From Echinicola soli (lineage in GTDB: Bacteria > Bacteroidota > Bacteroidia > Cytophagales > Cyclobacteriaceae): a stretch of DNA of 64,000 nucleotides. The notes under the pieces were generated by a model. That model saw only the letters and a list, made by a program, of their open reading frames with translations. It was not told the origin of the DNA and made no database searches. Shown here piece after piece: positions 1 to 64,000 of the stretch. The position numbers were made by a program, and so were the translations under genes. Location of the stretch: assembly GCF_006575665.1 (NCBI RefSeq), contig NZ_CP041253.1, positions 563,501-627,500 on the forward strand, given 5' to 3'. Numbering within the stretch: the first letter of the stretch is position 1; every line of letters begins with the position of its first letter.

Positions 1-469
1 TCTCATTTAGAAAACTTAGAATTTTACTTAAGCTAAATTTGAATTGGTCAATAGGCGTAAAAGTTGTAGGTCTTTGGTGGCTAATATCAAAGTTATGCTC
101 TATCGGTTCTTTCAAACAATGAATAAACTTAAATTTAATTGCTGGTCTTTTTTTATTATTAGAAAGGACAAGTGTATGCTCATTGGTGGAGTATTCTGAT
201 TCTGCAATACCAAATCCGTAATAATAATTTTTATTAATGATAAAAATCAAATCACCTTTCTTTAATTTATTTACCCAAGGCTTGATACTGTCTCCTCCAC
301 TACTGAGGTTATTCAAATCCATTCTTCGATAATCCTTTTCTGGATCGAGCCAATTAATAGTAAGGAGGCCGTTGTCTCTAAACTGTTCCCAACTTTTTGA
401 ATCTGCACATCGCCAAATCCTTTTAAACTCTTTTCTTACTTTGTTTTCTAATGCATTAATTTCTAACAT
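1..469 (-). CDS. Partial protein with EVE/PUA-like N-terminal domain, runs off the left edge
   Basis: An open frame starts with ATG at 469 and stays open to base 1, giving the first 156 residues; an in-frame stop lies shortly upstream of the ATG with no other start between. Visible landmarks are a WEQFRDNG segment near residue 26, INWLDP near 37, then KKGDLIFIINKNYYYGFGIAESEY around residues 70-95. This layout (an aromatic-rich start, a GDLI strand, then a G-x-G-x-A strand) resembles EVE/PUA-superfamily domains found at the N-terminus of McrB-like and other nucleic-acid-reading proteins. That assignment is by eye only. The C-terminal effector, if any, is outside the window. It is the last gene seen of a leftward operon, 42 bases after the stop of the preceding small gene. 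Confidence 0.6.
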   Translation of the reverse strand, partial: MLEINALENKVRKEFKRIWRCADSKSWEQFRDNGLLTINWLDPEKDYRRMDLNNLSSGGDSIKPWVNKLKKGDLIFIINKNYYYGFGIAESEYSTNEHTLVLSNNKKRPAIKFKFIHCLKEPIEHNFDISHQRPTTFTPIDQFKFSLSKILSFLNE

Positions 470-511
470 CTTATCAAGAAAATTTATTAATTCAAATACA
501 TGGTAAATTAA

Positions 512-793
512 CTATTGTGTGCTGTTATCGTGATCTAACCCATTTAAATTTAATAAACTATCATGGGTTTGCTCAAGTTGACCAACCAAAGCCAATAACA
601 TCTGAATATTATTATCTTCGCTATTCAGAAAATGTGCTGTACTAAAGCGCACCACATCCCCTTCCTCGAACAGCTCATCGATATCTTTATATTCACCGGT
701 CATCGCTACATTGATCAAAGCTGTAAAGACAAGGTCCCTTGCTTCCTCGATTGTCGAGCAAGATTCTTTCAATGCATCTTTATATGTTCTCAT
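512..793 (-). CDS. Small acidic protein of unknown function (93 aa)
   Basis: I do not recognise this protein. It is 93 residues, acidic, mostly predicted helical, with no signal peptide, membrane helix or cysteine motif that suggests a function. Its ATG overlaps the stop codon of the upstream nucleotidase gene in an ATGA arrangement, which argues that it is real and translationally coupled. It lies in a leftward operon of a P-loop NTPase, an ADP-ribosylglycohydrolase and a HAD nucleotidase. It might be a small partner or immunity-type protein, but nothing in the sequence shows that. Confidence 0.65.
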   Translation of the reverse strand: MRTYKDALKESCSTIEEARDLVFTALINVAMTGEYKDIDELFEEGDVVRFSTAHFLNSEDNNIQMLLALVGQLEQTHDSLLNLNGLDHDNSTQ

Positions 794-1266
794 AATATAC
801 CTTTCCCATTACCAAGTAAGTATTCCCTCACAGCTATCCAATCCGGAAACCTTTCACTCCCAAAATGTAGCCATTCACCTCCAAAATCCTTCGCCCCGTT
901 ATTGGGACGATCATCAATAAGATAATTACCTTTATTAAGATGCTTGTTATGGGAAAGAATCAGCCTTTTATAAAACAATCCATCCTCCCCTTCTCCAAAA
1001 TGCTTGTGTACCCACTTCACCTTATCTATCCATGCACTTGGGTTAAGCCATAGAGCGGTGGAGAGAATATACAAATCGTATTTGCCAGCCAGCATTTCTA
1101 CCGATTCAATGGCCAATGGGTAAGGTTCCATTAAGGAAAATATCCCGGGGACTTCATCTATCCTGTCCACATAGGCTTCCCTTGTCTCCTCATCTGTTCT
1201 TTTTATTCCCGATGGAAAATCCACCAGAACATTGTCCATGTCTATATAAACTGTTTTTTTCGTCAT
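790..1266 (-). CDS. HAD-superfamily 5'(3')-deoxyribonucleotidase-like protein
   Basis: A 158-residue HAD hydrolase of the 5' nucleotidase, deoxy (pyrimidine), cytosolic C type family, which dephosphorylates (deoxy)nucleoside monophosphates. The catalytic motif DMDNVLVDF is at residues 9-17, with the nucleophile and acid/base aspartates at positions 9 and 11. Motif II is the ILSTA segment near residue 70 and the metal-binding LIDDRPNN is near residue 117. The length fits compact bacterial members of the family. It sits in a tight leftward operon: 25 bases after the ADP-ribosylglycohydrolase and overlapping the next gene by 4 bases. Linked to an ADP-ribosylglycohydrolase and a P-loop kinase, its substrate could be an ADP-ribose-derived or RNA-repair-related phosphate, but that is inference. 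Confidence 0.82.
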   Translation of the reverse strand: MTKKTVYIDMDNVLVDFPSGIKRTDEETREAYVDRIDEVPGIFSLMEPYPLAIESVEMLAGKYDLYILSTALWLNPSAWIDKVKWVHKHFGEGEDGLFYKRLILSHNKHLNKGNYLIDDRPNNGAKDFGGEWLHFGSERFPDWIAVREYLLGNGKGIL

Positions 1267-1291
1267 CTTAATGAGTATATCTTTTTAATCT

Positions 1292-2386
1292 TCAATATCC
1301 CGGATACCTTTCCCACCATTCTTCATCTTCATTATGGCTATTGCCCTTTATGCCAATGGTAAGGTCTTCACCCATATCCAAAATGATGTCTGCATATTTT
1401 AACTTTTGTTTCCAATGTTCAGGAATACCTGTCACACCATTAATCAGGCCTAGAATATTTCCCGTAATGGCTCCAGTACTGTCTGAATCTCCTCCGTGAT
1501 TAATAGCAGCAAGTACGCCCTTTTCAAAATTATCAGGATACCTTAATCCGCAAAGCAGACTCATAGCCAGTGCTTCTTCTGCCACCCAGCCTTCACCCAG
1601 CTCTGCTATGTCTGTAGGTTTTAAATCTCCTGAAATCCCTTGATTGTGATGGTTTAGCACCATCTGGACTGCTTGTTTTACTTCAGAATGGTTTTCCCAT
1701 TGTACCATAATTCCCAAACAAAGTTGGATGCTTTCCAATAAAGGCTTTCCTTGTACCAGAAATGCTATCAATGCAGCGAAAAAAACTCCACTCAAATACC
1801 CACTTGGATGGCCATGGGTGATTGCTGAAAGGTGACATCCTTCATCAAAAGCTCGGGCTGCATTATCAGCAAATACCAATCCCACTGGTGCCATGCGCAT
1901 TATAGTTCCACAGCCTTTGCTGTCATTGACAGGCTTGGAAATAGTTCCCGTTTCTCCACTTGCCAAGGCCATCAAACAAGTGTTGCCCGGAGCTCTTCGG
2001 GTATAAAGCTCCTTTCGTTTGACCAACCAGCCAGTGGCCAATTGTTTTGAGTTAATGGAGTTGCCCTGACGGGGAAAGCCCTGGGTCTCCAGCCACCTTA
2101 GGTAGGAGTGATAGGTGATTTGGGGCAAAGCACCTCCAATTCCTTTTAGCATGGCTCTATGCTTAGCTCTCAAAAGTCCTTCAGCAGTAAACAATGTCAT
2201 CTGAGTATCGTCAGTGAACTCCCCGGTGCCATCACCAAATTCCACATAGTCCATAATCCCTTTAGGGCCAAATCGATGGAGCAATTGATCTTGGGACAAA
2301 AATTCTATCGGAGCCCCTAGCGCATCACCAACCGCTCCACCAAGCAAACATCCTTGGTACTTATTCAGCTTTTCTTCAAATGGCAT
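1292..2386 (-). CDS. ADP-ribosylglycohydrolase family protein (DraG/ARH type)
   Basis: A 364-residue member of the ADP-ribosylglycohydrolase family, which removes ADP-ribose from proteins or nucleic acids or cleaves related ADP-ribosyl compounds using two metal ions. The N-terminal GCLLGGAVGDALG is at about residues 12-24, the metal-binding FTDDTQMTL near 57, and the C-terminal metal motif NHGGDSDSTGAITGN near 295. All expected acidic residues are present, so it looks catalytically intact and full length. No ADP-ribosyltransferase gene is visible; it could lie beyond the left edge. It follows the P-loop NTPase by 9 bases and is followed by a nucleotidase, so the three probably share one transcript and pathway. 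Confidence 0.9.
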   Translation of the reverse strand: MPFEEKLNKYQGCLLGGAVGDALGAPIEFLSQDQLLHRFGPKGIMDYVEFGDGTGEFTDDTQMTLFTAEGLLRAKHRAMLKGIGGALPQITYHSYLRWLETQGFPRQGNSINSKQLATGWLVKRKELYTRRAPGNTCLMALASGETGTISKPVNDSKGCGTIMRMAPVGLVFADNAARAFDEGCHLSAITHGHPSGYLSGVFFAALIAFLVQGKPLLESIQLCLGIMVQWENHSEVKQAVQMVLNHHNQGISGDLKPTDIAELGEGWVAEEALAMSLLCGLRYPDNFEKGVLAAINHGGDSDSTGAITGNILGLINGVTGIPEHWKQKLKYADIILDMGEDLTIGIKGNSHNEDEEWWERYPGY

Positions 2387-2395
2387 CGTTCAAGT

Positions 2396-2890
2396 TTATT
2401 GGTTTTTGTTATCCATATACCCCAAATTTTTGGTCATTTGGATGGATTCTAAAATTCCCGTAAAGACTTTTACCGTGTCTTCCATATAGTTAATGGAAGA
2501 AAAATAATCTGGGGTACCCCATGCCTTTTCTATCCTTTTTTTAGCGGTTTCGGTATTACAGGTGACCTGAGCCCATCGGGTTTCAATTTCCATCTTTTTA
2601 CATTGATCGATCCATGATTTGATTTCCTCATCATAGCCAGCACCAAGGCAATATTCGACCACTATATTGGCTCCATCCATAAATGCCTCCAGGCAATCCC
2701 CCGTTGCTTTATTCCATACCACCATTTGTTTGTCTTCATCTGATAAAAATGAAGCATAATCACCATGTAGTTCCACGTTGAGTTTTGCAAGGTCAAAAAT
2801 ATAGTGCCCTTCTTTTTCTAGGTAATGCTGTTCAATAAAAGTGCTTTTCCCTTCTCCTTGCCCACCAGTTACAAAAATAATTTTTCCCAT
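2396..2890 (-). CDS. P-loop NTPase, probable small-molecule or polynucleotide kinase
   Basis: A protein of about 164 residues with a Walker A motif GGQGEGKST at its N-terminus, typical of small kinases. The start at 2890 (MGKIIFVTGG) places the P-loop at residues 8-16; an ATG 36 bases upstream at 2926 would add 12 unusual residues. A VVEYCLGAGYD segment near residue 80 may form the Walker B strand, and an arginine/lysine-rich stretch follows (AKKRIEKAW). The family could not be fixed by eye; the layout resembles adenosylcobinamide-kinase-like or AAA/kinase folds. It is the first gene of the leftward operon and lies behind the TGACACTAAGTGTC palindrome. Confidence 0.7.
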   Translation of the reverse strand: MGKIIFVTGGQGEGKSTFIEQHYLEKEGHYIFDLAKLNVELHGDYASFLSDEDKQMVVWNKATGDCLEAFMDGANIVVEYCLGAGYDEEIKSWIDQCKKMEIETRWAQVTCNTETAKKRIEKAWGTPDYFSSINYMEDTVKVFTGILESIQMTKNLGYMDNKNQ

Positions 2891-2957
2891 AAGTCTTAGT
2901 TTAGTTGTTTTTAAATAATAGGTCAATTTAATAAAATAAGACTAAGCCTAATAGTTA

Positions 2958-2974
2958 ATGACACTAAGTGTCCC
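2958..2974. promoter_or_regulatory. Operator-like palindrome upstream of the ADP-ribose operon
   Basis: The sequence GACACTAAGTGTC (2960-2972) is a perfect inverted repeat with a 3-base centre, 70 bases before the start of the P-loop NTPase gene. A near-identical site in the opposite orientation (ATGACACTAACTGTCAC) occurs at 4084-4100 inside the left end of the IS element, ahead of the transposase. It may be a repressor or activator site; no regulator can be assigned, although an XRE protein is encoded between the two sites. Confidence 0.4.
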
Positions 2975-3107
2975 AAGTTGTGCAGGGCTAATAGGAGGAA
3001 GGTTTGAGGTGTTTAATCTCATTTTTAAAAGGCCTAAAAATAATGGACAGAGATATTAGATAAGTTTCATTAAAAATTAAAAATGATGGTATCTGACCTC
3101 AGTTTTC

Positions 3108-3266
3108 TCCGAACTCATTTTTCTTTATCTCCGAACTTTAGTTGGTTTTCTCCGAACCGGAATATTTCAGAGAACTGGCAAAAAAACATCCTCATAATAA
3201 AACAAAGCCATTTTTCTCCAGCCATCAATCCAATTTCTTCCGAACTAGAAATGGTTTCTTCCGAAC
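3108..3266 (+). repeat. Tandem TCCGAAC repeat tract
   Basis: Five exact copies of TCCGAAC start at 3108, 3130, 3151, 3239 and 3260, most inside a longer TTYTCCGAAC context. Steps are 22, 21, 88 and 21 bases, i.e. two helical turns with a gap equal to about four steps. The tract fills the intergenic space (2891-3358) between the divergent-ended operon and the XRE gene. A small frame reading through it is a consequence of the repeat. It could be an array of binding sites or a decayed minisatellite. Confidence 0.6.
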
Positions 3267-3358
3267 CTTATTAGAATCGTACAGCCCTATAAAAGCATCG
3301 TAACTTTATTTAGTATATGAGCTGGGTCGAGTACTTCTAAGCAAAATATTCAAAACGC

Positions 3359-3772
3359 TTACTTCTTTCCCTTCAACAACTCATTTTTCTCCTTTTCACT
3401 GGCTAAAAGCCGCTCATATAACCGCTTATTTTCCTCATATACTTCAATAAGCATATCAATAGGGTTGAAGTTGAGGGTACAATTGTTGTTTATGGAACCT
3501 GCATTGTCATGAAGTGTACTGGCAATAATATTTATTGCTGCTTCCTCACTAAAATTTTTAAGGGCCTCTTCTGGTACTTTCAACACTTCTGCAACTTGCT
3601 TAAGAAGGTCATCTTCAATAATTTCCTTTTGCTCGAGCAGAGATACTTTCTTTTGGGACCAGTCGTCTCCCAGCTCGTGGGCAAGAGCTTCTTGTTTGAT
3701 TCCCATCATTTCCCTAAAGCGCTTTACATTTCTTCCGTGGTGGGTTTTTTCCGGCATAGCAGTGTCATTCAT
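3359..3772 (-). CDS. XRE-family helix-turn-helix regulator with C-terminal coiled coil
   Basis: A 137-residue DNA-binding protein. An N-terminal HTH_3-type domain spans about residues 13-72 (GRNVKRFREMMGIKQEALAHELG, then a WSQKKVSLLEQ recognition region). The C-terminal third (residues 105-137) is rich in charged residues in a heptad-like pattern and probably forms a coiled coil. Such regulators are common in Bacteroidota mobile and accessory DNA. It is a single gene reading left, next to the TCCGAAC repeat tract and upstream of the IS element. Its targets are unknown; the nearby repeats or palindrome are plausible. Confidence 0.85.
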   Translation of the reverse strand: MNDTAMPEKTHHGRNVKRFREMMGIKQEALAHELGDDWSQKKVSLLEQKEIIEDDLLKQVAEVLKVPEEALKNFSEEAAINIIASTLHDNAGSINNNCTLNFNPIDMLIEVYEENKRLYERLLASEKEKNELLKGKK

Positions 3773-4041
3773 GGCGTAAATGTAAGGTTAAGTCCTGAAA
3801 TAAGTAAACCCTAAGTTATTCAAAAAATGGGATAAATCAGAAGGGAAAAAGGAATTAGAGAAGAGTTTGGGATCTGAACGTAGGAAGTACTTAAAAGTAC
3901 AGGAAATTAAATGCTAAATTGGTCAATGAGATATTGAGTGAAATAATGTCGATAAAGGACTCTTTTGAATTATTCACATTAAGGAATAAAGATGGCTCTT
4001 TAATTATACCAATTGGAATTGTATTTTTTCTATTTTTAAAG

Positions 4042-5082
4042 TATGATTATACGCCTTTATGCCAGTAGGCAAATAAATATAAAGTGACAGTTAGTGTCAT
4101 CTGTTTCATAAAGTGGGCAAATGGCAGTTACTTGTGTCAGGACAAAAGGTTTTGACGCTATGAACATACTGAAATTTTATGAACGTTTCCCCGATGAAGA
4201 CAGCTGTGCGGTCTATCTGCGCGAACAGCGTGAGCAGCAGGGTGTGATATGCAAAAAGTGCGGAGGATCAGCACATTATTGGCTGTGCAACAAAAAGATG
4301 TTCCAGTGCAAACACTGTGATTTCCGCACCAGCTTGAAAAACGGCACGGTGATGGAAAACAGCAACCTTCCCTTGAGGACCTGGCTGCTTGCCATCACCT
4401 TTATATCTGCCACCAAAAAGAGCTTCAGCGCCCTGGAACTGCAGCGGCAGATGGGGCATTCCCGATATGCGACCATCTTTGGGCTTCTCCACAAGGTCAG
4501 GGAAGTAATGGGAAAAAGGGACGGGCTTTACCAGCTTGAGGATATGGTGGAGTATGACGAAGCCTTTGTGGAAAAAGCGACCAAATCAGATGAAAAACAG
4601 GCCCTTAAAAAAGGAAGGGGGAGCCAAAGACAGGCCATAGTGGCCACCATGGCGGAATCCACGATTTTGGAAGACCTTGATACCGGGAAGGACAAAAGCT
4701 GCCGTTATTTCAAAATGAAGAAGATCGATGACCTGAAAGCCAAAACGGCCGAAAAACTGGTAAGGGACTTTATAGATAAAGAAGCCGTATTGCAGACCGA
4801 TGAAAGCACGACTTATATCAATCTGGAGGACTGTGTAGATGTCCATGTTCATGAAATATCCTCATCGGCAGAGGGAAAATTCAACCTTAAATGGGCACAT
4901 ATAGCCATCAGCAACCTGAAAAGCTATCTGAGGACCTACCATATGGTCTCTGAAAGGAAGCTTCAGAACTATCTGGACGAGTTCTGCTATAAGCTAAACA
5001 GAAGATACTTCGGCCAAAAATTATTTGACAGGCTGGTCATTGCGGCTATTTACCCTTACTGGCACAATAGCGTATAATCATA
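4042..5082 (+). mobile_element. Complete IS1595-family insertion sequence (1041 bp)
   Basis: The element is bounded by imperfect inverted repeats: the left end TATGATTATACGC then TGCCAGTA after a 5-base divergent stretch, and the right end the same in reverse, with 23 of 26 positions identical. It is flanked by an exact 8-base direct repeat TTTTAAAG (4034-4041 and 5083-5090), a target duplication of the size known for IS1595-type elements. One transposase gene fills it. Its base composition is more GC-rich than its flanks. Rejoining the flanks restores a short frame starting at 3946, so it may have landed in a tiny gene, but this frame is too short to trust. Confidence 0.93.
4160..5077 (+). 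CDS. IS1595-family (ISXO2-like) transposase
   Basis: A 305-residue transposase starting MNILKFYERFPDEDSC, the usual start of the family; an upstream in-frame ATG at 4121 would add 13 residues. Near the N-terminus is a zinc ribbon with CKKC (about residues 35-38) and CKHC (near 55). The ISXO2-like catalytic domain shows VEYDEAFV (first Asp), LQTDES (second Asp) and an ISNLKSYL segment with the Asn/Glu position, followed by the LDEFCYKLNRR tail typical of the family. The gene is intact and its stop codon lies inside the right terminal inverted repeat, so the protein end and the IS end are encoded by the same bases. Confidence 0.92.
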   Translation: MNILKFYERFPDEDSCAVYLREQREQQGVICKKCGGSAHYWLCNKKMFQCKHCDFRTSLKNGTVMENSNLPLRTWLLAITFISATKKSFSALELQRQMGHSRYATIFGLLHKVREVMGKRDGLYQLEDMVEYDEAFVEKATKSDEKQALKKGRGSQRQAIVATMAESTILEDLDTGKDKSCRYFKMKKIDDLKAKTAEKLVRDFIDKEAVLQTDESTTYINLEDCVDVHVHEISSSAEGKFNLKWAHIAISNLKSYLRTYHMVSERKLQNYLDEFCYKLNRRYFGQKLFDRLVIAAIYPYWHNSV

Positions 5083-5269
5083 TTTTAAAGTACTTAAAAT
5101 GAAGTTTCATAGACAACTATCATAAAAATACATGAGAGTTCTTAAAATTCACCAAAATACCAAGGGTAAAAAAAGTTTTTATAGGATGTTCTTTTCACCA
5201 GAGGTGACATGTGTTAATCCAATAGAATATCTCAAGCAATGTAGTATAATATCTTGTTTTTATCTAACT

Positions 5270-5890
5270 ATGGATTTTAAAGACTACAAATTGCAAAAAA
5301 TCCCCCCTGAATATCGATATAAAATTTATCAATATGAGGCTCATCAAGATTGGACAAAACGTTTTCAAATGATTATGGAAGATAAATTAGCTCGCAATTT
5401 AATTGATCTTTTAACTACGAACAAGAAACGTGATCAGTTAAAACTTTTAAAAGGGGTTTCTTTTACCTCCTTTACATTAACGAAATTGATATTTTATGCA
5501 TATGAAAATCTTGGGTATAAGTTTAGTTATTATTCCTCCGAACAATTACCCAAAGGAATAAAATATACTGACTTACCCTATGTAATTGAATTAGGAGAAA
5601 ATGAAAAAGATATTGATATTATTGGAGAGACTGAATTAAGTGAAGGTCAATTGAAAAACATCATAAAACATCGAAAAAGAATAATTGCAAAATTTATTGA
5701 AAAGGAAGACCAGTGGCATTGCTTTTATATAACTTATAAATCATTATCCGGAGAAGAGAGCTGGAATGATGGACAACCTCATTATCATTATTTAAGTGAT
5801 AAATTTGGTGTGCCAAGGGATGAAGTTGTTCTAGGTATCAAAAATGGAAAAATGCCCAGCACTCCGGTTCATATAGGGATCGAAGGATAA
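5270..5890 (+). CDS. Unknown protein of the accessory region (206 aa)
   Basis: I do not recognise this protein. I chose the ATG at 5270 (MDFKDYKLQKIPPEYRYKIY); the open frame extends upstream to 5132, adding 46 residues that look less protein-like. Visible features are a KDIDIIGETELSEGQL segment near residue 120 and a C-terminal block with HYHYLSDKFGVPRDEVV and a closing STPVHIGI. There is no signal peptide or membrane helix. The gene is strongly AT-rich compared with the core genes and lies directly downstream of the IS. An accessory or defence role is possible but not shown. Confidence 0.6.
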   Translation: MDFKDYKLQKIPPEYRYKIYQYEAHQDWTKRFQMIMEDKLARNLIDLLTTNKKRDQLKLLKGVSFTSFTLTKLIFYAYENLGYKFSYYSSEQLPKGIKYTDLPYVIELGENEKDIDIIGETELSEGQLKNIIKHRKRIIAKFIEKEDQWHCFYITYKSLSGEESWNDGQPHYHYLSDKFGVPRDEVVLGIKNGKMPSTPVHIGIEG

Positions 5891-5908
5891 TAAAAGCTGA
5901 TTCCCTTT

Positions 5909-5940
5909 AAAAGGCTCTTTTGGGATAAAGCCTTTTACTA
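5909..5940 (+). terminator. Hairpin after the unknown accessory gene
   Basis: AAAAGGCT (5909-5916) pairs perfectly with AGCCTTTT (5929-5936) across a 12-base loop, 18 bases after the stop codon. The following T-tract is short and broken. The rest of the 5891-6206 gap shows no gene. Confidence 0.45.
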
Positions 5941-6206
5941 TTGTTTTCTTACAATACCTAAAAGCATATCTATTTAGGATAAAGGTTGCTTAATTGGTGA
6001 GTATACCATTAAAGTTACCTGCTCGTGAATATCTATTTAATAGTTAACTTCATTTAGGTTAGTTCCCACTTCTGATTTCAGTGTGATCATTTTATTACTC
6101 TCAATTTTAAATTACCAAAAATATTTCACCCAACTACGGTTATACTGGTGAATAATTACTCACAAAAATCCTTAGCATCGAATTCCCTAATTTAAACCAA
6201 TTACCT

Positions 6207-6548
6207 ATGGAATTAAAATTTGAAGATCTTCCTCAAGCAGTATCCCAGTTAATTAAGCAAAACAAACTGATTTTAAATGCAATCCACGAAAATGGCTGTT
6301 CAGAAAATCAGACTGAAGAGGTATTAACCCTAAGCAGGATATGTGAATTGTTGGAATTGAAAAGGCAAACCATCTACAGTTATGTGTCCAGGGGACTGAT
6401 CCCTTACCATAAAAAGGCTGGCAAGCTTTATTTTTTTAGACAGGAAATCGAAGAATGGATCAAATTGGGTAATAAGACTGAAAAAATCGAAGGGGTTAGC
6501 TTTAATCCTAGAAGAAAGTTCAAAGACCGTAAATTCAAAAAGGTTTAA
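6207..6548 (+). CDS. Excisionase-type helix-turn-helix DNA-binding protein
   Basis: A 113-residue protein with a MerR/excisionase-like helix-turn-helix (HTH_17 type) at residues 44-90: LTLSRICELLELKRQTIYSYVSRG, then the wing IPYHKKAGKLYFF and the closing EIEEWI. The tail after residue 95 is very basic (FNPRRKFKDRKFKKV). Proteins like this often belong to integrated mobile elements of Bacteroidota, where they act as recombination directionality factors or regulators. It is a lone gene about 150 bases from the 3' end of a tRNA-Asn, which supports a tRNA-targeted integration, although no integrase is visible in the window. Confidence 0.8.
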   Translation: MELKFEDLPQAVSQLIKQNKLILNAIHENGCSENQTEEVLTLSRICELLELKRQTIYSYVSRGLIPYHKKAGKLYFFRQEIEEWIKLGNKTEKIEGVSFNPRRKFKDRKFKKV

Positions 6549-6657
6549 TGGTCTGTCATGTCTTTACTTGTTGATTTTTAGACAATTAACTGGTGATAGA
6601 ATTGATTTTGCAAATGAGGATTCGAATAGAGGCAATATTTTGCAAATTTTTTGCAAA

Positions 6658-6692
6658 TAAAAAAACCACTTACAATTTTTCATCGTAAGTGG
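6658..6692 (-). terminator. Rho-independent terminator of the tRNA-Asn gene
   Basis: CCACTTAC (6666-6673) pairs perfectly with GTAAGTGG (6685-6692). Read leftward, the stem is followed by a run of T (A-run at 6658-6665), which makes it a terminator for the tRNA transcript. Confidence 0.75.
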
Positions 6693-6703
6693 CTGATTTT
6701 CAG

Positions 6704-6777
6704 CTCCTCCTCTTGGGCTCGAACCAAGGACCCTCTGATTAACAGTCAGATGCTCTAACCAACTGAGCTAAGGAGGA
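6704..6777 (-). tRNA. tRNA-Asn (anticodon GTT)
   Basis: A 74-base cloverleaf reading left. The acceptor arms TCCTCCT and AGGAGGA pair with discriminator G; the D-arm has AGCTCAGTTGGTTAGAGC; the anticodon loop CTGTTAA carries GTT; the T-arm has GGTTCGAGCC. CCA is not encoded. Its 3' end faces the accessory region at 1-6700. Confidence 0.97.
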
Positions 6778-6901
6778 ATTTTATTATTTTCGCTAGCCCT
6801 TTCGCTTAACGTGATGCAAACATAGCAGGTTGTTTATTTTTTTCCAAATACCCATTCAAAAAAAGTGCTCTAATTTTTCTTTCACACTAAAATTCAATGG
6901 A

Positions 6902-9451
6902 TTAATTTTCAGGACTCGTATCATCTTTTGAATCACGCCCTCCTTTTTCCTGTTCTTTTTCAACTGGGGGGATATCTTTCTTATCTGGCTGAGCCGATTT
7001 GGATTCCGGCATGGACTTGATGTAAAGATCTCGTTGAGGAAATGGGATTTCTATATTTTCTTCTCCAAAACGTTTATAAATATCCTTCATCACTTCATTT
7101 CTCATATCTACCCAAATATCAATATCATTTACCCAAAAAAGAAGCCTGTATTCCACTGCACTTTCAGCAAAATTCTGCAGGAAAACACTTGGCCCCGGCA
7201 CTTTGAGAATATCCTCCCGGTCCAGCACTTTTTTAAAAACTCCTTCAACCTTATCCGAATCAGAACCATAGGCCACCCCAATAAACAGCTCTATTCTTCG
7301 TCGTTTATTGGAGAGTGTCCAGTTAATCAGTTGCTGGGAGAGAAGGTCGCCATTTGGCATGATCAGTTCAGATCCGTCCCAGCCCTGTATCTTACTGGCG
7401 CGGATCCCCACCTCTTTGACAACTCCACTTTGCCCCCCCACCTCTATGACATCTCCAATCTGCACTGGCCGTTCAAATGCCAGGATAATCCCGGACACCA
7501 GGTTATTGATAATGGTCTGTAGACCAAAACCGATACCTACCGAGAGCGCCCCCAATACAATCGCCACATTATCCAACGGGATTCCGGCAGCGGTAATAGC
7601 CAATAAAAACCCTAGTGTAAATACGGCCAATTTGATCAATAATATGGAAGACCCCAACCGCTGCTTACGATTAGCGGCCATTTTCTGATCCTTGGCCTCC
7701 GCAAAGTAGGAGATATACTTTGAGATAATTCCTGAAATCCAAATAATAATGATAAAAGTGGAAATACTCCCAAAATTAAACGTACTCTGACCGATCTTAC
7801 GTTCTTTCGACAAAAAAGCAGAAATATTTTCAAAGAGATAATCATAAATCGTTAGGTTCGTTGTCAAATAGTAAAGCCAGATGGCAGCAGCCAGAAAGAC
7901 AAAAATGTTTCTCACTTTACTTTGAATATCCTGAAAATCGAAATAAGCCGTATATTCAGTAGTACTCTTTTTACCCATTTCAATCTGCAGATAGATCGCC
8001 TCTAAGATCACCAGCACAAAAACATACAAGCCCACTGCCTGCATAAGGCTGGTTGTCGCTGCCACTCCCAAAATTTTGGCGAGGCTATACCTGCCAAGAA
8101 CATTGGCCACAGCTGACAGTCCCTGAATGATCATAAACAACTGGATCAACAGAATAACATACCTGGTATGGTTAAGGCCAGAGTCCTTGATCTCACTGAT
8201 AATACTATAAGCCAATCCAATACATACGAAACTCAAAAACAATAACACCCATCGCTCTTCATACGCGGTTTCGATATATAGATTGCTGATGCTATAAATC
8301 ACAAAAATCACTAAAAAAACCCACCAAAAAAGATAAATTTTCTTTTTGACAATTGACCTGATCAGCACCGTTGTTACAAGCATCAGCAACCAGAGCACCA
8401 CAACTACCAATACTACTGGCGGCGAACGATAAAAAAAAGTAGCCAATGGCAGTACAATAACCATCGCTGACAACAACGGGTTATTGGGGATAAACCTGGT
8501 CCGCTGAAGAATGATATCAGAAAATTCCTTTTCAGACTTAATATGCCTAAGCAAATACCTAAACCAAAGAAAAAACGCCAAAATCAATCCTAGCACCCAT
8601 ATCAAGACAGGACGGGTTGCCTCTACATAGCCCTTTAGGATAATCCGGTTGATATTGACCGAGTGACTGACAACCTTCAATAGCTCTTTTGTTCTTGAAT
8701 AAGTACTTTTATCCCAAATAAAATTGATCTCCTTATTGAAAAGCGCCCGCTCCATTTTGCGCTCCCGCTCTCTGATCTCTTCCTTAAAATCATTTACTGC
8801 AATTAACACATTGGATAATCGGCTCTGATAATTGACCAGGTTAAGTTGCCTGGCCACAAAGAGACTATCTCCGGTCCTAATCCTCGTCTGAAGCTCTTTA
8901 AGTTGACTCTGGAATGCAGGCAAGATTGTAGGGTCTTCAAGTGTCAAGGAAAGTATTTTATCTTTTTTAATCTCCCTTAATGAATCAAAGGCATTGAGCA
9001 CCTCCGCGCTTCTGCTATCAAAATCCACCTTCCATTTCTCTATTCTACGGGTTTGGTAGTCTGTGAAATTATTGAGTGCATTCAGGTACCTAAGGTTAAT
9101 ATCCCTGTTTCGCCTTTCCAGCCTGCCCCGCACCTCCTCTATACTCATTTCTACCTGGGGCAATTGTTCACTGATCTGAGTGGTGTCTACCTGTCTGTCC
9201 AGCACTTTATTGATATGGTTGGTTGCCATAATGTACTGCTCCATGGTTTGGATTACTGTATTAATGTTGCGGTCTTGTTTAACAGTATCTTGATTTCCCG
9301 CGTTTACAGTATCTTTTGTCAGTCCAAGCAAAGAATCCCCCATGGACAATATTTCAGAAGTAGATTGAAAAGCACTGGAATACTGAAAATTGCCCAAAGA
9401 AAAAAGACAGATGAAAATGAACTTAATGTAACAAAGTGGAAGAGGTCTCAT
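6902..9451 (-). CDS. Large MscS-family mechanosensitive channel
   Basis: A protein of about 849 residues starting at 9451 with a signal peptide (MRPLPLCYIKFIFICLFSLGN); an in-frame ATG at 9523 would put 24 extra residues ahead of it. After the signal come about 240 residues of periplasmic coiled-coil-rich sequence, then roughly ten membrane helices. The MscS core follows: the pore-lining glycine/alanine-rich helix (LGALSVGIGFGLQTIINNLVSG), then the beta domain with FERPVQIGDVIEVGG and the vestibule region. The C-terminal tail is charged and disordered. Large members of this family (MscK/YbdG-like) open on membrane tension to release solutes after osmotic downshock. It is a single leftward gene beside the tRNA-Asn. 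Confidence 0.9.
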   Translation of the reverse strand: MRPLPLCYIKFIFICLFSLGNFQYSSAFQSTSEILSMGDSLLGLTKDTVNAGNQDTVKQDRNINTVIQTMEQYIMATNHINKVLDRQVDTTQISEQLPQVEMSIEEVRGRLERRNRDINLRYLNALNNFTDYQTRRIEKWKVDFDSRSAEVLNAFDSLREIKKDKILSLTLEDPTILPAFQSQLKELQTRIRTGDSLFVARQLNLVNYQSRLSNVLIAVNDFKEEIRERERKMERALFNKEINFIWDKSTYSRTKELLKVVSHSVNINRIILKGYVEATRPVLIWVLGLILAFFLWFRYLLRHIKSEKEFSDIILQRTRFIPNNPLLSAMVIVLPLATFFYRSPPVVLVVVVLWLLMLVTTVLIRSIVKKKIYLFWWVFLVIFVIYSISNLYIETAYEERWVLLFLSFVCIGLAYSIISEIKDSGLNHTRYVILLIQLFMIIQGLSAVANVLGRYSLAKILGVAATTSLMQAVGLYVFVLVILEAIYLQIEMGKKSTTEYTAYFDFQDIQSKVRNIFVFLAAAIWLYYLTTNLTIYDYLFENISAFLSKERKIGQSTFNFGSISTFIIIIWISGIISKYISYFAEAKDQKMAANRKQRLGSSILLIKLAVFTLGFLLAITAAGIPLDNVAIVLGALSVGIGFGLQTIINNLVSGIILAFERPVQIGDVIEVGGQSGVVKEVGIRASKIQGWDGSELIMPNGDLLSQQLINWTLSNKRRRIELFIGVAYGSDSDKVEGVFKKVLDREDILKVPGPSVFLQNFAESAVEYRLLFWVNDIDIWVDMRNEVMKDIYKRFGEENIEIPFPQRDLYIKSMPESKSAQPDKKDIPPVEKEQEKGGRDSKDDTSPEN

Positions 9452-9693
9452 AAAATATAACAGGTATTTCTCTTTATAAAAATAAGAAGAAATCCTGAGT
9501 AGGAGATCATGCCAAACCGCCAATCTTGCCCACTTTTAATAAAACCTTGCCCTCCATTAACATAAAATTTAAATTAACGGCGCTTATTAATACAAAAGAA
9601 AAATAAATGCACGATCAATTAGATCAATATTTTAATATCATTACATTTAAACCCTATAAATTAGGTATTTTGGACTAATCAAGTAAACTAAAC

Positions 9694-11028
9694 ATGAAAA
9701 ATTGGTACATACTTATAAGCTGGCTTTTTATTTCCAGCTTAATCATCACTAAAACTTGGGCCCAGAACTCCACGGAAGACCAAAAAATGCAATGGTTCAA
9801 GGATGCTAAATTAGGAATCTTTATCCATTGGGGCATTTATTCCGTGAATGGAATTGATGAATCCTGGTCTTTCTTTAATGACTACATCTCCTATGACGAT
9901 TACATGAAGCAGCTTGACGGATTTACCGCTTCTAATTATGCCCCAGAAAAATGGGCCCAACTTATCAAATCTTCTGGTGCTAAGTACGCCGTTATTACTG
10001 CTAAGCACCACGATGGAGTAGCCCTCTGGAATAGTCAAGCTAGCGACCTAACCGTGGTCAATAAAACCCCTGCCAACAAAGACCTCATCGCTCCATTTAT
10101 GGATGCACTCGAAAAAGAAGGACTCAAAAAAGGACTTTATTATTCGGTCTTGGACTGGTCACACCCAGATTATGACAGAAAAACCCGGACAAAGTACCGT
10201 TACAAGAATGATCCTGAAAGATTCCAAAAATTCGTGGATTTCAACTTCAAACAACTCGAAGAACTCTCCTCAACCTTCAATCCCGACCTTTATTGGTTTG
10301 ATGGCGACTGGGAACATAAGGCCGAAGAATGGAGAAGCAAGGAGCTCAAAGCACAACTCCTGAAATGGAATCCCAGCGTCATTATCAATTCCCGTATCGG
10401 AGGCAATCTGGGAGACTACGACACGCCTGAGCAGGGAGTCCCTGTCACCAAACCAGACAGCAAATACTGGGAGCTATGCCTCACCATGAACAACAGCTGG
10501 GGCTACCAACACAATGACGACAATTATAAAAGCCCAAATGAGCTACTCAGGATCTTTGTGGACTGCCTTCACATGGGCGGGAACCTCCTGCTGGACATAG
10601 GCCCCAAACCGGACGGGTCAATTCCTGATGAAGCGGTTAATATTCTGGAATCATTTGGGAGATGGACCGATAAACACGCTGCTGCCATTTACGACACACA
10701 AGCTGGAATCCCAGAAGGACACGTTTATGCCCCCACCACACTTTCCAAAGATCGAAAAACACTTTACATCTACTTAGACTATAAAGTAAATGAGTCATTG
10801 GTCATTAAGGGCCTGAAAAATAAGATCAACAGGATATGGGTGGTCGGCAATGGTACTAAACTCGATCACCGTGAAGTAGGCAAACAATACTGGAGCAAAG
10901 TTCCTGGACTTAAATATGTCGATATCCCAGACAATGTCTACGACAAAGACATTACAGTTATCGCAGTACTTCTAGATGGAGAAGTAGACCTGTACCGTGA
11001 AAAGGGTCAAGTGATCGAAAGCAACTAA
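9694..11028 (+). CDS. Secreted alpha-L-fucosidase (GH29)
   Basis: A 444-residue glycoside hydrolase of family GH29 that removes terminal alpha-L-fucose from glycans with retention of configuration. It starts with a signal peptide (residues 1-23, cleaved near WAQ), so it acts in the periplasm or outside. The family start is at residues 33-48 (MQWFKDAKLGIFIHWG), the substrate-binding AKHHDGVALW near 105, and the nucleophile is Asp203 in YWFDGDWEH. A C-terminal beta-sandwich follows after residue 345. It is a single gene with no SusC/D beside it, so it may act on host or algal glycans independently of the uptake pair at 23454. Confidence 0.93.
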   Translation: MKNWYILISWLFISSLIITKTWAQNSTEDQKMQWFKDAKLGIFIHWGIYSVNGIDESWSFFNDYISYDDYMKQLDGFTASNYAPEKWAQLIKSSGAKYAVITAKHHDGVALWNSQASDLTVVNKTPANKDLIAPFMDALEKEGLKKGLYYSVLDWSHPDYDRKTRTKYRYKNDPERFQKFVDFNFKQLEELSSTFNPDLYWFDGDWEHKAEEWRSKELKAQLLKWNPSVIINSRIGGNLGDYDTPEQGVPVTKPDSKYWELCLTMNNSWGYQHNDDNYKSPNELLRIFVDCLHMGGNLLLDIGPKPDGSIPDEAVNILESFGRWTDKHAAAIYDTQAGIPEGHVYAPTTLSKDRKTLYIYLDYKVNESLVIKGLKNKINRIWVVGNGTKLDHREVGKQYWSKVPGLKYVDIPDNVYDKDITVIAVLLDGEVDLYREKGQVIESN

Positions 11029-11040
11029 CCAATCTTAATT

Positions 11041-11167
11041 TATTAATAAAGTCATTTTTGACGCTTTACTGTTCACAAAACAGACATTTTGGCATTTAAA
11101 CGTTTCAAAAAAGGCTAAAACCCGTCAAAAGGTCAGTAAAATTAAGTGAAAATAGATTTGGTACAGA
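11041..11167 (+). promoter_or_regulatory. Upstream region of hsp20
   Basis: A Bacteroidota -7 box TAGATTTG (TAnnTTTG) lies at 11153-11160 and would give a leader of about 60 bases; no good -33 TTTG is seen. Further upstream are GTCATTTTTGAC (11051-11062), which can pair GTCA with TGAC, and ACAAAACAGACATT (11075-11088), which closely matches a sequence ahead of grpE. These may be stress-response sites. Confidence 0.4.
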
Positions 11168-11228
11168 ATTCACTATAGTATGATCGTAGTTAAATAAAAC
11201 AATTCAAAAACTAAAAATTCATACTATC

Positions 11229-11657
11229 ATGAAACTCGTAAGATATAATCAATTAGAGCCCAACTATCCTTCTACCTTCAGTGGAGTATTGGACAAGTTC
11301 TTTAATGACTCATTCCAAACAGGCACTCAAAAGTTCACGCCTTCGGTGGACATCAGTGAAGATGAGAGCAATTATGAAGTAGAACTATCTGTTCCAGGAA
11401 TCAAAAAAGAGGACTTTAAAATCGACTTGGTAGATGGCAAGCTTATCATCTCAGGCGAAAGAAAGAGCAAAGAAGCCCAGGAAGGCAAAAATTACCACAC
11501 CGTCCAAACGCAATACGGAGCTTTTAGCAGATCATTCTTCTTGCCCGAAGATGTCTCTCCAGACAAAATCGAAGCAAAATATGAAGATGGCATTCTAAAG
11601 GTAACACTGCCTAAAAGCGAGAAAAAGGTGCTAAAATCATCCATCGAAGTAAAATAA
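11229..11657 (+). CDS. Small heat-shock protein, Hsp20/alpha-crystallin family
   Basis: A 142-residue ATP-independent chaperone that holds unfolding proteins. The alpha-crystallin domain spans about residues 35-130: it opens with TPSVDISEDESNYEVELSVPG, continues with the LIISGERK strand, and ends with the conserved EDGILKVTLPK motif (A-x-x-x-n-G-v-L type). The C-terminal tail ends in SIEVK. The length is normal for bacterial Hsp20. It is monocistronic, with its own promoter region and a strong terminator 4 bases after the stop, as expected for a stress-induced gene. Confidence 0.94.
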   Translation: MKLVRYNQLEPNYPSTFSGVLDKFFNDSFQTGTQKFTPSVDISEDESNYEVELSVPGIKKEDFKIDLVDGKLIISGERKSKEAQEGKNYHTVQTQYGAFSRSFFLPEDVSPDKIEAKYEDGILKVTLPKSEKKVLKSSIEVK

Positions 11658-11660
11658 ATT

Positions 11661-11690
11661 ATAAGTGGGGCAACCCACTTATTTTTTTTT
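11661..11690 (+). terminator. Rho-independent terminator of hsp20
   Basis: ATAAGTGGG (11661-11669) pairs perfectly with CCCACTTAT (11674-11682) across the loop GCAA, followed by a T-run to 11690. Confidence 0.9.
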
Positions 11691-11870
11691 GGGTTTAATA
11701 TAAGACAAACATCCCGACAATTCGATAAAACCCGATAATCACCATTACTTCCTTTGTTAAAAGGTGTTAAATAAGCTATTTTATAGTGATCTTTACACGA
11801 TATTTGGGAACAAACCTTATGCTTAATCGTGTATTTGTTACAGTAAAACAATAAACTAAAGGAGAACAAC

Positions 11871-13361
11871 ATGAATAGAAAGCAATTCTTTCTCAGCATT
11901 ATTCTGGCCTCCATCCTCGGGGGCTTAATAGCAGTAGCAGGAGTAAGTCTATTATCTCCGTCGGAAAAAGTAACCACTTTCGAACAAAAACAAAACACCA
12001 GTTTTGTGAATTGGCTGAAGGACGACAAGTTCAATGTTCCTGACGGGATAAACTTTGTAGCTTCTGCGGATCAGGTACTACCAGCGGTGGTTCATATTAA
12101 AAGCAAAGTAACCGTTCAACGGCGGGGAAGAAGTGGAAATCCCCTGGAAGAGTTTTTCGAGTTCAGGCACCCAGATGGAGGTGGCCAGCAGCCGCCTATG
12201 GAAGGAATGAGTTCCGGTTCGGGAGTAATCATCTCTGAAGATGGCTATATCGTCACGAATAATCACGTAATCGATGATGCCAAGGAAATACAAATCACCC
12301 TTTATGACAACACCAATTACGACGCTAAAGTAATCGGCACCGATCCCACGACAGATTTGGCACTCTTAAAGATTGACGCCTCAGCGTTACCCTTTGTGCC
12401 ATTTGGAAACTCCGATAAAACAAAAGTAGGTGAATGGGTATTGGCTGTAGGAAATCCATTTGACCTTACCTCGACTGTAACAGCAGGTATCATTAGTGCA
12501 AAAGCTAGAAACATTGGCATCCTGAGAAATGAAAACAACAACCTTCAGATCGAATCATTTCTCCAAACAGATGCAGTGGTCAATAGAGGAAACTCCGGTG
12601 GAGCTTTGGTAAACCTTGCGGGTGAATTGATCGGGATTAATACAGCCATTGCTAGCCAGACGGGTGCTTTTAGTGGCTATGCCTTTGCCGTCCCGAGCGC
12701 TATTGTTAAGAAAGTGATGGATGACCTATTGAAATACGGAGCAGTCCAAAGAGGCTTACTGGGCATCCAAATCCAAGATGTCAGCATCGCCAAGCAGTAC
12801 CTTGACCTTGACACCAAAGCCAATCAAGGCGTGTATGTAGACAAGGTAAACGAAGACTCAGGCGCAGAAGAAGCAGGAATCCAAAAAGGAGATATCATCA
12901 CCGAAGTAGACGGCGTGGAAACCACTAACGTATCTAAACTACAGGAGATGGTAGCACGTAAACGTCCAGGGGACAAAGTAGACCTTAAGTTCCTAAGAAA
13001 TGGTGAAGAGCATGAGGCAACTGCCACCTTGAAAAACATTTCGGGCACTACCAAAGTGGTCAAAAAGGCTGAACTGAAAGCAACAGAATTTGAATCAGTG
13101 ACCTTTAAGGATTTAGAGATCTCCCTACAAGAACACCTTGAAATTGAAGGCGGAGCCGTTATCGACAATATCGATAATGACAAATGGGAAGAGGCTGGTG
13201 CTAGAGAAGGCTTTGTGATCACCCATGTAGGAAGAGATCGTGTAAGCGGAGCAGATGATCTCAAAAACAAACTCCAACGAAATAAAGGTGACGAGGTAAT
13301 GATCTTAGGCTTTTATCCAAATGGTCAAAAATCTTACTTCGAAATCAAACTAGATAATTAG
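11871..13361 (+). CDS. degP: DegP/HtrA-type periplasmic serine protease with two PDZ domains
   Basis: A 496-residue Do-family protease/chaperone that degrades misfolded envelope proteins. The start is fixed by a Shine-Dalgarno AAAGGAG 6 bases before the ATG. Residues 7-28 form a hydrophobic signal or anchor helix. The trypsin-like catalytic triad is visible: His near residue 131 (TNNHVID), Asp near 162 (TDLALLKID) and Ser near 241 (RGNSGGALVN). PDZ1 covers about 290-385 (LLGIQIQDVS, then GVYVDKVNEDSGAEEAGIQKGD) and a shorter PDZ2 lies at about 400-490. It is monocistronic, with a terminator after it. An ATTCGATAAAACCCGATAAT stretch lies about 140 bases upstream. Confidence 0.95.
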   Translation: MNRKQFFLSIILASILGGLIAVAGVSLLSPSEKVTTFEQKQNTSFVNWLKDDKFNVPDGINFVASADQVLPAVVHIKSKVTVQRRGRSGNPLEEFFEFRHPDGGGQQPPMEGMSSGSGVIISEDGYIVTNNHVIDDAKEIQITLYDNTNYDAKVIGTDPTTDLALLKIDASALPFVPFGNSDKTKVGEWVLAVGNPFDLTSTVTAGIISAKARNIGILRNENNNLQIESFLQTDAVVNRGNSGGALVNLAGELIGINTAIASQTGAFSGYAFAVPSAIVKKVMDDLLKYGAVQRGLLGIQIQDVSIAKQYLDLDTKANQGVYVDKVNEDSGAEEAGIQKGDIITEVDGVETTNVSKLQEMVARKRPGDKVDLKFLRNGEEHEATATLKNISGTTKVVKKAELKATEFESVTFKDLEISLQEHLEIEGGAVIDNIDNDKWEEAGAREGFVITHVGRDRVSGADDLKNKLQRNKGDEVMILGFYPNGQKSYFEIKLDN

Positions 13362-13391
13362 TATAGTGTTTAGTTGGTTTATGTATGTGTT

Positions 13392-13424
13392 AAAACCATC
13401 CGCTTCGAGCGGATGGTTTTTTTT
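13392..13424 (+). terminator. Rho-independent terminator of degP
   Basis: AAAACCATCCGCT (13392-13404) pairs perfectly with AGCGGATGGTTTT (13408-13420) across a TCG loop and runs into Ts. Confidence 0.93.
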
Positions 13425-13888
13425 ATTCCTGACTTCACCTGACTCAATGAACCTACATCAAAATCTTCGCTATCAATGGTCTAAAACAAACAGTCTTTTG
13501 GCCTAATAACTTTTCAAAACTACAAAACACACCACACCAAGCTCCTATCGGTAAAAAAAATCATTTTATTGAAACATTAACAAAAAAGCCCATTTTACTA
13601 GCTCCGTCTAAAAAACAAGGCTTTTTCCTAACTGTTTCACACATGGTAAAGCCATTTTGTTCCAGAATGAAAAATCACCATAAAATTCATTGAAAAACAT
13701 TTTTATGTATTTATTTTACTTTTTTGTAGTTATATACGATATTAACATTATGTTATAATTAATAAGGGCCTCATAATCTACTTTGGCAAAACGCCAAAGT
13801 TTCAACGTCCCTCACTAATTACCTTTTGGAGAATCGATCACCGGAAGGCGACAATATTAAAAAGTTACTACTACTACTCTCTCTCACT
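13425..13888. other. Intergenic region without a recognisable gene
   Basis: About 460 AT-rich bases between degP and the FkbH-like gene. I see no convincing frame, repeat or RNA. A TTG start at 13826, in frame with the next gene, would extend that gene by 21 low-complexity residues and was not adopted. Confidence 0.5.
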
Positions 13889-15817
13889 ATGGAAACGCTA
13901 CTCCCACGGGTGGAAAGCATAAAGCTTGTCATCTGGGATTTGGATGAAACTTTTTGGCACGGTACGCTAAGCGAAGAAGGAATCACTCCCATCCCTGAAA
14001 ACATTGAACTTATAAAAAAACTGTCCAAAAGAGGCATTATCAACAGCATCGTCTCTAAGAATGACTATGATGTTGCTAAGCAAAAACTTCAAGAACTTGG
14101 GATTTGGGATTATTTTGTATTTCCAGCCATTGACTGGAGTCCCAAAGGAGTATTGATCAGAAATATCATCGAAAATTGTCAACTAAGAAGTCCCAATGTA
14201 CTGTTTCTGGACGACAACCATTCCAACCTGGAAGAAGCCATATTCTATAATCCCAAAATCAATGCTCATTTCCCGGATTTCATCCCGGTAATAAAAAACC
14301 ACGAAGCTTTTGAAGGCAAGGAGGACGCTAGCCTATCTAGGCTAAAACAGTATAAAATACTCGAAAAAAAACACGAAGCTAAAAAGTCATACGATGACAA
14401 CCTGGATTTTCTGAAATCTTCAGGAATCCAAGTGGAACTCATTCACGACTTGCTCACCCATCAAGGTAGGCTGCACGAACTGTTACAAAGAACCAATCAA
14501 CTTAACTTTACTAAAGTCAGGCTAAACATAGATCAAATTGCCGCATTGATAAATAGCTCATCTAACGAATCTGCCCTGATCAAGGTAAAGGATAATTTTG
14601 GAGATTATGGCATTATAGGCTTTTATAGCTTGGACAAGAGCAGAAACCGGCTAAACCATTTCGTATTTTCCTGCCGCATCCTAAACTTGGGAATCCCGCA
14701 GTATCTCTATGCAAAACTAGGATTTCCCGACCTACAGGTAGTACCAGAAGTCGCAGAGGATCTGGACCGTTCACAACCCGACTGGATAGGGGAAATACCG
14801 GCAAGCACCTCTCCATCTTCAACGAGTTCGATTGATGCTTCTGGAGACCATAAACAAGCGCAATTATACTTCAGAGGGCCATGTGATTACAAACAAACCC
14901 TCTTTTACCTTTCCAATTCTGGCATTAATATCACGCAGGAAACCAATTATGTAGCCAACAATATCCCTGTTTACCCTACGCATACACAGGCTTTGCTCGG
15001 TGCAATGCAGCTATCTGATTCGATTAAAAATCAACTCTACTCGATTCCTAACATTCCGTTTTTTGACCAAAACTATTTCGAAACCACTCTTTTTAAAAAC
15101 ACTGCCAATTGTATTGTAATCGCTTTAGAAGCAGATTATTACCAACACATCTATCGACACAAGCAGTCAGGCACAAAACTGCCCCTTGGAAAAAGAGAAG
15201 GCATTCTCACCGAAGAGACCAACCATCCATCACTGGTCAATTACTTTAAAGAAAGAGGAGCCGAGCACTTTGATACAAAGGCATTGGTCGACTTCACAGT
15301 GCACTTCGAGCATTTTGGCTTAATATCCCCTAAGGAATTTCATCAAAACCTCCAAACCATTCGGAAGCTGATCCCTGAGCAGAAACGACTGATCCTGATT
15401 AATGCCCCCAACCCATCTTTTGGCCAAGAAAAGAGGTATGAATCAATGAATCAAATAGTGGATGATTTTATCAAGGATACCAAGAACACCAAACTCGTTG
15501 ACCTCCGAAATCTGAGTACCGCTTCACTTTTTCCCACTACAGGAAGCAAGGCCTTCAACAGAAAAACCTATTTGGACATTGCCAACCTGCTATTGGAACA
15601 GGTTCCCACTACTTCAAACAAAAATTCAAAAAGGAAAATTAGCCACTTCTTGGTTTTCAAAAATGAAATCAGGATGCGATACCTATCACTAAAGAGCTTT
15701 TTACGCAAAAGCATATGGAAAAAAGTCAAACGCGTCAACCTGCTATTGGCCTTGGAGCTGTATTTGGAAAACGGGATCACAGAAATCTTGTTTTCATTTA
15801 ATCTCGCAATGATTTAG
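13889..15817 (+). CDS. FkbH-like HAD-IIIC phosphatase with GNAT-like and C-terminal SGNH-like domains
   Basis: A protein of about 642 residues starting at the ATG at 13889 (METLLPRVESIKLVIWDLDET). Residues 10-170 are an FkbH/HAD-IIIC domain with the catalytic WDLDETFWHG and the metal motif FLDDNHSNLEEA. Residues 180-310 resemble the GNAT-like part of FkbH proteins (ELLQRTNQLNFTK, then DNFGDYGIIGFY and FVFSCRILNLGI). The last 280 residues look like an SGNH/esterase-type fold, opening with FRGPCDYKQTLFYL and ending near AFNRKTYLDIANLL; the usual Asp-x-x-His is not clear. A basic tail closes the protein. FkbH proteins load glyceryl groups on carrier proteins or act in glycan and polyketide modification. 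No carrier protein or glycan cluster is next to it, so the pathway is unknown. Confidence 0.8.
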   Translation: METLLPRVESIKLVIWDLDETFWHGTLSEEGITPIPENIELIKKLSKRGIINSIVSKNDYDVAKQKLQELGIWDYFVFPAIDWSPKGVLIRNIIENCQLRSPNVLFLDDNHSNLEEAIFYNPKINAHFPDFIPVIKNHEAFEGKEDASLSRLKQYKILEKKHEAKKSYDDNLDFLKSSGIQVELIHDLLTHQGRLHELLQRTNQLNFTKVRLNIDQIAALINSSSNESALIKVKDNFGDYGIIGFYSLDKSRNRLNHFVFSCRILNLGIPQYLYAKLGFPDLQVVPEVAEDLDRSQPDWIGEIPASTSPSSTSSIDASGDHKQAQLYFRGPCDYKQTLFYLSNSGINITQETNYVANNIPVYPTHTQALLGAMQLSDSIKNQLYSIPNIPFFDQNYFETTLFKNTANCIVIALEADYYQHIYRHKQSGTKLPLGKREGILTEETNHPSLVNYFKERGAEHFDTKALVDFTVHFEHFGLISPKEFHQNLQTIRKLIPEQKRLILINAPNPSFGQEKRYESMNQIVDDFIKDTKNTKLVDLRNLSTASLFPTTGSKAFNRKTYLDIANLLLEQVPTTSNKNSKRKISHFLVFKNEIRMRYLSLKSFLRKSIWKKVKRVNLLLALELYLENGITEILFSFNLAMI

Positions 15818-15917
15818 TCCCCACACTAAACCATTATACCACAAGCAGTGACCGTAGCTGTTTTGTTTTTATAGGAGATAATGCTTTATTTTAGAAAGCT
15901 ATATCTCCACTACTATA

Positions 15918-16589
15918 ATGCTACACCAAAAATTAGATCTTATCATTACCGAACTAAAAGAAGCTAACATCATTCTTGAGCACCACTTGGACCTACACGG
16001 GTACGACGAGTTCGTCAATCAGAAAGATGCCCTTATTACTTTGCACGATATTGGAAATTACAGACCTGTACATATTAATAACGCCTGCAAGGCCTTTTAT
16101 GGCTTCACCAATAATTTCCTATCGGGCATGGATTACATTTATTATCTCAAAACGATCCACCGATCCTACTACCCCACACTTTTTCGATCACTTTCGTTCT
16201 TTAATGAAGATAACGAGGAACACCTGAACCTTACCTATAAGCTCAAAAATGCAGCTGGAAAATGGCAAATCATGTTGGGCACCACTAAAACCATAACTCG
16301 GACCACCGCCAACAAGCCGCATCACGCCATTACGCTGATGATTCCCGAAAACGACCAACTCTCCGTTAACCCGGAGGCCCCCATCAGACTGCTTGAATCC
16401 TTAACGAAGCGTGAAAGGGAAATTTTCCTGAAAATTGCAGAAGGTTTGGCGCCCCAAGAAATAGGGTCTGGCCTATTCATCTCTGAAGAAACAGTCAAAA
16501 AACACAAACAAAACATCTTCAAAAAACTCAAGCTCAATAAAACCAGCGAACTGGTCAAGCTGGCATTTGAACTTGGAGTAAAATATTAA
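15918..16589 (+). CDS. LuxR-family transcriptional regulator with PAS-like N-terminal domain
   Basis: A 223-residue regulator. Residues 35-145 look like a PAS sensor fold (ALITLHDIGNYRPVHINNA, then YGFTNNFLSGMDYIYYL). Residues 160-223 are a LuxR/NarL-type helix-turn-helix with the classic LTKREREIFLKIAEGLAPQE and ISEETVKKHKQNIFKKL motifs. It probably responds to a ligand or redox signal and activates transcription directly. It lies 100 bases after the FkbH-like gene on the same strand and may be co-transcribed. Its targets cannot be read from the sequence. Confidence 0.87.
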   Translation: MLHQKLDLIITELKEANIILEHHLDLHGYDEFVNQKDALITLHDIGNYRPVHINNACKAFYGFTNNFLSGMDYIYYLKTIHRSYYPTLFRSLSFFNEDNEEHLNLTYKLKNAAGKWQIMLGTTKTITRTTANKPHHAITLMIPENDQLSVNPEAPIRLLESLTKREREIFLKIAEGLAPQEIGSGLFISEETVKKHKQNIFKKLKLNKTSELVKLAFELGVKY

Positions 16590-16638
16590 AGGAGGTCCTC
16601 AAAAAAACCTCCTCTAACAATTTTTAATGGATTAATTT

Positions 16639-17006
16639 AACCTGGATTATGCATTGGGAATTGTAGTAGCCTGAAAATGCAAGAAAATCAGTTAGTTTGG
16701 AGAAAGAAGCATAGCACCGCTATGGTGATGTTGAAAACTAAAGCAAAGCGTCTGATTTTAAAGCACTGGCGTCCGACTAAATTTCAAATATGATCAAAAA
16801 CTGTCCTTAAATAGAAATTTGAGGGTTTTTATCCCAATCTCTAAAATGCCCCCATCCCCTAAAGGGGAGCTTTAGAAAGTCTCCTTTAGGGGATTTAGGG
16901 GTGCAAACAGTTGATTTTTTTTCAATTTGACGATTGTTTTCCCGGACGCCAGTAATTTTAAAGTAGTTTCAGGTCGTAATAAATAGGCTAATGCATATTT
17001 CAGGTT
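16639..17006. repeat. Dispersed repeat family 1, copy 1 (interrupted)
   Basis: The ends are inverted: AACCTGGATTATGCATTGGG at 16639-16658 and, on the other strand, AACCTGAAATATGCATTAGC up to 17006. The body contains GCAAGAAAATCAGTTAG, a CATAGCACCGCTATGGTG hairpin and AAACTAAAGC...GCG.CTGATTTT. Copy 2 lies at 28755-28944. A 192-base insertion splits this copy at 16764. Its right end overlaps the stop codon of the adenosine kinase gene (17006-17008). It is non-coding. Confidence 0.85.
16764..16955. mobile_element. MITE-like insertion inside the dispersed repeat
   Basis: A 192-base non-coding insert with short inverted ends (ACTGGCGTCCG at the left, CGGACGCCAGT at the right), flanked by the direct repeat TTTTAAAG (16756-16763 and 16956-16963). 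Copy 2 of the host repeat has the matching empty site at about 28871-28895. Inside is a hairpin built from CCCCTAAAGGGGAG and CTCCTTTAGGGG (16856-16892). It encodes nothing, so it must be mobilised in trans if it moves at all. Confidence 0.8.
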
Positions 17007-18013
17007 TAACCAAGCTCGGGATGTAATCTCTCCAAAACCACCTTGGCTTCATGCCACTCCAGTCGTGGACCAAACTGGCTCACCACTTTTGATGATGCCA
17101 AGCTGGCTAGCTTGCCACTTGAAGCATAAGAGTGATTGTTGGTGATACCGTACAAAAAAGCACCTGCAAACATGTCTCCAGCTCCATTGGTATCGATGGC
17201 TTCGGTTTCATAGGGCTCTATATCGATAAATGTATCACCATCATAAATCATGGCGCCATTTTTACCCATGGTGATCACAAATCGCTTTGCTACTTTTTTC
17301 AATGCTTCTCGTGCCTTCTTCAAATCTTCCTCTCCTGTAAAAATTTTTGCTTCTTCCTCATTGGAAAATAACAAGTCAACTCCTGCCCCGATCACCTCTT
17401 CAAAACCTGCTTTGAAGTACTTTACCATTGCAGGATCTGAAAATGTAAGGGCGACCTTTGTCTGCTGCTCTTCAGCAAGCTTTTTAGCATGCTTCATAGC
17501 GGCCTTTCCGTTCGGAGAGGTCACCAGGTATCCTTCAATATAGAGGTATTCGGCATCGTTTATTACTGCTTCACTAATGTCTTTGGTGGAAAAGTTCTCT
17601 GTAATCCCCAAGTAAGTATTCATGGTCCTCTCTGCATCACCGGTAACCATCACCAGGCACTTTCCTGTAACCCCATCTTCCAATCGGTCAGCTTGCAAAT
17701 TATTAGCAACCCCTGAAGCCTTAAGGTCCTCCACAAAAAACTTTCCTAACAGATCATTGGCGACCTTGCAATTGTAATAGGCACTTCCTCCGAATTGGCT
17801 CACGGCGATCACGGTATTGGCAGCGGATCCACCGCATTGTTTCTTGGCTTCAGCTGTATTGATCACGGACATAAGCTCATTTTGGCGTGGTTCATCCACC
17901 AGCGTCATCAGGCCTTTTTCTACCTTGTTTTCCTCTAAAAACTTATCGGTGACCTCAAATTCAATATCCACAAGGGCATTTCCCATGCCCACTACATCAT
18001 ATTTCTTTTTCAT
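17006..18013 (-). CDS. Adenosine kinase, PfkB family
   Basis: A 335-residue sugar/nucleoside kinase of the PfkB (ribokinase) family, most like adenosine kinase, which phosphorylates adenosine to AMP. The start at 18013 (MKKKYDVVGMGNALVDIE) is the usual one; the longer frame from 18139 overlaps the upstream gene and is unlikely. The GGSAANT motif lies near residue 58 and the catalytic anion-hole motif DTNGAGDMFAGAF near residue 285, with the catalytic Asp. It sits 28 bases downstream of the GNAT-like gene in a leftward pair. The stop codon is shared with the end of the dispersed repeat. Confidence 0.93.
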   Translation of the reverse strand: MKKKYDVVGMGNALVDIEFEVTDKFLEENKVEKGLMTLVDEPRQNELMSVINTAEAKKQCGGSAANTVIAVSQFGGSAYYNCKVANDLLGKFFVEDLKASGVANNLQADRLEDGVTGKCLVMVTGDAERTMNTYLGITENFSTKDISEAVINDAEYLYIEGYLVTSPNGKAAMKHAKKLAEEQQTKVALTFSDPAMVKYFKAGFEEVIGAGVDLLFSNEEEAKIFTGEEDLKKAREALKKVAKRFVITMGKNGAMIYDGDTFIDIEPYETEAIDTNGAGDMFAGAFLYGITNNHSYASSGKLASLASSKVVSQFGPRLEWHEAKVVLERLHPELG

Positions 18014-18041
18014 GTTATTATTATCAATTCTTCCGACTGAT

Positions 18042-19205
18042 TTATTCAAATATTTTATGTCTCTCAAAAGGTTTTTCGCGATCAAAAAGGTACCGGTAAG
18101 TATGGTGAATCTTATATATTTTCGCGTACAGCTGCTCACATACCCGCATCATTTTTGGACTGAAATCACCGATCCAGTTCATCTCAATGGTCTCATAAGG
18201 AAATGATTTCTGAGATGACATATCGTTAAATTTTTTCACCATGGCACTCTCCACACCCTTGCCTTGATGCTCAGGCACTACGCCAAACACCAATCCCAGC
18301 ATTTTGTTCGGTGGATTAAAAAACTTGTGATACAGAAATTTTATCTTGCCTAACCAATTCATATTGCCATCGACATACTTGAATATTTGATTAAGCTCGG
18401 GAATGGAAATAAAGAAACTCACAGGTGTACCCTTGTAAAACCCAAAATAGATCAACTTCTCATCCACCACCGGCTTTAACTTCTTAAGCATGAGCTGAGC
18501 CTCCTTTAACGCCATGGTTTTGCCCATGTGGCGTGCCCAAGCTTTATTGTAAACTTCCACAAAGTACTCGGGAAACTTCTCGTTCAATTCTTTTCCTTTC
18601 AAATACCGGTATTCATAGTCCGGGTCATCGATGGTGATTGCTGCTCTCTTGTGAAATTTAGGATCAAAATCCACTCCTTTTACCGGACGCATATAGGTAT
18701 ACTGTTTAAAATACACCTGAAAACCGTATGATTCGAAAAAGTCCTGGTAATAAGGGAAATTCCATGGCATGTTATAATTTGGCGGTGTAAACCCCTCTAC
18801 GAGCAGCCCCCACCACTTATCCCGCTCACCGAAGTTCACTGGACCATCCATCGCTTCCATTCCTTGCTCTCCCAACCAAGCCTTTGCTGTATCAAAAAGC
18901 TTAAAAGCAGCCTCTTTGTTATTTACACATTCAAAAAAGCCCATCCCTCCGGTCGGCTGTTTATCCTTCCATTTGGGATTGGTAAAAGCAGCAATTCTGC
19001 CAATGGTCTTACCACTATCATCCAACAGTAACCACCGCTTAGCTTTGGCACCTTTCCGAAACAACTTATTGGTTTTCACATCAAAAAGCCCTTCTATATC
19101 TGCATCAATCGGCCTGATCCAGTTCTTTTCATTTTGGTACAGGCGAACCGCCATATCCAAAAATTCCCGCGCATCCGCGGAACCGGTTACTTCCAGTACA
19201 TTCAT
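18042..19205 (-). CDS. YghO-like GNAT-fold protein of unknown substrate
   Basis: A 387-residue cytoplasmic protein with the layout of YghO-type acyl-CoA N-acyltransferase-fold proteins. Landmarks are RFSLYQNEKNWIRP-like residues near 25, KTIGRIAAF near 70, DGPVNFGERDKWWGLLVEGF near 120, and a C-terminal GNAT-type stretch GLVFGVVPEHQGKGVESAMV near 305 with the acetyl-CoA-binding QGKG. The reaction is not known for the family. It is followed at 28 bases by adenosine kinase, so the two are probably co-transcribed. Confidence 0.78.
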   Translation of the reverse strand: MNVLEVTGSADAREFLDMAVRLYQNEKNWIRPIDADIEGLFDVKTNKLFRKGAKAKRWLLLDDSGKTIGRIAAFTNPKWKDKQPTGGMGFFECVNNKEAAFKLFDTAKAWLGEQGMEAMDGPVNFGERDKWWGLLVEGFTPPNYNMPWNFPYYQDFFESYGFQVYFKQYTYMRPVKGVDFDPKFHKRAAITIDDPDYEYRYLKGKELNEKFPEYFVEVYNKAWARHMGKTMALKEAQLMLKKLKPVVDEKLIYFGFYKGTPVSFFISIPELNQIFKYVDGNMNWLGKIKFLYHKFFNPPNKMLGLVFGVVPEHQGKGVESAMVKKFNDMSSQKSFPYETIEMNWIGDFSPKMMRVCEQLYAKIYKIHHTYRYLFDREKPFERHKIFE

Positions 19206-19310
19206 CTGCTACTGTTGTTTTTTTGAAAGGCTAAAAATAGGGAGTTTTTAGGGGAATAGAAAAGATGCCCTCCCCTTATCTCACCAGTAAATTACACTTG
19301 GAATCTGAAA

Positions 19311-19592
19311 CTATATTTTGAACATCAGCTCTTGTACAAACTTAAAACGGATAAACCCCCACGATTTTAGAAACCCCTTGCGGTCAACAAGCCCCATGGA
19401 CTTAAGTCTCTTATAATCCATGATCGGTCTATAAATAAAAAAATAGAGCAAGAATAATGACACAAAATCATACCACCCGATATAATCAAAGATAAAAAGC
19501 TGCATGACAATCATCATGGGCAAAACAGTCACTAAATGATAGGCTATTAGCTTTCTCATTTCCCTAACTTTTCGATAAATTATTTCCCTCAC
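19311..19592 (-). CDS. Small membrane protein, unknown function (93 aa)
   Basis: A 93-residue protein with two predicted membrane helices (about residues 15-33 and 40-56: LIAYHLVTVLPMMIVMQLF and YDFVSLFLLYFFIYRP), followed by a basic, probably cytoplasmic tail (DYKRLKSMGLVDRKGFLKSWGF). The positive charges at both ends suggest that both termini are inside. No family is recognised. It is a single leftward gene between rimO and the GNAT-like gene. Confidence 0.65.
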   Translation of the reverse strand: MREIIYRKVREMRKLIAYHLVTVLPMMIVMQLFIFDYIGWYDFVSLFLLYFFIYRPIMDYKRLKSMGLVDRKGFLKSWGFIRFKFVQELMFKI

Positions 19593-19708
19593 TAGGTAAT
19601 CAAACGAGGTGATTCTGGGTCAGAAATATCTTCCTAAAGTGGAAAAACCATTTACGTACAATTCTTAATTTAAAAAAAATCTCTTAAAAACAACGTAGTT
19701 TTATTCAA

Positions 19709-19743
19709 AAAAAGCGAAAGGCCAGCTATTAAACCGGCCTTTC
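19709..19743 (-). terminator. Rho-independent terminator of rimO
   Basis: GAAAGGCC (19716-19723) pairs with GGCCTTTC (19736-19743). Read leftward, the hairpin runs into a T-rich tract (A-run at 19707-19713). Confidence 0.8.
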
Positions 19744-19765
19744 ATTAACTATTTCCTAATACATC

Positions 19766-21079
19766 CTAATCGATGACATCGCCATAAAGGTCAAATTCAG
19801 TAGCCTCGTTTACCTTCACTTGGACAAAATCCCCAACCCTGCAATAATGTTTCGAAGCATCGATCAACACTTCATTGTCTACCTCCACGGAATCAAATTC
19901 AGTCCTGCCCACAAAGTACCCATTCTCTTTCTTGTCCACCAGAACCTTAAAGGTCTCGCCCACCCTTTTTTGGTTAAGGTCAAAGGAAATTTGTTCCTGC
20001 ACTTCCATAAGGTAATTGGCCCTGGCTTGCTTCTCTTCCTCGGGCACATCATCATTCATGCTAAATGCATGAGTATCTTCTTCATGTGAATAGGTAAACA
20101 CACCTAACCGTTCAAACTTCATTCGCTCCACAAAATCCACCATTTCCTGAAACTCCTTTTCTCCTTCACCTGGATGTCCAGCGATCAAGGTAGTCCTGAT
20201 GGCAATTCCCGGGATTTTTTCCCGAATACGATGAATAAGTTCTTCCTGTTTCTCACGTGTGGTCCCACGGCGCATGACCTTGAGCACATCCGAAGATCCA
20301 TGCTGAAGAGGAATATCCAGGTAATTGCAAATATTGGGGTGCTCAGCCATCACGTCGATCACGTCCATCGGAAAGCCCGTTGGATAGGCGTAATGCAGCC
20401 TCACCCAATCAATGCCATTCACATCGGCGAGTGCTTTCATAAGGTCGGCCAGTCTTCGCTTTTTATAAATGTCCAAACCATAATAGGTAGAATCTTGAGC
20501 AATGAGCAAAAGTTCTTTGGTGCCATTGGCAGCTTTATGTTCTGCTTCTTTCACCAGCTCCTCAATAGGCTTGGAAACATGACCGCCGCGCATCAGCGGA
20601 ATGGCACAAAAAGAGCACGGACGATCACAACCTTCAGATATTTTCATATAAGCATAGTGCGAGGGGTGGCTCAACAATCGCTCACCCACTAACTCATGCT
20701 TATAATCAGCCTTAAACTTCTTCAATAATGCAGGGAGGTCCCGCGTCCCAAAAAAGGCATCCACCAAAGGGATCTCCTTTTCCAAATCATCCTTATACCG
20801 CTGTGAAAGACAGCCCGTCACATACACCTTCTCGACCAAGCCTTTTTCCTTGGCATCCACATATTGGAGGATCGTATCGATCGACTCTTGCTTGGCATTA
20901 TCAATAAAACCACAGGTATTGATGATGACAATATTATTATCCTGCTGCTCTGACTCGTGGGACACATTGATCCCATTGCCCTTTAGCTGGGTCAATATCA
21001 CCTCTGAATCCACCAAGTTCTTGGAGCATCCCATGGTGATGATGTTCACCTTGTCCTTTTTTAATGTTCTCGCCTTCAA
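19766..21079 (-). CDS. rimO: Ribosomal protein S12 methylthiotransferase RimO
   Basis: A radical-SAM methylthiotransferase that adds a methylthio group to an aspartate of ribosomal protein S12. It has three parts: an N-terminal UPF0004 domain with the cluster cysteines in MGCSKN and NTCGF, a radical-SAM core with CDRPCSFCAIP (CxxxCxxC), and a C-terminal TRAM domain. I chose the TTG start at 21079 (LKARTLKKDKVN...), which gives 437 residues, the normal length. The longer frame from 21211 adds 44 hydrophobic residues encoded by a heptanucleotide repeat tract and is unlikely. Confidence 0.92.
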   Translation of the reverse strand: MKARTLKKDKVNIITMGCSKNLVDSEVILTQLKGNGINVSHESEQQDNNIVIINTCGFIDNAKQESIDTILQYVDAKEKGLVEKVYVTGCLSQRYKDDLEKEIPLVDAFFGTRDLPALLKKFKADYKHELVGERLLSHPSHYAYMKISEGCDRPCSFCAIPLMRGGHVSKPIEELVKEAEHKAANGTKELLLIAQDSTYYGLDIYKKRRLADLMKALADVNGIDWVRLHYAYPTGFPMDVIDVMAEHPNICNYLDIPLQHGSSDVLKVMRRGTTREKQEELIHRIREKIPGIAIRTTLIAGHPGEGEKEFQEMVDFVERMKFERLGVFTYSHEEDTHAFSMNDDVPEEEKQARANYLMEVQEQISFDLNQKRVGETFKVLVDKKENGYFVGRTEFDSVEVDNEVLIDASKHYCRVGDFVQVKVNEATEFDLYGDVID

Positions 21080-21132
21080 ATCTTTTCTTCTTTGCTGCAA
21101 AAGTACAAAAAGATAACCAAAGGACAGTATCA

Positions 21133-21200
21133 AGTTAGACTTAAGAGCAAAGACTAGTAGTGAGATGTGAGACTTGAGATATGAGACAAGCAAGATGAGG
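21133..21200. repeat. Degenerate heptanucleotide repeat (GAGACTT type)
   Basis: The stretch around 21155-21200 reads as consecutive 7-base units: GAGATGT, GAGACTT, GAGATAT, GAGACAA. Similar 7-base-phased tracts occur at 40711-40745 and, on the other strand, near 44425-44455, each just outside a gene end. Confidence 0.65.
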
Positions 21201-21400
21201 CGGCGAGTCAAGGAAAAAGATAAAACACCCGTTTAAAAATCATGGGGAAAGTTAAAAAAGAAGGTTCTAAATAATTTACTCACGATATCCCCTTTAGAGC
21301 AAAAAAAGATTAACGTCCGGCATCAGGATGACAGCTTAGCCAATCCACCGTAGTGGACAGGACTGACACTTTCACCTGACACCGGACATTTTGATATCAT

Positions 21401-22867
21401 TTATACTTTCCAGCCGTCGCGATAGGTACGACCGACAAACTGATTGGCTTCTTCCAGGTTAGTGATGAGCATTTTGTCACCATCCCAAAGCAACTTCTTG
21501 CGGCCATAAAATTCCATGCCTCCATTGCTGTTTTCCCTTCTGAGCATATAGCTTCTAATAGCCAGATTGCCCATCAGCACCGTCTCTGTCATCGGGCCGG
21601 CATAGTCAAACGAGGAGGTAAGTTCCTTATGTTCCTTGCTGGCAAAACCCGCTTTACAAGCATCCACCCACTTGCGCTGGTGGCCGTATTCCGGTTCTGG
21701 AAAATCCTCTGTCTGTGGGCCAAACTCTGTAGTGCCATCATTCAAATACAGCTTAGGCATCAAGGGACTGCTGTCATTGATATTGGTAGAGATGATTCCC
21801 TTTTCTCCAATGATGAGCACGCCATTGGCACTGTCAGTACCGCCAATGTCATGGTCTGCAGGAATAATATCAGGGTGTGCAGGCCGTATACCGCCATCAC
21901 TCCAGGTCATTTCTATCGGAGATTTGCTCTTCTTCGTAGCGTCAAATTTCAGGGAGATGAAAGACGACGCAGGGCAACCTTCTGGATGGTAATCCGGCGT
22001 CCACATATTAGTATATACAGCTCCTACGCTACATTCCGCGGCTTTTGGATAATGTAGTCCCAGGGTTCGGAAAGGTATGTCCACCAAGTGGCACCCCACA
22101 TCCCCCAATGCACCGGTTCCATAATCCCACCATCCTCTCCAATTGAAGGGATGGAGATTAGGCGTGTAGGGAATCTTTGGAGATGGTCCCAGCCACAGGT
22201 CCCAAGCGAGATCATCAGGCTTCTTACTTGGGTCCGGCTGAGGAAAGGCATTGCCCTGCGGCCAAACCGGACGGTTGGTCCAGATTTCCACTTTGGAAAT
22301 TTTGCCCAACTTATCTGAATCGATCCATTGCTGCACCAAATTCAAGAGCGGGTTAGAGCCCCCTTGGTTTCCCATCTGGGTGACCACTTTCTGATCACGG
22401 GCCATTTGGGTAAGGAGCCTGGCTTCGCGGATATTATGCGTCATGGGTTTTTGCACATAAACATGCTTACCTCTTTCCATTGCAAAAGCCGCTGCCGGTC
22501 CATGCACGTGATCAGGAGTGGATATGGTCACTGCATCGATGTCTTTTTCCTTTTCGAGCATTTCCCTGAAGTCAGCATAAAGCTTGGCATTGGGAAAATT
22601 CTTTACCGATTGGGAAGCAGAACCGGAAAAATCCACATCACATAAAGCCACTACTCTTTCGCGACCGTTGACAGATGCATTCTTGATATCACTGGCCCCT
22701 TTTCCACCGGCACCAATGGCCGCAATATTCAGCTGGTCACTGGGAGCGGTAAAGCCCACGCCACCCAATACGTGCCTTGGCACGATCAAGGCAGAAGAAG
22801 CTAAGGCTGCATTTTTAATAAAATTCCTTCGGGAGTTTTGACTCTCTGTTTTCTCAGGTTTTTTCAT
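21401..22867 (-). CDS. Tat-exported Gfo/Idh/MocA-family oxidoreductase
   Basis: A 488-residue NAD(P)-dependent oxidoreductase of the Gfo/Idh/MocA family, usually acting on sugars or inositols. A twin-arginine signal is at residues 13-36 (SRRNFIKNAALASSALIVPR), so it is exported folded, probably with its cofactor. The Rossmann motif follows (IAAIGAGGKGASD near 52), then DAVTISTPDH near 115 and the catalytic-type EKPM-equivalent VQKPMTHN near 135. The C-terminal substrate domain is long, as in Bacteroidota members. It is divergent from the SusC gene at 23454 across a 585-base gap and could process the sugar that SusC/D import. Confidence 0.9.
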   Translation of the reverse strand: MKKPEKTESQNSRRNFIKNAALASSALIVPRHVLGGVGFTAPSDQLNIAAIGAGGKGASDIKNASVNGRERVVALCDVDFSGSASQSVKNFPNAKLYADFREMLEKEKDIDAVTISTPDHVHGPAAAFAMERGKHVYVQKPMTHNIREARLLTQMARDQKVVTQMGNQGGSNPLLNLVQQWIDSDKLGKISKVEIWTNRPVWPQGNAFPQPDPSKKPDDLAWDLWLGPSPKIPYTPNLHPFNWRGWWDYGTGALGDVGCHLVDIPFRTLGLHYPKAAECSVGAVYTNMWTPDYHPEGCPASSFISLKFDATKKSKSPIEMTWSDGGIRPAHPDIIPADHDIGGTDSANGVLIIGEKGIISTNINDSSPLMPKLYLNDGTTEFGPQTEDFPEPEYGHQRKWVDACKAGFASKEHKELTSSFDYAGPMTETVLMGNLAIRSYMLRRENSNGGMEFYGRKKLLWDGDKMLITNLEEANQFVGRTYRDGWKV

Positions 22868-23453
22868 GGGTTATTTAATGATTGATTTTTTTGCTTAATC
22901 GAATTACCAACCTAAAATAAGGCATTTTTATTTCTGTAGCACTATGATTGGTACAGATTATCCACCTTAATTCAGGATAATCTTGCGTTAAAGACTTTTA
23001 GCAAAAAATCCCAAACCACAAATACCTTCCATTAAAATTTTATTTTATCAATAATATTGTATAATTTACCAAAATATGATACAATTTTAACCCTTAAAAC
23101 TAAACCTATGCAACCCCTAAATAACCTAATCAGACCACCATTATTTTTGCATTCATTACCTTATAATTATACTCGAGCCATTTTTTTTGACAGAGCATAA
23201 CTCATCAAGGCCTATCTGCCCTGATTCAAAACCATAATCCACCAAAATTAACTCACGAAGAAACTATTAGCGCTACCTGCATTGGCAGGACGGTAACGTG
23301 TGCGCAAAAATGCAAACGTTCTCATTTTGAGTATTTCTAGAGTAAACCTAAAAACCTATGCAAAATCAACTTTTATGAACAACTATAATGATTCAGGTTA
23401 ACTGACCTCCCCCTTTCCAATAATTTTATTTATTCATAATTAACATTAAACCT
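22868..23453. other. Divergent control region between the oxidoreductase and susC
   Basis: A 585-base AT-rich gap between divergent genes. It contains no credible gene. The only notable piece is a GC-rich patch at 23270-23325 (ACCTGCATTGGCAGGACGGTAACG, with the CCTGC/GCAGG hairpin and GCAAACGTTC just after), which could be a regulator site or leader structure of the susC mRNA. Confidence 0.35.
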
Positions 23454-26400
23454 ATGTCTAAATTATTATCCAATTTTAAATTGGGGGTGATACTGCTATG
23501 CATTTTTGTAAGTACCATCGCCCCTTTATCATTTGCCTTTGGGCAGTCAACTCCAGTATCCGGAAAGGTTACTGATGCAGAGAATGGAGAATCCATTCCT
23601 GGCGTAAGTATCTCCCAAAAAGGGACCACAAAAGGCACCATTACCGATCTGGACGGGAACTACACCCTAGAGGTCAGCGAAGACGCTACGCTGGTATTTT
23701 CATTTATCGGATATGCCACCCAAGAAATCCCCCTAAACGGGCGGTCAACGATCAATGTATCCATGGAAACAGACATTACAGGACTGGAAGAAGTGGTGGT
23801 CGTGGGATATGGCACGCAGAAAAAGCAAGACCTTACGGGCGCCGTCTCTGTGGTAAAAATGGAGGAAATGACCCAGCAGCCCAGCCCCCAACTTACCAGC
23901 CAACTCCAAGGGCGTGTTTCCGGGGTGACCATCACTGGCTCAGGCCAACCGGGACAAGCACCCGAGATCAAGATTCGCGGCGTCAACACCTTTGGCAATA
24001 ACACCCCGCTATTTATCGTGGATGGTGTACCTAGCCCAAACATCAACGACATTAACCCCAACGATGTCGAAACCATGCAAGTTCTTAAAGATGCCGGCGC
24101 TGCCTCCATCTATGGATCGCGGGCGGCCAACGGGGTAATCATCGTGACCACTAAAAAAGGACGTGGAGACGTCAAGGTCAATTACAACATGTACATTGGC
24201 TCTCAGCAGGTACAAGGAGGCAATCCCTGGGACATCCTCTCTTCCCAAGAGATGGCGGATTTAAAATTCATGGCCTTGAGAAACACCAACCCGGGCGGAA
24301 CCATCAATGACGATCAATACGGCAGTGGCCCTGATCCAGTCCTCCCGAACTACATTGCTCCTGTCGGGGCACAAACCGTAGATGAAGCACTTTATAATGT
24401 CAATCCCTACTATACAGACCCACAGGCACTCGACAATTTCTACCGGATCGTGGAAGCCAACAAAACCGGCACCAACTGGTTTCAGGAAATATTTGACCCC
24501 GCAAGGATCCAAAGTCACAACCTTTCTGTAAACGGCGGGAGTGACAAGGGAAGCTATTTCTTCTCCATGAGCTATTTTGATCAGCAAGGCACCCTGGACA
24601 ACACCTACCTGAAGCGCTACACCATTAGATCAAACACATCCTTTAATGTCACGGACAATATTCGGATTGGAGAAAACCTGACCTATTCAATTTCTGAAAA
24701 CCCAACAATCGACAACCTGACAGAAGGAAGTGCGATTGGCATGGCTTTCAGGCAGCAGCCAATCATCCCGGTGTATGATATCATGGGGAATTTTGCAGGC
24801 TCGTTTGGTTCCGGATTGGGTAATGCCAAAAATCCCGTAGCCATTCAGGAACGGACCAAAAACAACCGAGGGGTAGCTTCTAGACTCTTTGGAAACGTAT
24901 TTGCTGAAGTAGATTTCTTGGAGCATTTTACCGCAAGGACGAGTTTTGGTGGACAATATTACAGCAACTCCTATAACAGCTTCCAATTCCCCGAATATGA
25001 AAACGCTGAAAACCTCAACGTAAACCAGTATACCGAAGGATCAAATTTTAACTTCAACTATACATGGACAAATACCCTTACCTATAAAAGGGAATTTAAC
25101 GAGCGCCATGACCTGACCGTCTTGCTCGGCACCGAGGCCTACAAAAACAACGGCAGGGACATGGAAGCCTTTACGCAGGGATACTTTTCCTTTGACCCGG
25201 ACTATGTCACCCTGACCAACGGATCTGGCACCCAGCAGCACTCCAGCTCGGTTTATAGAGATGCGCTATTCTCCCTATTTGGCAGAGTGGACTATACCTA
25301 TGATGACAAATACATCCTCAGTGCCACTGTCAGAAGAGATGGCTCTTCGCGGTTTCTTAATGAACAATATGGTGTATTCCCTGCTGTAAGTGCAGGATGG
25401 AGGATTTCGGAAGAAAGCTTTATGCCGGAGAATGGCTGGGTCGACGACCTCAAAATCCGTGGTGGATACGGCATTATGGGCAACCAGCTCAATGTAGCAC
25501 CAGGCAATGCTTATTCCACTTATGAAGGCAATAGGAATGCTTCCTATTATCCTATTGACGCAAGCAACTCAACTATTTCGGAAGGATTTCAGGAACAACG
25601 AATCGGTAACCCCGATGCCAAATGGGAGCAAAACATCAACTCCAACATCGGGATAGACGCCAGCCTGTGGCAGGGCAAAGTTCAGCTGACCCTGGATTAC
25701 TATAACAAAACTGTGGATGATCTGCTCTACAATCCGGAAGTCATCGGAACCAAAGGTGCTGCAGAACCTCCTTATATCAACATCGCCAAAATGACCAATA
25801 GAGGTTTTGACATGGATGCCAGCACTTACTTTAACTTGGCTACGGACCTGACATTTACGACCACACTATCGTTCACGACCTACAGTAATGAAATCGTAAA
25901 AATCGCAGACGGCGTACCGTATTTTGACCAAGAGGGAAGAAGGTTTAACGGAAGCAATATCATCCGAAACCAAGTAGGCCATCCAGTGAGTGAATTCTAC
26001 GGCTACCAAGTGGTTGGGTTCTGGAATTCCCAAGAGGAAGTAAACAATGCCAACGCCTCGGCGGCAGAGATCACAGGAGACCCTGAAGCCCTCTACCAAG
26101 ATGGCATTGGCTTGGGAAGGTTTAAATACCAAGACACTGACGGTGACGGCATCATCACACCCGATGACAGAACTGCCTTGGGTGATCCTAATCCAAAATT
26201 CACCTACGGCATCAACCTTGGGCTGGAATACCGCAATTGGGATTTCAGCATGTTCCTGTATGGTGTAAGCGGTAATGACATCTGGAACAATGTAAAATGG
26301 TGGACGGACTTCTACAGCTCCTTCCAAGGAGCCAAAAGCCACGCAGCCCTTTACGATTCCTGGACGCCTGAAAACATGAATGCGACAGCCCCTATTCAGG

Positions 26401-26693
26401 AGACCACTGGCTCATTTAGTACGGCGGGTGTACCCAACTCCTATTTTGTCGAAAACGGCAGCTACCTGAGGGCTCGTCAGACACAGATCGGCTACACCTT
26501 TGACCAAGCCTTCCTTGACCGATACCATATCGGAGGATTACGGCTATATGCCCAGGCCGCCAACCTGTTTACGATCACCAATTATTCGGGATTGGATCCT
26601 GAGATATCCGGTGGTACGACCAGTTTTGGAATCGATGAGGGGCAATACCCTAATCAACGTCAATTCATCTTTGGTCTCAACTTAACGTTCTAA
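23454..26693 (+). CDS. SusC/RagA-type TonB-linked outer membrane transporter
   Basis: A 1079-residue TonB-dependent receptor that imports oligosaccharides or peptides across the outer membrane with its SusD lid. After a signal peptide (to about residue 29, FAFGQ) comes a CarboxypepD_reg-like domain (VSGKVTDAENGESIPGVSI), then a TonB-box-like stretch (VVVVGYGTQKKQDLTGAVS), the plug domain (SQLQGRVSGVTITGSG, then EIKIRGVNTFGNNTPLFIVDGVPS) and a 22-strand barrel. The final residues RQFIFGLNLTF end in the aromatic needed for barrel insertion. It is followed 19 bases later by SusD. No sigma/anti-sigma pair or hybrid sensor is adjacent. Confidence 0.96.
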   Translation: MSKLLSNFKLGVILLCIFVSTIAPLSFAFGQSTPVSGKVTDAENGESIPGVSISQKGTTKGTITDLDGNYTLEVSEDATLVFSFIGYATQEIPLNGRSTINVSMETDITGLEEVVVVGYGTQKKQDLTGAVSVVKMEEMTQQPSPQLTSQLQGRVSGVTITGSGQPGQAPEIKIRGVNTFGNNTPLFIVDGVPSPNINDINPNDVETMQVLKDAGAASIYGSRAANGVIIVTTKKGRGDVKVNYNMYIGSQQVQGGNPWDILSSQEMADLKFMALRNTNPGGTINDDQYGSGPDPVLPNYIAPVGAQTVDEALYNVNPYYTDPQALDNFYRIVEANKTGTNWFQEIFDPARIQSHNLSVNGGSDKGSYFFSMSYFDQQGTLDNTYLKRYTIRSNTSFNVTDNIRIGENLTYSISENPTIDNLTEGSAIGMAFRQQPIIPVYDIMGNFAGSFGSGLGNAKNPVAIQERTKNNRGVASRLFGNVFAEVDFLEHFTARTSFGGQYYSNSYNSFQFPEYENAENLNVNQYTEGSNFNFNYTWTNTLTYKREFNERHDLTVLLGTEAYKNNGRDMEAFTQGYFSFDPDYVTLTNGSGTQQHSSSVYRDALFSLFGRVDYTYDDKYILSATVRRDGSSRFLNEQYGVFPAVSAGWRISEESFMPENGWVDDLKIRGGYGIMGNQLNVAPGNAYSTYEGNRNASYYPIDASNSTISEGFQEQRIGNPDAKWEQNINSNIGIDASLWQGKVQLTLDYYNKTVDDLLYNPEVIGTKGAAEPPYINIAKMTNRGFDMDASTYFNLATDLTFTTTLSFTTYSNEIVKIADGVPYFDQEGRRFNGSNIIRNQVGHPVSEFYGYQVVGFWNSQEEVNNANASAAEITGDPEALYQDGIGLGRFKYQDTDGDGIITPDDRTALGDPNPKFTYGINLGLEYRNWDFSMFLYGVSGNDIWNNVKWWTDFYSSFQGAKSHAALYDSWTPENMNATAPIQETTGSFSTAGVPNSYFVENGSYLRARQTQIGYTFDQAFLDRYHIGGLRLYAQAANLFTITNYSGLDPEISGGTTSFGIDEGQYPNQRQFIFGLNLTF

Positions 26694-26712
26694 ACTTGAA
26701 ATTCTATAAGTT

Positions 26713-28497
26713 ATGAAATACGCAACTATTAAATATTTTATACTGGGCATTATACTCATCAGTTTTATGCCATCATGTTCGGATGAATTCCTGGATCAAC
26801 CGGCCTTGGGAGCGTTGGGAGACGATGTACTGGCCACCCGTGACGGAGTAAACAAGCTTCTGATCGGAGCTTACGCTGCACTGGACGGACAAGGCGAGGG
26901 AGGCACGGACGCCCTGGGGGGCGGCAACGGCTGGGAAGCCGCTCCTGAAAACTGGATTTACGGAACCGTAGCTGGTGGAGAAGCTTCCAAGGGCAGCTTT
27001 GCCGGTGACCAACCAGCGATTGACCCGATTGTCAACTTCTACTCCAGTCCCTCCAATGGCTTCTTCAACACCAAATGGAAAGCCACTTTTGAGGGAATAA
27101 AAAGGGCAAACAATGTCCTGAAACTAATCCCCAATGTGGAAGAACTGACAGATAGTGAAAGGCAAAATATCGCAGGTCAAGCCAGGTTTCTACGTGGACA
27201 CTTCTACTTTGAGCTTAAGAAGATGTTCAATATGGTACCTTGGATCGATGAAACCACTGAAGACCCCAACCAGCCCAACGACCAGGACATCTGGCCGATG
27301 ATCGAAGCGGATTTTCAGTTTGCCTATGAAAACCTACCGCCTACACAGCCTGAGTTTGCCCGGGCCAATAAATGGGCGGCAGCGGCTTATCTGGGCAAGA
27401 CTTACTTGTACCAGAAAAAATACCAAGAAGCCAATACCGTCTTTAAGGAGGTCATCGAAACCGGTGTCAATCCTGCCGGTACCAAATATGCTTTGCTGGA
27501 CAAATTTGCCGACAACTTCGACGCAGCCAAGGAAAATAACGCAGAGACTATCTTTGATATCCAGATGGTGGCCAATTCAGGCACCGGCACCATCTCCAAT
27601 TCTAACTCGGGAAACATGCTGAATTTCCCATATAACAGCCCGTTCAGGTGCTGCGGCTTTTACCAGCCCACTCAGAATTTGGTCAATTCATTCAAGACAG
27701 ACGCTTCATCGGGTCTTCCCTTCTTGGATAGTTATAACCAAGACCCAGTAAAATCAGACATGGGAATCACCTCCGCCCAGGCTTTTGAACCGTATACCGG
27801 ATCGCTTGACCCGAGGCTGGACTGGACAGTAGGCAGAAGGGGAGTGCCTTACCATGACTGGGGCCATCACCCCGGACAAAGCTGGGTCAGGGACCAAACC
27901 TATGGTGGCCCCTACGCGCCCAAAAAGACCATCTATTGGCAGGCCACCCAAGACCTTTATGCAGACCAAAGCTCTTGGGCTCCGGGCACGGCCATCAATG
28001 TCCATATCATCCGCTATGCTGATGTGATCCTGATGTGTGCCGAAACCGAGGCACAACTGGGCAATCTCACCGAAGCCATGAACCTGGTCAACCAAATCAG
28101 GACTAGGGCCATGAACCCGGATGGTTTTTTAAAGACCTATATCGATGAAAGCACCCCTATGGATGGATTTACCAATACCCCCGCTGCCAATTACACCATT
28201 GAGCCTTATACCGTTGCCCAGTTTGGCAGTCAAGAAGAGGCATTGAAGGCCATTTACTTTGAAAGAAAGCTGGAACTGGCCATGGAAGGCCATCGCTTCT
28301 TTGATTTGGTGAGATGGGGAATCGCCGAGCAAGAGCTGAATGCATACTTTAACTATCAGGGAAGCGTTACCCAAGATGTCAAAGACGGCAACTTCAGTGC
28401 TCCCAAAAACAATTATTACCCCATTCCTCAACGTCAAATCGACCTGAGCGTAAAAGACGGGGAGCCAGTGCTCAAGCAAAATCCAGGCTATAATTAA
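26713..28497 (+). CDS. SusD/RagB-type nutrient-binding lipoprotein
   Basis: A 594-residue surface lipoprotein that caps the SusC barrel and binds the ligand. The lipobox FMPSC puts the lipidated cysteine at about residue 22. The tetratricopeptide-like SusD fold is recognised by GIKRANNVLKLIPN, GQARFLRGHFYFELKKMF near residue 155, the YADVILMCAETEAQLGN motif near 435, and the C-terminal FERKLELAMEGHRFFDLVRWG and YYPIPQRQIDLS. It is translationally close to susC and ends the operon at a strong terminator. The partner enzymes are not adjacent apart from the divergent Gfo/Idh/MocA protein. Confidence 0.95.
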   Translation: MKYATIKYFILGIILISFMPSCSDEFLDQPALGALGDDVLATRDGVNKLLIGAYAALDGQGEGGTDALGGGNGWEAAPENWIYGTVAGGEASKGSFAGDQPAIDPIVNFYSSPSNGFFNTKWKATFEGIKRANNVLKLIPNVEELTDSERQNIAGQARFLRGHFYFELKKMFNMVPWIDETTEDPNQPNDQDIWPMIEADFQFAYENLPPTQPEFARANKWAAAAYLGKTYLYQKKYQEANTVFKEVIETGVNPAGTKYALLDKFADNFDAAKENNAETIFDIQMVANSGTGTISNSNSGNMLNFPYNSPFRCCGFYQPTQNLVNSFKTDASSGLPFLDSYNQDPVKSDMGITSAQAFEPYTGSLDPRLDWTVGRRGVPYHDWGHHPGQSWVRDQTYGGPYAPKKTIYWQATQDLYADQSSWAPGTAINVHIIRYADVILMCAETEAQLGNLTEAMNLVNQIRTRAMNPDGFLKTYIDESTPMDGFTNTPAANYTIEPYTVAQFGSQEEALKAIYFERKLELAMEGHRFFDLVRWGIAEQELNAYFNYQGSVTQDVKDGNFSAPKNNYYPIPQRQIDLSVKDGEPVLKQNPGYN

Positions 28498-28522
28498 GCT
28501 AAAAACAGCTTTCGTTTGTTAC

Positions 28523-28556
28523 AAAAAGGGAGTCCGGTTTGGACTCCCTTTTTATA
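28523..28556 (+). terminator. Rho-independent terminator of the susCD operon
   Basis: AAAAAGGGAGTCC (28523-28535) pairs perfectly with GGACTCCCTTTTT (28541-28553), loop GGTTT. Confidence 0.93.
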
Positions 28557-28692
28557 TTAATTAAATATTAATTGTAAAGATTTGATTTAAACTATTCATA
28601 ACGACACATCTTTATGGACAGGTAAATAAATAACTACTTTTGGTATTCGTACAGCAAACGATAACTTTTTCAACTCCTTGCTTTACTTTTTC

Positions 28693-28724
28693 AAAAAGAC
28701 GCTGATGTGAATCGGCGTCTTTTT
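28693..28724 (+). terminator. Second terminator hairpin, possibly ending a small RNA
   Basis: AAAAAGACGC (28693-28702) pairs with GCGTCTTTTT (28715-28724). It lies 140 bases after the susCD terminator, so it may end a separate short transcript; a TACTTTTG -7-like box is at 28635-28642. Confidence 0.6.
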
Positions 28725-28754
28725 ATTTGCTGTATACTATCATGGAAGCACCTT

Positions 28755-28944
28755 GAACCCAGATTATTCATTAGAAATCATAGTGAGAGTTGAAAGTGCA
28801 AGAAAATCAGTTAGCCTGGAGGCGTGGGCGTAGCATCGCTACGGCTGCACCAAAAACTAAAGCTTAGCGACTGATTTTTAAGCAATTTTAGGTCGCAACA
28901 CTTGTGCGCCGCGACGTAGATAGGCTAATGCATATTTCGGGTTG
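28755..28944. repeat. Dispersed repeat family 1, copy 2 (uninterrupted)
   Basis: It begins with GAACCCAGATTATTCATTAG and ends, inverted, with CTAATGCATATTTCGGGTTG. It shares GCAAGAAAATCAGTTAG, a GTAGCATCGCTACGGC hairpin, AAAACTAAAGC and CTGATTTTTAAGCAATTTTAGGTCG with copy 1, but lacks the MITE-like insertion. A short GTGCGCCGCGACG stretch at about 28903-28917 is extra relative to copy 1. Confidence 0.85.
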
Positions 28945-29004
28945 AATGAAAAAGATCGAGCAGAAAAATCAGGGAGGCAGTGGGCACTAATCAAAGTTGT
29001 TTTA

Positions 29005-29060
29005 GATGGAACGCAGGTAACGCTGATTGGGCAGATTTTCGCTGATTTAATTTTTAAAAT
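29005..29060. repeat. Fragment related to dispersed repeat family 2
   Basis: GGAACGCAGGTAACGCTGAT followed by GGGCAGATTTTCGCTGATTT resembles the ACGCAGAT/GCGCTGATTT part of the family 2 repeat at 39680-39775. A frame reading across it is not considered a gene. Confidence 0.55.
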
Positions 29061-29120
29061 TAGGAAGACAATCATAAAAAACAATTGGAATTTCACCTGT
29101 CCCCTAGAAATATTGCTTGA

Positions 29121-30266
29121 TCACTCCTCCACCAATTCTATTAGATAAAGCGTTTGCCAATCCTCTTCTTGCCCAAAATACGCTTGGTCTTTGGTCGTCA
29201 CCCACTGCCCTTTCTGATTGATAACATTCCCTAAAAGCATACCCTCAGGACAAGGTATATCTGCCAAAAGCTGTCCTTCAATATCAAAGACCTGCACAAA
29301 TTTATCATCAGCCCTAAAAGCTGCCATTCTCCCTTCAAGGGTTTCAAAATCAAACAATGACGTCTCTTCCTCGTCCATTCCTTTCGAGTAAACCGCTAAA
29401 ATCATTTCTCCAAAAAAAATCACTTCCTTTATCCCTCCACCCCTAATGGATCTGTTGACTTCCTCAAATCGATCTGCTTTATCAAAAGGAACGCCTCGAA
29501 GCCTGATGCCATCTGGAACATCCATTTCCACGGTCCGCTTTAGGTGCAGTTCACCATTTTTCTCTTCGTAAATATAAAACTGGTATTCACCATTGAAGTA
29601 CAACAGCCAAACCTTCCCTTTCTTTATTACTGTGGGAAACATCCAGCCATAGTATTTTCCATCCCTATATTTGCTGGTAGCAGGAAAAGGCATCGTACTG
29701 CTGATTTCACCTGTTACAGAATCCTGCACTTCAAGAATGGGACGCTGATAAATCCCTCTCATCATCCCTCCACGATCATCATGACTTATTTCTCCCCGCT
29801 CAGGCCTGTAATATATCAGCTCATCTCCCAATTTAAAATAGGGCTTTCCTGCAAAACCGTTAAGGTAATAGTAATCACCAGGGATTTTGGTTCGGTCGAC
29901 AATATCCCCTTCGTCTCCAAAAGCCAACAGCCCTTTTACAGGTTCGAGAAGACCCAATCGCCCATCTACAAAACCCACCGCCTGCGCCCAAGTAATGGCA
30001 TCTGGACCATCCTTCTTGAGCGACACACTGTCCATCACATTTCCCTTTGTATCAAAAAACAAAAACTCCCAATCCCCATGTCCTCTTGCGAGGTATTCAT
30101 TCCTTTCAGGAGAATAATCAACCAGAATAAAGTTACCCAAATAATCTATACGGATAGAATCTACTATTTCCAGCGCATAATCTTTATGGGAATTCGTCTT
30201 ATCAGAAGTTTTATTACAAGCGATTAAAAACACAGTGACCAAAACCACAAAAAACAGTCTTATCAT
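29121..30266 (-). CDS. Lipoprotein with a probable beta-propeller fold (DUF4221-like)
   Basis: A 381-residue lipoprotein: residues 1-17 are a signal peptide with lipobox FLIAC, lipidated at Cys17. The rest consists of repeated four-stranded units with turns such as YLARGHGDWEFLFFDTKGN, DGPDAITWAQAVG, LLAFGDEGDIVD and FVQVFDIEGQLLADIPCPEG, typical of the six-bladed-propeller lipoproteins of Bacteroidota (DUF4221-like). Function is unknown. The LEIVDSI sequence near residue 32 is matched by the pseudogene just upstream (LEIVDSV), so the locus held tandem paralogues. It is a single leftward gene. Confidence 0.75.
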   Translation of the reverse strand: MIRLFFVVLVTVFLIACNKTSDKTNSHKDYALEIVDSIRIDYLGNFILVDYSPERNEYLARGHGDWEFLFFDTKGNVMDSVSLKKDGPDAITWAQAVGFVDGRLGLLEPVKGLLAFGDEGDIVDRTKIPGDYYYLNGFAGKPYFKLGDELIYYRPERGEISHDDRGGMMRGIYQRPILEVQDSVTGEISSTMPFPATSKYRDGKYYGWMFPTVIKKGKVWLLYFNGEYQFYIYEEKNGELHLKRTVEMDVPDGIRLRGVPFDKADRFEEVNRSIRGGGIKEVIFFGEMILAVYSKGMDEEETSLFDFETLEGRMAAFRADDKFVQVFDIEGQLLADIPCPEGMLLGNVINQKGQWVTTKDQAYFGQEEDWQTLYLIELVEE

Positions 30267-30510
30267 AGCAATACAGTTATCACCTTTCCCAACTTACACC
30301 ATCATCCGCACATCTACCAATAAACCTTGTTAATTTAAGTCAAAACAAAAAAACCACCACTGATCAGAATTTGGGTTCTATATGATTTACTATGGGTAAA
30401 CTGAGCGCTAGCGGGCTATGGAGATCGGATAATCATGTGGACGGATGAATTTGGGTGCCCATGCTCCTGATGCAGTCGATAATCATATATGTTTTCCTTG
30501 CCCATGGTCA

Positions 30511-30693
30511 GTACCTACGGCACTGTTAGGATACTGTATCCAATTTCTGTTACCAAGCTAATGCTCCTAACGGAGCATCCCTGCTTACACTTCTGTCGGC
30601 TAAAATAGTGAGAAGGGAGTCCTGGCCAATGCCGCCAAGCATTAAAGCTTGGTAAAATCAGGTTGCCTCCGGGGCACTTTGTGCCGTAGGAAC
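30511..30693. repeat. Palindromic repeat element with nested inverted arms
   Basis: The outer arms GTACCTACGGCAC (30511-30523) and GTGCCGTAGGAAC (30681-30693) are inverted with one mismatch. Inside, TACCAAGCT (30551-30559) is inverted at 30646-30654 (AGCTTGGTA). Small hairpins GCTCCTAACGGAGC and GGGGCACTTTGTGCC also occur. The element can form a long cruciform and cuts off the neighbouring pseudogene. It is non-coding. Confidence 0.7.
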
Positions 30694-31127
30694 AAAACTA
30701 CTCCCCTGATCTATCCGCACAAGTGGGACAGTCCGTGGATAATTTACCCCCTGTATTCCATATAGAACCAAAACCCTTATCCCATTCATGCTGTCATGCG
30801 TCACAATATTACCTTTAGAGATACAAACCAAATTATCCGTTATCGTCATGAACGCCCCGGGATCGTCTCCTACTTTCGTCCAATCATATACTGGTTCACC
30901 TTCCTTTGTAAAACCAATATCCGTGGATGAGCGACATCACAAAAAAAATATTGATCAGGTACCGTTTGAAAGACCAGCTGTTTGGCAATAATATCTTCCA
31001 CTTAAACAGAATCCACGATCTCCAAATGAAAGGCCTGCTTCTCTAAAGTCTCTTTGTTTTCACCATCCCCACCCGCACATCCAAAAAGCGAACACACAAG
31101 AAAAATCAACGGTTTGCTTTTCATCAT
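30658..31127 (-). pseudogene. Decayed propeller lipoprotein, paralogue of the 29121-30266 gene
   Basis: Reading left from the ATG at 31127, the frame encodes a lipoprotein signal (IFLVCSLFGCAGG), then HLEIVDSV, matching LEIVDSI of the intact neighbour, and then hits TAA. The frame continues beyond it (VEDIIAKQLVFQTVPDQYFF) and a shift is needed to reach the next recognisable piece, YDWTKVGDDPGAFMTITDN, a blade-like segment. The last codons (VPTAQSAPEAT) are encoded by the palindromic repeat at 30511-30693. So one stop, at least one frameshift and a truncation by a repeat are present; it is not a functional gene. Confidence 0.75.
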
Positions 31128-31415
31128 CACAAAATAATGTTTCTAAAAAGCTACCTAATAATACAAGCAGTAGCCCAAAAATCAAAGCCTGCTATTCAGG
31201 ACTGCGGCAATTGCATCCCGCAATGCTGTCTGGTCCATCATAAATAAAATGGTTGAACACAGGATTAAGGTTTGTAAAAAGGAGATAACTGTGCCCATCC
31301 CTTGGTTAGTTTCTCTCTTACCTTGATAGCATTGAGACATTCCACCGGGGTATTGACGTTGGCCTATGAGACAGCAGCCAAAAATTTATGCGTAATAATA
31401 TGAATAATTCGTGGA
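31128..31415. other. Degenerate intergenic stretch upstream of the pseudogene
   Basis: No intact gene. A leftward frame at 31265-31363 reads ANVNTPVECLNAIKVREK and ends GWAQLSPFYKP at a stop; it looks like the decayed end of a gene, with NVNTPxE reminiscent of the MobA tail. A hairpin ATTGC/GCAAT lies near 31211-31226. Confidence 0.35.
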
Positions 31416-32375
31416 CTACAATTTCTTTTTGAACAACGAATCCACAAACTCCGTCCTGTTAAAAATCTGCAAATCGGTCATTTTTTCACCTACGCCGATA
31501 TACTTCACTGGAATCTTAAACTGGTCCGAAATCCCGATCACCACACCGCCCTTTGCGGTACCATCGAGCTTAGTAATGGCCAGTGCATTGATTTCGGTTG
31601 CCTTGGTAAACTCCTTGGCTTGGATAAAGGCATTTTGGCCAGTGGATCCGTCCAATACCAGCAAAATTTCGTGTGGGGCATCATCGATAAACTTCTGCAT
31701 CACCCGCTTGATCTTGCTCAGTTCATTCATCAGGTTGACCTTGGTATGCAGCCTTCCCGCCGTGTCCACGATCACGACATCCGCTCCCATGTCCACGCCT
31801 TTTTTCACTGTGTCAAATGCGACCGAGGCCGGATCTGCATTCATGCCATGGGATACCACCGGCACATCCACCCGCTCCCCCCAAAGGATCAGTTGGTCCA
31901 CCGCAGCGGCACGGAAAGTATCTGCAGCACCAAGCACCACGGATTTCCCTGCATTTTTGAACTGATGGGCCAGTTTGCCGATGGTTGTGGTCTTACCGAC
32001 GCCATTTACGCCCACGACCATGATGACATAGGGCTTTTTGTCCTTGGGCAATTCAAAATTGGAAAGGTCCTCTTCGTTGCTTTCTTCCAGGAGTCCGACG
32101 ATCTCTTGGCGAAGGATCTTATCCAATTCGGCCGTATTGACGTATTTGTCACGGGCCACGCGCTCCTCGATGCGCTGGATCACCTTTATGGTGGTATCCA
32201 CGCCGACATCAGAAGTGATCAAAATTTCTTCCAGCTCATCCAAGACTTCATCATCCACCTTGGACTTACCAATGACAGCCTTACCAAGCTTGGAGAAGAG
32301 GTTTTCGCTGGTTTTCTCAAGCCCTTTGTCGAGGCTTTCTTTTTTATCTTTAGAAAAAAATCCAAAAATTCCCAT
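31416..32375 (-). CDS. ftsY: Signal recognition particle receptor FtsY
   Basis: A 319-residue SRP GTPase that docks ribosome-SRP complexes at the membrane. The start MGIFGFFSKDKK (32375) is preferred; one ATG 6 bases upstream is also possible. The N domain is four helices to about residue 95. The G domain shows the P-loop GVNGVGKTTTIGKLA near residue 110, the DTFRAAAVDQL motif, DTAGRLHTK near 192, TKLDGTAKGG near 250 and the closing GVGEKMTDLQIFN. The acidic A domain is absent, as in many Bacteroidota. It is the last gene of the leftward rpmB-rpmG-DUF4295-ftsY cluster. Confidence 0.97.
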   Translation of the reverse strand: MGIFGFFSKDKKESLDKGLEKTSENLFSKLGKAVIGKSKVDDEVLDELEEILITSDVGVDTTIKVIQRIEERVARDKYVNTAELDKILRQEIVGLLEESNEEDLSNFELPKDKKPYVIMVVGVNGVGKTTTIGKLAHQFKNAGKSVVLGAADTFRAAAVDQLILWGERVDVPVVSHGMNADPASVAFDTVKKGVDMGADVVIVDTAGRLHTKVNLMNELSKIKRVMQKFIDDAPHEILLVLDGSTGQNAFIQAKEFTKATEINALAITKLDGTAKGGVVIGISDQFKIPVKYIGVGEKMTDLQIFNRTEFVDSLFKKKL

Positions 32376-32473
32376 AATCATTCACATCTTTGACCCGAAT
32401 ATAATCATAAAATCCCTCCCGAAACCAATCGAGAGGGATTTATCCTTTTTGCATTACGATTTAAGCAAGGCAA

Positions 32474-32626
32474 TTATTTTGCAAGGGTATCCTTCACCTC
32501 AGTGGTAGGTACCATTTCTTCTCTGAAAGTGTACGCACCGGTTTTATCAGACTTCACTGCCTTGATCACCTTAGCGTAAGTTACACCACCTTCTTTTTTC
32601 AGGGTTGCTACTACTTTCTTAGCCAT
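32474..32626 (-). CDS. DUF4295 family small basic protein (50 aa)
   Basis: A 50-residue basic protein starting MAKKVVATLKKEGG and ending VPTTEVKDTLAK. This DUF4295 family is a conserved companion of rpmB, rpmG and ftsY in Bacteroidota and is thought to be ribosome-linked; its function is not established. It lies 52 bases after rpmG and about 100 bases before ftsY on the same strand. No frame shift or other oddity is seen. Confidence 0.9.
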   Translation of the reverse strand: MAKKVVATLKKEGGVTYAKVIKAVKSDKTGAYTFREEMVPTTEVKDTLAK

Positions 32627-32678
32627 ATCTTTTAGGTTTTATGACAGCTTGACAAAGCAAACCGTCTGCTCCTTAAAA

Positions 32679-32861
32679 TTATTTAATTTCTTTATGAACC
32701 GTTACTTTCTTAAGGATTGGGTTGTACTTTTTAAGCTCCAATCGCTCAGTAGTATTCTTACGGTTTTTGGTCGTGATATATCTTGAAGTGCCTGGAACAC
32801 CACTGTTCTTGTGCTCTGTACATTCCAAAATCACTTGAACTCTGTTACCTTTCTTAGCCAT
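32679..32861 (-). CDS. rpmG: 50S ribosomal protein L33
   Basis: A 60-residue L33 protein of the large ribosomal subunit. It starts [18 protein letters not shown] and contains the family signature [23 protein letters not shown]. Only one cysteine remains, so it lacks the zinc-binding CxxC pairs and is the zinc-independent (C-) form. It is co-transcribed between rpmB and the DUF4295 gene. Confidence 0.97.
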
Positions 32862-32892
32862 CGCTCTATCTATTTATTGGATTCGGAAATGA

Positions 32893-33135
32893 TTACTTAA
32901 TGATAATGTGCCCTGCTGCTTGAGCCTCTTTCAAAACAGCGCTGATGCCCTTTTTGTTAATTGTCCTCAACGCTTTTGAAGAAACCTTCAACGTGATCCA
33001 AGCATCTTCCTCTGGCACGTAGAAACTCTTCTTGTGCAGGTTAGGATAAAACTTACGCTTGGTCTTGTTGTTCGCGTGCGATACATTATTACCTACTCGA
33101 GGTCTTTTACCGGTGATGTCACAAACTTTTGCCAT
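32893..33135 (-). CDS. rpmB: 50S ribosomal protein L28
   Basis: An 80-residue L28 protein: the start [21 protein letters not shown] is followed by [15 protein letters not shown] and [14 protein letters not shown], all typical of the family. It is the first gene of the leftward cluster with rpmG, DUF4295 and ftsY, 31 bases ahead of rpmG. Confidence 0.97.
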
Positions 33136-33342
33136 GATATATGATCGTAATTTTTAAGACGTTTTTCTAATTGAGTTTGCAAATATCGGAAGTTTTCGGG
33201 AATTACCAAAAGAGCAGCCAAAAATAATTGGCTAAACAATTGGGATTCATCCACCTGACAATAATACCTTACAAACTTTTCCTTAAAACAGGCTTACCGG
33301 GCAACATATTTGCTGCACCTATGGTAAAGCTGGTGTTTTTTC

Positions 33343-33350
33343 TATCTTTG
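33343..33350 (+). promoter_or_regulatory. Probable -7 box of rocD
   Basis: TATCTTTG fits the Bacteroidota TAnnTTTG box, 48 bases before the ATG at 33399. No TTTG at the right -33 distance is seen. Confidence 0.4.
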
Positions 33351-33398
33351 TTAAAGGTAAGAAAGCCCAAATATACGAAAATTTAAAATACTAAGCTC

Positions 33399-34640
33399 AT
33401 GATGGAACCAATAACCTCAAGTCAGCAAGCCATTGAGCTGGAAAACAACTATGGCGCCCACAATTACCACCCACTGCCTGTTGTCCTATCCAGAGGAGAA
33501 GGCGTTTTTATGTGGGATGTGGAAGGTAAAAAATATTATGATTTTCTTTCATCTTATTCCGCAGTAAACCAAGGACACTGCCATCCACGGATTCTCCAGA
33601 CCCTCATCGACCAGGCCGGCACCCTCACACTCACCTCAAGGGCATTCCACAATGACGTGTTGGGACCATTTGAAAAATTCCTCACCGAATATTTCGGCTT
33701 TGACAAGGTATTGCCCATGAATACGGGAGCAGAAGGTGTAGAGACAGCCATCAAGATCGCCAGAAAGTGGGGTTATGAAAAAAAAGGCATTCCCGAAAAC
33801 AAAGGCACCATCATTGTGGCCAAAAATAATTTCCACGGTAGGACCACCACGGTCATCTCTTTTTCCAATGACGAAACAGCCCGAAAAAACTTCGGTCCCT
33901 ACACCCCTGGTTTTATCACCATCCCTCATGATGACATCGACGCTCTTAAGGAAATACTGAATTCCTCCAAGAACATTATCGGCTACTTAGTGGAACCTAT
34001 TCAGGGAGAAGCTGGCGTATATGTCCCTAAGGAAGGCTATCTTAAAGAAGTAGCTGCCACCTGTAAAGAACACGGGGTGCTATTCATCGCCGATGAGATC
34101 CAGACAGGCATTGCCAGGACAGGAAAACTGCTGGCCTGCGACCATGAAAACGTAAAACCCGACATGCTTATATTAGGGAAGGCCATTTCAGGCGGATTCT
34201 ATCCTGTGTCAGCAGTATTGGCAGATGACCACATCATGGAAGTCATCCAACCGGGACAACACGGTTCCACTTTCGGGGGGAATCCACTAGGTGCCAAAGT
34301 AGCCATGACTGCTCTCAATGTGGTCAAGGATGAGAAATTAGCCGAAAACGCTGACAAGCTCGGTAAACTGTTCAGGGAGCGCATGCAGAAGCTGGTGGAC
34401 AAATCCGACCTGGTCAAGCTAGTGCGCGGCAAGGGCTTATTGAACGCCGTCGTCATTAATGACACTGAAGACAGCGACACGGCCTGGAAGCTTTGCCTAG
34501 CACTCAAAGAAAATGGACTTTTGGCAAAACCGACCCATGGAAACATTATCCGTTTTGCTCCACCACTGGTCATCAACGAAGAACAACTTCACGATTGTTG
34601 CGACATTATCGAAAAGACCATATCAAATTTCCAAAAGTAA
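33399..34640 (+). CDS. rocD: Ornithine--oxo-acid aminotransferase
   Basis: A 413-residue PLP-dependent class III aminotransferase that converts ornithine and 2-oxoglutarate to glutamate semialdehyde and glutamate, in arginine/proline breakdown. Family landmarks are [18 protein letters not shown] near residue 19, [19 protein letters not shown] near 107, the [12 protein letters not shown] motif near 197, the PLP-contacting [14 protein letters not shown] near 229, and the Schiff-base lysine in [10 protein letters not shown] near 260. It is monocistronic, divergent from rpmB and ended by a strong terminator. Confidence 0.96.
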
Positions 34641-34645
34641 ATACC

Positions 34646-34681
34646 AATAAGCCCGGCACTTCACCGGGCTTATTTTTTTAA
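34646..34681 (+). terminator. Rho-independent terminator of rocD
   Basis: AATAAGCCCGG (34646-34656) pairs with CCGGGCTTATT (34664-34674), followed by Ts. Confidence 0.92.
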
Positions 34682-34857
34682 CTTTGTGTCAAGACCTATG
34701 TCCAAAAACGTTGCACCTTCGCGCCTTTATGGCTCTTTTATTTTAAGGTTATTCCAATTTGAGGTCTTTCTGCACGTTTCATAGTTTCGGTGAGGCATTA
34801 TTCATACCACACCATTATATAAGGGCATTCCCGCCAAAAGAGCACCAAGGATTTTAT

Positions 34858-34865
34858 TAACTTTG
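34858..34865 (+). promoter_or_regulatory. Probable -7 box of hemB
   Basis: TAACTTTG fits TAnnTTTG and lies 29 bases before the ATG, predicting a short leader. The -33 element is not clear. Confidence 0.4.
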
Positions 34866-34894
34866 CACTGACCAAAAAGTAAAAGGACACACCT

Positions 34895-35863
34895 ATGTAT
34901 AAAAGACCCCGCAGAAACCGGAAATCTGCAGCAATCCGAAACATGGTGGAAGAAACCCGGCTTTCGCCAAAAGACTTTATCTTTCCACTATTCGTCATTG
35001 ATGGCATCAATCAAAAGGAAGAAGTCGCTTCCATGCCCGGCATATACCGCCACTCTACCGACCTTCTACTTAAAGAGATAGAAGAATGCATGGAACTTGG
35101 CATCCAGTCCTTTGATATTTTCCCCGCTTATCCAGAGAGCAAAAAGGACAAAAAGGCTACAGAAAGTTACAATCCTGAGACCTTTTACCTGAAGGCCATC
35201 AGCAAGGTCAAGTCATCCTTTCCAGAAGCCTGCATCATGACTGATGTGGCCATGGACCCTTACAGCTCTGACGGACATGACGGCATCCTGAAAAACGGCA
35301 AGATCCTAAACGACGAAACACTGGAAGTACTGGCCAAGATGGCTGTAGCACAGGCACAGGCCGGAGCAGACATCATCGGCCCCTCCGATATGATGGACGG
35401 ACGTGTAGGCTACCTTCGCGAGGCACTGGACAAGGCCGGGCATACAGAAGTATCCATCATGTCCTATACTGCCAAGTACGCCAGTGCATTCTACAATCCC
35501 TTCAGGGACGCCCTGGATTCCGCGCCAAAGGCAGGAGACAAAAAAACCTACCAAATGGACCCAGCCAATCTTCATGAAGCATTGATAGAAGCAGAACTGG
35601 ATGAAGCAGAGGGAGCCGACTTCTTAATGGTTAAACCTGCATTGGCCTATCTTGACGTCATCAGGCTCCTTAAGGAAAACTCCAACCTACCTATTGCCGC
35701 CTATAACGTAAGCGGTGAATACTCCATGATCAAGGCTGCACATGAAAAAGGGTGGCTTGACGGAGAAAACGCCATGCTGGAGACCCTTTTAAGCATCAAA
35801 AGAGCAGGGGCCAATATCATCCTTAGTTATTTTGCCAAAGAATACGCGAAGCTTTACAAATAA
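34895..35863 (+). CDS. hemB: Porphobilinogen synthase (delta-aminolevulinic acid dehydratase)
   Basis: A 322-residue HemB that joins two 5-aminolevulinate molecules into porphobilinogen, an early step to heme. The start MYKRPRRNRKSAAIRNMVEET is typical. The first active-site lysine region is SYTAKYASAFYNPFRDA near residue 190 and the second, Schiff-base lysine is in FLMVKPALAYLD near 245. The usual metal site cysteines are replaced (DVAMDPYSSDGHDGI has Asp in place of Cys), so it is the magnesium-type, zinc-independent form. It is monocistronic with its own terminator. Confidence 0.96.
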   Translation: MYKRPRRNRKSAAIRNMVEETRLSPKDFIFPLFVIDGINQKEEVASMPGIYRHSTDLLLKEIEECMELGIQSFDIFPAYPESKKDKKATESYNPETFYLKAISKVKSSFPEACIMTDVAMDPYSSDGHDGILKNGKILNDETLEVLAKMAVAQAQAGADIIGPSDMMDGRVGYLREALDKAGHTEVSIMSYTAKYASAFYNPFRDALDSAPKAGDKKTYQMDPANLHEALIEAELDEAEGADFLMVKPALAYLDVIRLLKENSNLPIAAYNVSGEYSMIKAAHEKGWLDGENAMLETLLSIKRAGANIILSYFAKEYAKLYK

Positions 35864-35886
35864 CAGCACTTCTACCCGAAGCACAC

Positions 35887-35926
35887 AAAGGCCGCCCATA
35901 ATTAGATGGGCGGCCTTTATTTTTTA
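35887..35926 (+). terminator. Rho-independent terminator of hemB
   Basis: AAAGGCCGCCCAT (35887-35899) pairs perfectly with ATGGGCGGCCTTT (35906-35918), followed by T-rich sequence. Confidence 0.93.
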
Positions 35927-36279
35927 ACCCTACTCCTCCATAATTAACATCGATATTTTAAAAACAGGTGATTTTTCAAACCTCATCCGATAAAAATATA
36001 AAACCGAAACATATTCCGATAAACACTTTAACCTCGATATTTTCGATAAAACACACTTCACCATATTGAAAATAATCCACTTCATGGAATAATACGACAG
36101 CTTTATAAGCAAAATCATCACATTACCACTGCACCAATAATAATTTTAAGATAAAATTCTGAAAATATTCTTAGGTATAAAAAACACCTTTCATTTTCAT
36201 TTTTCGCAAGTTTTTAAGGTTTTTAAGTTAAATTATAACCATTAAAACTAATTTTTTATGTTTATTTGTTAATTATTGG
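35927..36279. other. AT-rich region upstream of amt with CGATA motifs
   Basis: About 350 bases without a credible gene. TCGATATTTT occurs near 35950 and again near 36034, with CCGATAAA twice between (about 35987 and 36019) and TTTTCGATAAAACAC at 36040-36054. A similar TTCGATAAAACCCGATAA stretch lies upstream of degP near 11720. A leftward 63-residue frame here has poor composition and was not kept. Confidence 0.35.
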
Positions 36280-36312
36280 TTTGTTTTTTTACTGAAAAAA
36301 TATCTACCTTTA
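36280..36312 (+). promoter_or_regulatory. Probable promoter of amt
   Basis: TTTG (36280-36283), a 21-base spacer and TACCTTTA (36305-36312) match the Bacteroidota TTTG / TAnnTTTG pattern with one mismatch, giving a leader of about 60 bases. Confidence 0.5.
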
Positions 36313-36378
36313 GACCATTGAATAATCACTAACCCATAAAAAATTTCGAAAAATAAGTCTACTTAAACATTCTACTGT

Positions 36379-37689
36379 ATGAAATGGAGTTTTAATGACC
36401 TAGCTCAAGTAAGTACCGATGCGCTCGCACAAGGCGCAGATTTGTCTGCTGACATCACCCAAAACTTACTCACCACTAACAACGTGTGGATGATGCTATC
36501 CACAGCACTCGTATTTATCATGCACCTGGGTTTTGCAGGTGTGGAAGCCGGTTTTGGACAAGCCAAAAACACGGTAAACATTCTTTTCAAAAACACAGTG
36601 ACCCCCATTATCGGGATTGTCACTTACGCGATTTGCGGATTTTTCCTAATGTACCCAGGGTTTGACGTTCCAGGATGGTTCGGATTTGATGGTGCCGGCT
36701 GGAGCATGTTCTGGTTTGCCCCTGAAAACGCTGATGTTACCGCAGGCTATGCTGACGGAGGCTACACCTACTGGACAGACTTCCTGTTCCAGGCCATGTT
36801 TGCCGCTACTGCAGCCACGATCGTATCAGGAGCCATTGCCGAGAGGGTAAAACTTTGGGCTTACCTGCTCTTCACCGTGATCTATGTAGGGATCGTGTAC
36901 CCTATCATCGGAAGCTGGAAATGGGGCGGAGGAATGCTCGACAGCTGGGGATTCTATGACTTTGCAGGCTCTACACTCGTCCACTCCGTGGGCGGATGGG
37001 GTGCTTTGGCAGGTGTCATCCTGGTAGGCCCACGAATTGGCAAGTATGTAAACGGGAAAACTGTTGACAAGCCCGGCGCCAGTGTACCATTGGCAGTAAT
37101 CGGCGTATTCCTGCTTTGGTTAGGATGGTTCGGGTTTAACGGAGGATCCGTTCTTTCCGCTGATCCTGGCCTGGTATCCTTTGTATTGGTGACCACTTCC
37201 CTGGCAGCTTGTGCCGGAGGACTGGGGGGGTTCTTAGCTGGATACTTTGTATTCAAGAGACTGGACTTGGGAATGGTACTGAACGGCATTCTCGCCGGAC
37301 TAGTAGGCATCACTGCCGGTGCTGATGTAATCAACCCCGGCCCAGCACTTATAATAGGATTTATTGCCGGCATCCTCGTGGTAATGTCCGCAGTCATTTT
37401 GGACAAAATGCACCTGGATGACGTAGTAGGTGCTGTATCAGTCCACCTTACTTGTGGGGTCTGGGGAACGCTTGCCGTCGGCATCTTCTCCACCAATCCT
37501 GACCATAGCTTCCTCACCCAGCTGACAGGTGTAGCTATCTGCGGCATCACCGCCTTCGCCTGCGCCTTTATCATCTTCTATCTATTGAAAGTAACCGTAG
37601 GCATTAGGGTATCCGAAGAGCACGAAAGGACTGGCTTGGATTCCCACGAACACGGCATCAGAGGCTACACTATCGTGTACGACGAATAA
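36379..37689 (+). CDS. amt: Ammonium transporter, Amt family
   Basis: A 436-residue inner-membrane ammonium channel with about 11 membrane helices. Family landmarks are NNVWMMLSTALVFIMHLGFAG-type helix 1 (residues 34-54), AMFAATAATIVSGAIAERVK near 140, FAGSTLVHSVGGWGALAG with the first pore histidine near 200, the GWFGFNGGS segment near 255, and VSVHLTCGVWGTLA with the second pore histidine near 355. The C-terminal tail is short (RVSEEHERTGLDSHEHG). No GlnK gene is next to it. The porin gene 130 bases downstream on the same strand is probably part of the same nitrogen response. Confidence 0.95.
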   Translation: MKWSFNDLAQVSTDALAQGADLSADITQNLLTTNNVWMMLSTALVFIMHLGFAGVEAGFGQAKNTVNILFKNTVTPIIGIVTYAICGFFLMYPGFDVPGWFGFDGAGWSMFWFAPENADVTAGYADGGYTYWTDFLFQAMFAATAATIVSGAIAERVKLWAYLLFTVIYVGIVYPIIGSWKWGGGMLDSWGFYDFAGSTLVHSVGGWGALAGVILVGPRIGKYVNGKTVDKPGASVPLAVIGVFLLWLGWFGFNGGSVLSADPGLVSFVLVTTSLAACAGGLGGFLAGYFVFKRLDLGMVLNGILAGLVGITAGADVINPGPALIIGFIAGILVVMSAVILDKMHLDDVVGAVSVHLTCGVWGTLAVGIFSTNPDHSFLTQLTGVAICGITAFACAFIIFYLLKVTVGIRVSEEHERTGLDSHEHGIRGYTIVYDE

Positions 37690-37724
37690 AAAAAACAACC
37701 AACCAAAACCACTATACAGCTATT

Positions 37725-37774
37725 TACCCTGCCCATTCATTTTCCGCCAATCAACCGCTTGGGCAGGGTATTTT
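37725..37774 (+). terminator. Hairpin between amt and the porin gene
   Basis: TACCCTGCCCA (37725-37735) pairs perfectly with TGGGCAGGGTA (37760-37770) across a 24-base loop and is followed by TTTTAT. It could be a terminator or an attenuator separating amt from the porin. Confidence 0.6.
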
Positions 37775-37818
37775 ATCCTCAATCCTAACAATTAACAGAT
37801 AATTTAATTTCAAGTAAA

Positions 37819-38973
37819 ATGAAAAAACTTCAACTACTAATTGTATTGCTATGTCTAGGTTCTCTTACCACAGTGATGGCACAGGACCTATCCAAAGTCA
37901 GCATCTCAGGATCAGTAGATGCCTATTACAGAGCAAACCTCAATGCTCCCAACAAAGGTGGATTTGCACAAGCACCTGGAACATCATTTGCCAACCAACC
38001 AGGTTTTGCACTGGGCATGGCGAATATCATCACAGCATACGAAGGTGAAAAAGTAGGCTTTGTAGCCGATTTGGTTTTCGGGCCAAGGGGCGCTGACGCC
38101 GTCTTTAACTCCACCGGAAGCGCTAATATCGTCAACCAGCTGTATATGTACTGGAATGTAAATGATGCGGTAACCTTTACTTTCGGTAACTTCAACACCT
38201 TCTTGGGCTACGAAGTAATCTCCCCTGCTGCCAACTTCAACTATTCCACTTCGTACATGTTCTCTTACGGTCCGTTCTCACACACCGGTCTGAAAGCCGA
38301 CATTGCCTTGAACGACAATTGGTCACTGATGGCTGCCGTAATGAACCCTACCGACCTGACGGAATTCAACCCGACAGGCAGCTATTACGGAGGATTACAA
38401 CTGGCCTATGAGAATGACATGGGCGGTACCTGGTTAAACCTACTATATGGTGACCAGGACGGAAAATTGGATGAAGATTTTCCCCTGGTCCCTGGCCAAA
38501 TGTCCGGAGGAAGTACTTTCCAAATCGACCTGACCACAGGTTTTGACGTATCCGATGTGGTTTACCTTGGTCTTAACGCTACCTATAACACTACTGCTGC
38601 CGGCGAAATGTACGACGGAACCAGCATCAGTGACGCTGATGGCGATGGCGCTGGATTCTATGGTGTAGCCGGTTATGTACAGGCCTCCACTTCCGATAGA
38701 TTTTCTATAGGCCTACGTGGTGAATATTTCAACATCTTCAATGACGGCCTTACTGGTGATGATGGATGGACTCCTGTCGGAGTGGATGAAAATGGCGACG
38801 GCAACGTATTTGCCGTAACTCTTTCAGGCAACTATAAAATCGTAGAAAACTTTACCCTTATTCCAGAAGTGAGACTGGACTCCATGTCAGAAGAAGATTA
38901 CTTTGTAAACAATGAACTAACAGGCTCTAAAAGCTTGTCATCATTCTTACTAGCAGCCGTATTCTCTTTCTAA
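37819..38973 (+). CDS. Outer membrane beta-barrel porin
   Basis: A 384-residue outer-membrane protein: signal peptide residues 1-21 (ending VMAQ), then amphipathic strands characteristic of OmpL-like/porin-2 proteins, e.g. VSISGSVDAYYRANLN, FGNFNTFLGYEVI, NWSLMAAVMNPTDL and DRFSIGLRGEYFNIF, ending in an aromatic-terminated strand (LLAAVFSF). An acidic DADGDGAG loop lies near residue 275. It follows the ammonium transporter and may let small nitrogen compounds through the outer membrane; that role is inferred from position only. Confidence 0.85.
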   Translation: MKKLQLLIVLLCLGSLTTVMAQDLSKVSISGSVDAYYRANLNAPNKGGFAQAPGTSFANQPGFALGMANIITAYEGEKVGFVADLVFGPRGADAVFNSTGSANIVNQLYMYWNVNDAVTFTFGNFNTFLGYEVISPAANFNYSTSYMFSYGPFSHTGLKADIALNDNWSLMAAVMNPTDLTEFNPTGSYYGGLQLAYENDMGGTWLNLLYGDQDGKLDEDFPLVPGQMSGGSTFQIDLTTGFDVSDVVYLGLNATYNTTAAGEMYDGTSISDADGDGAGFYGVAGYVQASTSDRFSIGLRGEYFNIFNDGLTGDDGWTPVGVDENGDGNVFAVTLSGNYKIVENFTLIPEVRLDSMSEEDYFVNNELTGSKSLSSFLLAAVFSF

Positions 38974-39003
38974 TTTTTTTCTGACAAACTGAGATTTTTC
39001 AAT

Positions 39004-39040
39004 AAAAACCACGCGCTTTGTAAAAAGCCGTGGTTTTTTC
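39004..39040 (+). terminator. Rho-independent terminator of the porin gene
   Basis: AAAAACCACG (39004-39013) pairs with CGTGGTTTTT (39029-39038). The remaining 250 bases to the next gene are AT-rich with nothing recognisable. Confidence 0.85.
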
Positions 39041-39287
39041 TGTTTTATACCGTAATATAATTTTTAGGTTATAGAAAAAACCTAAAACCCCTCAAAAAAC
39101 ACTTTTTTTAGGCAAACAGATTAACCTAAAGCCCAATATTAATAACAATATATCTATATACTCAATACATAATTTCATATTTAGTAAAAAAACTTAGACA
39201 AAAAACTGATCTATTCGCAACCTTTTTCCTTTAAATCCGAATAGTATAGTGTAAGGATTTAAACAACAACACATAAATAATACGACG

Positions 39288-39599
39288 ATGGTTAAATTAG
39301 CTGTAATGGTTGCTGCCGGGTTCTTTGGATTTGAATCTATAGAAGCTTTTGGGCAGGAAAAAGAACGAAAGGAACTTAAGGGCCCAAAAGCCAAAAATTA
39401 CAAACCATGGAAAGACCAAGCCAGAAAAGGTACACTAGTAGTGGACATCAATGGTGAACTGACCAAAGGCCCAAAGGCAAAAAACCAAAAGTTGTGGGAA
39501 AGAGATATGGAAAAAGTGGAAATCAACACAGATCTTCAGCCTATCTCAAGACCTAAGGGACCAAAAGCAAAAAATCAAAAGCCCTGGGAAAGAAACTAG
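39288..39599 (+). CDS. Small secreted basic protein with three GPKAKN-x-K-x-W repeats
   Basis: A 103-residue protein that I do not recognise. Residues 1-22 look like a short signal peptide (LAVMVAAGFFGFESIEAFGQ). The mature part holds three near-identical units, GPKAKNYKPW, GPKAKNQKLW and GPKAKNQKPW, at residues 32-41, 61-70 and 91-100, i.e. spaced by 29 and 30 residues, each preceded by K and followed by a charged residue. It is very basic and has no cysteine. It is monocistronic, with its own terminator. Possible roles are a secreted ligand, cell-surface or nucleic-acid binding protein, or a precursor cut into repeat peptides; none is shown. Confidence 0.75.
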   Translation: MVKLAVMVAAGFFGFESIEAFGQEKERKELKGPKAKNYKPWKDQARKGTLVVDINGELTKGPKAKNQKLWERDMEKVEINTDLQPISRPKGPKAKNQKPWERN

Positions 39600-39624
39600 A
39601 GGCTAATAGTTTGTCAGAAAATAA

Positions 39625-39655
39625 AAAGGCTACCCAAAATGGTAGCCTTTCTTGT
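39625..39655 (+). terminator. Rho-independent terminator of the GPKAKN-repeat gene
   Basis: AAAGGCTACC (39625-39634) pairs with GGTAGCCTTT (39641-39650), then T-rich sequence. Confidence 0.88.
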
Positions 39656-39675
39656 TTTATTACCCGCTACACTAT

Positions 39676-39900
39676 TAAAGTGGGTCAAGCGAAAAAGTCG
39701 GGGGAATCAGGGTTGGTTTCGATAGCACGCAGATGGCGCTGATGAATAAGATTTGCGCTGATTTTTTAGACAATGGTATCTGAGCGGGGCCGTTCTTATG
39801 CCAGTTAGAGCCTAAGACATTTTTAATGGAACGCTTATCACACTGATCCAGGCGGGACAGGCAGGGCTGATTTCCGCAGATTAATTCTGCCTTCAACTAC
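39676..39900. repeat. Dispersed repeat family 2, copy 1
   Basis: It begins AGTGGGTCAAGCGAAAAAGT, continues with AGGGTTGGTTTCGATAGC and CGCAGATGGCGCTGATG, then GATTTGCGCTGATTTTT (to 39768). A copy in reverse orientation lies at 57530-57622. After 39830 a second set of ACGC.../CTGAT units (GGAACGCTTATCACACTGAT and GGGCTGATTTCCGCAGATT) resembles the 29005-29060 fragment. It is non-coding. Confidence 0.75.
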
Positions 39901-39971
39901 CTCCAGAAATACTAAGCCCGCTTAAAACGTAGAAGAACAAGCATCTGCACCTCACCTCAAACCACAAAATT

Positions 39972-40706
39972 TTATCCACTAAAGGTATTCCCCAAGTGCT
40001 GATCCTGCGCTTTAACTTTTTCAAAATCCAAATATTGCTCCCAGAATGCTTCTTCCGGCAGTGCAGCTCTTAGATAGAGTTTTTCCTTTTTTACAGGATG
40101 GATGAAAATCAGGTGGAAGGCATGCAAGTTGATACTGGCATCCGGATTAGGCTTGGAGAAGCCATAGCGAAGGTCTCCGCGGATAGGGCAGCCCATCGAC
40201 GCCAGCTGTACCCTGATCTGGTGTGGACGACCTGTCCTGGGGCGCACCTCCACTAGCCAGTGGTCATTGAGCTTACCTAATCGTTTATAGTCTAGTTCTG
40301 CCCGCTTAGCCCCCTCTATTTCTTTATCGTAGGCAGTGGTGACATTTCGATTCTCATCCTTTATCAAGTAATGGGTCAATTTTCCAATTTCCTCCTTTGG
40401 GCGTCTTTTGACGATGGCCCAGTACACCTTGTGCACCTCTCTCTTTTTGAAAAGCACCATCATACGCTCCAGGGCCTTGGAAGTACGGGCAAATACAACC
40501 AAGCCGCTCACCGGACGATCAATGCGATGAACAGGATGCAAAAATACCGCACCTGGCTTATCATATTTTGCTGAAATATATTCCTTGCAATAGTCAGTCA
40601 GCGTCTTGTCTCCCGTGTGGTCACCCTGCACGAGCACTCCGGAATGTTTATTCACCACCAAAAGGTGATTATCTTCATATACTACAGTAAATGGTTGCTT
40701 TGCCAT
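39972..40706 (-). CDS. RluA-family RNA pseudouridine synthase
   Basis: A 244-residue pseudouridine synthase of the RluA/RluC/RluD family, which isomerises uridines in rRNA or tRNA. The catalytic motif is VHRIDRPVSGLVVFAR near residue 60, with the catalytic Asp, followed by the KVYWAIV strand and the conserved RTGRPHQIRVQLASMGCPI motif near 180. No N-terminal S4 domain is present, so it resembles the short RluA/TruC type. The exact target base cannot be told. It is a single leftward gene beside the prfC gene. Confidence 0.9.
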   Translation of the reverse strand: MAKQPFTVVYEDNHLLVVNKHSGVLVQGDHTGDKTLTDYCKEYISAKYDKPGAVFLHPVHRIDRPVSGLVVFARTSKALERMMVLFKKREVHKVYWAIVKRRPKEEIGKLTHYLIKDENRNVTTAYDKEIEGAKRAELDYKRLGKLNDHWLVEVRPRTGRPHQIRVQLASMGCPIRGDLRYGFSKPNPDASINLHAFHLIFIHPVKKEKLYLRAALPEEAFWEQYLDFEKVKAQDQHLGNTFSG

Positions 40707-40710
40707 AATT

Positions 40711-40745
40711 TTAGATGTTAGAGATTAGATTTGAGACAGTAGACT
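40711..40745. repeat. Short heptanucleotide repeat tract
   Basis: AGATGTT, AGAGATT, AGATTTG, AGACAGT and AGACTTC follow each other in 7-base phase just upstream of the pseudouridine synthase gene; compare 21133-21200. Confidence 0.5.
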
Positions 40746-40802
40746 TCTACCAATCTACATAGAGCACCGGCACCTTATCCTTTCCCTCTAAGGGCTATTA
40801 CC

Positions 40803-42383
40803 CTAAAATTCAGAGGTGAAATGGAATTCGATATCCGGATAATTGTCCTGCACCATTTGCAACCACGCCCTGGACTCGGCCATAAATACCAGTTTACCAT
40901 CTTTATCGTAGGCGATATGGCGGTTCTTGGACCGTACAAATTCATCCAACTGCTTTTTGTCCTTGCTGCTGATCCAGCATGCCTTGTATAGGTTCATTGG
41001 TGCAAACTCTACCGTGGCATTATATTCATTTTTCAATCGGAACTGAATTACTTCAAACTGAAGTTGACCTACCGTCCCGATGACTTTTCTAGCCCCCATG
41101 TCAAAGGTAAACAGCTGTGCCACGCCTTCTTCCATCAGCTGCTTCAGTCCTTTTTCGAGCTGCTTGGTTTTCATGGCGTCCTTATTGATCACTTCCTTGA
41201 AAATCTCCGGAGAGAAACTTGGAATCCCTTTAAACGTCAACCTTTCTCCATCAGAAAGAGAATCACCAATCTTCAGGTTCCCTGTATCATATAAACCCAC
41301 AATATCCCCTGGAAAGGCCTCTTCGATAATCTCTTTATCCTGCGCCATGAACGAGGTCACATTGGAAAAGCGCAGCGACTTAGTGGCTCGCATGCTCTTA
41401 TAGGGCTTGTTTCGCTCAAACCGCCCGGAGCAGATCCTCAAAAAGGCAATTCTGTTACGGTGATTGGGATCCATATTAGCGTGGATCTTAAAGACAAAAC
41501 CACTGAACTTATCCTCCTCTGGAATGACTTCGCGCTCTTCCGCATGCCTGCTCTTCGGAGATGGAGCAATATCAATAAAGGTATCGAGCATTTCCTGTAC
41601 ACCAAAGTTATTGACTGCCGAGCCAAAAAACACCGGAGCAATCTCCCCATTGAGGTAAGCATCCTTGTCAAATTCAGGATAAACACCTTCTATCAATTCC
41701 ACATCTTCCCGAAGCTGATCGGCATTGTTTTCTCCCACCAAGTCTTCCAGCTTCGCATCCGACAAATCCTCAATGGCCATGATATCATCAGAAAGCTTAC
41801 GCTGGGAAGGACGGAAAAGATTTAGCGATTTATTATAAAGGTTATAAACTCCTTTAAACGTTTTCCCCATGGAGATCGGCCATGAAAGTGGCCTTACCTT
41901 GATATTGAGTTTCTCCTCCACTTCATCCAGAAGATCATATGGATCACGGCCTTCACGATCAAGTTTATTGATAAAGCAGATCACCGGTGTTTTCCGCATC
42001 CGACAGACCTCCATGAGCTTTTCTGTTTGGATCTCCACGCCCTTGACACAGTCGATCACCATGATGACACTGTCCACGGCGGTCAACGTACGGTACGTAT
42101 CTTCTGCAAAATCTTGGTGACCGGGTGTATCGAGAAGATTGATCTTGGTACCTTTGTATTCAAATCCCATCACGGAGGTGGCTACTGAAATACCCCGCTG
42201 CTTCTCAATCTCCATCCAGTCAGATTTGGCATGGGTATCGATCTTATTGGATTTTACCGCTCCGGCGGTTTTGATCGCACCACCAAAAAGCAGCAGCTTT
42301 TCTGTCAAAGTCGTCTTTCCTGCATCGGGGTGGGAAATGATTCCAAATGTTTTTCTTCTTTGAATCTCCTTGGTCAAACTCAT
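40803..42383 (-). CDS. prfC: Peptide chain release factor 3
   Basis: A 526-residue GTPase that removes RF1/RF2 from the ribosome after termination. The start at 42383 ([25 protein letters not shown]) puts the P-loop at residues 18-26; an in-frame ATG at 42416 is less likely. Other motifs are the switch sequence [28 protein letters not shown] (G3) near 85 and [10 protein letters not shown] (G4) near 140. The C-terminal domains typical of RF3 follow ([25 protein letters not shown]). The length is normal. It is a single leftward gene. Confidence 0.96.
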
Positions 42384-42495
42384 CTTTCTTCTGGCTCCTT
42401 TATTTGCAAGATGCAAAGGTAGTTGATTATCTCGAAAGATGATAATTTAGTGAGCGCTCAGCACATTATCCTTTACCATCTGCAGGACAGACCAA

Positions 42496-43734
42496 TCAGT
42501 CAATAAAAGGGTCACGATCCACTTTAAACTCTGAAGAGCTTTCATTGGCCCCCCTCAGGACTATTCGAAATGTGGCACCCTTTCCTGGCTCGGATTGATG
42601 GACAAAAATTCTTCCTCGGTGATAGCCTTCTATGATCCGCTTGGCGAGTGTCAGCCCCAAGCCCCAACCGCGTTGTCTGGTAGTGAAACCGGGATTAAAA
42701 ACACGCTTAAACATACTCTTATCAATACCTTTACCCGTATCCGCTATATCCACATGGACAAACTGCTCACTTTCCTTTACGATATTGATTGCAATTTGCC
42801 CCTGGCCCTTCATGGCATCTACTGCATTCTTGCAGATATTTTCCACCACCCATTCAAAAAGTGACCTGTTCATCATCGCATCCACATCTTCGGCGTGACT
42901 ACTCAGCTCAATGCTTACTTTACTGGATATCCTTGGCCTCAGGTAACTCACTGCCTCTTCGATTACGGAATAGACATTTTCCTGTTTGATTACCGGCGCA
43001 CTGCCAATATTACTAAATCGTTCGGTAACCATTCGCAGCTTGGATACATCCTTATCCAGCTCTACGATCACTTCTTTGTTTTCATCCCAGACCGGAGAAT
43101 TTTTCAAATAATCGATCCAAGCCATTAGGGAAGCTATTGGCGTTCCTAGTTGATGGGCAGTTTCTTTGGTCAGCCCTGCCCATACGCGGTTTTGCTCAGC
43201 AATTTTGGATTGGTTAAACACCGCAAAGGCCAGCACACCGAAAACCAAAATAACCGAAAGCTGCACATAAGGGTAGTACTTAAGCCGTGTCAATAACTCA
43301 GAATTGGTGTAATAAAGATATTGATTATCCAGAATCTGAATAGGCTCATAGTCCATCTTCATCCTTAGCACTTCTGCCCGGAGTTTCTCCTCGATATCAG
43401 CTTCTGTAGCATCCTTCTTAAAGGCAATATTCCTGTATTCACCTGATGGTTTACCAAAAGCATCCGCCACGATAACTGGGATGTTATGGTTTTCCTGGAT
43501 AATCCCCTGATGGATAAAAGTAAGGTTATCGGAATTATTGGCTACATACTCCATGGCATTGGCATAGAGTGTTATTTGCTTTTTTTCCCGCTCCTTCAGC
43601 TCACTGACCAGCGTGTTGGTATAATAAATGGAACCTATGCTAATGACCAGAGAAGCTATAAAGATGATCCATTTTACCTTGCCCCTGTTTTGATATAAAT
43701 CCAGCGTGGCCAGATCTTGAAATTTATTCCTCAT
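42496..43734 (-). CDS. Membrane sensor histidine kinase
   Basis: A 412-residue two-component kinase. The first membrane helix is at about residues 22-40 and the second at 157-174, enclosing a periplasmic sensor of roughly 115 residues. The phosphoacceptor is His194 in ETAHQLGTPI, an H-box with Q-L-G-T-P in place of the more usual E-L/K-R-T-P, common in Bacteroidota. The ATPase part has the N-box WVVENICKNAVDAM, G1 VDIADTGKGID and G2 GWGLGLTLAKRI. No response regulator gene is next to it, so its partner is encoded elsewhere. It is divergent from dps across 158 bases. Confidence 0.92.
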   Translation of the reverse strand: MRNKFQDLATLDLYQNRGKVKWIIFIASLVISIGSIYYTNTLVSELKEREKKQITLYANAMEYVANNSDNLTFIHQGIIQENHNIPVIVADAFGKPSGEYRNIAFKKDATEADIEEKLRAEVLRMKMDYEPIQILDNQYLYYTNSELLTRLKYYPYVQLSVILVFGVLAFAVFNQSKIAEQNRVWAGLTKETAHQLGTPIASLMAWIDYLKNSPVWDENKEVIVELDKDVSKLRMVTERFSNIGSAPVIKQENVYSVIEEAVSYLRPRISSKVSIELSSHAEDVDAMMNRSLFEWVVENICKNAVDAMKGQGQIAINIVKESEQFVHVDIADTGKGIDKSMFKRVFNPGFTTRQRGWGLGLTLAKRIIEGYHRGRIFVHQSEPGKGATFRIVLRGANESSSEFKVDRDPFID

Positions 43735-43793
43735 TAATTTTTTTCACTGTTCCGATTAGTGGTAGTCCTTTTTATTATAACTGTCTAGGCTAT

Positions 43794-43808
43794 ATAGATA
43801 TTATCTAT
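43794..43808. promoter_or_regulatory. OxyR-like site upstream of dps
   Basis: ATAG, 7 bases, CTAT (43794-43808) matches the OxyR half-site pair ATAG-N7-CTAT, centred on the 13-base palindrome TAGATATTATCTA (43795-43807). A further ATAG follows at 43814-43817. It lies 85 bases before the dps start, in the gap shared with the histidine kinase. Confidence 0.45.
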
Positions 43809-43892
43809 TGCGAATAGTAATTATCAGTTTGACTACCATCCAAGATACCTGTAAATTCGAATAATTATTTAAATAAACAAAACATCTACACA

Positions 43893-44363
43893 ATGGCAAC
43901 TAACGAAATTGGATTAAAAGTAAAAGATAGCAAAGTACTATCTGCCAAACTCAATAAACTGCTGGCGAACTACGAAATCTATTACCAAAACCTAAGGAAC
44001 TTTCACTGGAATGTCTCTGGCCCCAACTTCTTCGAACTACACGCCAAATTCGAAGAACTGTACAATGAAGCCAATGAAGCCATTGACGAAACAGCCGAAA
44101 GGATTCTTACGCTGGGCGAAAGGCCTTTGAGCTCATTTGCAGAGTACATCGAAGAAGCAGCCATCAAGGAAGCCAAAAAAGTAACCGATCCTAAAAGCAT
44201 GGTGGAAAGTGTCAGGGACAACCTTAACACGCTGCTGACACTGGAACGAGAAACATTGGAAATTGCCAGTTCTCAAGGAGATGAGGGCACCGTCACCCTG
44301 ATGAGCGATTATATCACATCAAAGGAAAAAGTGGTCTGGATGCTTTCCGCTTACCTCAGATAA
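43893..44363 (+). CDS. dps: Dps-family ferritin-like DNA protection protein
   Basis: A 156-residue Dps protein that forms 12-mers, stores iron and shields DNA from peroxide. The ferroxidase ligands are in the family signature NFHWNVSGPNFFELHAKFEELYNE at about residues 37-60, with the paired His and acidic residues, followed by DETAERILTLGERP near 70. The N-terminal lysine-rich tail (KVKDSKVLSAKLNK) may bind DNA. It is monocistronic, with a terminator after it and a peroxide-regulator-like site upstream. Confidence 0.94.
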   Translation: MATNEIGLKVKDSKVLSAKLNKLLANYEIYYQNLRNFHWNVSGPNFFELHAKFEELYNEANEAIDETAERILTLGERPLSSFAEYIEEAAIKEAKKVTDPKSMVESVRDNLNTLLTLERETLEIASSQGDEGTVTLMSDYITSKEKVVWMLSAYLR

Positions 44364-44365
44364 AA

Positions 44366-44398
44366 AAAAGCTGCCGATTTCATGGCAGCTTTTTCTAT
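44366..44398 (+). terminator. Rho-independent terminator of dps
   Basis: AAAAGCTGCC (44366-44375) pairs with GGCAGCTTTT (44384-44393), followed by T-rich sequence. Confidence 0.9.
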
Positions 44399-44461
44399 TT
44401 TGTCAAATATAATCTTTGTTCTTTCTTCTTGACTCTTGACTTTAATCTTGATACTTATTAT

Positions 44462-45772
44462 TCAGTTATTCTGCTTTATCCACTTCCAAAGCATCTTGTA
44501 ATTCACTTTGGTACCATGTACCAAAATACCTATCCGATAGATCTTAGCAGCCACCCAAGTGGTGAACAAGAACCCTAGGATAAGCAGTACCATGGACACT
44601 GCCAAGTCAAAAAATGGAATCCCAAAACTTGCACGCCCCACCATCGAAATCGGAGATGTGAACGGAATCACAGACAACCAAAAGCTCACCTTGCTTTCCG
44701 GATCATCAAGCACAAATATAAACAACCCAAAATAACTCGCTATCAGCGGAATGGTCACAGGAAACATAAACTGCTGGGCATCACCAGGTGAGTCTACTGC
44801 CGCACCAATTGCTGCGAAAAAAGCCCCGTACAGCAAGTATCCCCCAAGAAAATAAAACAGAAATGTAAGCACCAGCTCCACAAAGTCTATTCCTTGGATC
44901 ACCTGAAACACTTGAGCCATTTCACTGGACTGTATCATCGTTTGAGCAGCTCCAGGATTGGCCATTTCCAGTGCTTGCTGCTGGGGCATCTGCATCCCAA
45001 AATACCCCATCACCACCATAGACACCGTAGAGATCAGCACTATCCAAATCAGAAATTGGGTCAACCCTACTGCCCCTATCCCGATGATCTTCCCCAGCAT
45101 CAGTTGAAAGGGTTTTATGGATGAGACAAGTATTTCGATAATCCTACTGGACTTCTCTTCTATGACCCCTTGCATGATCTGAGTCCCATAAACAAAGATG
45201 AAGGTATAAATCAAAATCCCCAGAAAAAATCCGAGACCGTAGTTCACTCCTGCATTGGCCACTTTCTCATTGCCTCCTTCCTCCAAGGTAATGGAACTGA
45301 TAGAAACCGGTGTTTTGATGTTTCTGATCACATTAGGGTCGATACCAAGTTCATATAGCCTTATTTCACCTATCCTGTTGCTCAACTTCTCTTCCAAGTC
45401 TCCTACCAAACCGACACTGGGTGTTTTTTTGGAATAGAAGCGAATACCCGCCGGTGAATTCACATCTACCTTAGGGATATACAAAAAGCCAAAACGATCG
45501 CCATCTTGGACGAGCTGCTTGGCTTCTTCTTGCGGAAGCGATGAATAAGAAAAAGCGTATTCTCCATTACTTTCTATAAAAAATCGGTCGCTTTCATCAA
45601 CCACCTCTATGATCTTTAAGGCATCTCCTCCTTCATCACTAAGTGAAATCCATAAAAACACCCCAAGTATCGCCGGGAAAATCAGCGGGGTTATTAGCGT
45701 AGCGAGTAAAAACGATTTCTTTCTGACTCTAGCCAAATATTCCCGTTTGATCACCAAAAAGACCTTACTCAT
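44462..45772 (-). CDS. ABC-2 type exporter permease
   Basis: A 436-residue membrane protein of the ABC-2/NatB type. The N-terminal helix (residues 20-42, SFLLATLITPLIFPAILGVFLWI) is followed by a periplasmic domain of about 150 residues and five or six further helices after residue 180 (GLGFFLGILIYTFIFVYGTQIMQGVIEEKSSRIIEILVSSI is the typical gating region). It is encoded by a gene overlapping the stop of the ATPase gene by 4 bases. The pair probably exports sodium, a drug or a peptide; the substrate cannot be read from the sequence. Confidence 0.9.
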   Translation of the reverse strand: MSKVFLVIKREYLARVRKKSFLLATLITPLIFPAILGVFLWISLSDEGGDALKIIEVVDESDRFFIESNGEYAFSYSSLPQEEAKQLVQDGDRFGFLYIPKVDVNSPAGIRFYSKKTPSVGLVGDLEEKLSNRIGEIRLYELGIDPNVIRNIKTPVSISSITLEEGGNEKVANAGVNYGLGFFLGILIYTFIFVYGTQIMQGVIEEKSSRIIEILVSSIKPFQLMLGKIIGIGAVGLTQFLIWIVLISTVSMVVMGYFGMQMPQQQALEMANPGAAQTMIQSSEMAQVFQVIQGIDFVELVLTFLFYFLGGYLLYGAFFAAIGAAVDSPGDAQQFMFPVTIPLIASYFGLFIFVLDDPESKVSFWLSVIPFTSPISMVGRASFGIPFFDLAVSMVLLILGFLFTTWVAAKIYRIGILVHGTKVNYKMLWKWIKQNN

Positions 45773-46668
45773 TGCTCATTTTCCTTTACTTTTTGAATAA
45801 AAATTTCCTCAATCGTAGGAATCCGCTCCTCGAAGCCTACGACTTCTCCATACCCCATCATCTCCCTTAGCAGGTCGTTTGGTGAGGCACTTTCCAACTT
45901 GACATCAAATGACGTTATTCCGTATTCGATTTTACTGTTAAAGCACCTGTCTGGCAGATTGACGTCAATTCCCTGAAACTTCACCTTAAATACATTTGAA
46001 CGGGATTGGTCTTTTATCTGTGAAAGAGGGCCATCCAACACTTTATGGGATTTATTGATCATGGCGATATGATCACATAACAGCTCTACGGACTCCATCC
46101 GGTGTGTACTCAGCATCACCGTGGTTCCCTTTTCCTTTAAGGTTAACATCTCGTTTTTGATGATTTCCGCATTGACCGGATCAAAACCAGAAAAAGGCTC
46201 ATCCAAAATCAAAATCTCTGGATCATGGATTACGGTGGCGATGAACTGCACTTTTTGGGCCATACCTTTAGACAGGTCTTCTATCTTCTTTTCGGACCAA
46301 GCCTGAATGTCCAACTTCTTCAGCCAGCCACCTACTTTGGTTCTTGCCTCATGTCCACTCAGCCCTTTTAATCGGGCAAAATAAATGAGCTGGTCTCTCA
46401 CTTTCATTCTTTTATATAGACCGCGTTCTTCTGGCAGATAACCGATGTTTTTGATATGCCTGGGACTTAATGGTTCCCCTTTTAGGTATACCGAACCACT
46501 GTCTCCATCGATAATTTGGTTAATAATGCGAATCAGGGTGGTCTTTCCGGCTCCATTTGGCCCCAAAAGGCCAAAAACACCTCCTTCAGGCACTACTAGA
46601 TCCACATCGGTAAGTGCAGCATGGTCGCCATACCGCTTATTTAACCCATCTATTTTAAGAATTTCCAA
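45769..46668 (-). CDS. ABC transporter ATP-binding protein
   Basis: A 299-residue ATPase partner of the ABC-2 permease. I prefer the TTG start at 46668 (LEILKIDGLNKRYGDHAALTDV), which begins directly with the ABC core; the longer frame from 46707 adds 13 residues. Walker A is GLLGPNGAGKTTLIRI, the Q-loop region is IGYLPEERGLYKRM, the signature is LSKGMAQKVQF, and Walker B is ILILDEPFSGFDPVN, with the H-loop STHRMES. A DUF4162-type C-terminal domain follows. It is the upstream gene of the exporter operon, overlapping the permease start by 4 bases. Confidence 0.94.
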   Translation of the reverse strand: MEILKIDGLNKRYGDHAALTDVDLVVPEGGVFGLLGPNGAGKTTLIRIINQIIDGDSGSVYLKGEPLSPRHIKNIGYLPEERGLYKRMKVRDQLIYFARLKGLSGHEARTKVGGWLKKLDIQAWSEKKIEDLSKGMAQKVQFIATVIHDPEILILDEPFSGFDPVNAEIIKNEMLTLKEKGTTVMLSTHRMESVELLCDHIAMINKSHKVLDGPLSQIKDQSRSNVFKVKFQGIDVNLPDRCFNSKIEYGITSFDVKLESASPNDLLREMMGYGEVVGFEERIPTIEEIFIQKVKENEQ

Positions 46669-46743
46669 ACTTGCATGATTTAAACCCCAAGAAATTATTA
46701 ACAACAAAAATAAGGGCTAATCCCTAATCCCCAAGGCATTCTG

Positions 46744-47637
46744 CTACTTTAAGACCAGAGACCCGACAGACACATCAATTTCAAAAGTAATCAGGTTTTT
46801 AGCATCTTCTTGGTAGCCCTTGCTGGCATATACTTTATCACTGAGCTCTTTGAGGTAGCTAGGGAGTTCTTTTCGGCACATGGCCGTAGAGTTTATTTTT
46901 ACCAAATATGGGTATTGGGGGGCTGGGAGTAAAATGTATACGGCACCTGCTCCTACAGTAGTTGCAATATGGCAGGGCTTATCCCCTTCAAAATGCTCCT
47001 CAAAGTTAAGGTTGACCTTCCCATAGTTCACTTCAAAAATCATATTCCGGGCATTGGCATGAGTCATATTTACACCATCCACGGTACCCATGTTTACCTT
47101 TACCAACATGGTGTCCATTTCAGTCAGGTTTCCTGCTTCCTTCATATAATTAAGGGACACATCTGCCGTAGCGGTGGTGATTTTACACCGCTTGACCTTC
47201 AAATTACTCAGGTCGACATTGGCCTGGCCGATGCCAAAGTGCAGGTCAAGTAAATAAGCATATTTATCACTGAGCCCCACTTCCCAGGTATGATCAAAGT
47301 CCCCTTCACTCGTAGCAAAAAGTTTTGAAGAGAGGCTTTTCCCAAAACTCTCCTGCTCCACATCCGAATGGTTAAGGTCGGCAGTCAGTACTCGATCCTT
47401 GATAGTATAAGCAAAATCGGGAAGGATGTTCACCTTGGAAAGATGGGAATGGATCATGACAGGATCATTGATGTACATCTTATTGACATCTGCCACACCC
47501 TTATAGGACGAGAAATTTAGCTGCACCAAATCAAACCCGTTTTTCTCCTCCACCACAAATTCCTTTACGATTTGGGCCACCGCTACTTCCTGGAGCATTG
47601 ACGTAAAGAAGATGATTAAGCACAATCTATTCAACAT
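46744..47637 (-). CDS. Exported protein of unknown function, possible beta-helix (LiaF/DUF4097-like)
   Basis: A 297-residue exported protein with a signal peptide (residues 1-22, ending VAVAQ). The body is a run of short beta strands, e.g. YLLDLHFGIGQANVDLSNLKVKRCKITTATADVSLNY and MLVKVNMGTVDGVNMTHANARNMIFEVNYGKVNLNFEE, like the right-handed beta-helix of LiaF/DUF4097 proteins. Enzyme motifs are absent. It lies on the same strand upstream of the ABC exporter genes, 75 bases before them, so it may share their function. Confidence 0.65.
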   Translation of the reverse strand: MLNRLCLIIFFTSMLQEVAVAQIVKEFVVEEKNGFDLVQLNFSSYKGVADVNKMYINDPVMIHSHLSKVNILPDFAYTIKDRVLTADLNHSDVEQESFGKSLSSKLFATSEGDFDHTWEVGLSDKYAYLLDLHFGIGQANVDLSNLKVKRCKITTATADVSLNYMKEAGNLTEMDTMLVKVNMGTVDGVNMTHANARNMIFEVNYGKVNLNFEEHFEGDKPCHIATTVGAGAVYILLPAPQYPYLVKINSTAMCRKELPSYLKELSDKVYASKGYQEDAKNLITFEIDVSVGSLVLK

Positions 47638-47681
47638 ACGAATAACCTACGGAACGATGGTGAAAAGGTTGGCTTAGTCAT

Positions 47682-47712
47682 AAAAAAAGCCGGATTTTTT
47701 TTCCGGCTTGTG
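47682..47712 (-). terminator. Rho-independent terminator of the grpE-dnaJ operon
   Basis: AAGCCGG (47687-47693) pairs with CCGGCTT (47703-47709). Read leftward it runs into TTTTTTT, ending the grpE-dnaJ transcript. Confidence 0.85.
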
Positions 47713-47730
47713 GTATTGCTAAACTGTATT

Positions 47731-48843
47731 TTAAAAGAACTCTTTCATTTTATCAAAGAATGTCTTCTCATATTTCCCCGGTGCAGGGATAAAATTCTCT
47801 GATTCCCTCAATGATTCTAACTTTTCTTTTTCTTCTTTGGTCAGTTGCTGAGGCGTCCATACGTTTACGTGGATCAGTTCATCACCCCGGCCAAAGCCAT
47901 TGAGGTCTTTGATGCCCTTACCTTTTAGGCGCAGGATCTTTCCACTTTGCGTACCGGGATCCAATTTGATCTTCACCTTGCTTTCGATGGTAGGTACTTC
48001 TATGTGTGCCCCCAATGCAGCATCCACAAAGTTCACATAAAGATCATACACCACATTATTGCCATCACGTTGGAGAATATCATGCTCTATTTCTTCGATC
48101 ACGATAAGTAAATCTCCGGCTACTCCGCCAGGAATTTCATTTCCTTTACCGGACATGCTGAGCTGCATTCCATCGGCCACACCTGATGGAATATTGATCG
48201 GAATAACTTCCTCCTTCAGGATCAACCCTCTTGCATCGGCGTGATCTGGCTTCTTATCGATGATCTGACCAGTACCTCCACAATTGGGGCAAGCACTTGC
48301 CGACACCATTTGGCCCAGCATGGTATTGACTACCTTTTTGACCTGGCCAGCACCTTGACAGGTCGAGCAGGTCTTAAAAGACACGCCGTCCGCTACTATA
48401 TGGCGCTTGACTTTGATCTTTTTCTCTACGCCATTGGCGACTTCTTTTAGATTGACTTTCAGCTTCACACGGAGGTTGGTACCTTTTCGCATACGACGAC
48501 CGCCTCCACGACCTCCACCAAAGAAGGACTCAAAACCGCCGCCGCCGCCGAAGATGTCTCCAAACTGCGAGAAGATATCGTCCATGTTCATACCGCCGCC
48601 ACCAAAGCCGGCATTACCACTTACGCCTTGATGGCCAAACTGGTCGTAACGCTGCTTTTTCTCGGGGTTACTGAGCACTTCGTAAGCTTCAGCTGCCTCT
48701 TTGAATTTTTCTTCGGCTTCTTCGTTTCCGGGGTTTTTGTCGGGATGATACTTCAAGGCCATCTTACGATAGGCCTTTTTGATTTCATCTGCACCGGCTC
48801 CTTTGGAAAGCCCTAATACTTCATAATAGTCTCTCTTTGCCAT
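47731..48843 (-). CDS. dnaJ: Chaperone protein DnaJ
   Basis: A 370-residue type I DnaJ (Hsp40) that delivers unfolded proteins to DnaK. The J domain is residues 4-70 with the HPD motif in YHPDKNPGN, then a glycine-rich linker (residues 75-115), then the zinc-finger domain with CSTCQGAGQ and CPNCGGTGQ repeats; the first and last CxxCxGxG units are degraded, so only two typical repeats remain. The C-terminal substrate domain ends near [11 protein letters not shown]. It follows grpE by 6 bases in one operon. Confidence 0.96.
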
Positions 48844-48849
48844 AATATC

Positions 48850-49437
48850 TTAAGATCCAATGACTACCTTGGCAAACCTTACTACTTTGTCACCAAGCTT
48901 ATAGCCTTTTTCCACCACATCTATTACTTTACCCTTCATATCTTCTGAGGGGGCAGGAATCTGGGTAATGGCCTCTTGGGTATCAGCGTCAAATTCTTTA
49001 CCGATCAAATCTTCCATGGCCGTCAACCCCTTTGCCTCCAACAGCTTCAGCAGCTTATTGTAGATCAATAAACTACCTTCCAGCGTCTTGCTATCTCCAG
49101 TTTCTTTTTCCTCAGCTTTTATCGCTCTTTCAAAATCATCCACCACAGGGATCAAATCTTTCAACACATCCTCAGAAGCTGTCTTGATCAATTCCAGACG
49201 CTCCTTGGAAGTCCGCCTCCTGTAATTTTCAAACTCTGAATAAAGCCTTAAATATTTTTCCTTCAATTCCTGACTTTCCGCTTTAAGTTGCTCTTCGACT
49301 GACAATTCTTCAGCAGGCTGTTCTTCTGCACCTTGCTCTGCAGGCTGTTCTTCACTCCTTGCAGTACCTTCTTCGTTTTTCACTTCTTGGTTTTGTGCGT
49401 CTACTTGCTCTTCTGCGGCTAATTTTTCCTTATTCAT
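48850..49437 (-). CDS. grpE: Nucleotide exchange factor GrpE
   Basis: A 195-residue GrpE that exchanges ADP for ATP on DnaK. The start at 49437 is decided by a strong Shine-Dalgarno sequence AAAGGAGA 5 bases upstream; a frame from 49470 would be longer. The N-terminal 60 residues are very acidic and disordered (EEQPAEQGAEEQPAEELSVEEQ), followed by the long coiled-coil (LKAESQELKEKYLRLYSEFENYRRRT) and the beta domain with EDLIGKEFDADTQEAITQIPAP. It is the first gene of the grpE-dnaJ operon, just after obgE. An ACAAACTGACATT sequence upstream resembles one before hsp20. Confidence 0.95.
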   Translation of the reverse strand: MNKEKLAAEEQVDAQNQEVKNEEGTARSEEQPAEQGAEEQPAEELSVEEQLKAESQELKEKYLRLYSEFENYRRRTSKERLELIKTASEDVLKDLIPVVDDFERAIKAEEKETGDSKTLEGSLLIYNKLLKLLEAKGLTAMEDLIGKEFDADTQEAITQIPAPSEDMKGKVIDVVEKGYKLGDKVVRFAKVVIGS

Positions 49438-49545
49438 ATCTCCTTTTGAATAACTATCTTGCTCTAACATATGATATAGATTTCACTCATACTCCTGATC
49501 GGTCATCAATTAGTTTGCCACTTTGCCTACCATGACAAACTGACA

Positions 49546-50538
49546 TTATCCAACGATTGCTGCATAGACCGTGTCTTTCAGCTTGTCAAGGTTATATTGG
49601 CTTACAGATGAAATAAAGAGACTTGGAACTCCTTCAGGAAGGTCCGCTTTCATTTCTTCCATCAATTCCTCATCCAGCATATCTGCTTTGGAAACTGCCA
49701 AGATCCTTCTTTTGTCCAATAACTCTGGATTATATTCCTTCAGTTCATTAAGAAGAATAGTATATTGCTCTTTTATGCTATCTGCATCTGCGGGCACCAG
49801 GAATAACAAAATGGAATTTCGCTCTATATGCCTGAGAAATCTCAGCCCAAGCCCTCTGCCATCAGAGGCACCCTCAATTATCCCTGGGATGTCAGCCATC
49901 ACAAAAGACCTGTCATCGCGGTAACTCACCACACCAAGATTTGGCACCAGGGTCGTAAAAGGATAATCTCCGATTTCCGGCTTGGCTGCAGATATGGTCG
50001 AAAGCAAGGTGGACTTACCGGCATTTGGAAATCCTACCAGCCCCACATCTGCCAACAGCTTAAGTTCAAGAATGATCCATTCTTCGATTCCCTCTTCCCC
50101 TGGCTGGGCGTAATGGGGAGCCTGGTTAGTGGAAGTTTTAAAGTGGTCGTTACCTAGACCACCCCTGCCGCCTTTTGTCAAAACCACCTCTTCCCCATCT
50201 GCAGTGATCTCAAACCGCACTTCTTGGGTTTCAGCATCCTTGGCCACCGTACCTAGCGGCACCTCTAACACGACATCTTCTCCGTCCTTTCCACTCCTTC
50301 GGCCACCTTCTCCGCCTTTGCCATTTTGGGCGATGATGTGCTTCCTATATTTAAGGTGCAACAAGGTCCAAAGCTGTGAATTTCCCCTGAGGATAATATG
50401 GCCTCCCCTGCCTCCATCACCTCCATCAGGGCCACCTTTGGGAACGTGCTTCTCTCTCCTGAAGTGGGCAGCACCAGCTCCTCCCGCCCCAGACCTGGAG
50501 CAAAACTTCACATAATCTATAAAATTCGAATCTGCCAC
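49546..50538 (-). CDS. obgE: GTPase Obg/CgtA
   Basis: A 330-residue Obg GTPase that assists 50S ribosome assembly. The N-terminal glycine-rich Obg fold covers residues 1-158 ([35 protein letters not shown], then [22 protein letters not shown]). The G domain has [16 protein letters not shown], the DYPFTTL switch, [16 protein letters not shown] and the AVSKADM specificity motif. The C-terminal extension seen in some bacteria is absent. It lies upstream of grpE on the same strand. Confidence 0.96.
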
Positions 50539-50629
50539 TTTTCTATTGCTTATTCCTCTGAAATAAAAGAGGCTAAGAAAAACTCTTAGCCAATATTAAA
50601 TTTTCACAAAGGTACGATTATTTTCGGTT

Positions 50630-51202
50630 TTAATACTGATCGATTACCGCACAGATCTTATCAAAAATTTCGTCGATCCCCCCAACACCATGAATGGTGG
50701 AAAGCTTCCCTTGCTTTTCATAATAGGAAGCTACTGGCAGAGTTTCTTCTTTATACACTTTTATCCTTGTATTGATCTTCTCCTCATCCTGATCATCTAC
50801 CCTTCCTGAAGTTTTTCCCCTGTGACGGATTCGCTCTTTCAATTCCTCCTCCGGTACTTCCAGGGCAATCATACCAGCAATACTCAGGTCCTTTTCCTCA
50901 AGCAACTTATCCAATGCCTCTGCCTGGGCCACCGTACGGGGAAAACCATCCAAAATAAAACCTTTGGCTCCTACTGTAGTTTTAATTTTATCATCCACCA
51001 TGCCAATCACCACTTCATCAGGTACTAACCGGCCCTCATCCATATATTTTCTGGCCAGCTTGCCCAACTCAGTCCCTTCACCTAGATGCTTTCTGAACAA
51101 ATCCCCCGTAGAAATGTGCTCCAATTCATATTTTGCAATGAGCTTTTCACTTTGCGTCCCCTTACCGGCGCCCGGAGGGCCAAATAATACGATGTTTAGC
51201 AT
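50630..51202 (-). CDS. adk: Adenylate kinase
   Basis: A 190-residue adenylate kinase that interconverts AMP and ATP with 2 ADP. The P-loop is GPPGAGKGTQSEKL at residues 7-20; the AMP-binding region is STGDLFRKHLGEGTELGKLARKYMDEGRLVPDEVV; the FILDGFPRTVAQAEAL motif lies near residue 82 and the short LID with GRVDDQDE near 130. This is the short-LID form without zinc-binding cysteines. It sits between obgE and hpt on the same strand. Confidence 0.96.
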   Translation of the reverse strand: MLNIVLFGPPGAGKGTQSEKLIAKYELEHISTGDLFRKHLGEGTELGKLARKYMDEGRLVPDEVVIGMVDDKIKTTVGAKGFILDGFPRTVAQAEALDKLLEEKDLSIAGMIALEVPEEELKERIRHRGKTSGRVDDQDEEKINTRIKVYKEETLPVASYYEKQGKLSTIHGVGGIDEIFDKICAVIDQY

Positions 51203-51244
51203 GATTTATAGTTTGGTTAATACAGTGTTTTAGGGAATCCCCCG

Positions 51245-51772
51245 TCACGTTAGTTGATATATTTCTCTTAGGTTACGGCCATAGCCATCGTAATCCAATC
51301 CATAGCCGACCACAAATTTATTTGGAATCTCAAACCCCACATAGTCCACTTCAACATCTGTCGCCAAAGCTTCTGGCTTCAGCAATAGACTAACGACAGA
51401 TATACTAGCTGGTGACTTTTCCTTGAGCAGCTCAATCAGATACTCCATGCTTCTACCTGTATCCACGATATCCTCCACGATGATAATATGCCTATTACCC
51501 ACCTCCTCCTTTAAGCCTACCAATTCCCGAACATTTCCGGTTGACTGCATGGCTTCATATGAAGCAATCTTTATAAAAGATACTTCCAGCGGAACCGACA
51601 TCTCTTTCATGAGGTCTGACAGGAACATGAATGCGCCATTCAGAATGCCCAAAACGAGGGGGTGTTTACCATCATAATCCTCAGACAGAGCCCTTCCCAG
51701 TGCCTTCACTCTCACGTCCAGCTGTTCCTCTGACAGGTACGGCTCAAACTCCTTGTCTTTTACCTTTAGCAT
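51245..51772 (-). CDS. hpt: Hypoxanthine phosphoribosyltransferase
   Basis: A 175-residue type I phosphoribosyltransferase that makes IMP/GMP from hypoxanthine/guanine and PRPP. The PRPP loop is HIIIVEDIVDTGRSMEYLIELL near residue 100, with the acidic pair ED and the DTG loop. VDYVGFEIPNKFVVGYGLDYDGYGRNL near residue 145 is the purine-binding and C-terminal signature of HPRT. It lies 42 bases upstream of adk on the same strand, grouping purine salvage with adenylate kinase. Confidence 0.94.
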   Translation of the reverse strand: MLKVKDKEFEPYLSEEQLDVRVKALGRALSEDYDGKHPLVLGILNGAFMFLSDLMKEMSVPLEVSFIKIASYEAMQSTGNVRELVGLKEEVGNRHIIIVEDIVDTGRSMEYLIELLKEKSPASISVVSLLLKPEALATDVEVDYVGFEIPNKFVVGYGLDYDGYGRNLREIYQLT

Positions 51773-51859
51773 ATTACAATAAAAAAGCCCCGACTCCAGG
51801 GCGCTACAAATATAGAAAATTTTCGTTTGTGCTTCCTAATTTGAAAGCCAAAGACTTAC

Positions 51860-52777
51860 CTACAGGCGAGCCATCAGGTATTTGTACAATTGAATCATCG
51901 CTTCCAGGTCTTTTAGCGATACTTTTTCATACGGTGTATGGACATTATCCTCTGCAGCTCCAATAAAACACCAATCCACCAAAAAGGGGCTCATTTGAAC
52001 CTCACGGCCATCACTTCCTCCGGCACCCTCTACTTCCAGTTGGTAGGGAATACCACTTTCTTCTGCCAAACGGACTATTTTGTCCGTAAATACTTTCCTT
52101 GGGATAAATTGATCCCTGAGCGATATGGCTACCCCCTCATGGTGGCGGACACCTTCGGTCACCCAGGTGATATCTGATATTAAGGCCTGCTTCACTCCCC
52201 ACTGTTCATTCACATACTTCATCAGGAAAGGGACACTTCCCCCTCCATGCTCCTCATACGTGGAAAACACGACCACCCCATCTTCCAAATCCTCACACAA
52301 GCGTAGGGCATTATAGACCCCCAGTCGATTATCCAGATAAGCTGCCTGGATAAATCCATCCTCCATGGAGATATTTTGTTCATATGATAGATTAGTACCG
52401 GGGACTATTCCCCTTGGGAAATCATGGGTAACATCTCCATCTTGGATCTTCACTTTACAGGCAATAGGCCCCCTGGCATCCTCTCCTACCAGCGCGTCAC
52501 CATCCTGCACATCTGGACCACCTATAGGCACTAATTGATTCTCATACCTGCTGGTAAAGCCGATTGTATCCATATGTGCAAAAACCACCGTACGTGGATT
52601 CCCAAATTTTAAGATAATGTTATCATGAAATCTTTCTCCAAAAAGAACCTCCGGCATAACCTTCCAGTCACTTCTCCGTTTATGTACATAATCAACTATA
52701 AAAGCAGAAAAGGCATGTTCATCTCCAGAAACTCCTCTTTTTTCGAGGATTTCAATCAGAAAATCAAGGTTTGGCAT
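51860..52777 (-). CDS. M42-type zinc aminopeptidase/peptidase
   Basis: A 305-residue metallopeptidase with the M42/M20 aminopeptidase layout. The metal ligands appear in VVFAHMDTIGF near residue 67 (His-x-Asp), AAYLDNRLGVYNAL near 142 (bridging Asp), STYEEHGGGSVP near 170 (Glu-Glu base and ligand), DITWVTEG near 195 and the C-terminal EDNVHTPYEKV near 280 (His). All five ligand positions are occupied, so it should be active. It lies just upstream of hpt on the same strand. The substrate peptide is unknown. Confidence 0.85.
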   Translation of the reverse strand: MPNLDFLIEILEKRGVSGDEHAFSAFIVDYVHKRRSDWKVMPEVLFGERFHDNIILKFGNPRTVVFAHMDTIGFTSRYENQLVPIGGPDVQDGDALVGEDARGPIACKVKIQDGDVTHDFPRGIVPGTNLSYEQNISMEDGFIQAAYLDNRLGVYNALRLCEDLEDGVVVFSTYEEHGGGSVPFLMKYVNEQWGVKQALISDITWVTEGVRHHEGVAISLRDQFIPRKVFTDKIVRLAEESGIPYQLEVEGAGGSDGREVQMSPFLVDWCFIGAAEDNVHTPYEKVSLKDLEAMIQLYKYLMARL

Positions 52778-52867
52778 AGTTTATGAATGATTAGTTCTGC
52801 AAATTTGGGATAATTTCTCCTAAAACAAATAGTAAAAAATTTATAGTTATTGAATAAAAAATTTACA

Positions 52868-52898
52868 TTTGCATTACAGTTATTAGTTACTAAGTTTG
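52868..52898 (+). promoter_or_regulatory. Strong consensus promoter of the OmpA gene
   Basis: TTTG (52868-52871), a 19-base spacer and TAAGTTTG (52891-52898) match the Bacteroidota consensus TTTG-N19-TAnnTTTG exactly. The leader would be about 45 bases, AT-rich and with a long A/T run. Confidence 0.75.
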
Positions 52899-52948
52899 GA
52901 TTTAAATTAATTAAACACTTAATTTTGAAAAAAAATTTTTTTTAAATC

Positions 52949-54220
52949 ATGAAAAAATTATTACTATCAACATTAATGGCTGGCGCGTTAGCAGTTGGAG
53001 CTAACGCCCAAGATGACTTCAACAAGTGGTCAATCGATGTTAATGGTGGGTTCAATAAACCAATGGCACCAATGTCGCCAGGTTATTATTCTCCCTCCTT
53101 GAATCTCGGACATGCTGACGTAGGCGTTAGATACATGTTCAACGAGAAATTCGGTGCGAAAGTGGATTATGGTTTTGGTAAATACCAGAACGCAGATGAA
53201 ACGCCATCTTTCGAAACAAATTATTACAGAGTTAACCTACAGGGTGTTGCTAACCTTGCTAGAGTTTTCAATTTCGAAACTTGGACAAACACAGTAGGTC
53301 TATTGACTCACTTCGGTGCCGGTTTCGGAAGAGTAACTCCTCAAGAAAACCAATGGGCTGACTTCAAAGACGACACTTACAACTTCATCTTTGGTTTCAC
53401 TCCACAAGTTAGACTTGGCAACAGAGTATCCCTTAACGGTGACATCAGCATGCTGGTAGCGGGTCGTCAAAACGTAGCTTTTGATGGACACACTTCTATC
53501 ACTCCTGCTGATCCTGGTTACTATGGTGCTAACGCTGTTTCTTGGACCGGTACGTTGGGACTTTCATTCTACCTAGGCGGTAACGATGTTCACGCTGACT
53601 GGTATGTGAGAGAATCTCAGTACGCCACCAAGGACGAGCTGGAAAGCCAAATCGGTGAAATTAAGGATATGCTGAAAGACTCTGATGGTGACGGTGTACC
53701 TGATTACCTGGACAAAGAGCCTAACACTCCTGCTGGTGCAAGAGTAGACTCTCACGGTAGAACACTTGATTCTGACGGTGACGGTATCCCTGATCACTCT
53801 GATGACTGCGCTTTCGTTCCAGGTCCTGCATCTAACAACGGATGCCCAGTAGAAGAAGTTGATGAAACTGACTTCTTCAAGAAAGCGATCAACGAAGGTT
53901 ATGTAAACGTTTACTATGCATTCGACAGTGCTAAGCCACTAGGTTACTCTTCTTCTTCAGTTAATTATGTATCTAACTTCTTGAAGAGAAATCCAGGTGT
54001 AAATGTAGCTATCAAGGGTTATGCTGATGAAATCGGTCCTGATGACTACAACATGAAATTATCTGAGAAAAGAGCTAAAGCAGTTTACGACCTGCTAGTA
54101 GCTGCTGGTATTGACTCATCCAGAATCTCCTATAAAGGATATGGTGAAGACACTAGCGTAGATAAGCAGTCTGCAGATGCTCGTCAGCTTGCAAGAAGAG
54201 CTTCTTTCGAGGTTCAATAA
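52949..54220 (+). CDS. OmpA-family outer membrane protein with thrombospondin type 3 repeats
   Basis: A 423-residue envelope protein. It has a signal peptide (residues 1-20, ending AVGANAQ), an N-terminal 8-strand beta-barrel (to about residue 210), a helical segment (DELESQIGEIKDMLK), two calcium-binding DSDGDGVPDYLD/DSDGDGIPDHSDD thrombospondin type 3 repeats near 235-285, and a C-terminal OmpA domain (about 300-423) that binds peptidoglycan, with the NVAIKGYADEIGPDDYNMKLSEKRAKAVYDLL signature. It is probably a major abundant protein: its promoter is near-perfect, and codon use favours GGT/GCT unlike its neighbours. Confidence 0.95.
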   Translation: MKKLLLSTLMAGALAVGANAQDDFNKWSIDVNGGFNKPMAPMSPGYYSPSLNLGHADVGVRYMFNEKFGAKVDYGFGKYQNADETPSFETNYYRVNLQGVANLARVFNFETWTNTVGLLTHFGAGFGRVTPQENQWADFKDDTYNFIFGFTPQVRLGNRVSLNGDISMLVAGRQNVAFDGHTSITPADPGYYGANAVSWTGTLGLSFYLGGNDVHADWYVRESQYATKDELESQIGEIKDMLKDSDGDGVPDYLDKEPNTPAGARVDSHGRTLDSDGDGIPDHSDDCAFVPGPASNNGCPVEEVDETDFFKKAINEGYVNVYYAFDSAKPLGYSSSSVNYVSNFLKRNPGVNVAIKGYADEIGPDDYNMKLSEKRAKAVYDLLVAAGIDSSRISYKGYGEDTSVDKQSADARQLARRASFEVQ

Positions 54221-54241
54221 AAAAAGCTTAAAGCAATATTT

Positions 54242-54272
54242 AAAACCGGCCTTTTCAGGTCGGTTTTTTTTT
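54242..54272 (+). terminator. Rho-independent terminator of the OmpA gene
   Basis: AAAACCGGCC (54242-54251) pairs with GGTCGGTTTT (54258-54267, one G-T pair), followed by a T-run. Confidence 0.9.
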
Positions 54273-54289
54273 GTTTATTTTTGAGCCAT

Positions 54290-54937
54290 ATGTTTGTACT
54301 CACCGACCAAAACTCCATCGCCAACCATTATCTGGAAGGCCTAAGGGACATCTCCCAGCAGAGCGACCGCCTAAAATTCCGTAGAAACATGGAAAGATTG
54401 GGAGAAATATTAGCATACGAACTCTCTAAATCATTAGAATACAACACCCACACGATCACCACACCATTGGCAGACACGCCGTCCAATAGGCTCAAGGCTT
54501 CTCCTGTGATCATTGCCATCCTTAGAGCGGCTATCCCATTTTATAATGGCGTACTGAACTATTTTGACCAAGCAGACAGCGGCTTTATCGGTGCATTCAG
54601 AAAGGAAGAAACACCTGGTAGTGAAGTAGAAATAGACTTCAGCTATCTGGCGGCTCCAAAAATCGAAGGAAAAGAGATTATCTTAGTAGACCCCATGCTA
54701 GCGACAGGAAAATCGCTGGTCACCAGTGTCCAACAGCTTTTGAAAAATGGAACCCCAAAAAACATTCACATTGCAGCAGCCATTGCAGCACCTGAAGGCC
54801 TGGAATACCTGAAATCCCACCTCGGCATTCCCTATCAATTATGGTTAGGGGCCGTGGATGAAAAACTCAACGAAAAGGCCTACATTGTCCCTGGACTAGG
54901 AGACGCTGGTGATTTATCTTTTGGACCAAAACGCTAA
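54290..54937 (+). CDS. upp: Uracil phosphoribosyltransferase
   Basis: A 215-residue phosphoribosyltransferase that converts uracil and PRPP to UMP. The start MFVLTDQNSIANHYLEGLRD at 54290 is typical; a TTG 9 bases upstream is possible. The PRPP loop is KEIILVDPMLATGKSLVTSVQQL near residue 128 and the uracil-binding PGLGDAGDLSFG motif ends the protein. It is followed 6 bases later by the antiporter gene in a same-strand cluster. Confidence 0.95.
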   Translation: MFVLTDQNSIANHYLEGLRDISQQSDRLKFRRNMERLGEILAYELSKSLEYNTHTITTPLADTPSNRLKASPVIIAILRAAIPFYNGVLNYFDQADSGFIGAFRKEETPGSEVEIDFSYLAAPKIEGKEIILVDPMLATGKSLVTSVQQLLKNGTPKNIHIAAAIAAPEGLEYLKSHLGIPYQLWLGAVDEKLNEKAYIVPGLGDAGDLSFGPKR

Positions 54938-54943
54938 CGAATT

Positions 54944-55873
54944 TTGATTTACACATTGATTATTATTGGCTTCCTCATCCTATTGGCAGGAGGAAAAGCA
55001 CTGGTAGACGGTGCCTCAGCGATAGCTGCTAAACTTGGTATGAGCCCTGGACTAATTGGCATGACGATAGTGGCATTTGGCACTTCTGCACCTGAATTGC
55101 TGGTCAGTGTCACGGCAGCATTGAAAGGCACAAGTGACATTGCAGTAGGCAACGTGGTAGGTTCTAACCTTTCTAATATCTCCTTGGTCCTTGGGATCTC
55201 GGCATTGATTTACCCTATACGACTCAATTTTCAAATACTTAAATTTGATTATTCCTTTACGTTATTTGCCACAATACTATTTTACTTATTGGCACTGAAC
55301 AATTGGATATCCTTATGGGATGGCATTATACTTTTTGCTATATTAATTATTATCAATTGGTTTTACTTCAAAAAATCCAATCAAATCCCAGAGGAATTTT
55401 CGACGGAAGAAGCTGATAAGGCCAAAAGTGAACCGCTCGTAAAATCCATCGGTTATATCCTTGTAGGGATTTTGGGGCTGTATTTTGGAGCTGAATTACT
55501 GGTCAATAATGCCGTGACCCTGGCGCAGGAATACGGCATCAGCGAGCGTATCATTGGCGTGACCATCATCGCCGTTGGAACCAGTTTGCCGGAATTGGCA
55601 ACTTCAGTAATCGCTGCACGAAAAAAAGAAACAGATATTGCCTTAGGAAATATATTGGGCAGCAATATGCAGAACATTCTTTCCATAATTGGTGTTACTG
55701 CTATTATAAAGCCGATTGAAGTAAGTGACCTATTTCTATCAACGGATTTTCTGTGGATGATTGGTTTTACGGTTTTACTGTTCCCTATCATGCGAACAGG
55801 CTATAAAATCAGCCGATTTGAAGGTGGTGTTTTACTGGCTGTTTACGGATTGTACTTAATATTCCTCCTGTGA
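54944..55873 (+). CDS. Calcium/sodium antiporter, CaCA family
   Basis: A 309-residue inner-membrane exchanger of the YrbG type with ten or so helices. The two inverted alpha repeats are clear: GMTIVAFGTSAPELLVSVTAALKG near residue 40, then GNVVGSNLSNISLVLG, and their mirror GVTIIAVGTSLPELATSVIAARK near 205, then GNILGSNMQNILSIIG, containing the acidic ion ligands. It begins with TTG (MIYTLIIIGF), six bases after upp, and overlaps the next gene by 4 bases. Confidence 0.93.
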   Translation: MIYTLIIIGFLILLAGGKALVDGASAIAAKLGMSPGLIGMTIVAFGTSAPELLVSVTAALKGTSDIAVGNVVGSNLSNISLVLGISALIYPIRLNFQILKFDYSFTLFATILFYLLALNNWISLWDGIILFAILIIINWFYFKKSNQIPEEFSTEEADKAKSEPLVKSIGYILVGILGLYFGAELLVNNAVTLAQEYGISERIIGVTIIAVGTSLPELATSVIAARKKETDIALGNILGSNMQNILSIIGVTAIIKPIEVSDLFLSTDFLWMIGFTVLLFPIMRTGYKISRFEGGVLLAVYGLYLIFLL

Positions 55874-56337
55874 GCCAAATGCTTGAATATATTCTCCAAT
55901 TCCTGGCTATTTACGCCGTCTGCCTTTTCAAATTCATCGGAGGGCCTTTACTTGGCAATGCTGCCAACTACAGCATCTTGGAAATTATCTTGGTTACGGT
56001 ATCTGGCATGATGACCAGTGTGGTCGTATTCACCTTTTTAGGAGAGTGGATCAAAACGAACTGGACGATCAAAATTCGAAAGAATAAAAAGAAATTCTCC
56101 CCGAAAACACGCAAGATCATTCAAGTTTGGCAAAAATTTGGAGCAGCAGGTGTAGCAGCCATTACCCCTTTAGTGCTGACTCCCATAGGAGGAACGATTC
56201 TTCTGACTTCCTTTGGAGTGCGGAGAAGGAAGATTTTCTCATACATGCTGCTAAGCGCGATCTGTTGGTCTTTTATCCTTGGAATGTCCATCAACCAACT
56301 CATGAAAATCCCCTTTTTAAAGCAATTAATCGGGTGA
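55870..56337 (+). CDS. Small integral membrane protein (155 aa)
   Basis: A 155-residue protein with about four membrane helices (ILQFLAIYAVCLFKFIGGPLLG, IILVTVSGMMTSVVVFTFLGEW, FGAAGVAAITPLVLTPIGGTILLTSF and YMLLSAICWSFILGMSIN), resembling small multidrug-export/DedA-like proteins. A basic cytoplasmic loop (KIRKNKKKFSPKTRK) lies in the middle. The GTG start overlaps the antiporter stop by 4 bases, so the two are translationally coupled. Its 3' end overlaps the convergent serine dehydratase gene by 12 bases. Function is unknown. Confidence 0.75.
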   Translation: MSQMLEYILQFLAIYAVCLFKFIGGPLLGNAANYSILEIILVTVSGMMTSVVVFTFLGEWIKTNWTIKIRKNKKKFSPKTRKIIQVWQKFGAAGVAAITPLVLTPIGGTILLTSFGVRRRKIFSYMLLSAICWSFILGMSINQLMKIPFLKQLIG

Positions 56338-57234
56338 TTCTTCATCAGGGAGCATTTCGATATCCTGAATCAGCACTTTCTTCGCAATTCCTTTGCCCGT
56401 CAGGGTAGCAGCCAATCCACCTAAAGCAGTCTCTTTATACTTGCTCTCCATGCTGGAACCTATCTCCCCCATGGCTTCTACACATTCATCCACTGGAATA
56501 ACACCACTCACATCTGCCAGGGCGATTTGTGCAGAGCTATTGGCAATGGCCGCAGCACTGGCATTTCTCACCACACAAGGTATCTCCACAAGCCCGGCAA
56601 CCGGATCACAAACCAATCCCAGCATACACTGGATCGTAATGGCCACTGCATTAAAAACCTGATCCGTATTACCGCCCAAACAATAGACCATCGCTCCGGA
56701 TGCCATGGCAGCTGCAGAGCCTGTCTCCGCCTGACAACCTCCTACGGCCCCGGCCAAACTGGCGTTCTGCTCGATGATCAAAGCAACCCCGGCACCGATC
56801 AAAAGTCCCTCCAGGACCTTTTCATCGTCCAAGCCATGGATCTCCTGTAAGGTGTACAGCGTACCCGGTAAAATACCCGATGCACCCGCCGTAGGTGCTG
56901 CCACCACCCTTCCCATACAACTGTTCACTTCTTTGGCAGCCAATGCCCTCGAAATCAGCCGTTGGAATTCAGGGGACAATACCGATAGTGGATGATTGTA
57001 TACTTTCTTTGCGCCGTTGTTGATCATACCTGACCGCGAAACCATTTCCTCCTTGAGGCCTGTTTCCACTGCATCCTTCATGACTTTATAGGCACTGAGC
57101 AGTCCATCCCATATTTCTTTCTCGGATTTCCCCCTCTGCTCCTTTTCATATTCCATTACTGGGGCGTAAAGCGGGACTTCTTTCTCTTCACAGTAAGCTT
57201 TCCAGCCACTAAAAGTCTCAAATAGGTAACTCAT
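56326..57234 (-). CDS. sdaAA: L-serine dehydratase, iron-sulfur-dependent alpha domain
   Basis: A 302-residue L-serine ammonia-lyase alpha subunit/domain that deaminates serine to pyruvate using a 4Fe-4S cluster. The family stretch is ARALAAKEVNSCMGRVVAAPTAGASGILPGTLYTL near residue 90, GGCQAETGSAAAMASGAMVYCLGG near 165 and MLGLVCDPVAGLVEIPCVVRNASAAAIA near 205, which contain the cluster cysteines. A separate beta domain gene (SdaAB) is not adjacent. The C-terminus is extended (KKVLIQDIEMLPDEESPD). It overlaps the convergent small membrane protein gene by 12 bases. Confidence 0.9.
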   Translation of the reverse strand: MSYLFETFSGWKAYCEEKEVPLYAPVMEYEKEQRGKSEKEIWDGLLSAYKVMKDAVETGLKEEMVSRSGMINNGAKKVYNHPLSVLSPEFQRLISRALAAKEVNSCMGRVVAAPTAGASGILPGTLYTLQEIHGLDDEKVLEGLLIGAGVALIIEQNASLAGAVGGCQAETGSAAAMASGAMVYCLGGNTDQVFNAVAITIQCMLGLVCDPVAGLVEIPCVVRNASAAAIANSSAQIALADVSGVIPVDECVEAMGEIGSSMESKYKETALGGLAATLTGKGIAKKVLIQDIEMLPDEESPD

Positions 57235-57639
57235 TTCCTCAGGGTTTATATTCTACTGTCAAATTTCCACATTGCTCTGTACAAAACAAATTCCAATGAT
57301 TAATTCTTTCTGAACGCCTTACCAAATACGAAATTCTCCAATCATAACACCCTTTTTAATCCCAAAAGGATATCCATCGTGAGACGTGCCCCAAATAGCA
57401 TTTATTTGACGATAAGCATCCCATAGCAATCAAATGGAACCAAGCAATATTTCTGGGAAACGAGAAATTTCTAGGTGGCTATGGTAAGCATATTTATCTT
57501 TGATTTAGCTATAGGAATGCGTGCTCCGGTATAAAAAAATCAGTGCAAACATTATTAATCTGCACCATCTGCGAGCTATCGAAACCAACCCTAATCCCCC
57601 AAACTTTTTCACTTGACCCATCAAATGTCAAATGAGCAC
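57235..57639. repeat. Intergenic stretch with dispersed repeat family 2, copy 2
   Basis: No gene. 57530-57622 is a reverse-orientation copy of the repeat at 39676-39768: read leftward it gives GGGTCAAGTGAAAAAGTTTG, AGGGTTGGTTTCGATAGC and CGCAGATGGTGCAGAT. Upstream, CCATAGC (57421-57427) and GCTATGG (57477-57483) can pair around an inner ATTTCT/AGAAAT stem. Confidence 0.7.
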
Positions 57640-57672
57640 AAAAAAAGCCTCCTACTTGAAGAAGCAGGAGGC
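57640..57672 (-). terminator. Rho-independent terminator of the sigma/anti-sigma/FKBP operon
   Basis: GCCTCCTACTT (57647-57657) pairs with GAGCAGGAGGC-type bases (57662-57672) with one mismatch. Read leftward it ends in a T-run (A-run at 57640-57646). Confidence 0.8.
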
Positions 57673-57701
57673 CTAAATCCTATTTGGGTAATAAGCATCT
57701 A

Positions 57702-58661
57702 TCAATTGATGCTTTTGATCTCTGCGGTGAACAATACTGGCGTAAAGGGTCTCAGAATGACAGAAAGAAAGCCTTTTTCATAATAGTCCTCCCGAATAGC
57801 ATCAGGAAGCACCTGTGCGGTATTGCCAAATGCCGATGCCGATGGTGAAATGATCTCCACTTCTGCTCCTTTATGCAAATCCTTAAATCCTATGTTGAGA
57901 AATTGGTAGTTATCCTCGTCGCCTAGCTTGGTGGTCACGGTATTGTCTGTAACCTTTGAGAAAGGGTCCTCTTCGCCCAGCGCAAACATCTCGAACGTAA
58001 AGCCTAGAGTATTGCCATTTTTGCTGGCTTCGGAATTTTCATCTCCAGCATCTACCACTCTCACATATACACCATCTTCCACCTTCTCAAAACCTTCCAG
58101 GTTCTCTTGTGCGATATATTCCTGGATCATATTGTCTTCGATAGCAGCCACTTCTTGGGGCGCAAATATCTTCTCAAAGTGTACCGTAATTTTCATATGG
58201 GAATACTGTGGAAATAACTGACCATAACTGTAATCCGAATACGCCAGATAAGACGGCACATAAAGCACCAATGTCTCTCCTAGCTCTGCCAATGACACTG
58301 ACGAGTTTACAGCTATAGGTGCCAAAGTTTGCTGTCCTACATCATACTTAAACTTAATAGGTGCACCATCCTCTTCGGTATGACTATCGATAAATGACCC
58401 ATCCAAGGTTTCCATCTCATAGTAAATACCTATGATGTCGTCGTCATTAAATTTCTGTCCATCTTCCACATCCTCTTCCCTTGTATAATAATAACCTGCT
58501 GAAGACTGCTCGGCATCAATTCCATTTTGGCTAATATAGTTAGCCAACTCCTGATTTTCGCGCTTCACCTGCTTTTGGTACTCTGTTTCTTTGTCCTGAA
58601 GACAAGAGGACATCAGTGCCGCTAAGGACACTACGAATGCGGTTGTTAAAACTCTTTTCAT
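57702..58661 (-). CDS. Lipoprotein with two FKBP-like peptidyl-prolyl isomerase domains
   Basis: A 319-residue lipoprotein; residues 1-20 form the signal with lipobox LMSSC. Two FKBP-like domains follow, about residues 45-170 and 195-318. Each has the typical opening (SSAGYYYTREEDVEDGQKFNDDDIIGIYYEMETLDGSFIDS; EKVEDGVYVRVVDAGDE...NTLGFTFEMFAL) and a closing strand (MKITVHFEKI; LFTAEIKSIN). Several catalytic aromatic residues of FKBP are not obvious, so it may be a chaperone rather than an isomerase. It follows the anti-sigma gene by about 20 bases in the same operon, suggesting an envelope folding role under sigma control. Confidence 0.8.
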   Translation of the reverse strand: MKRVLTTAFVVSLAALMSSCLQDKETEYQKQVKRENQELANYISQNGIDAEQSSAGYYYTREEDVEDGQKFNDDDIIGIYYEMETLDGSFIDSHTEEDGAPIKFKYDVGQQTLAPIAVNSSVSLAELGETLVLYVPSYLAYSDYSYGQLFPQYSHMKITVHFEKIFAPQEVAAIEDNMIQEYIAQENLEGFEKVEDGVYVRVVDAGDENSEASKNGNTLGFTFEMFALGEEDPFSKVTDNTVTTKLGDEDNYQFLNIGFKDLHKGAEVEIISPSASAFGNTAQVLPDAIREDYYEKGFLSVILRPFTPVLFTAEIKSIN

Positions 58662-58680
58662 GTGTTGGTTAGTTTAATTA

Positions 58681-60066
58681 TTATTTTTTGAACTGAAAAT
58701 TCATTCTCAAATTCACCCCTCCAATTGAAAACTGCTGATTGGTAAAAGTTAGGTTACCAAGGGGCAGTTTATAATACGGCTCTATGGAAAGGAAGGTGCC
58801 ATTGCTAAGGTTATATTCATATCCAAAGGATAAATTCAGCATTTTCCCAAGATCCACATTTGACTGCTCACTATTAGGAGTGTATTCCTGTGAGTATTCT
58901 TGTATAGACTCACTAAATTGTAACGCCCCCGTAAAGTCCTCGGTAAACTTGGATGCCACAGCAAAGGTCTCCACTCCTTTTTGATCAAAATAAATCATGC
59001 TGGAGAGCCCTGTAATCAAGAACACATTGGCCTTGGATTTATCCATTACTTTGTATTTAATGTTTATGGGGATGTCCAGGCCATAATAGCTCATGGTATA
59101 TTCAGACCCCAAATAATCATTGGTAACAGCATATGATGCTTCATTAGGCGCTGCACTGCTCACAGCACGCATTTGCATGGATTCAGGAAGCTTGTTCAAT
59201 GTCTCCGGTTCAAACTGCTGATGGGCATAATTCACCCCTACATCCAGCTTTATCCTATCACTGATTGAAAACTCCGAAACTACCCCTGCCCCCAGTTGCA
59301 TGCCGGATGTAGCATTAGAGGCCGTCTGTGGCCCCGCCTGTACACCCAATCTGACAAGGCTTTCATTACCTTGATCATTCTTGATAATCGTATTGGTATT
59401 TTTAGTGGTCTTCCCATTATTATCTCCTTCTTTCCACTCATCCACCCAGCTTTGCGCTACTTGCTCATCCATATAGGTACTTCTTGGCTGACCAGCCGGA
59501 CGAGTATTGGCTACTGATTTATCAATTTTCGCCTGAGACTCCCTATCCAAACGTGATGCAGCCCCAGCTATCGGATCAGGAGAATGCATAAGGAGCGGAT
59601 CATAGGTATCGAAATCAGGCTCACGCGACAGGGCAATTGGTGCAGAAGTCATCCTTTGGACACCTTTATTGATATCGCTTCTTTCTTCAGAATTCTCCAA
59701 AGATGTTTTAGGGACTGATGCCAGTGCCGGTTTCTTCATTTCTTCCACTTGTCCTTTAGTAGAGTCCTCGATGGGTTTCAGTATCTCATCCAGCTTCTTG
59801 CTCTTTTTGGCAATACTGCCTTTCAGATCAGTCACCCCTTTTTCGATCTCTTTTTCATATGGATAGAAGACAAACAGTAGTGTCATCGACGCAGCAATGG
59901 CAGACATAATAAATGGCCATAACACCAACTTTTTACGCTTGGTCGGTTTGTTGAAATAGACTTGGGAAAATTTTTCCCACTCTACCTGATCAAAGCTCTC
60001 TTCATGGTGGTCGAAGGAGTTCTTGATCTTCTCCACAAGCCGTTTATCGAACTGCTCCTTCATCAT
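58681..60066 (-). CDS. Dual-membrane anti-sigma/beta-barrel fusion protein
   Basis: A 461-residue protein with an unusual architecture. Residues 1-46 are cytoplasmic and helical (KRLVEKIKNSFDHHEESFDQVEWEKFSQVYFNK), as in the sigma-binding end of anti-sigma factors. One inner-membrane helix is at about 47-69 (LVLWPFIMSAIAASMTLLFVFY). A polar, low-complexity linker of about 165 residues follows, long enough to cross the periplasm. Residues 236-461 form an outer-membrane beta-barrel of the PorT/OmpW-like type (VRLGVQAGPQTASN, then LGAGVVSEFSISDRIKLDVGVNYAH, ending GGVNLRMNFQFKK). This matches the dual membrane-spanning anti-sigma (Dma) proteins known from Bacteroides. It overlaps the sigma gene by 23 bases, so it probably holds that sigma factor and senses outer-membrane state. 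Confidence 0.85.
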   Translation of the reverse strand: MMKEQFDKRLVEKIKNSFDHHEESFDQVEWEKFSQVYFNKPTKRKKLVLWPFIMSAIAASMTLLFVFYPYEKEIEKGVTDLKGSIAKKSKKLDEILKPIEDSTKGQVEEMKKPALASVPKTSLENSEERSDINKGVQRMTSAPIALSREPDFDTYDPLLMHSPDPIAGAASRLDRESQAKIDKSVANTRPAGQPRSTYMDEQVAQSWVDEWKEGDNNGKTTKNTNTIIKNDQGNESLVRLGVQAGPQTASNATSGMQLGAGVVSEFSISDRIKLDVGVNYAHQQFEPETLNKLPESMQMRAVSSAAPNEASYAVTNDYLGSEYTMSYYGLDIPINIKYKVMDKSKANVFLITGLSSMIYFDQKGVETFAVASKFTEDFTGALQFSESIQEYSQEYTPNSEQSNVDLGKMLNLSFGYEYNLSNGTFLSIEPYYKLPLGNLTFTNQQFSIGGVNLRMNFQFKK

Positions 60067-60592
60067 TTATTCGGTTTAACTCTGTTATTTTATCTCTTAA
60101 TCGCTGCTTGGCACGTGCCAGGTATGTCCTGCTCGTACTGGCAGGTATATCCAAAGATTCTCCAATCTCATTGTGATTATATCCCTCAATTTCATACATG
60201 TTAAAGATGATTCGCATCACCTCTGGCAAATCCCGAAGGGCTCCGAGGATGTCCTCTTTTGATAGCTCATCGATTATGGAAGCATCGTAGGTTTTTGCCG
60301 ACGCTTTTTCGATTTCCATCACCGCATAGTGCTTGACATTCTTTCGGTAATAGTCTATTGAAGTATTGATCACTATCCTTCGAAACCATGCCTTAAAAGA
60401 GCTGTTTTCCGAATACTGCTGTATCCGATCAAACGCTTTCATAAAGCTGTCGTTCACGATTTCACATGCTTCTTCCCGGCTATTGGAATACCTCAGCGAA
60501 ATGCTCATAGCATACCCGTAAAAATGCTTATAAAGCATTTCCAGGGCTTTGGGCTTACCATCTTTGGCTTCTTGAATGAGGTATTGGTCCAA
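60044..60592 (-). CDS. ECF-type RNA polymerase sigma factor
   Basis: A 182-residue sigma-70-family ECF factor. Sigma region 2 spans residues 10-80 (KALEMLYKHFYGYAMSISLRYSNSREEACEIVNDSFMKAFDRI, then NSSFKAWFRRIVINTSIDYYRK). Region 4 spans about 115-170 (LPEVMRIIFNMYEIEGYNHNEIGESLDIPASTSRTYLARAKQRLRD), with the -35-binding helix. No N-terminal extension is present. Its stop overlaps the start of the dual-membrane anti-sigma gene, the usual sigma-anti-sigma coupling. A regulon cannot be told from the window, but the operon itself is a likely target. Confidence 0.94.
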   Translation of the reverse strand: MDQYLIQEAKDGKPKALEMLYKHFYGYAMSISLRYSNSREEACEIVNDSFMKAFDRIQQYSENSSFKAWFRRIVINTSIDYYRKNVKHYAVMEIEKASAKTYDASIIDELSKEDILGALRDLPEVMRIIFNMYEIEGYNHNEIGESLDIPASTSRTYLARAKQRLRDKITELNRINDEGAVR

Positions 60593-60745
60593 TCGACTGG
60601 ATTTTATATGCTATGTTTACTTACAAGACGACAGCTAATCAAAAAATGCTACAACCTTTAAAAAAATATTTTAACACTCATTTTTTACCACCGTTACAGA
60701 TATACATTAAGGCGATTAAATATCTCCGCCGTAATACGTAAATTA

Positions 60746-61150
60746 TTAAAAATTAAAGTTGACCGTTTGCTTCACCTCCTCAGAAAGGCTTAAAGCCACA
60801 GGACAGGTTTTTGCAGCATTTTTTAACTTCTGTAGAAGTTTCTGATCATCCAATGGATTCTCCCATGAAAAGTCAATAATGATTTCTTTGATTTTTCTGG
60901 GGTTGCTATCCATTACCTTGGTAACTTCCCAGGTCAAGCCCTCAAGATCTTCTCCTTCCCGCTGCGCCACAATCCCCATAATGGTCACCATACAGCTTCC
61001 CAGGGCAGATGCCACCAGGTCAGTAGGAGAAAATGCTTCCCCCTTACCATTGTTATCCACCGGAGCGTCAGTGATGATTTCCCTGCCAGATTGCAAATGC
61101 CGGGAGCTAGTTCGTAGATTTTCGAGGTAGGTGCTTTTAATAGTAGGCAT
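60746..61150 (-). CDS. OsmC/Ohr-family peroxide-reducing protein
   Basis: A 134-residue OsmC-family thiol peroxidase. The two catalytic cysteines are in LGSCMVTIMGIVAQ near residue 53 and KTCPVALSLSEEV near 115, as expected for organic-hydroperoxide reduction; the active-site Glu lies in between (REGEDLEGLTWEVTKV). The protein is of normal length for the OsmC branch. It is a single leftward gene, divergent from the 61219 gene across 68 bases. Confidence 0.9.
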   Translation of the reverse strand: MPTIKSTYLENLRTSSRHLQSGREIITDAPVDNNGKGEAFSPTDLVASALGSCMVTIMGIVAQREGEDLEGLTWEVTKVMDSNPRKIKEIIIDFSWENPLDDQKLLQKLKNAAKTCPVALSLSEEVKQTVNFNF

Positions 61151-61218
61151 AAACCTTTATTTTTATTTGAAGTTATCTAACATATAAAGCAAAATTAGCG
61201 TATAATTCCTTAGAACAT

Positions 61219-61950
61219 ATGACAAAAGGAACAAAATATCTTATCCTCCTACTGCTACTGGCCGCACCGCACTTTTTAATGGGCCAAGGTAGAGAAGCCG
61301 GAGACTATGATTATGACAAAGAAGTCTTATTCGGTATTAACAAAAACACCAATGGGGGGCTGATCGGAGGATTATACCTAAAAATAGGATCCAGGATTAC
61401 CGAGAATAACTTTCAGTTTTTTTCCCTGGAAATGGCCAATGTAAAAAACCCAAAAGAAGCACGCTACAGCACCACCCTCGGTAATAGCTTTATTTATGGA
61501 AAATCAAACTACCTCTATAGCATCAGGCCCCAATATGGGCGCGAATTGATCCTCTTTAAAAAAGCCCCTCAAAAAGGGGTGCAAGTATCCGTACTCTCTG
61601 CCATCGGACCAAGTTTGGGCATCGTCGCACCCTATTACATTGAATATTATGTATCGAGCAACCAAACCGTTCGTGAGCAATACAACCCTGAAAGACACCC
61701 TTCACTTTCCTATTTCTTAGGACCGGGACACTTATTTGAAGGATTGGGAGAATCAGAGTTAGCGATCGGAGCAAATGTAAAAGCAGCCCTGTCCTTTGAA
61801 TTTGGGGTTTTTAAATCTAATGTTACCGGATTGGAACTAGGATATGAACTGGAAGGTTTTACTAAAGAGATTCCCCTGATGCCCACTACAGAAAACCGGC
61901 AAATATTCCAGTCGGCTTACTTCACGCTCTTCTACGGCTTCAGGAAATAA
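61219..61950 (+). CDS. Exported protein of unknown function, probable outer-membrane barrel
   Basis: A 243-residue protein with a signal peptide (residues 1-22, ending LMGQ) and many alternating-pattern strands (GLIGGLYLKIGSRITENNFQFFSLEMANVKNPKEARYST, then GANVKAALSFEFGVFKSNVTGLELGYELEGF), ending in an aromatic-rich strand (FQSAYFTLFYGFRK). This fits a small outer-membrane beta-barrel. No specific family is recognised. It lies 60 bases before lipA on the same strand. Confidence 0.7.
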   Translation: MTKGTKYLILLLLLAAPHFLMGQGREAGDYDYDKEVLFGINKNTNGGLIGGLYLKIGSRITENNFQFFSLEMANVKNPKEARYSTTLGNSFIYGKSNYLYSIRPQYGRELILFKKAPQKGVQVSVLSAIGPSLGIVAPYYIEYYVSSNQTVREQYNPERHPSLSYFLGPGHLFEGLGESELAIGANVKAALSFEFGVFKSNVTGLELGYELEGFTKEIPLMPTTENRQIFQSAYFTLFYGFRK

Positions 61951-62009
61951 ACCATTAATTGGTTTTGCTGTAACAAAACCTTAATTTTGCGACAAGTTAA
62001 GATAGTGAG

Positions 62010-62888
62010 ATGATAGAACTACCCGTAATATCCGAAGAATCCAAAAAGCGTAAAAAACCCAACTGGCTAAGAGTAAAGCTCCCAGTGGGAAAAGAATACG
62101 CAAAGGTCAGGAAATTAGTCGACGAACATAAACTCCATACGATATGTGAAAGTGGTAACTGCCCCAATATGGGCGAATGCTGGGGTGCCGGCACGGCCAC
62201 TTTTATGATACTTGGCAATGTATGTACACGATCCTGCTCGTTCTGCGCAGTAGCCACCGGGAGACCGCCAGAGTATGACACCGATGAACCCAGACGCGTG
62301 GCAGAGGCCATTAAGCTCATGGGTGTCAAGCACGCCGTGCTTACTTCTGTAAACAGGGATGAGCTGAAAGACCGCGGCGCTGAAATATGGTACCAAACCG
62401 TCATAGAAACCAAAAAGCTTTCCCCAGAAACGACCATTGAAACGCTTATTCCAGATGTAAAGTCCAGCTGGGATGCCCTGTATCGCATGATTGATGGAGG
62501 TCAGGAAGTGGTTTCCCATAACATGGAAACAGTCGAAAGCCTTTACAGAAGAGTACGGCCACAAGCCAAATACTGGAGATCTCTTGAACAGATCAAGCTT
62601 ACCAAGGAATATGGCAAAAGGACCAAAACCGGCATCATGCTCGGCCTTGGCGAAACCAAAGAGCAGGTATACAAAGCCATGGATGATCTTGCCGAACACG
62701 GATGTGACATCCTGACACTGGGCCAATACTTACAGCCCACCAAGATGCACATCGAAGTAGCAGAATTTATCCATCCGGATCTCTTCGACCACTACAGGGA
62801 AGAAGGACTGAAAAGAGGATTGAAATATGTAGAGTCAGGACCGTTGGTGAGATCGTCTTATCATGCGGAAAGGCATGTGAATGTGTAG
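62010..62888 (+). CDS. lipA: Lipoyl synthase
   Basis: A 292-residue radical-SAM enzyme that inserts two sulfurs into the octanoyl group to make lipoyl cofactors. The auxiliary cluster motif [12 protein letters not shown] (CxxxxCxxxxxC) is at about residues 48-59 and the radical-SAM motif [10 protein letters not shown] (CxxxCxxC) at about 74-83. The HNMETV segment near 167, TGIMLGLGE near 205 and a closing [14 protein letters not shown] with the conserved RSSY complete it. LipB is not adjacent. Confidence 0.96.
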
Positions 62889-62989
62889 GATATTGACTTA
62901 CTTACTGGATAATTCAAATAAAAGGATTATTTGGAGCCGATCCATAAGGCTGGAAAACATGAACTGGGCAAGACCTCAACGCTAGTACA

Positions 62990-64000
62990 CTACCACCAAA
63001 CCTGCTTCCCGTTTTCATAAGTAAATATCCGCTCCTCCTTTCCCTCATCTAGGCAACGGAGCAGGTATATCCCTCCAGACACTGGAGAAGTATAGGTTAA
63101 TTGGTTGGATTTCGCTTCCTGAACACCAAGGGATACCCACCTTTTATCCCAGTAAAACAACTCGTATTTCAGCCCGGACCAAACATCGTTCTTGTCCGTT
63201 CTTGGACAAAAAGACAGCTCGCTCAGCTTCTTTTTGCTTCTCATATCCAGCCCGTACCACTGTTTTTTGCCCCATATTGACAATTCAAAGGGTGTTAATA
63301 CATCCCCATCAAATACATTTTTTACGGACTCTTCCCCTTCCAACAGATTATTGGTGATAATCTTTCCTGAAAGTCTTTGACCACATTCATCATACAGTCC
63401 CATTTCAGCCATTTGACCATTGATCCCGCCAAAAAACAAATACCTAACATACTGATACTCTTCTTCTATCCTCAATGGTATACGATGAGTCACTAAATTC
63501 ACAGGATCATTAATTACATGAATATCTTTTGCATCACTAAAGTCTGCTTTATTGGCAACTTGAAACTTCCCATTTATCCCTGATAACCTTTTAAATATAT
63601 TCGTCTTAAAATATTTTCTATGGAGAATCATTTCCTTCCCTTTATTTTCATGTATAACTTTCTTCACTTTTCCATCAGAATTTAAAATGAAAGGATCGTA
63701 TGCCGCAAAAAACTGTCCCCTAGAAAAGTACATGGGCAGATAAACAATATTCACTCCCATATCTTTAAAGACAACTTTGCCATCTTCTATTAAAGAGATG
63801 GCCACAGGACGCCACCTACGATTGTCAAATACGCATAAATAAGCATAGTACTCCCTTTCGGGCACATCATACAAAACCAGCTTTACATCACTCACTGGAA
63901 GGTACTCTTTTGTAACATCACGGATCAACTGTCTAAAATAGGGATAAACGCTGTTGATATCGCGCTCCTTCTTTCCCAGGACGGTACCAGTATCGGCATA
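62990..64000 (-). CDS. Partial C-terminal part of a large protein with a discoidin-like domain
   Basis: The frame is open to base 64000, so the N-terminus lies outside the window; 336 residues are visible. The leading part (residues 1-120 of the fragment) has LVLYDVPEREYYAYLCVFDNRRWRPVAISLIEDGKVVFKDMGVNIVYLPMYF, then a galactose-binding/discoidin-like beta sandwich after residue 130 (HRIPLRIEEEYQYVRYLFFGG, NNLLEGEESVKNVFDGDVLTPFEL, WYGLDMRSKKKLSELSFCPRTDKNDV). This organisation resembles large Bacteroidota proteins with transglutaminase-like and F5/8-type C domains. The catalytic part, if any, is outside. It is convergent with lipA. Confidence 0.65.
   Translation of the reverse strand, partial: YADTGTVLGKKERDINSVYPYFRQLIRDVTKEYLPVSDVKLVLYDVPEREYYAYLCVFDNRRWRPVAISLIEDGKVVFKDMGVNIVYLPMYFSRGQFFAAYDPFILNSDGKVKKVIHENKGKEMILHRKYFKTNIFKRLSGINGKFQVANKADFSDAKDIHVINDPVNLVTHRIPLRIEEEYQYVRYLFFGGINGQMAEMGLYDECGQRLSGKIITNNLLEGEESVKNVFDGDVLTPFELSIWGKKQWYGLDMRSKKKLSELSFCPRTDKNDVWSGLKYELFYWDKRWVSLGVQEAKSNQLTYTSPVSGGIYLLRCLDEGKEERIFTYENGKQVWW

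Follow-up and report, generated by a model that had tools for sequence, protein, structure and literature searches.

In the RseA/DegS and FecI-FecR-FecA systems, the state of the outer membrane is relayed to an ECF sigma factor, and the barrel and the anti-sigma factor are separate proteins. In the locus described here, barrel and anti-sigma factor lie in one chain, which is the arrangement of the dual membrane-spanning anti-sigma (Dma) proteins. According to the available text of PMC13088901, Dma proteins occur solely among Bacteroidota, so that finding one in a further lineage of this phylum is no surprise; in the same text, Dma2 belongs to a three-gene operon and its loss raises its sigma gene. 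For these relatives, the accessible passages of PMC13088901, PMC9308784, and PMC13114119 describe a rise of the sigma factor upon loss of Dma2 or upon exposure of P. vulgatus to the toxin BcpT, as well as the induction of surface lipoproteins and an LPS glycosyltransferase. What Dma and Reo proteins sense was left open in the discussion of PMC13088901 and in the available part of PMC13114119.

The window, a stretch of 64,000 nucleotides of the Echinicola soli genome, carries three genes on the minus strand at the positions given by a first-pass annotation. By sequence they form one operon, from the promoter at 60653-60626 to the terminator at 57674-57640, with the following features.

60626..60653, minus strand: predicted autoregulated ECF promoter, TGTAGC-N17-CGTCT, 33 bases 5' of the sigma start codon
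60044..60592, minus strand: ECF sigma factor of 182 aa starting with TTG (Pfam domains Sigma70_r2 and Sigma70_r4_2 over cut-off)
58681..60066, minus strand: Dma-type dual-membrane anti-sigma protein, 461 aa (protein search, alignment, AlphaFold)
59932..60063, minus strand: its N-terminal cytoplasmic domain, residues 2-45, presumed to bind sigma (AlphaFold helices 3-19 and 27-38)
59869..59931, minus strand: inner-membrane helix, residues 46-66, with the basic stretch KPTKRKK before it (AlphaFold, sequence)
59470..59868, minus strand: periplasmic tether, residues 67-199, helix 70-92 followed by disorder (AlphaFold, entropy)
59428..59469, minus strand: conserved periplasmic helix, about residues 200-213 (alignment, AlphaFold)
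58693..59355, minus strand: predicted 8-stranded outer-membrane barrel, residues 238-458 (AlphaFold, Foldseek, entropy)
57702..58661, minus strand: double-FKBP lipoprotein, 319 aa (PF00254, alignment, model, Foldseek)
57640..57674, minus strand: intrinsic terminator, a hairpin with a T run after it (folding energy against shuffles)

The terminator hairpin had a folding energy of -20.3 kcal/mol (z -4.83), which was equaled by none of 200 shuffles. All 47 named Cyclobacteriaceae loci compared had the TTG start of the sigma gene at the aligned position. In the alignment, the conserved start of the anti-sigma gene was the second ATG (residue 2), from which the overlap with the sigma gene is 20 bases instead of 23.

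A search with the anti-sigma protein returned 162 proteins (E <= 1e-3), itself included, and 116 of the best 120 of them aligned over 100% of the query. With so many matches, nearly all of those listed being full-length, the architecture is not a matter of chance, and the full-length relatives also ruled out a frameshift artefact or two separate genes. All 78 Cyclobacteriaceae loci found kept the order sigma, anti-sigma, FKBP lipoprotein (all 48 named records and 30 others, some of the latter from the same species as named ones). This count includes two loci, L030 in genome G038 and L060, whose barrel frames seem broken; G038 was likewise grouped with the operon genomes, and the promoter of L060 is one of the 47 analyzed below. 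The double-FKBP lipoprotein was thus supported as third gene, as had been proposed, and is constant in Cyclobacteriaceae. Genome searches with the anti-sigma profile were confined to Bacteroidota. In the E. soli genome there were 45 sigma matches, and the 21 neighborhoods inspected besides that of the window contained one further Dma-like protein (L260, 413 aa).

The AlphaFold model of the anti-sigma protein, built on 118 sequences (mean pLDDT 67), predicted helices at residues 3-19 and 27-38, a membrane-type helix at 46-66, a helix at 70-92, a short helix at 201-213, and a C-terminal part (238-458) of eight long strands, one loop of which holds an extra short strand (387-395). The segment 46-66 was hydrophobic across the alignment and would be the single inner-membrane helix typical of Dma proteins, which the predicted disordered tether and C-terminal barrel also resemble. 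The tether had a pLDDT below 50 over residues 90-197, and its sequence was not kept (entropy 3.29 for 93-199) while its length was, the spacing from residue 66 to A204 being 134.7 ± 11.6 in 118 sequences. In the periplasmic helix, W211 was invariant and A204 was present in at least 90% of the sequences. The linker of about 165 residues described in the first-pass annotation was thus right in extent, but holds this conserved helix at about residues 200-213. The best PDB matches of the barrel in Foldseek were OmpA and NspA, both 8-stranded barrels; the Pfam barrel PF13568 stayed under its cut-off (23.7 vs 27 bits), and the assignment therefore rests on the fold model. AlphaFold and Foldseek together support the earlier claim that a cytoplasmic helical end, an inner-membrane helix, and a barrel are combined in one chain, and the C-terminal fold, on which this claim depended, was indeed predicted to be a barrel.

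The mean column entropy of the N-terminal domain was 0.72 bits for residues 2-20 and 1.02 bits for 27-38, and the barrel strands were in the same range. For this domain, Pfam listed no family and a PDB profile search with the anti-sigma protein gave nothing credible; the matches of that search to calnexin (E 0.01) and to subunit b of ATP synthase were discarded as low-complexity. Across 47 operons, sigma distances tracked those of the barrel (r 0.76) and the FKBP lipoprotein (r 0.75) more closely than those of the N-terminal domain (r 0.42), and the partial correlation with the N-terminal domain was 0.13 (p 0.07) given the barrel and 0.16 (p 0.04) given the FKBP lipoprotein.

Cys20 of the third gene product was invariant in 46 aligned sequences, and its model (pLDDT 91) matched two-domain FKBPs in Foldseek, namely FKBP52/51, Mip, and the T9SS FKBP. 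The best PDB sequence match was 6h3i chain B, with the best stretch at profile positions 7-64. The NCBIfam equivalog cut-offs were not reached (GldI, 66 vs 157.6 bits), and BamJ (20.6 vs 100 bits) and BamK (32.9 vs 120 bits) scored far below theirs. GldI, the type IX translocon FKBP lipoprotein (6h3i), BamJ, and BamK are likewise FKBP-type lipoproteins of the Bacteroidota envelope, whereas the protein encoded here differs from GldI, BamJ, and BamK in carrying two FKBP domains per chain. It probably helps to fold or protect surface proteins, perhaps including the Dma barrel itself.

The promoter motif TGTAGC-N17-CGTCT, or a variant of one or two bases (TGTCGC; CGTCA, CGTCC, or CGTAT; spacer 17), was found in 47 of 47 sigma promoters of named Cyclobacteriaceae loci, L073 being excluded because its upstream sequence was too short, and was absent from 3 of 3 loci outside the family. 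A chance promoter was ruled out by this occurrence and by a reversed-pattern control: in 27 operon-bearing genomes, that of E. soli included, the exact motif occurred 131 times compared to 48 times for the control, although the genomes are related and the counts are not independent. There were 109 exact sites outside the operon, of which 101 were read and 91 had an open frame of at least 60 aa within 220 bases. According to Pfam, 34 of these 91 frames encode serine-protease inhibitors (21 serpins and 13 Kazal proteins), and the others include 8 LVIVD, 6 DUF4397, and 4 META proteins, 3 GT4-type glycosyltransferases, and 3 barrels. Both the promoter and the predicted regulon, absent from the first-pass annotation, point to protease inhibitors. 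One exact site (C1:1799028) lay inside a glycosidase-like frame and was taken as chance. The loosened motif TGTMGC-N17-CGTM showed no excess over the control in three Echinicola genomes (15 vs 27, 9 vs 11, and 10 vs 10); it is used here for one small lipoprotein only, with one copy in the E. soli genome (score 13.8) and one in G111 (12.4).

Then, a scoring matrix was built from the 47 operon promoters alone, the lowest of which scored 16.7. With cut-offs of 14 and 11, both set after the scores were seen, sites of at least 14 were found upstream of 24 of the 28 serpins tested in operon genomes and of 0 of 22 in genomes without the operon, the latter including G081, which holds a more distant sigma/Dma relative. 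The operon genomes contain 39 serpin rows; 10 of the 11 outside the matrix run carry the exact motif, and one fragment (G073:C29) was left out of scoring. Of 33 serpin rows in the other genomes, 22 were scored. In two Echinicola genomes the second serpin lacked the motif (matrix score -4.4), and two more operon-genome serpins reached 6.9 and 9.5 where the site usually lies. For Kazal rows, some of which are domains of one protein, the motif was present in 8 of 11 in operon genomes compared to 0 of 17 in the others (28 of 31 rows scored). Serpin matches occurred in 28 of 30 operon genomes, two having none, and in 22 of 88 others. The inhibitory hinge G[TS]EAAAAT was found in 14 of 15 operon-genome serpins with a readable frame. 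The E. soli genome has one serpin with the motif, predicted to be of the inhibitory type (PF00079, 322 vs 27 bits; hinge GTEAAAAT), and gave no Kazal match, so the inhibitor part is thin in this genome. By sequence, the same promoter precedes serpin and Kazal genes in operon genomes and, among the genes tested, not in operon-less ones, and it also precedes other lipoprotein genes. Serpin regulation by such a sigma factor was not found among the titles and abstracts listed in searches of the open-licence literature, and the words "serpin" and "protease inhibitor" are absent from the main texts of two Phocaeicola papers.

Judging from the sequences and fold models, the operon is probably a self-regulated switch of an ECF sigma factor and a Dma-type anti-sigma protein that guards the outer surface. 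We inferred that it senses damage to this surface, probably proteolysis, and answers with surface protease inhibitors. Residues 2-45 would keep the sigma factor bound at the inner membrane, while barrel, surface loops, and tether would report an intact outer membrane. If the outer part were destroyed or unfolded, by surface proteolysis or failed barrel insertion, periplasmic and intramembrane proteases would remove the remaining anti-sigma protein and free the sigma factor. Free sigma would transcribe its own operon, giving more sigma, fresh anti-sigma for reset, and more FKBP lipoprotein, together with its targets: lipoprotein serpins, Kazal inhibitors, and LVIVD, DUF4397, and META-domain lipoproteins, with a glycosyltransferase as a further candidate in Echinicola. 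In the E. soli genome the predicted targets include the serpin (C1:2689810), an LVIVD lipoprotein (C1:5539124), the glycosyltransferase (C1:3271839), and the small lipoprotein (C1:1139426). The proposed signal is deduced backwards from the targets, and general envelope stress could also require surface inhibitors.

A more specific version, which we hold as a tentative possibility, is a proteolysis thermostat: the barrel would be a bait whose cutting frees the sigma factor, and the induced surface serpins and Kazal inhibitors would silence the same proteases. In other Cyclobacteriaceae this part would fall to a sister sigma/Dma pair whose promoter differs, T[AC]CAAC-N17-[GT]GTC, serpin control having been handed between Dma systems. 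The sister motif was found at 5 of 24 sigma neighborhoods inspected, and also at the first-batch serpin in three of these five genomes (G066, G071, and G052). Several results speak against the sister system: G077 and G081 had the motif at the sigma gene and not at the first-batch serpin tested. In G079, G086, G090, G065, and G042 the serpin has the sister motif, and no such sigma was among those inspected. Of five sister anti-sigmas, one had a Pfam barrel match that passed the cut-off. With many genes for two unrelated inhibitor folds in the predicted regulon, the question of what Dma/Reo proteins sense becomes concrete and cheaply testable. If true, bacterial serpins would gain a regulator, and the motif would allow the regulon to be listed in sequenced relatives.

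The same operon could instead monitor outer-membrane assembly, with the barrel as a BAM client: after failed assembly the unfolded barrel would be degraded and sigma released, the FKBP lipoprotein would be the core output, and the protease inhibitors a mere part of a general envelope-repair set. The constant third gene fits this account, as does its weak similarity to the BAM-associated BamK and BamJ, although those scores are far under cut-off. In P. vulgatus, bacteroidetocin A, a BamA binder, induces many of the genes that respond to BcpT, and both BcpT and Bd-A are given as ecfO-reo inducers in a later paper, as far as the available texts go. But the largest downstream classes are two unrelated protease-inhibitor folds, and no BAM gene was among the downstream families listed (best 25 of 37), and we regard assembly sensing as rather unlikely. 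A ligand-sensing surface receptor, whose barrel would bind a specific molecule and signal via the tether, follows the proposal for Dma2, for which the discussion of PMC13088901 considers an unknown glycan. Conservation is among the highest in loop 437-447 (entropy 0.62), but the two long loops, 286-316 and 373-404, are variable (2.78 and 2.10 bits; the side that each loop would face was judged from strand order), and the predicted targets are mostly not nutrient genes, which makes a receptor improbable. Vesicle control, suggested in the first-pass annotation, found no support in these analyses and appears very improbable: vesicle output of B. thetaiotaomicron rises on loss of Dma1 or Dma2 (PMC13088901, available text), but no family named NigD was among the downstream families listed (again the best 25 of 37).

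The preferred reading, a self-regulated switch guarding the surface, is close to described systems. Dma1/Das1 and Dma2/Das2 of B. thetaiotaomicron likewise combine a membrane helix, a disordered tether, and a C-terminal barrel with an adjoining ECF sigma factor, which belongs to group ECF21 in the Dma systems. The N-terminal part of Dma binds sigma, and its counterpart here is two conserved modelled helices presumed to do so. The third gene encodes a double FKBP here and a DUF4943 protein in the Dma2 operon, and the serpin and Kazal inhibitor genes of the predicted regulon are a further difference from the published descriptions of Dma proteins. EcfO-Reo of Bacteroides fragilis and Phocaeicola vulgatus has an anti-sigma protein across all compartments that was proposed as an outer-membrane stress sensor, and genes for surface lipoproteins and for an LPS glycosyltransferase are among those induced (PMC9308784 and PMC13114119, available texts). 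The lipoproteins named there are NigD, whereas here they are protease inhibitors, LVIVD, and DUF4397 proteins. The architecture is thus of the published Dma/Reo kind, and the new element is the set of predicted target genes, including those for surface protease inhibitors.

The operon of Echinicola soli (genome of 5.55 Mb, single contig) lies on the minus strand, and the limits proposed for it by the first-pass annotation agree with the promoter-to-terminator unit found here:

60653-60626, minus strand, promoter-like element 5' of the sigma gene
60592-60044, minus strand, sigma gene
60066-58681, minus strand, barrel protein gene
58661-57702, minus strand, FKBP lipoprotein gene
57674-57640, minus strand, strong terminator hairpin at the end of the unit

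Apart from the query itself, the closest match of the search was a protein of Echinicola rosea, with 79% identity across the barrel protein. At 78 of 78 Cyclobacteriaceae loci examined (48 named records and 30 unnamed, some of the latter from the same species as named ones), the barrel gene was flanked by the sigma gene (5') and the double-FKBP gene (3'), all three on one strand. The three loci outside the family (L079-L081) had the sigma gene, and no such FKBP gene was found there. The operon was absent from most of the 118-genome Cyclobacteriaceae sample; 32 genomes matched at E ≤ 1e-10, comprising 29 full matches, one in pieces with adjoining sigma and FKBP genes (G038) and two partial ones (G081 and G082), and 30 of the 118 were counted as operon genomes. 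At L030 (in G038) and L060 (Cyclobacterium qasimii), the barrel gene is seemingly split into frames, with sigma and FKBP genes retained.

In all 47 named loci whose upstream sequence was long enough, the sigma gene was preceded by TGTAGC or TGTCGC, 17 bases and CGTCT; the 3' element also occurred as CGTCA, CGTCC or CGTAT, and the fixed 17-base spacer fitted every locus. Conserved promoters of this kind ahead of ECF operons usually indicate autoregulation. All 47 of these Cyclobacteriaceae loci start the sigma gene with TTG (60590-60592 in the window), and such a conserved weak start may hold down the sigma dose. The three loci from outside the family lacked the motif and had no TTG at the aligned position.

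The barrel protein was modeled with 118 sequences. The model contains N-terminal helices (3-19 and 27-38), a membrane-type helix (46-66) and an additional helix (70-92), followed by disorder, a short helix (201-213) and a barrel of eight strands. Disorder pulls the mean pLDDT down to 67; a large part of the barrel reached 80-97, with weaker loops, and the top Foldseek matches were OmpA and NspA. Entropy was 0.72 and 1.02 bits in the N-terminal helices, 0.46-1.14 in the barrel strands and 3.29 in the tether; despite the latter value, the distance from residue 66 to A204 was 134.7 ± 11.6 residues over the 118 sequences. This pattern fits a tether with an exposed barrel and does not demonstrate sigma binding. 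Two long barrel loops were variable, and loop 437-447 (58726-58758) was nearly invariant; a partner may dock there, perhaps the FKBP lipoprotein. Over the 47 operons, distances between sigma factors agreed more closely with those of the barrel and the FKBP protein than with those of the N-terminal domain, for which the partial correlation was weak; the test therefore lends the pairing of sigma with the N-terminal domain negligible support.

The third gene encodes a double-domain FKBP lipoprotein (model pLDDT 91). Its best PDB match by sequence was the type IX translocon FKBP lipoprotein (6h3i), while the leading structural matches were FKBP51/52, eukaryotic proteins with two domains, and bacterial Mip. 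Two acidic residues stand within six after the lipid cysteine, a surface-export mark according to PMC12578637. The full double-FKBP was found at E below 1e-50 in at least 5 of 296 genomes of the phylum sample, where no more than 5 or 7 candidates were scored per genome, so that counts are lower bounds. It lay near a sigma/Dma pair in four of those five: E. soli, G078, G395 and G218, the last with the double-FKBP gene first and one small lipoprotein gene in between. In G285 it was not on the contig carrying the barrel match seen.

To what else the motif is attached was read from exact copies of TGTAGC-N17-CGTCT, which numbered 131 vs 48 for the reversed pattern in 27 operon genomes including E. 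soli. There were 22 operon promoters and 109 copies elsewhere, 101 of which were read; an open frame of at least 60 aa started within 220 bases at 91 sites and was lacking at 10. Pfam assigned the 91 frames to serpin (21), Kazal (13), LVIVD (8), DUF4397 (6), META (4), GT4-type glycosyltransferase (3), the OMP_b-brl_2 barrel (3) and, less often, others. The serpin count is far above chance expectation, estimated from 34 serpin rows among about 127,000 genes in the 27 genomes (assuming 900 genes per Mb). Small lipoprotein genes, some clustered, also carried a copy about 100-126 bases 5' of the start in G067, G034, G018 and G095 (L138, L139, L161, L166 and L170-L172).

A scoring matrix built solely from operon promoters was then run on serpin and Kazal upstream regions. 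It reached 16 at 48 places in 534 kb of named loci, namely 47 operon promoters (lowest score 16.7) and one other. In the first batch of 30 serpin loci, taken as supplied, 17 of 17 from operon genomes scored at least 16.3 and 13 of 13 from genomes without the operon scored -1.6 or below. The second batch was drawn from serpins not previously found to carry the motif. Of its 11 serpins from operon genomes, seven scored at least 14 and two others 6.9 and 9.5 in the usual position. The remaining two, each the second serpin of an Echinicola genome (G047 and G111), scored -4.4; none of the nine from genomes without the operon reached 14 (highest -0.6). Kazal rows scored at least 11.5 in 8 of 11 cases in operon genomes and in 0 of 17 without the operon (highest 2.3). 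By our reading of two of the three low-scoring Kazal rows, the spacer of L243 is 18 bases long and L247 is located behind the Kazal gene of L108. Serpin matches themselves occurred in 28 of 30 operon genomes vs 22 of 88 others.

The predicted targets in E. soli have matrix scores of 31.9 (the operon itself), 25.6 (a single serpin lipoprotein), 24.1 (an LVIVD lipoprotein), 19.7 (a glycosyltransferase) and 13.8 (a small lipoprotein). The glycosyltransferase likewise follows the motif in the other two Echinicola genomes. Kazal genes did not pass in any of the three genomes of this genus. The E. soli genome has 45 Sigma70 region-2 matches and a second sigma/Dma-like pair (L260:2260-4033, about 3454259-3456032 of contig C1; 413 aa, weak PF13568 match), after which small lipoproteins come.

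A related motif, T[AC]CAAC-N17-[GT]GTC, stood at 8 of 22 serpins of genomes without the operon and at 0 of 17 first-batch serpins of operon genomes; its background was 9 occurrences in 424 kb on both strands, 7 being those same serpin sites. It was also found 5' of five other sigma genes among 24 examined; in every case there follows a protein of 476-573 aa that begins like Dma and whose last strand is barrel-like (Pfam barrel above cut-off in one of five). Three of these five genomes have a serpin with the motif (G066, G071 and G052), and the tested serpins of G077 and G081 lacked it. The loci are L200, L201, L203-L206, L223 and L330 (serpins) and L376-L380 (sigma/anti-sigma pairs). More than one kind of link may thus exist between serpins and sigma/Dma pairs; this is a lead rather than a result.

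The sequence data show the gene order, the promoter and the motif before inhibitor genes, and the structural model shows the architecture. Residues 2-45 would hold the sigma factor, loss or misfolding of the barrel would free it, and the inhibitors together with the FKBP protein would shield the cell surface. A response to proteases is proposed because the targets belong to two unrelated inhibitor folds. Alternatively, the sensor may answer failed outer-membrane assembly, as suggested by the FKBP gene in the operon and, by analogy, by the published inducers of EcfO-Reo. One sensor of both protease damage and assembly failure is possible, since a cut barrel and a never-assembled barrel may look alike from inside.

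The system would operate in the manner of Dma/Reo. Sigma binding and ECF21 grouping excepted, the structural features of Dma proteins given in PMC13088901 were found here, membership being set by architecture alone because the Bacteroides proteins were compared by description, not by sequence. The predicted E. soli set resembles that reported for EcfO-Reo of Phocaeicola vulgatus in surface lipoproteins, autoregulation and a glycosyltransferase.
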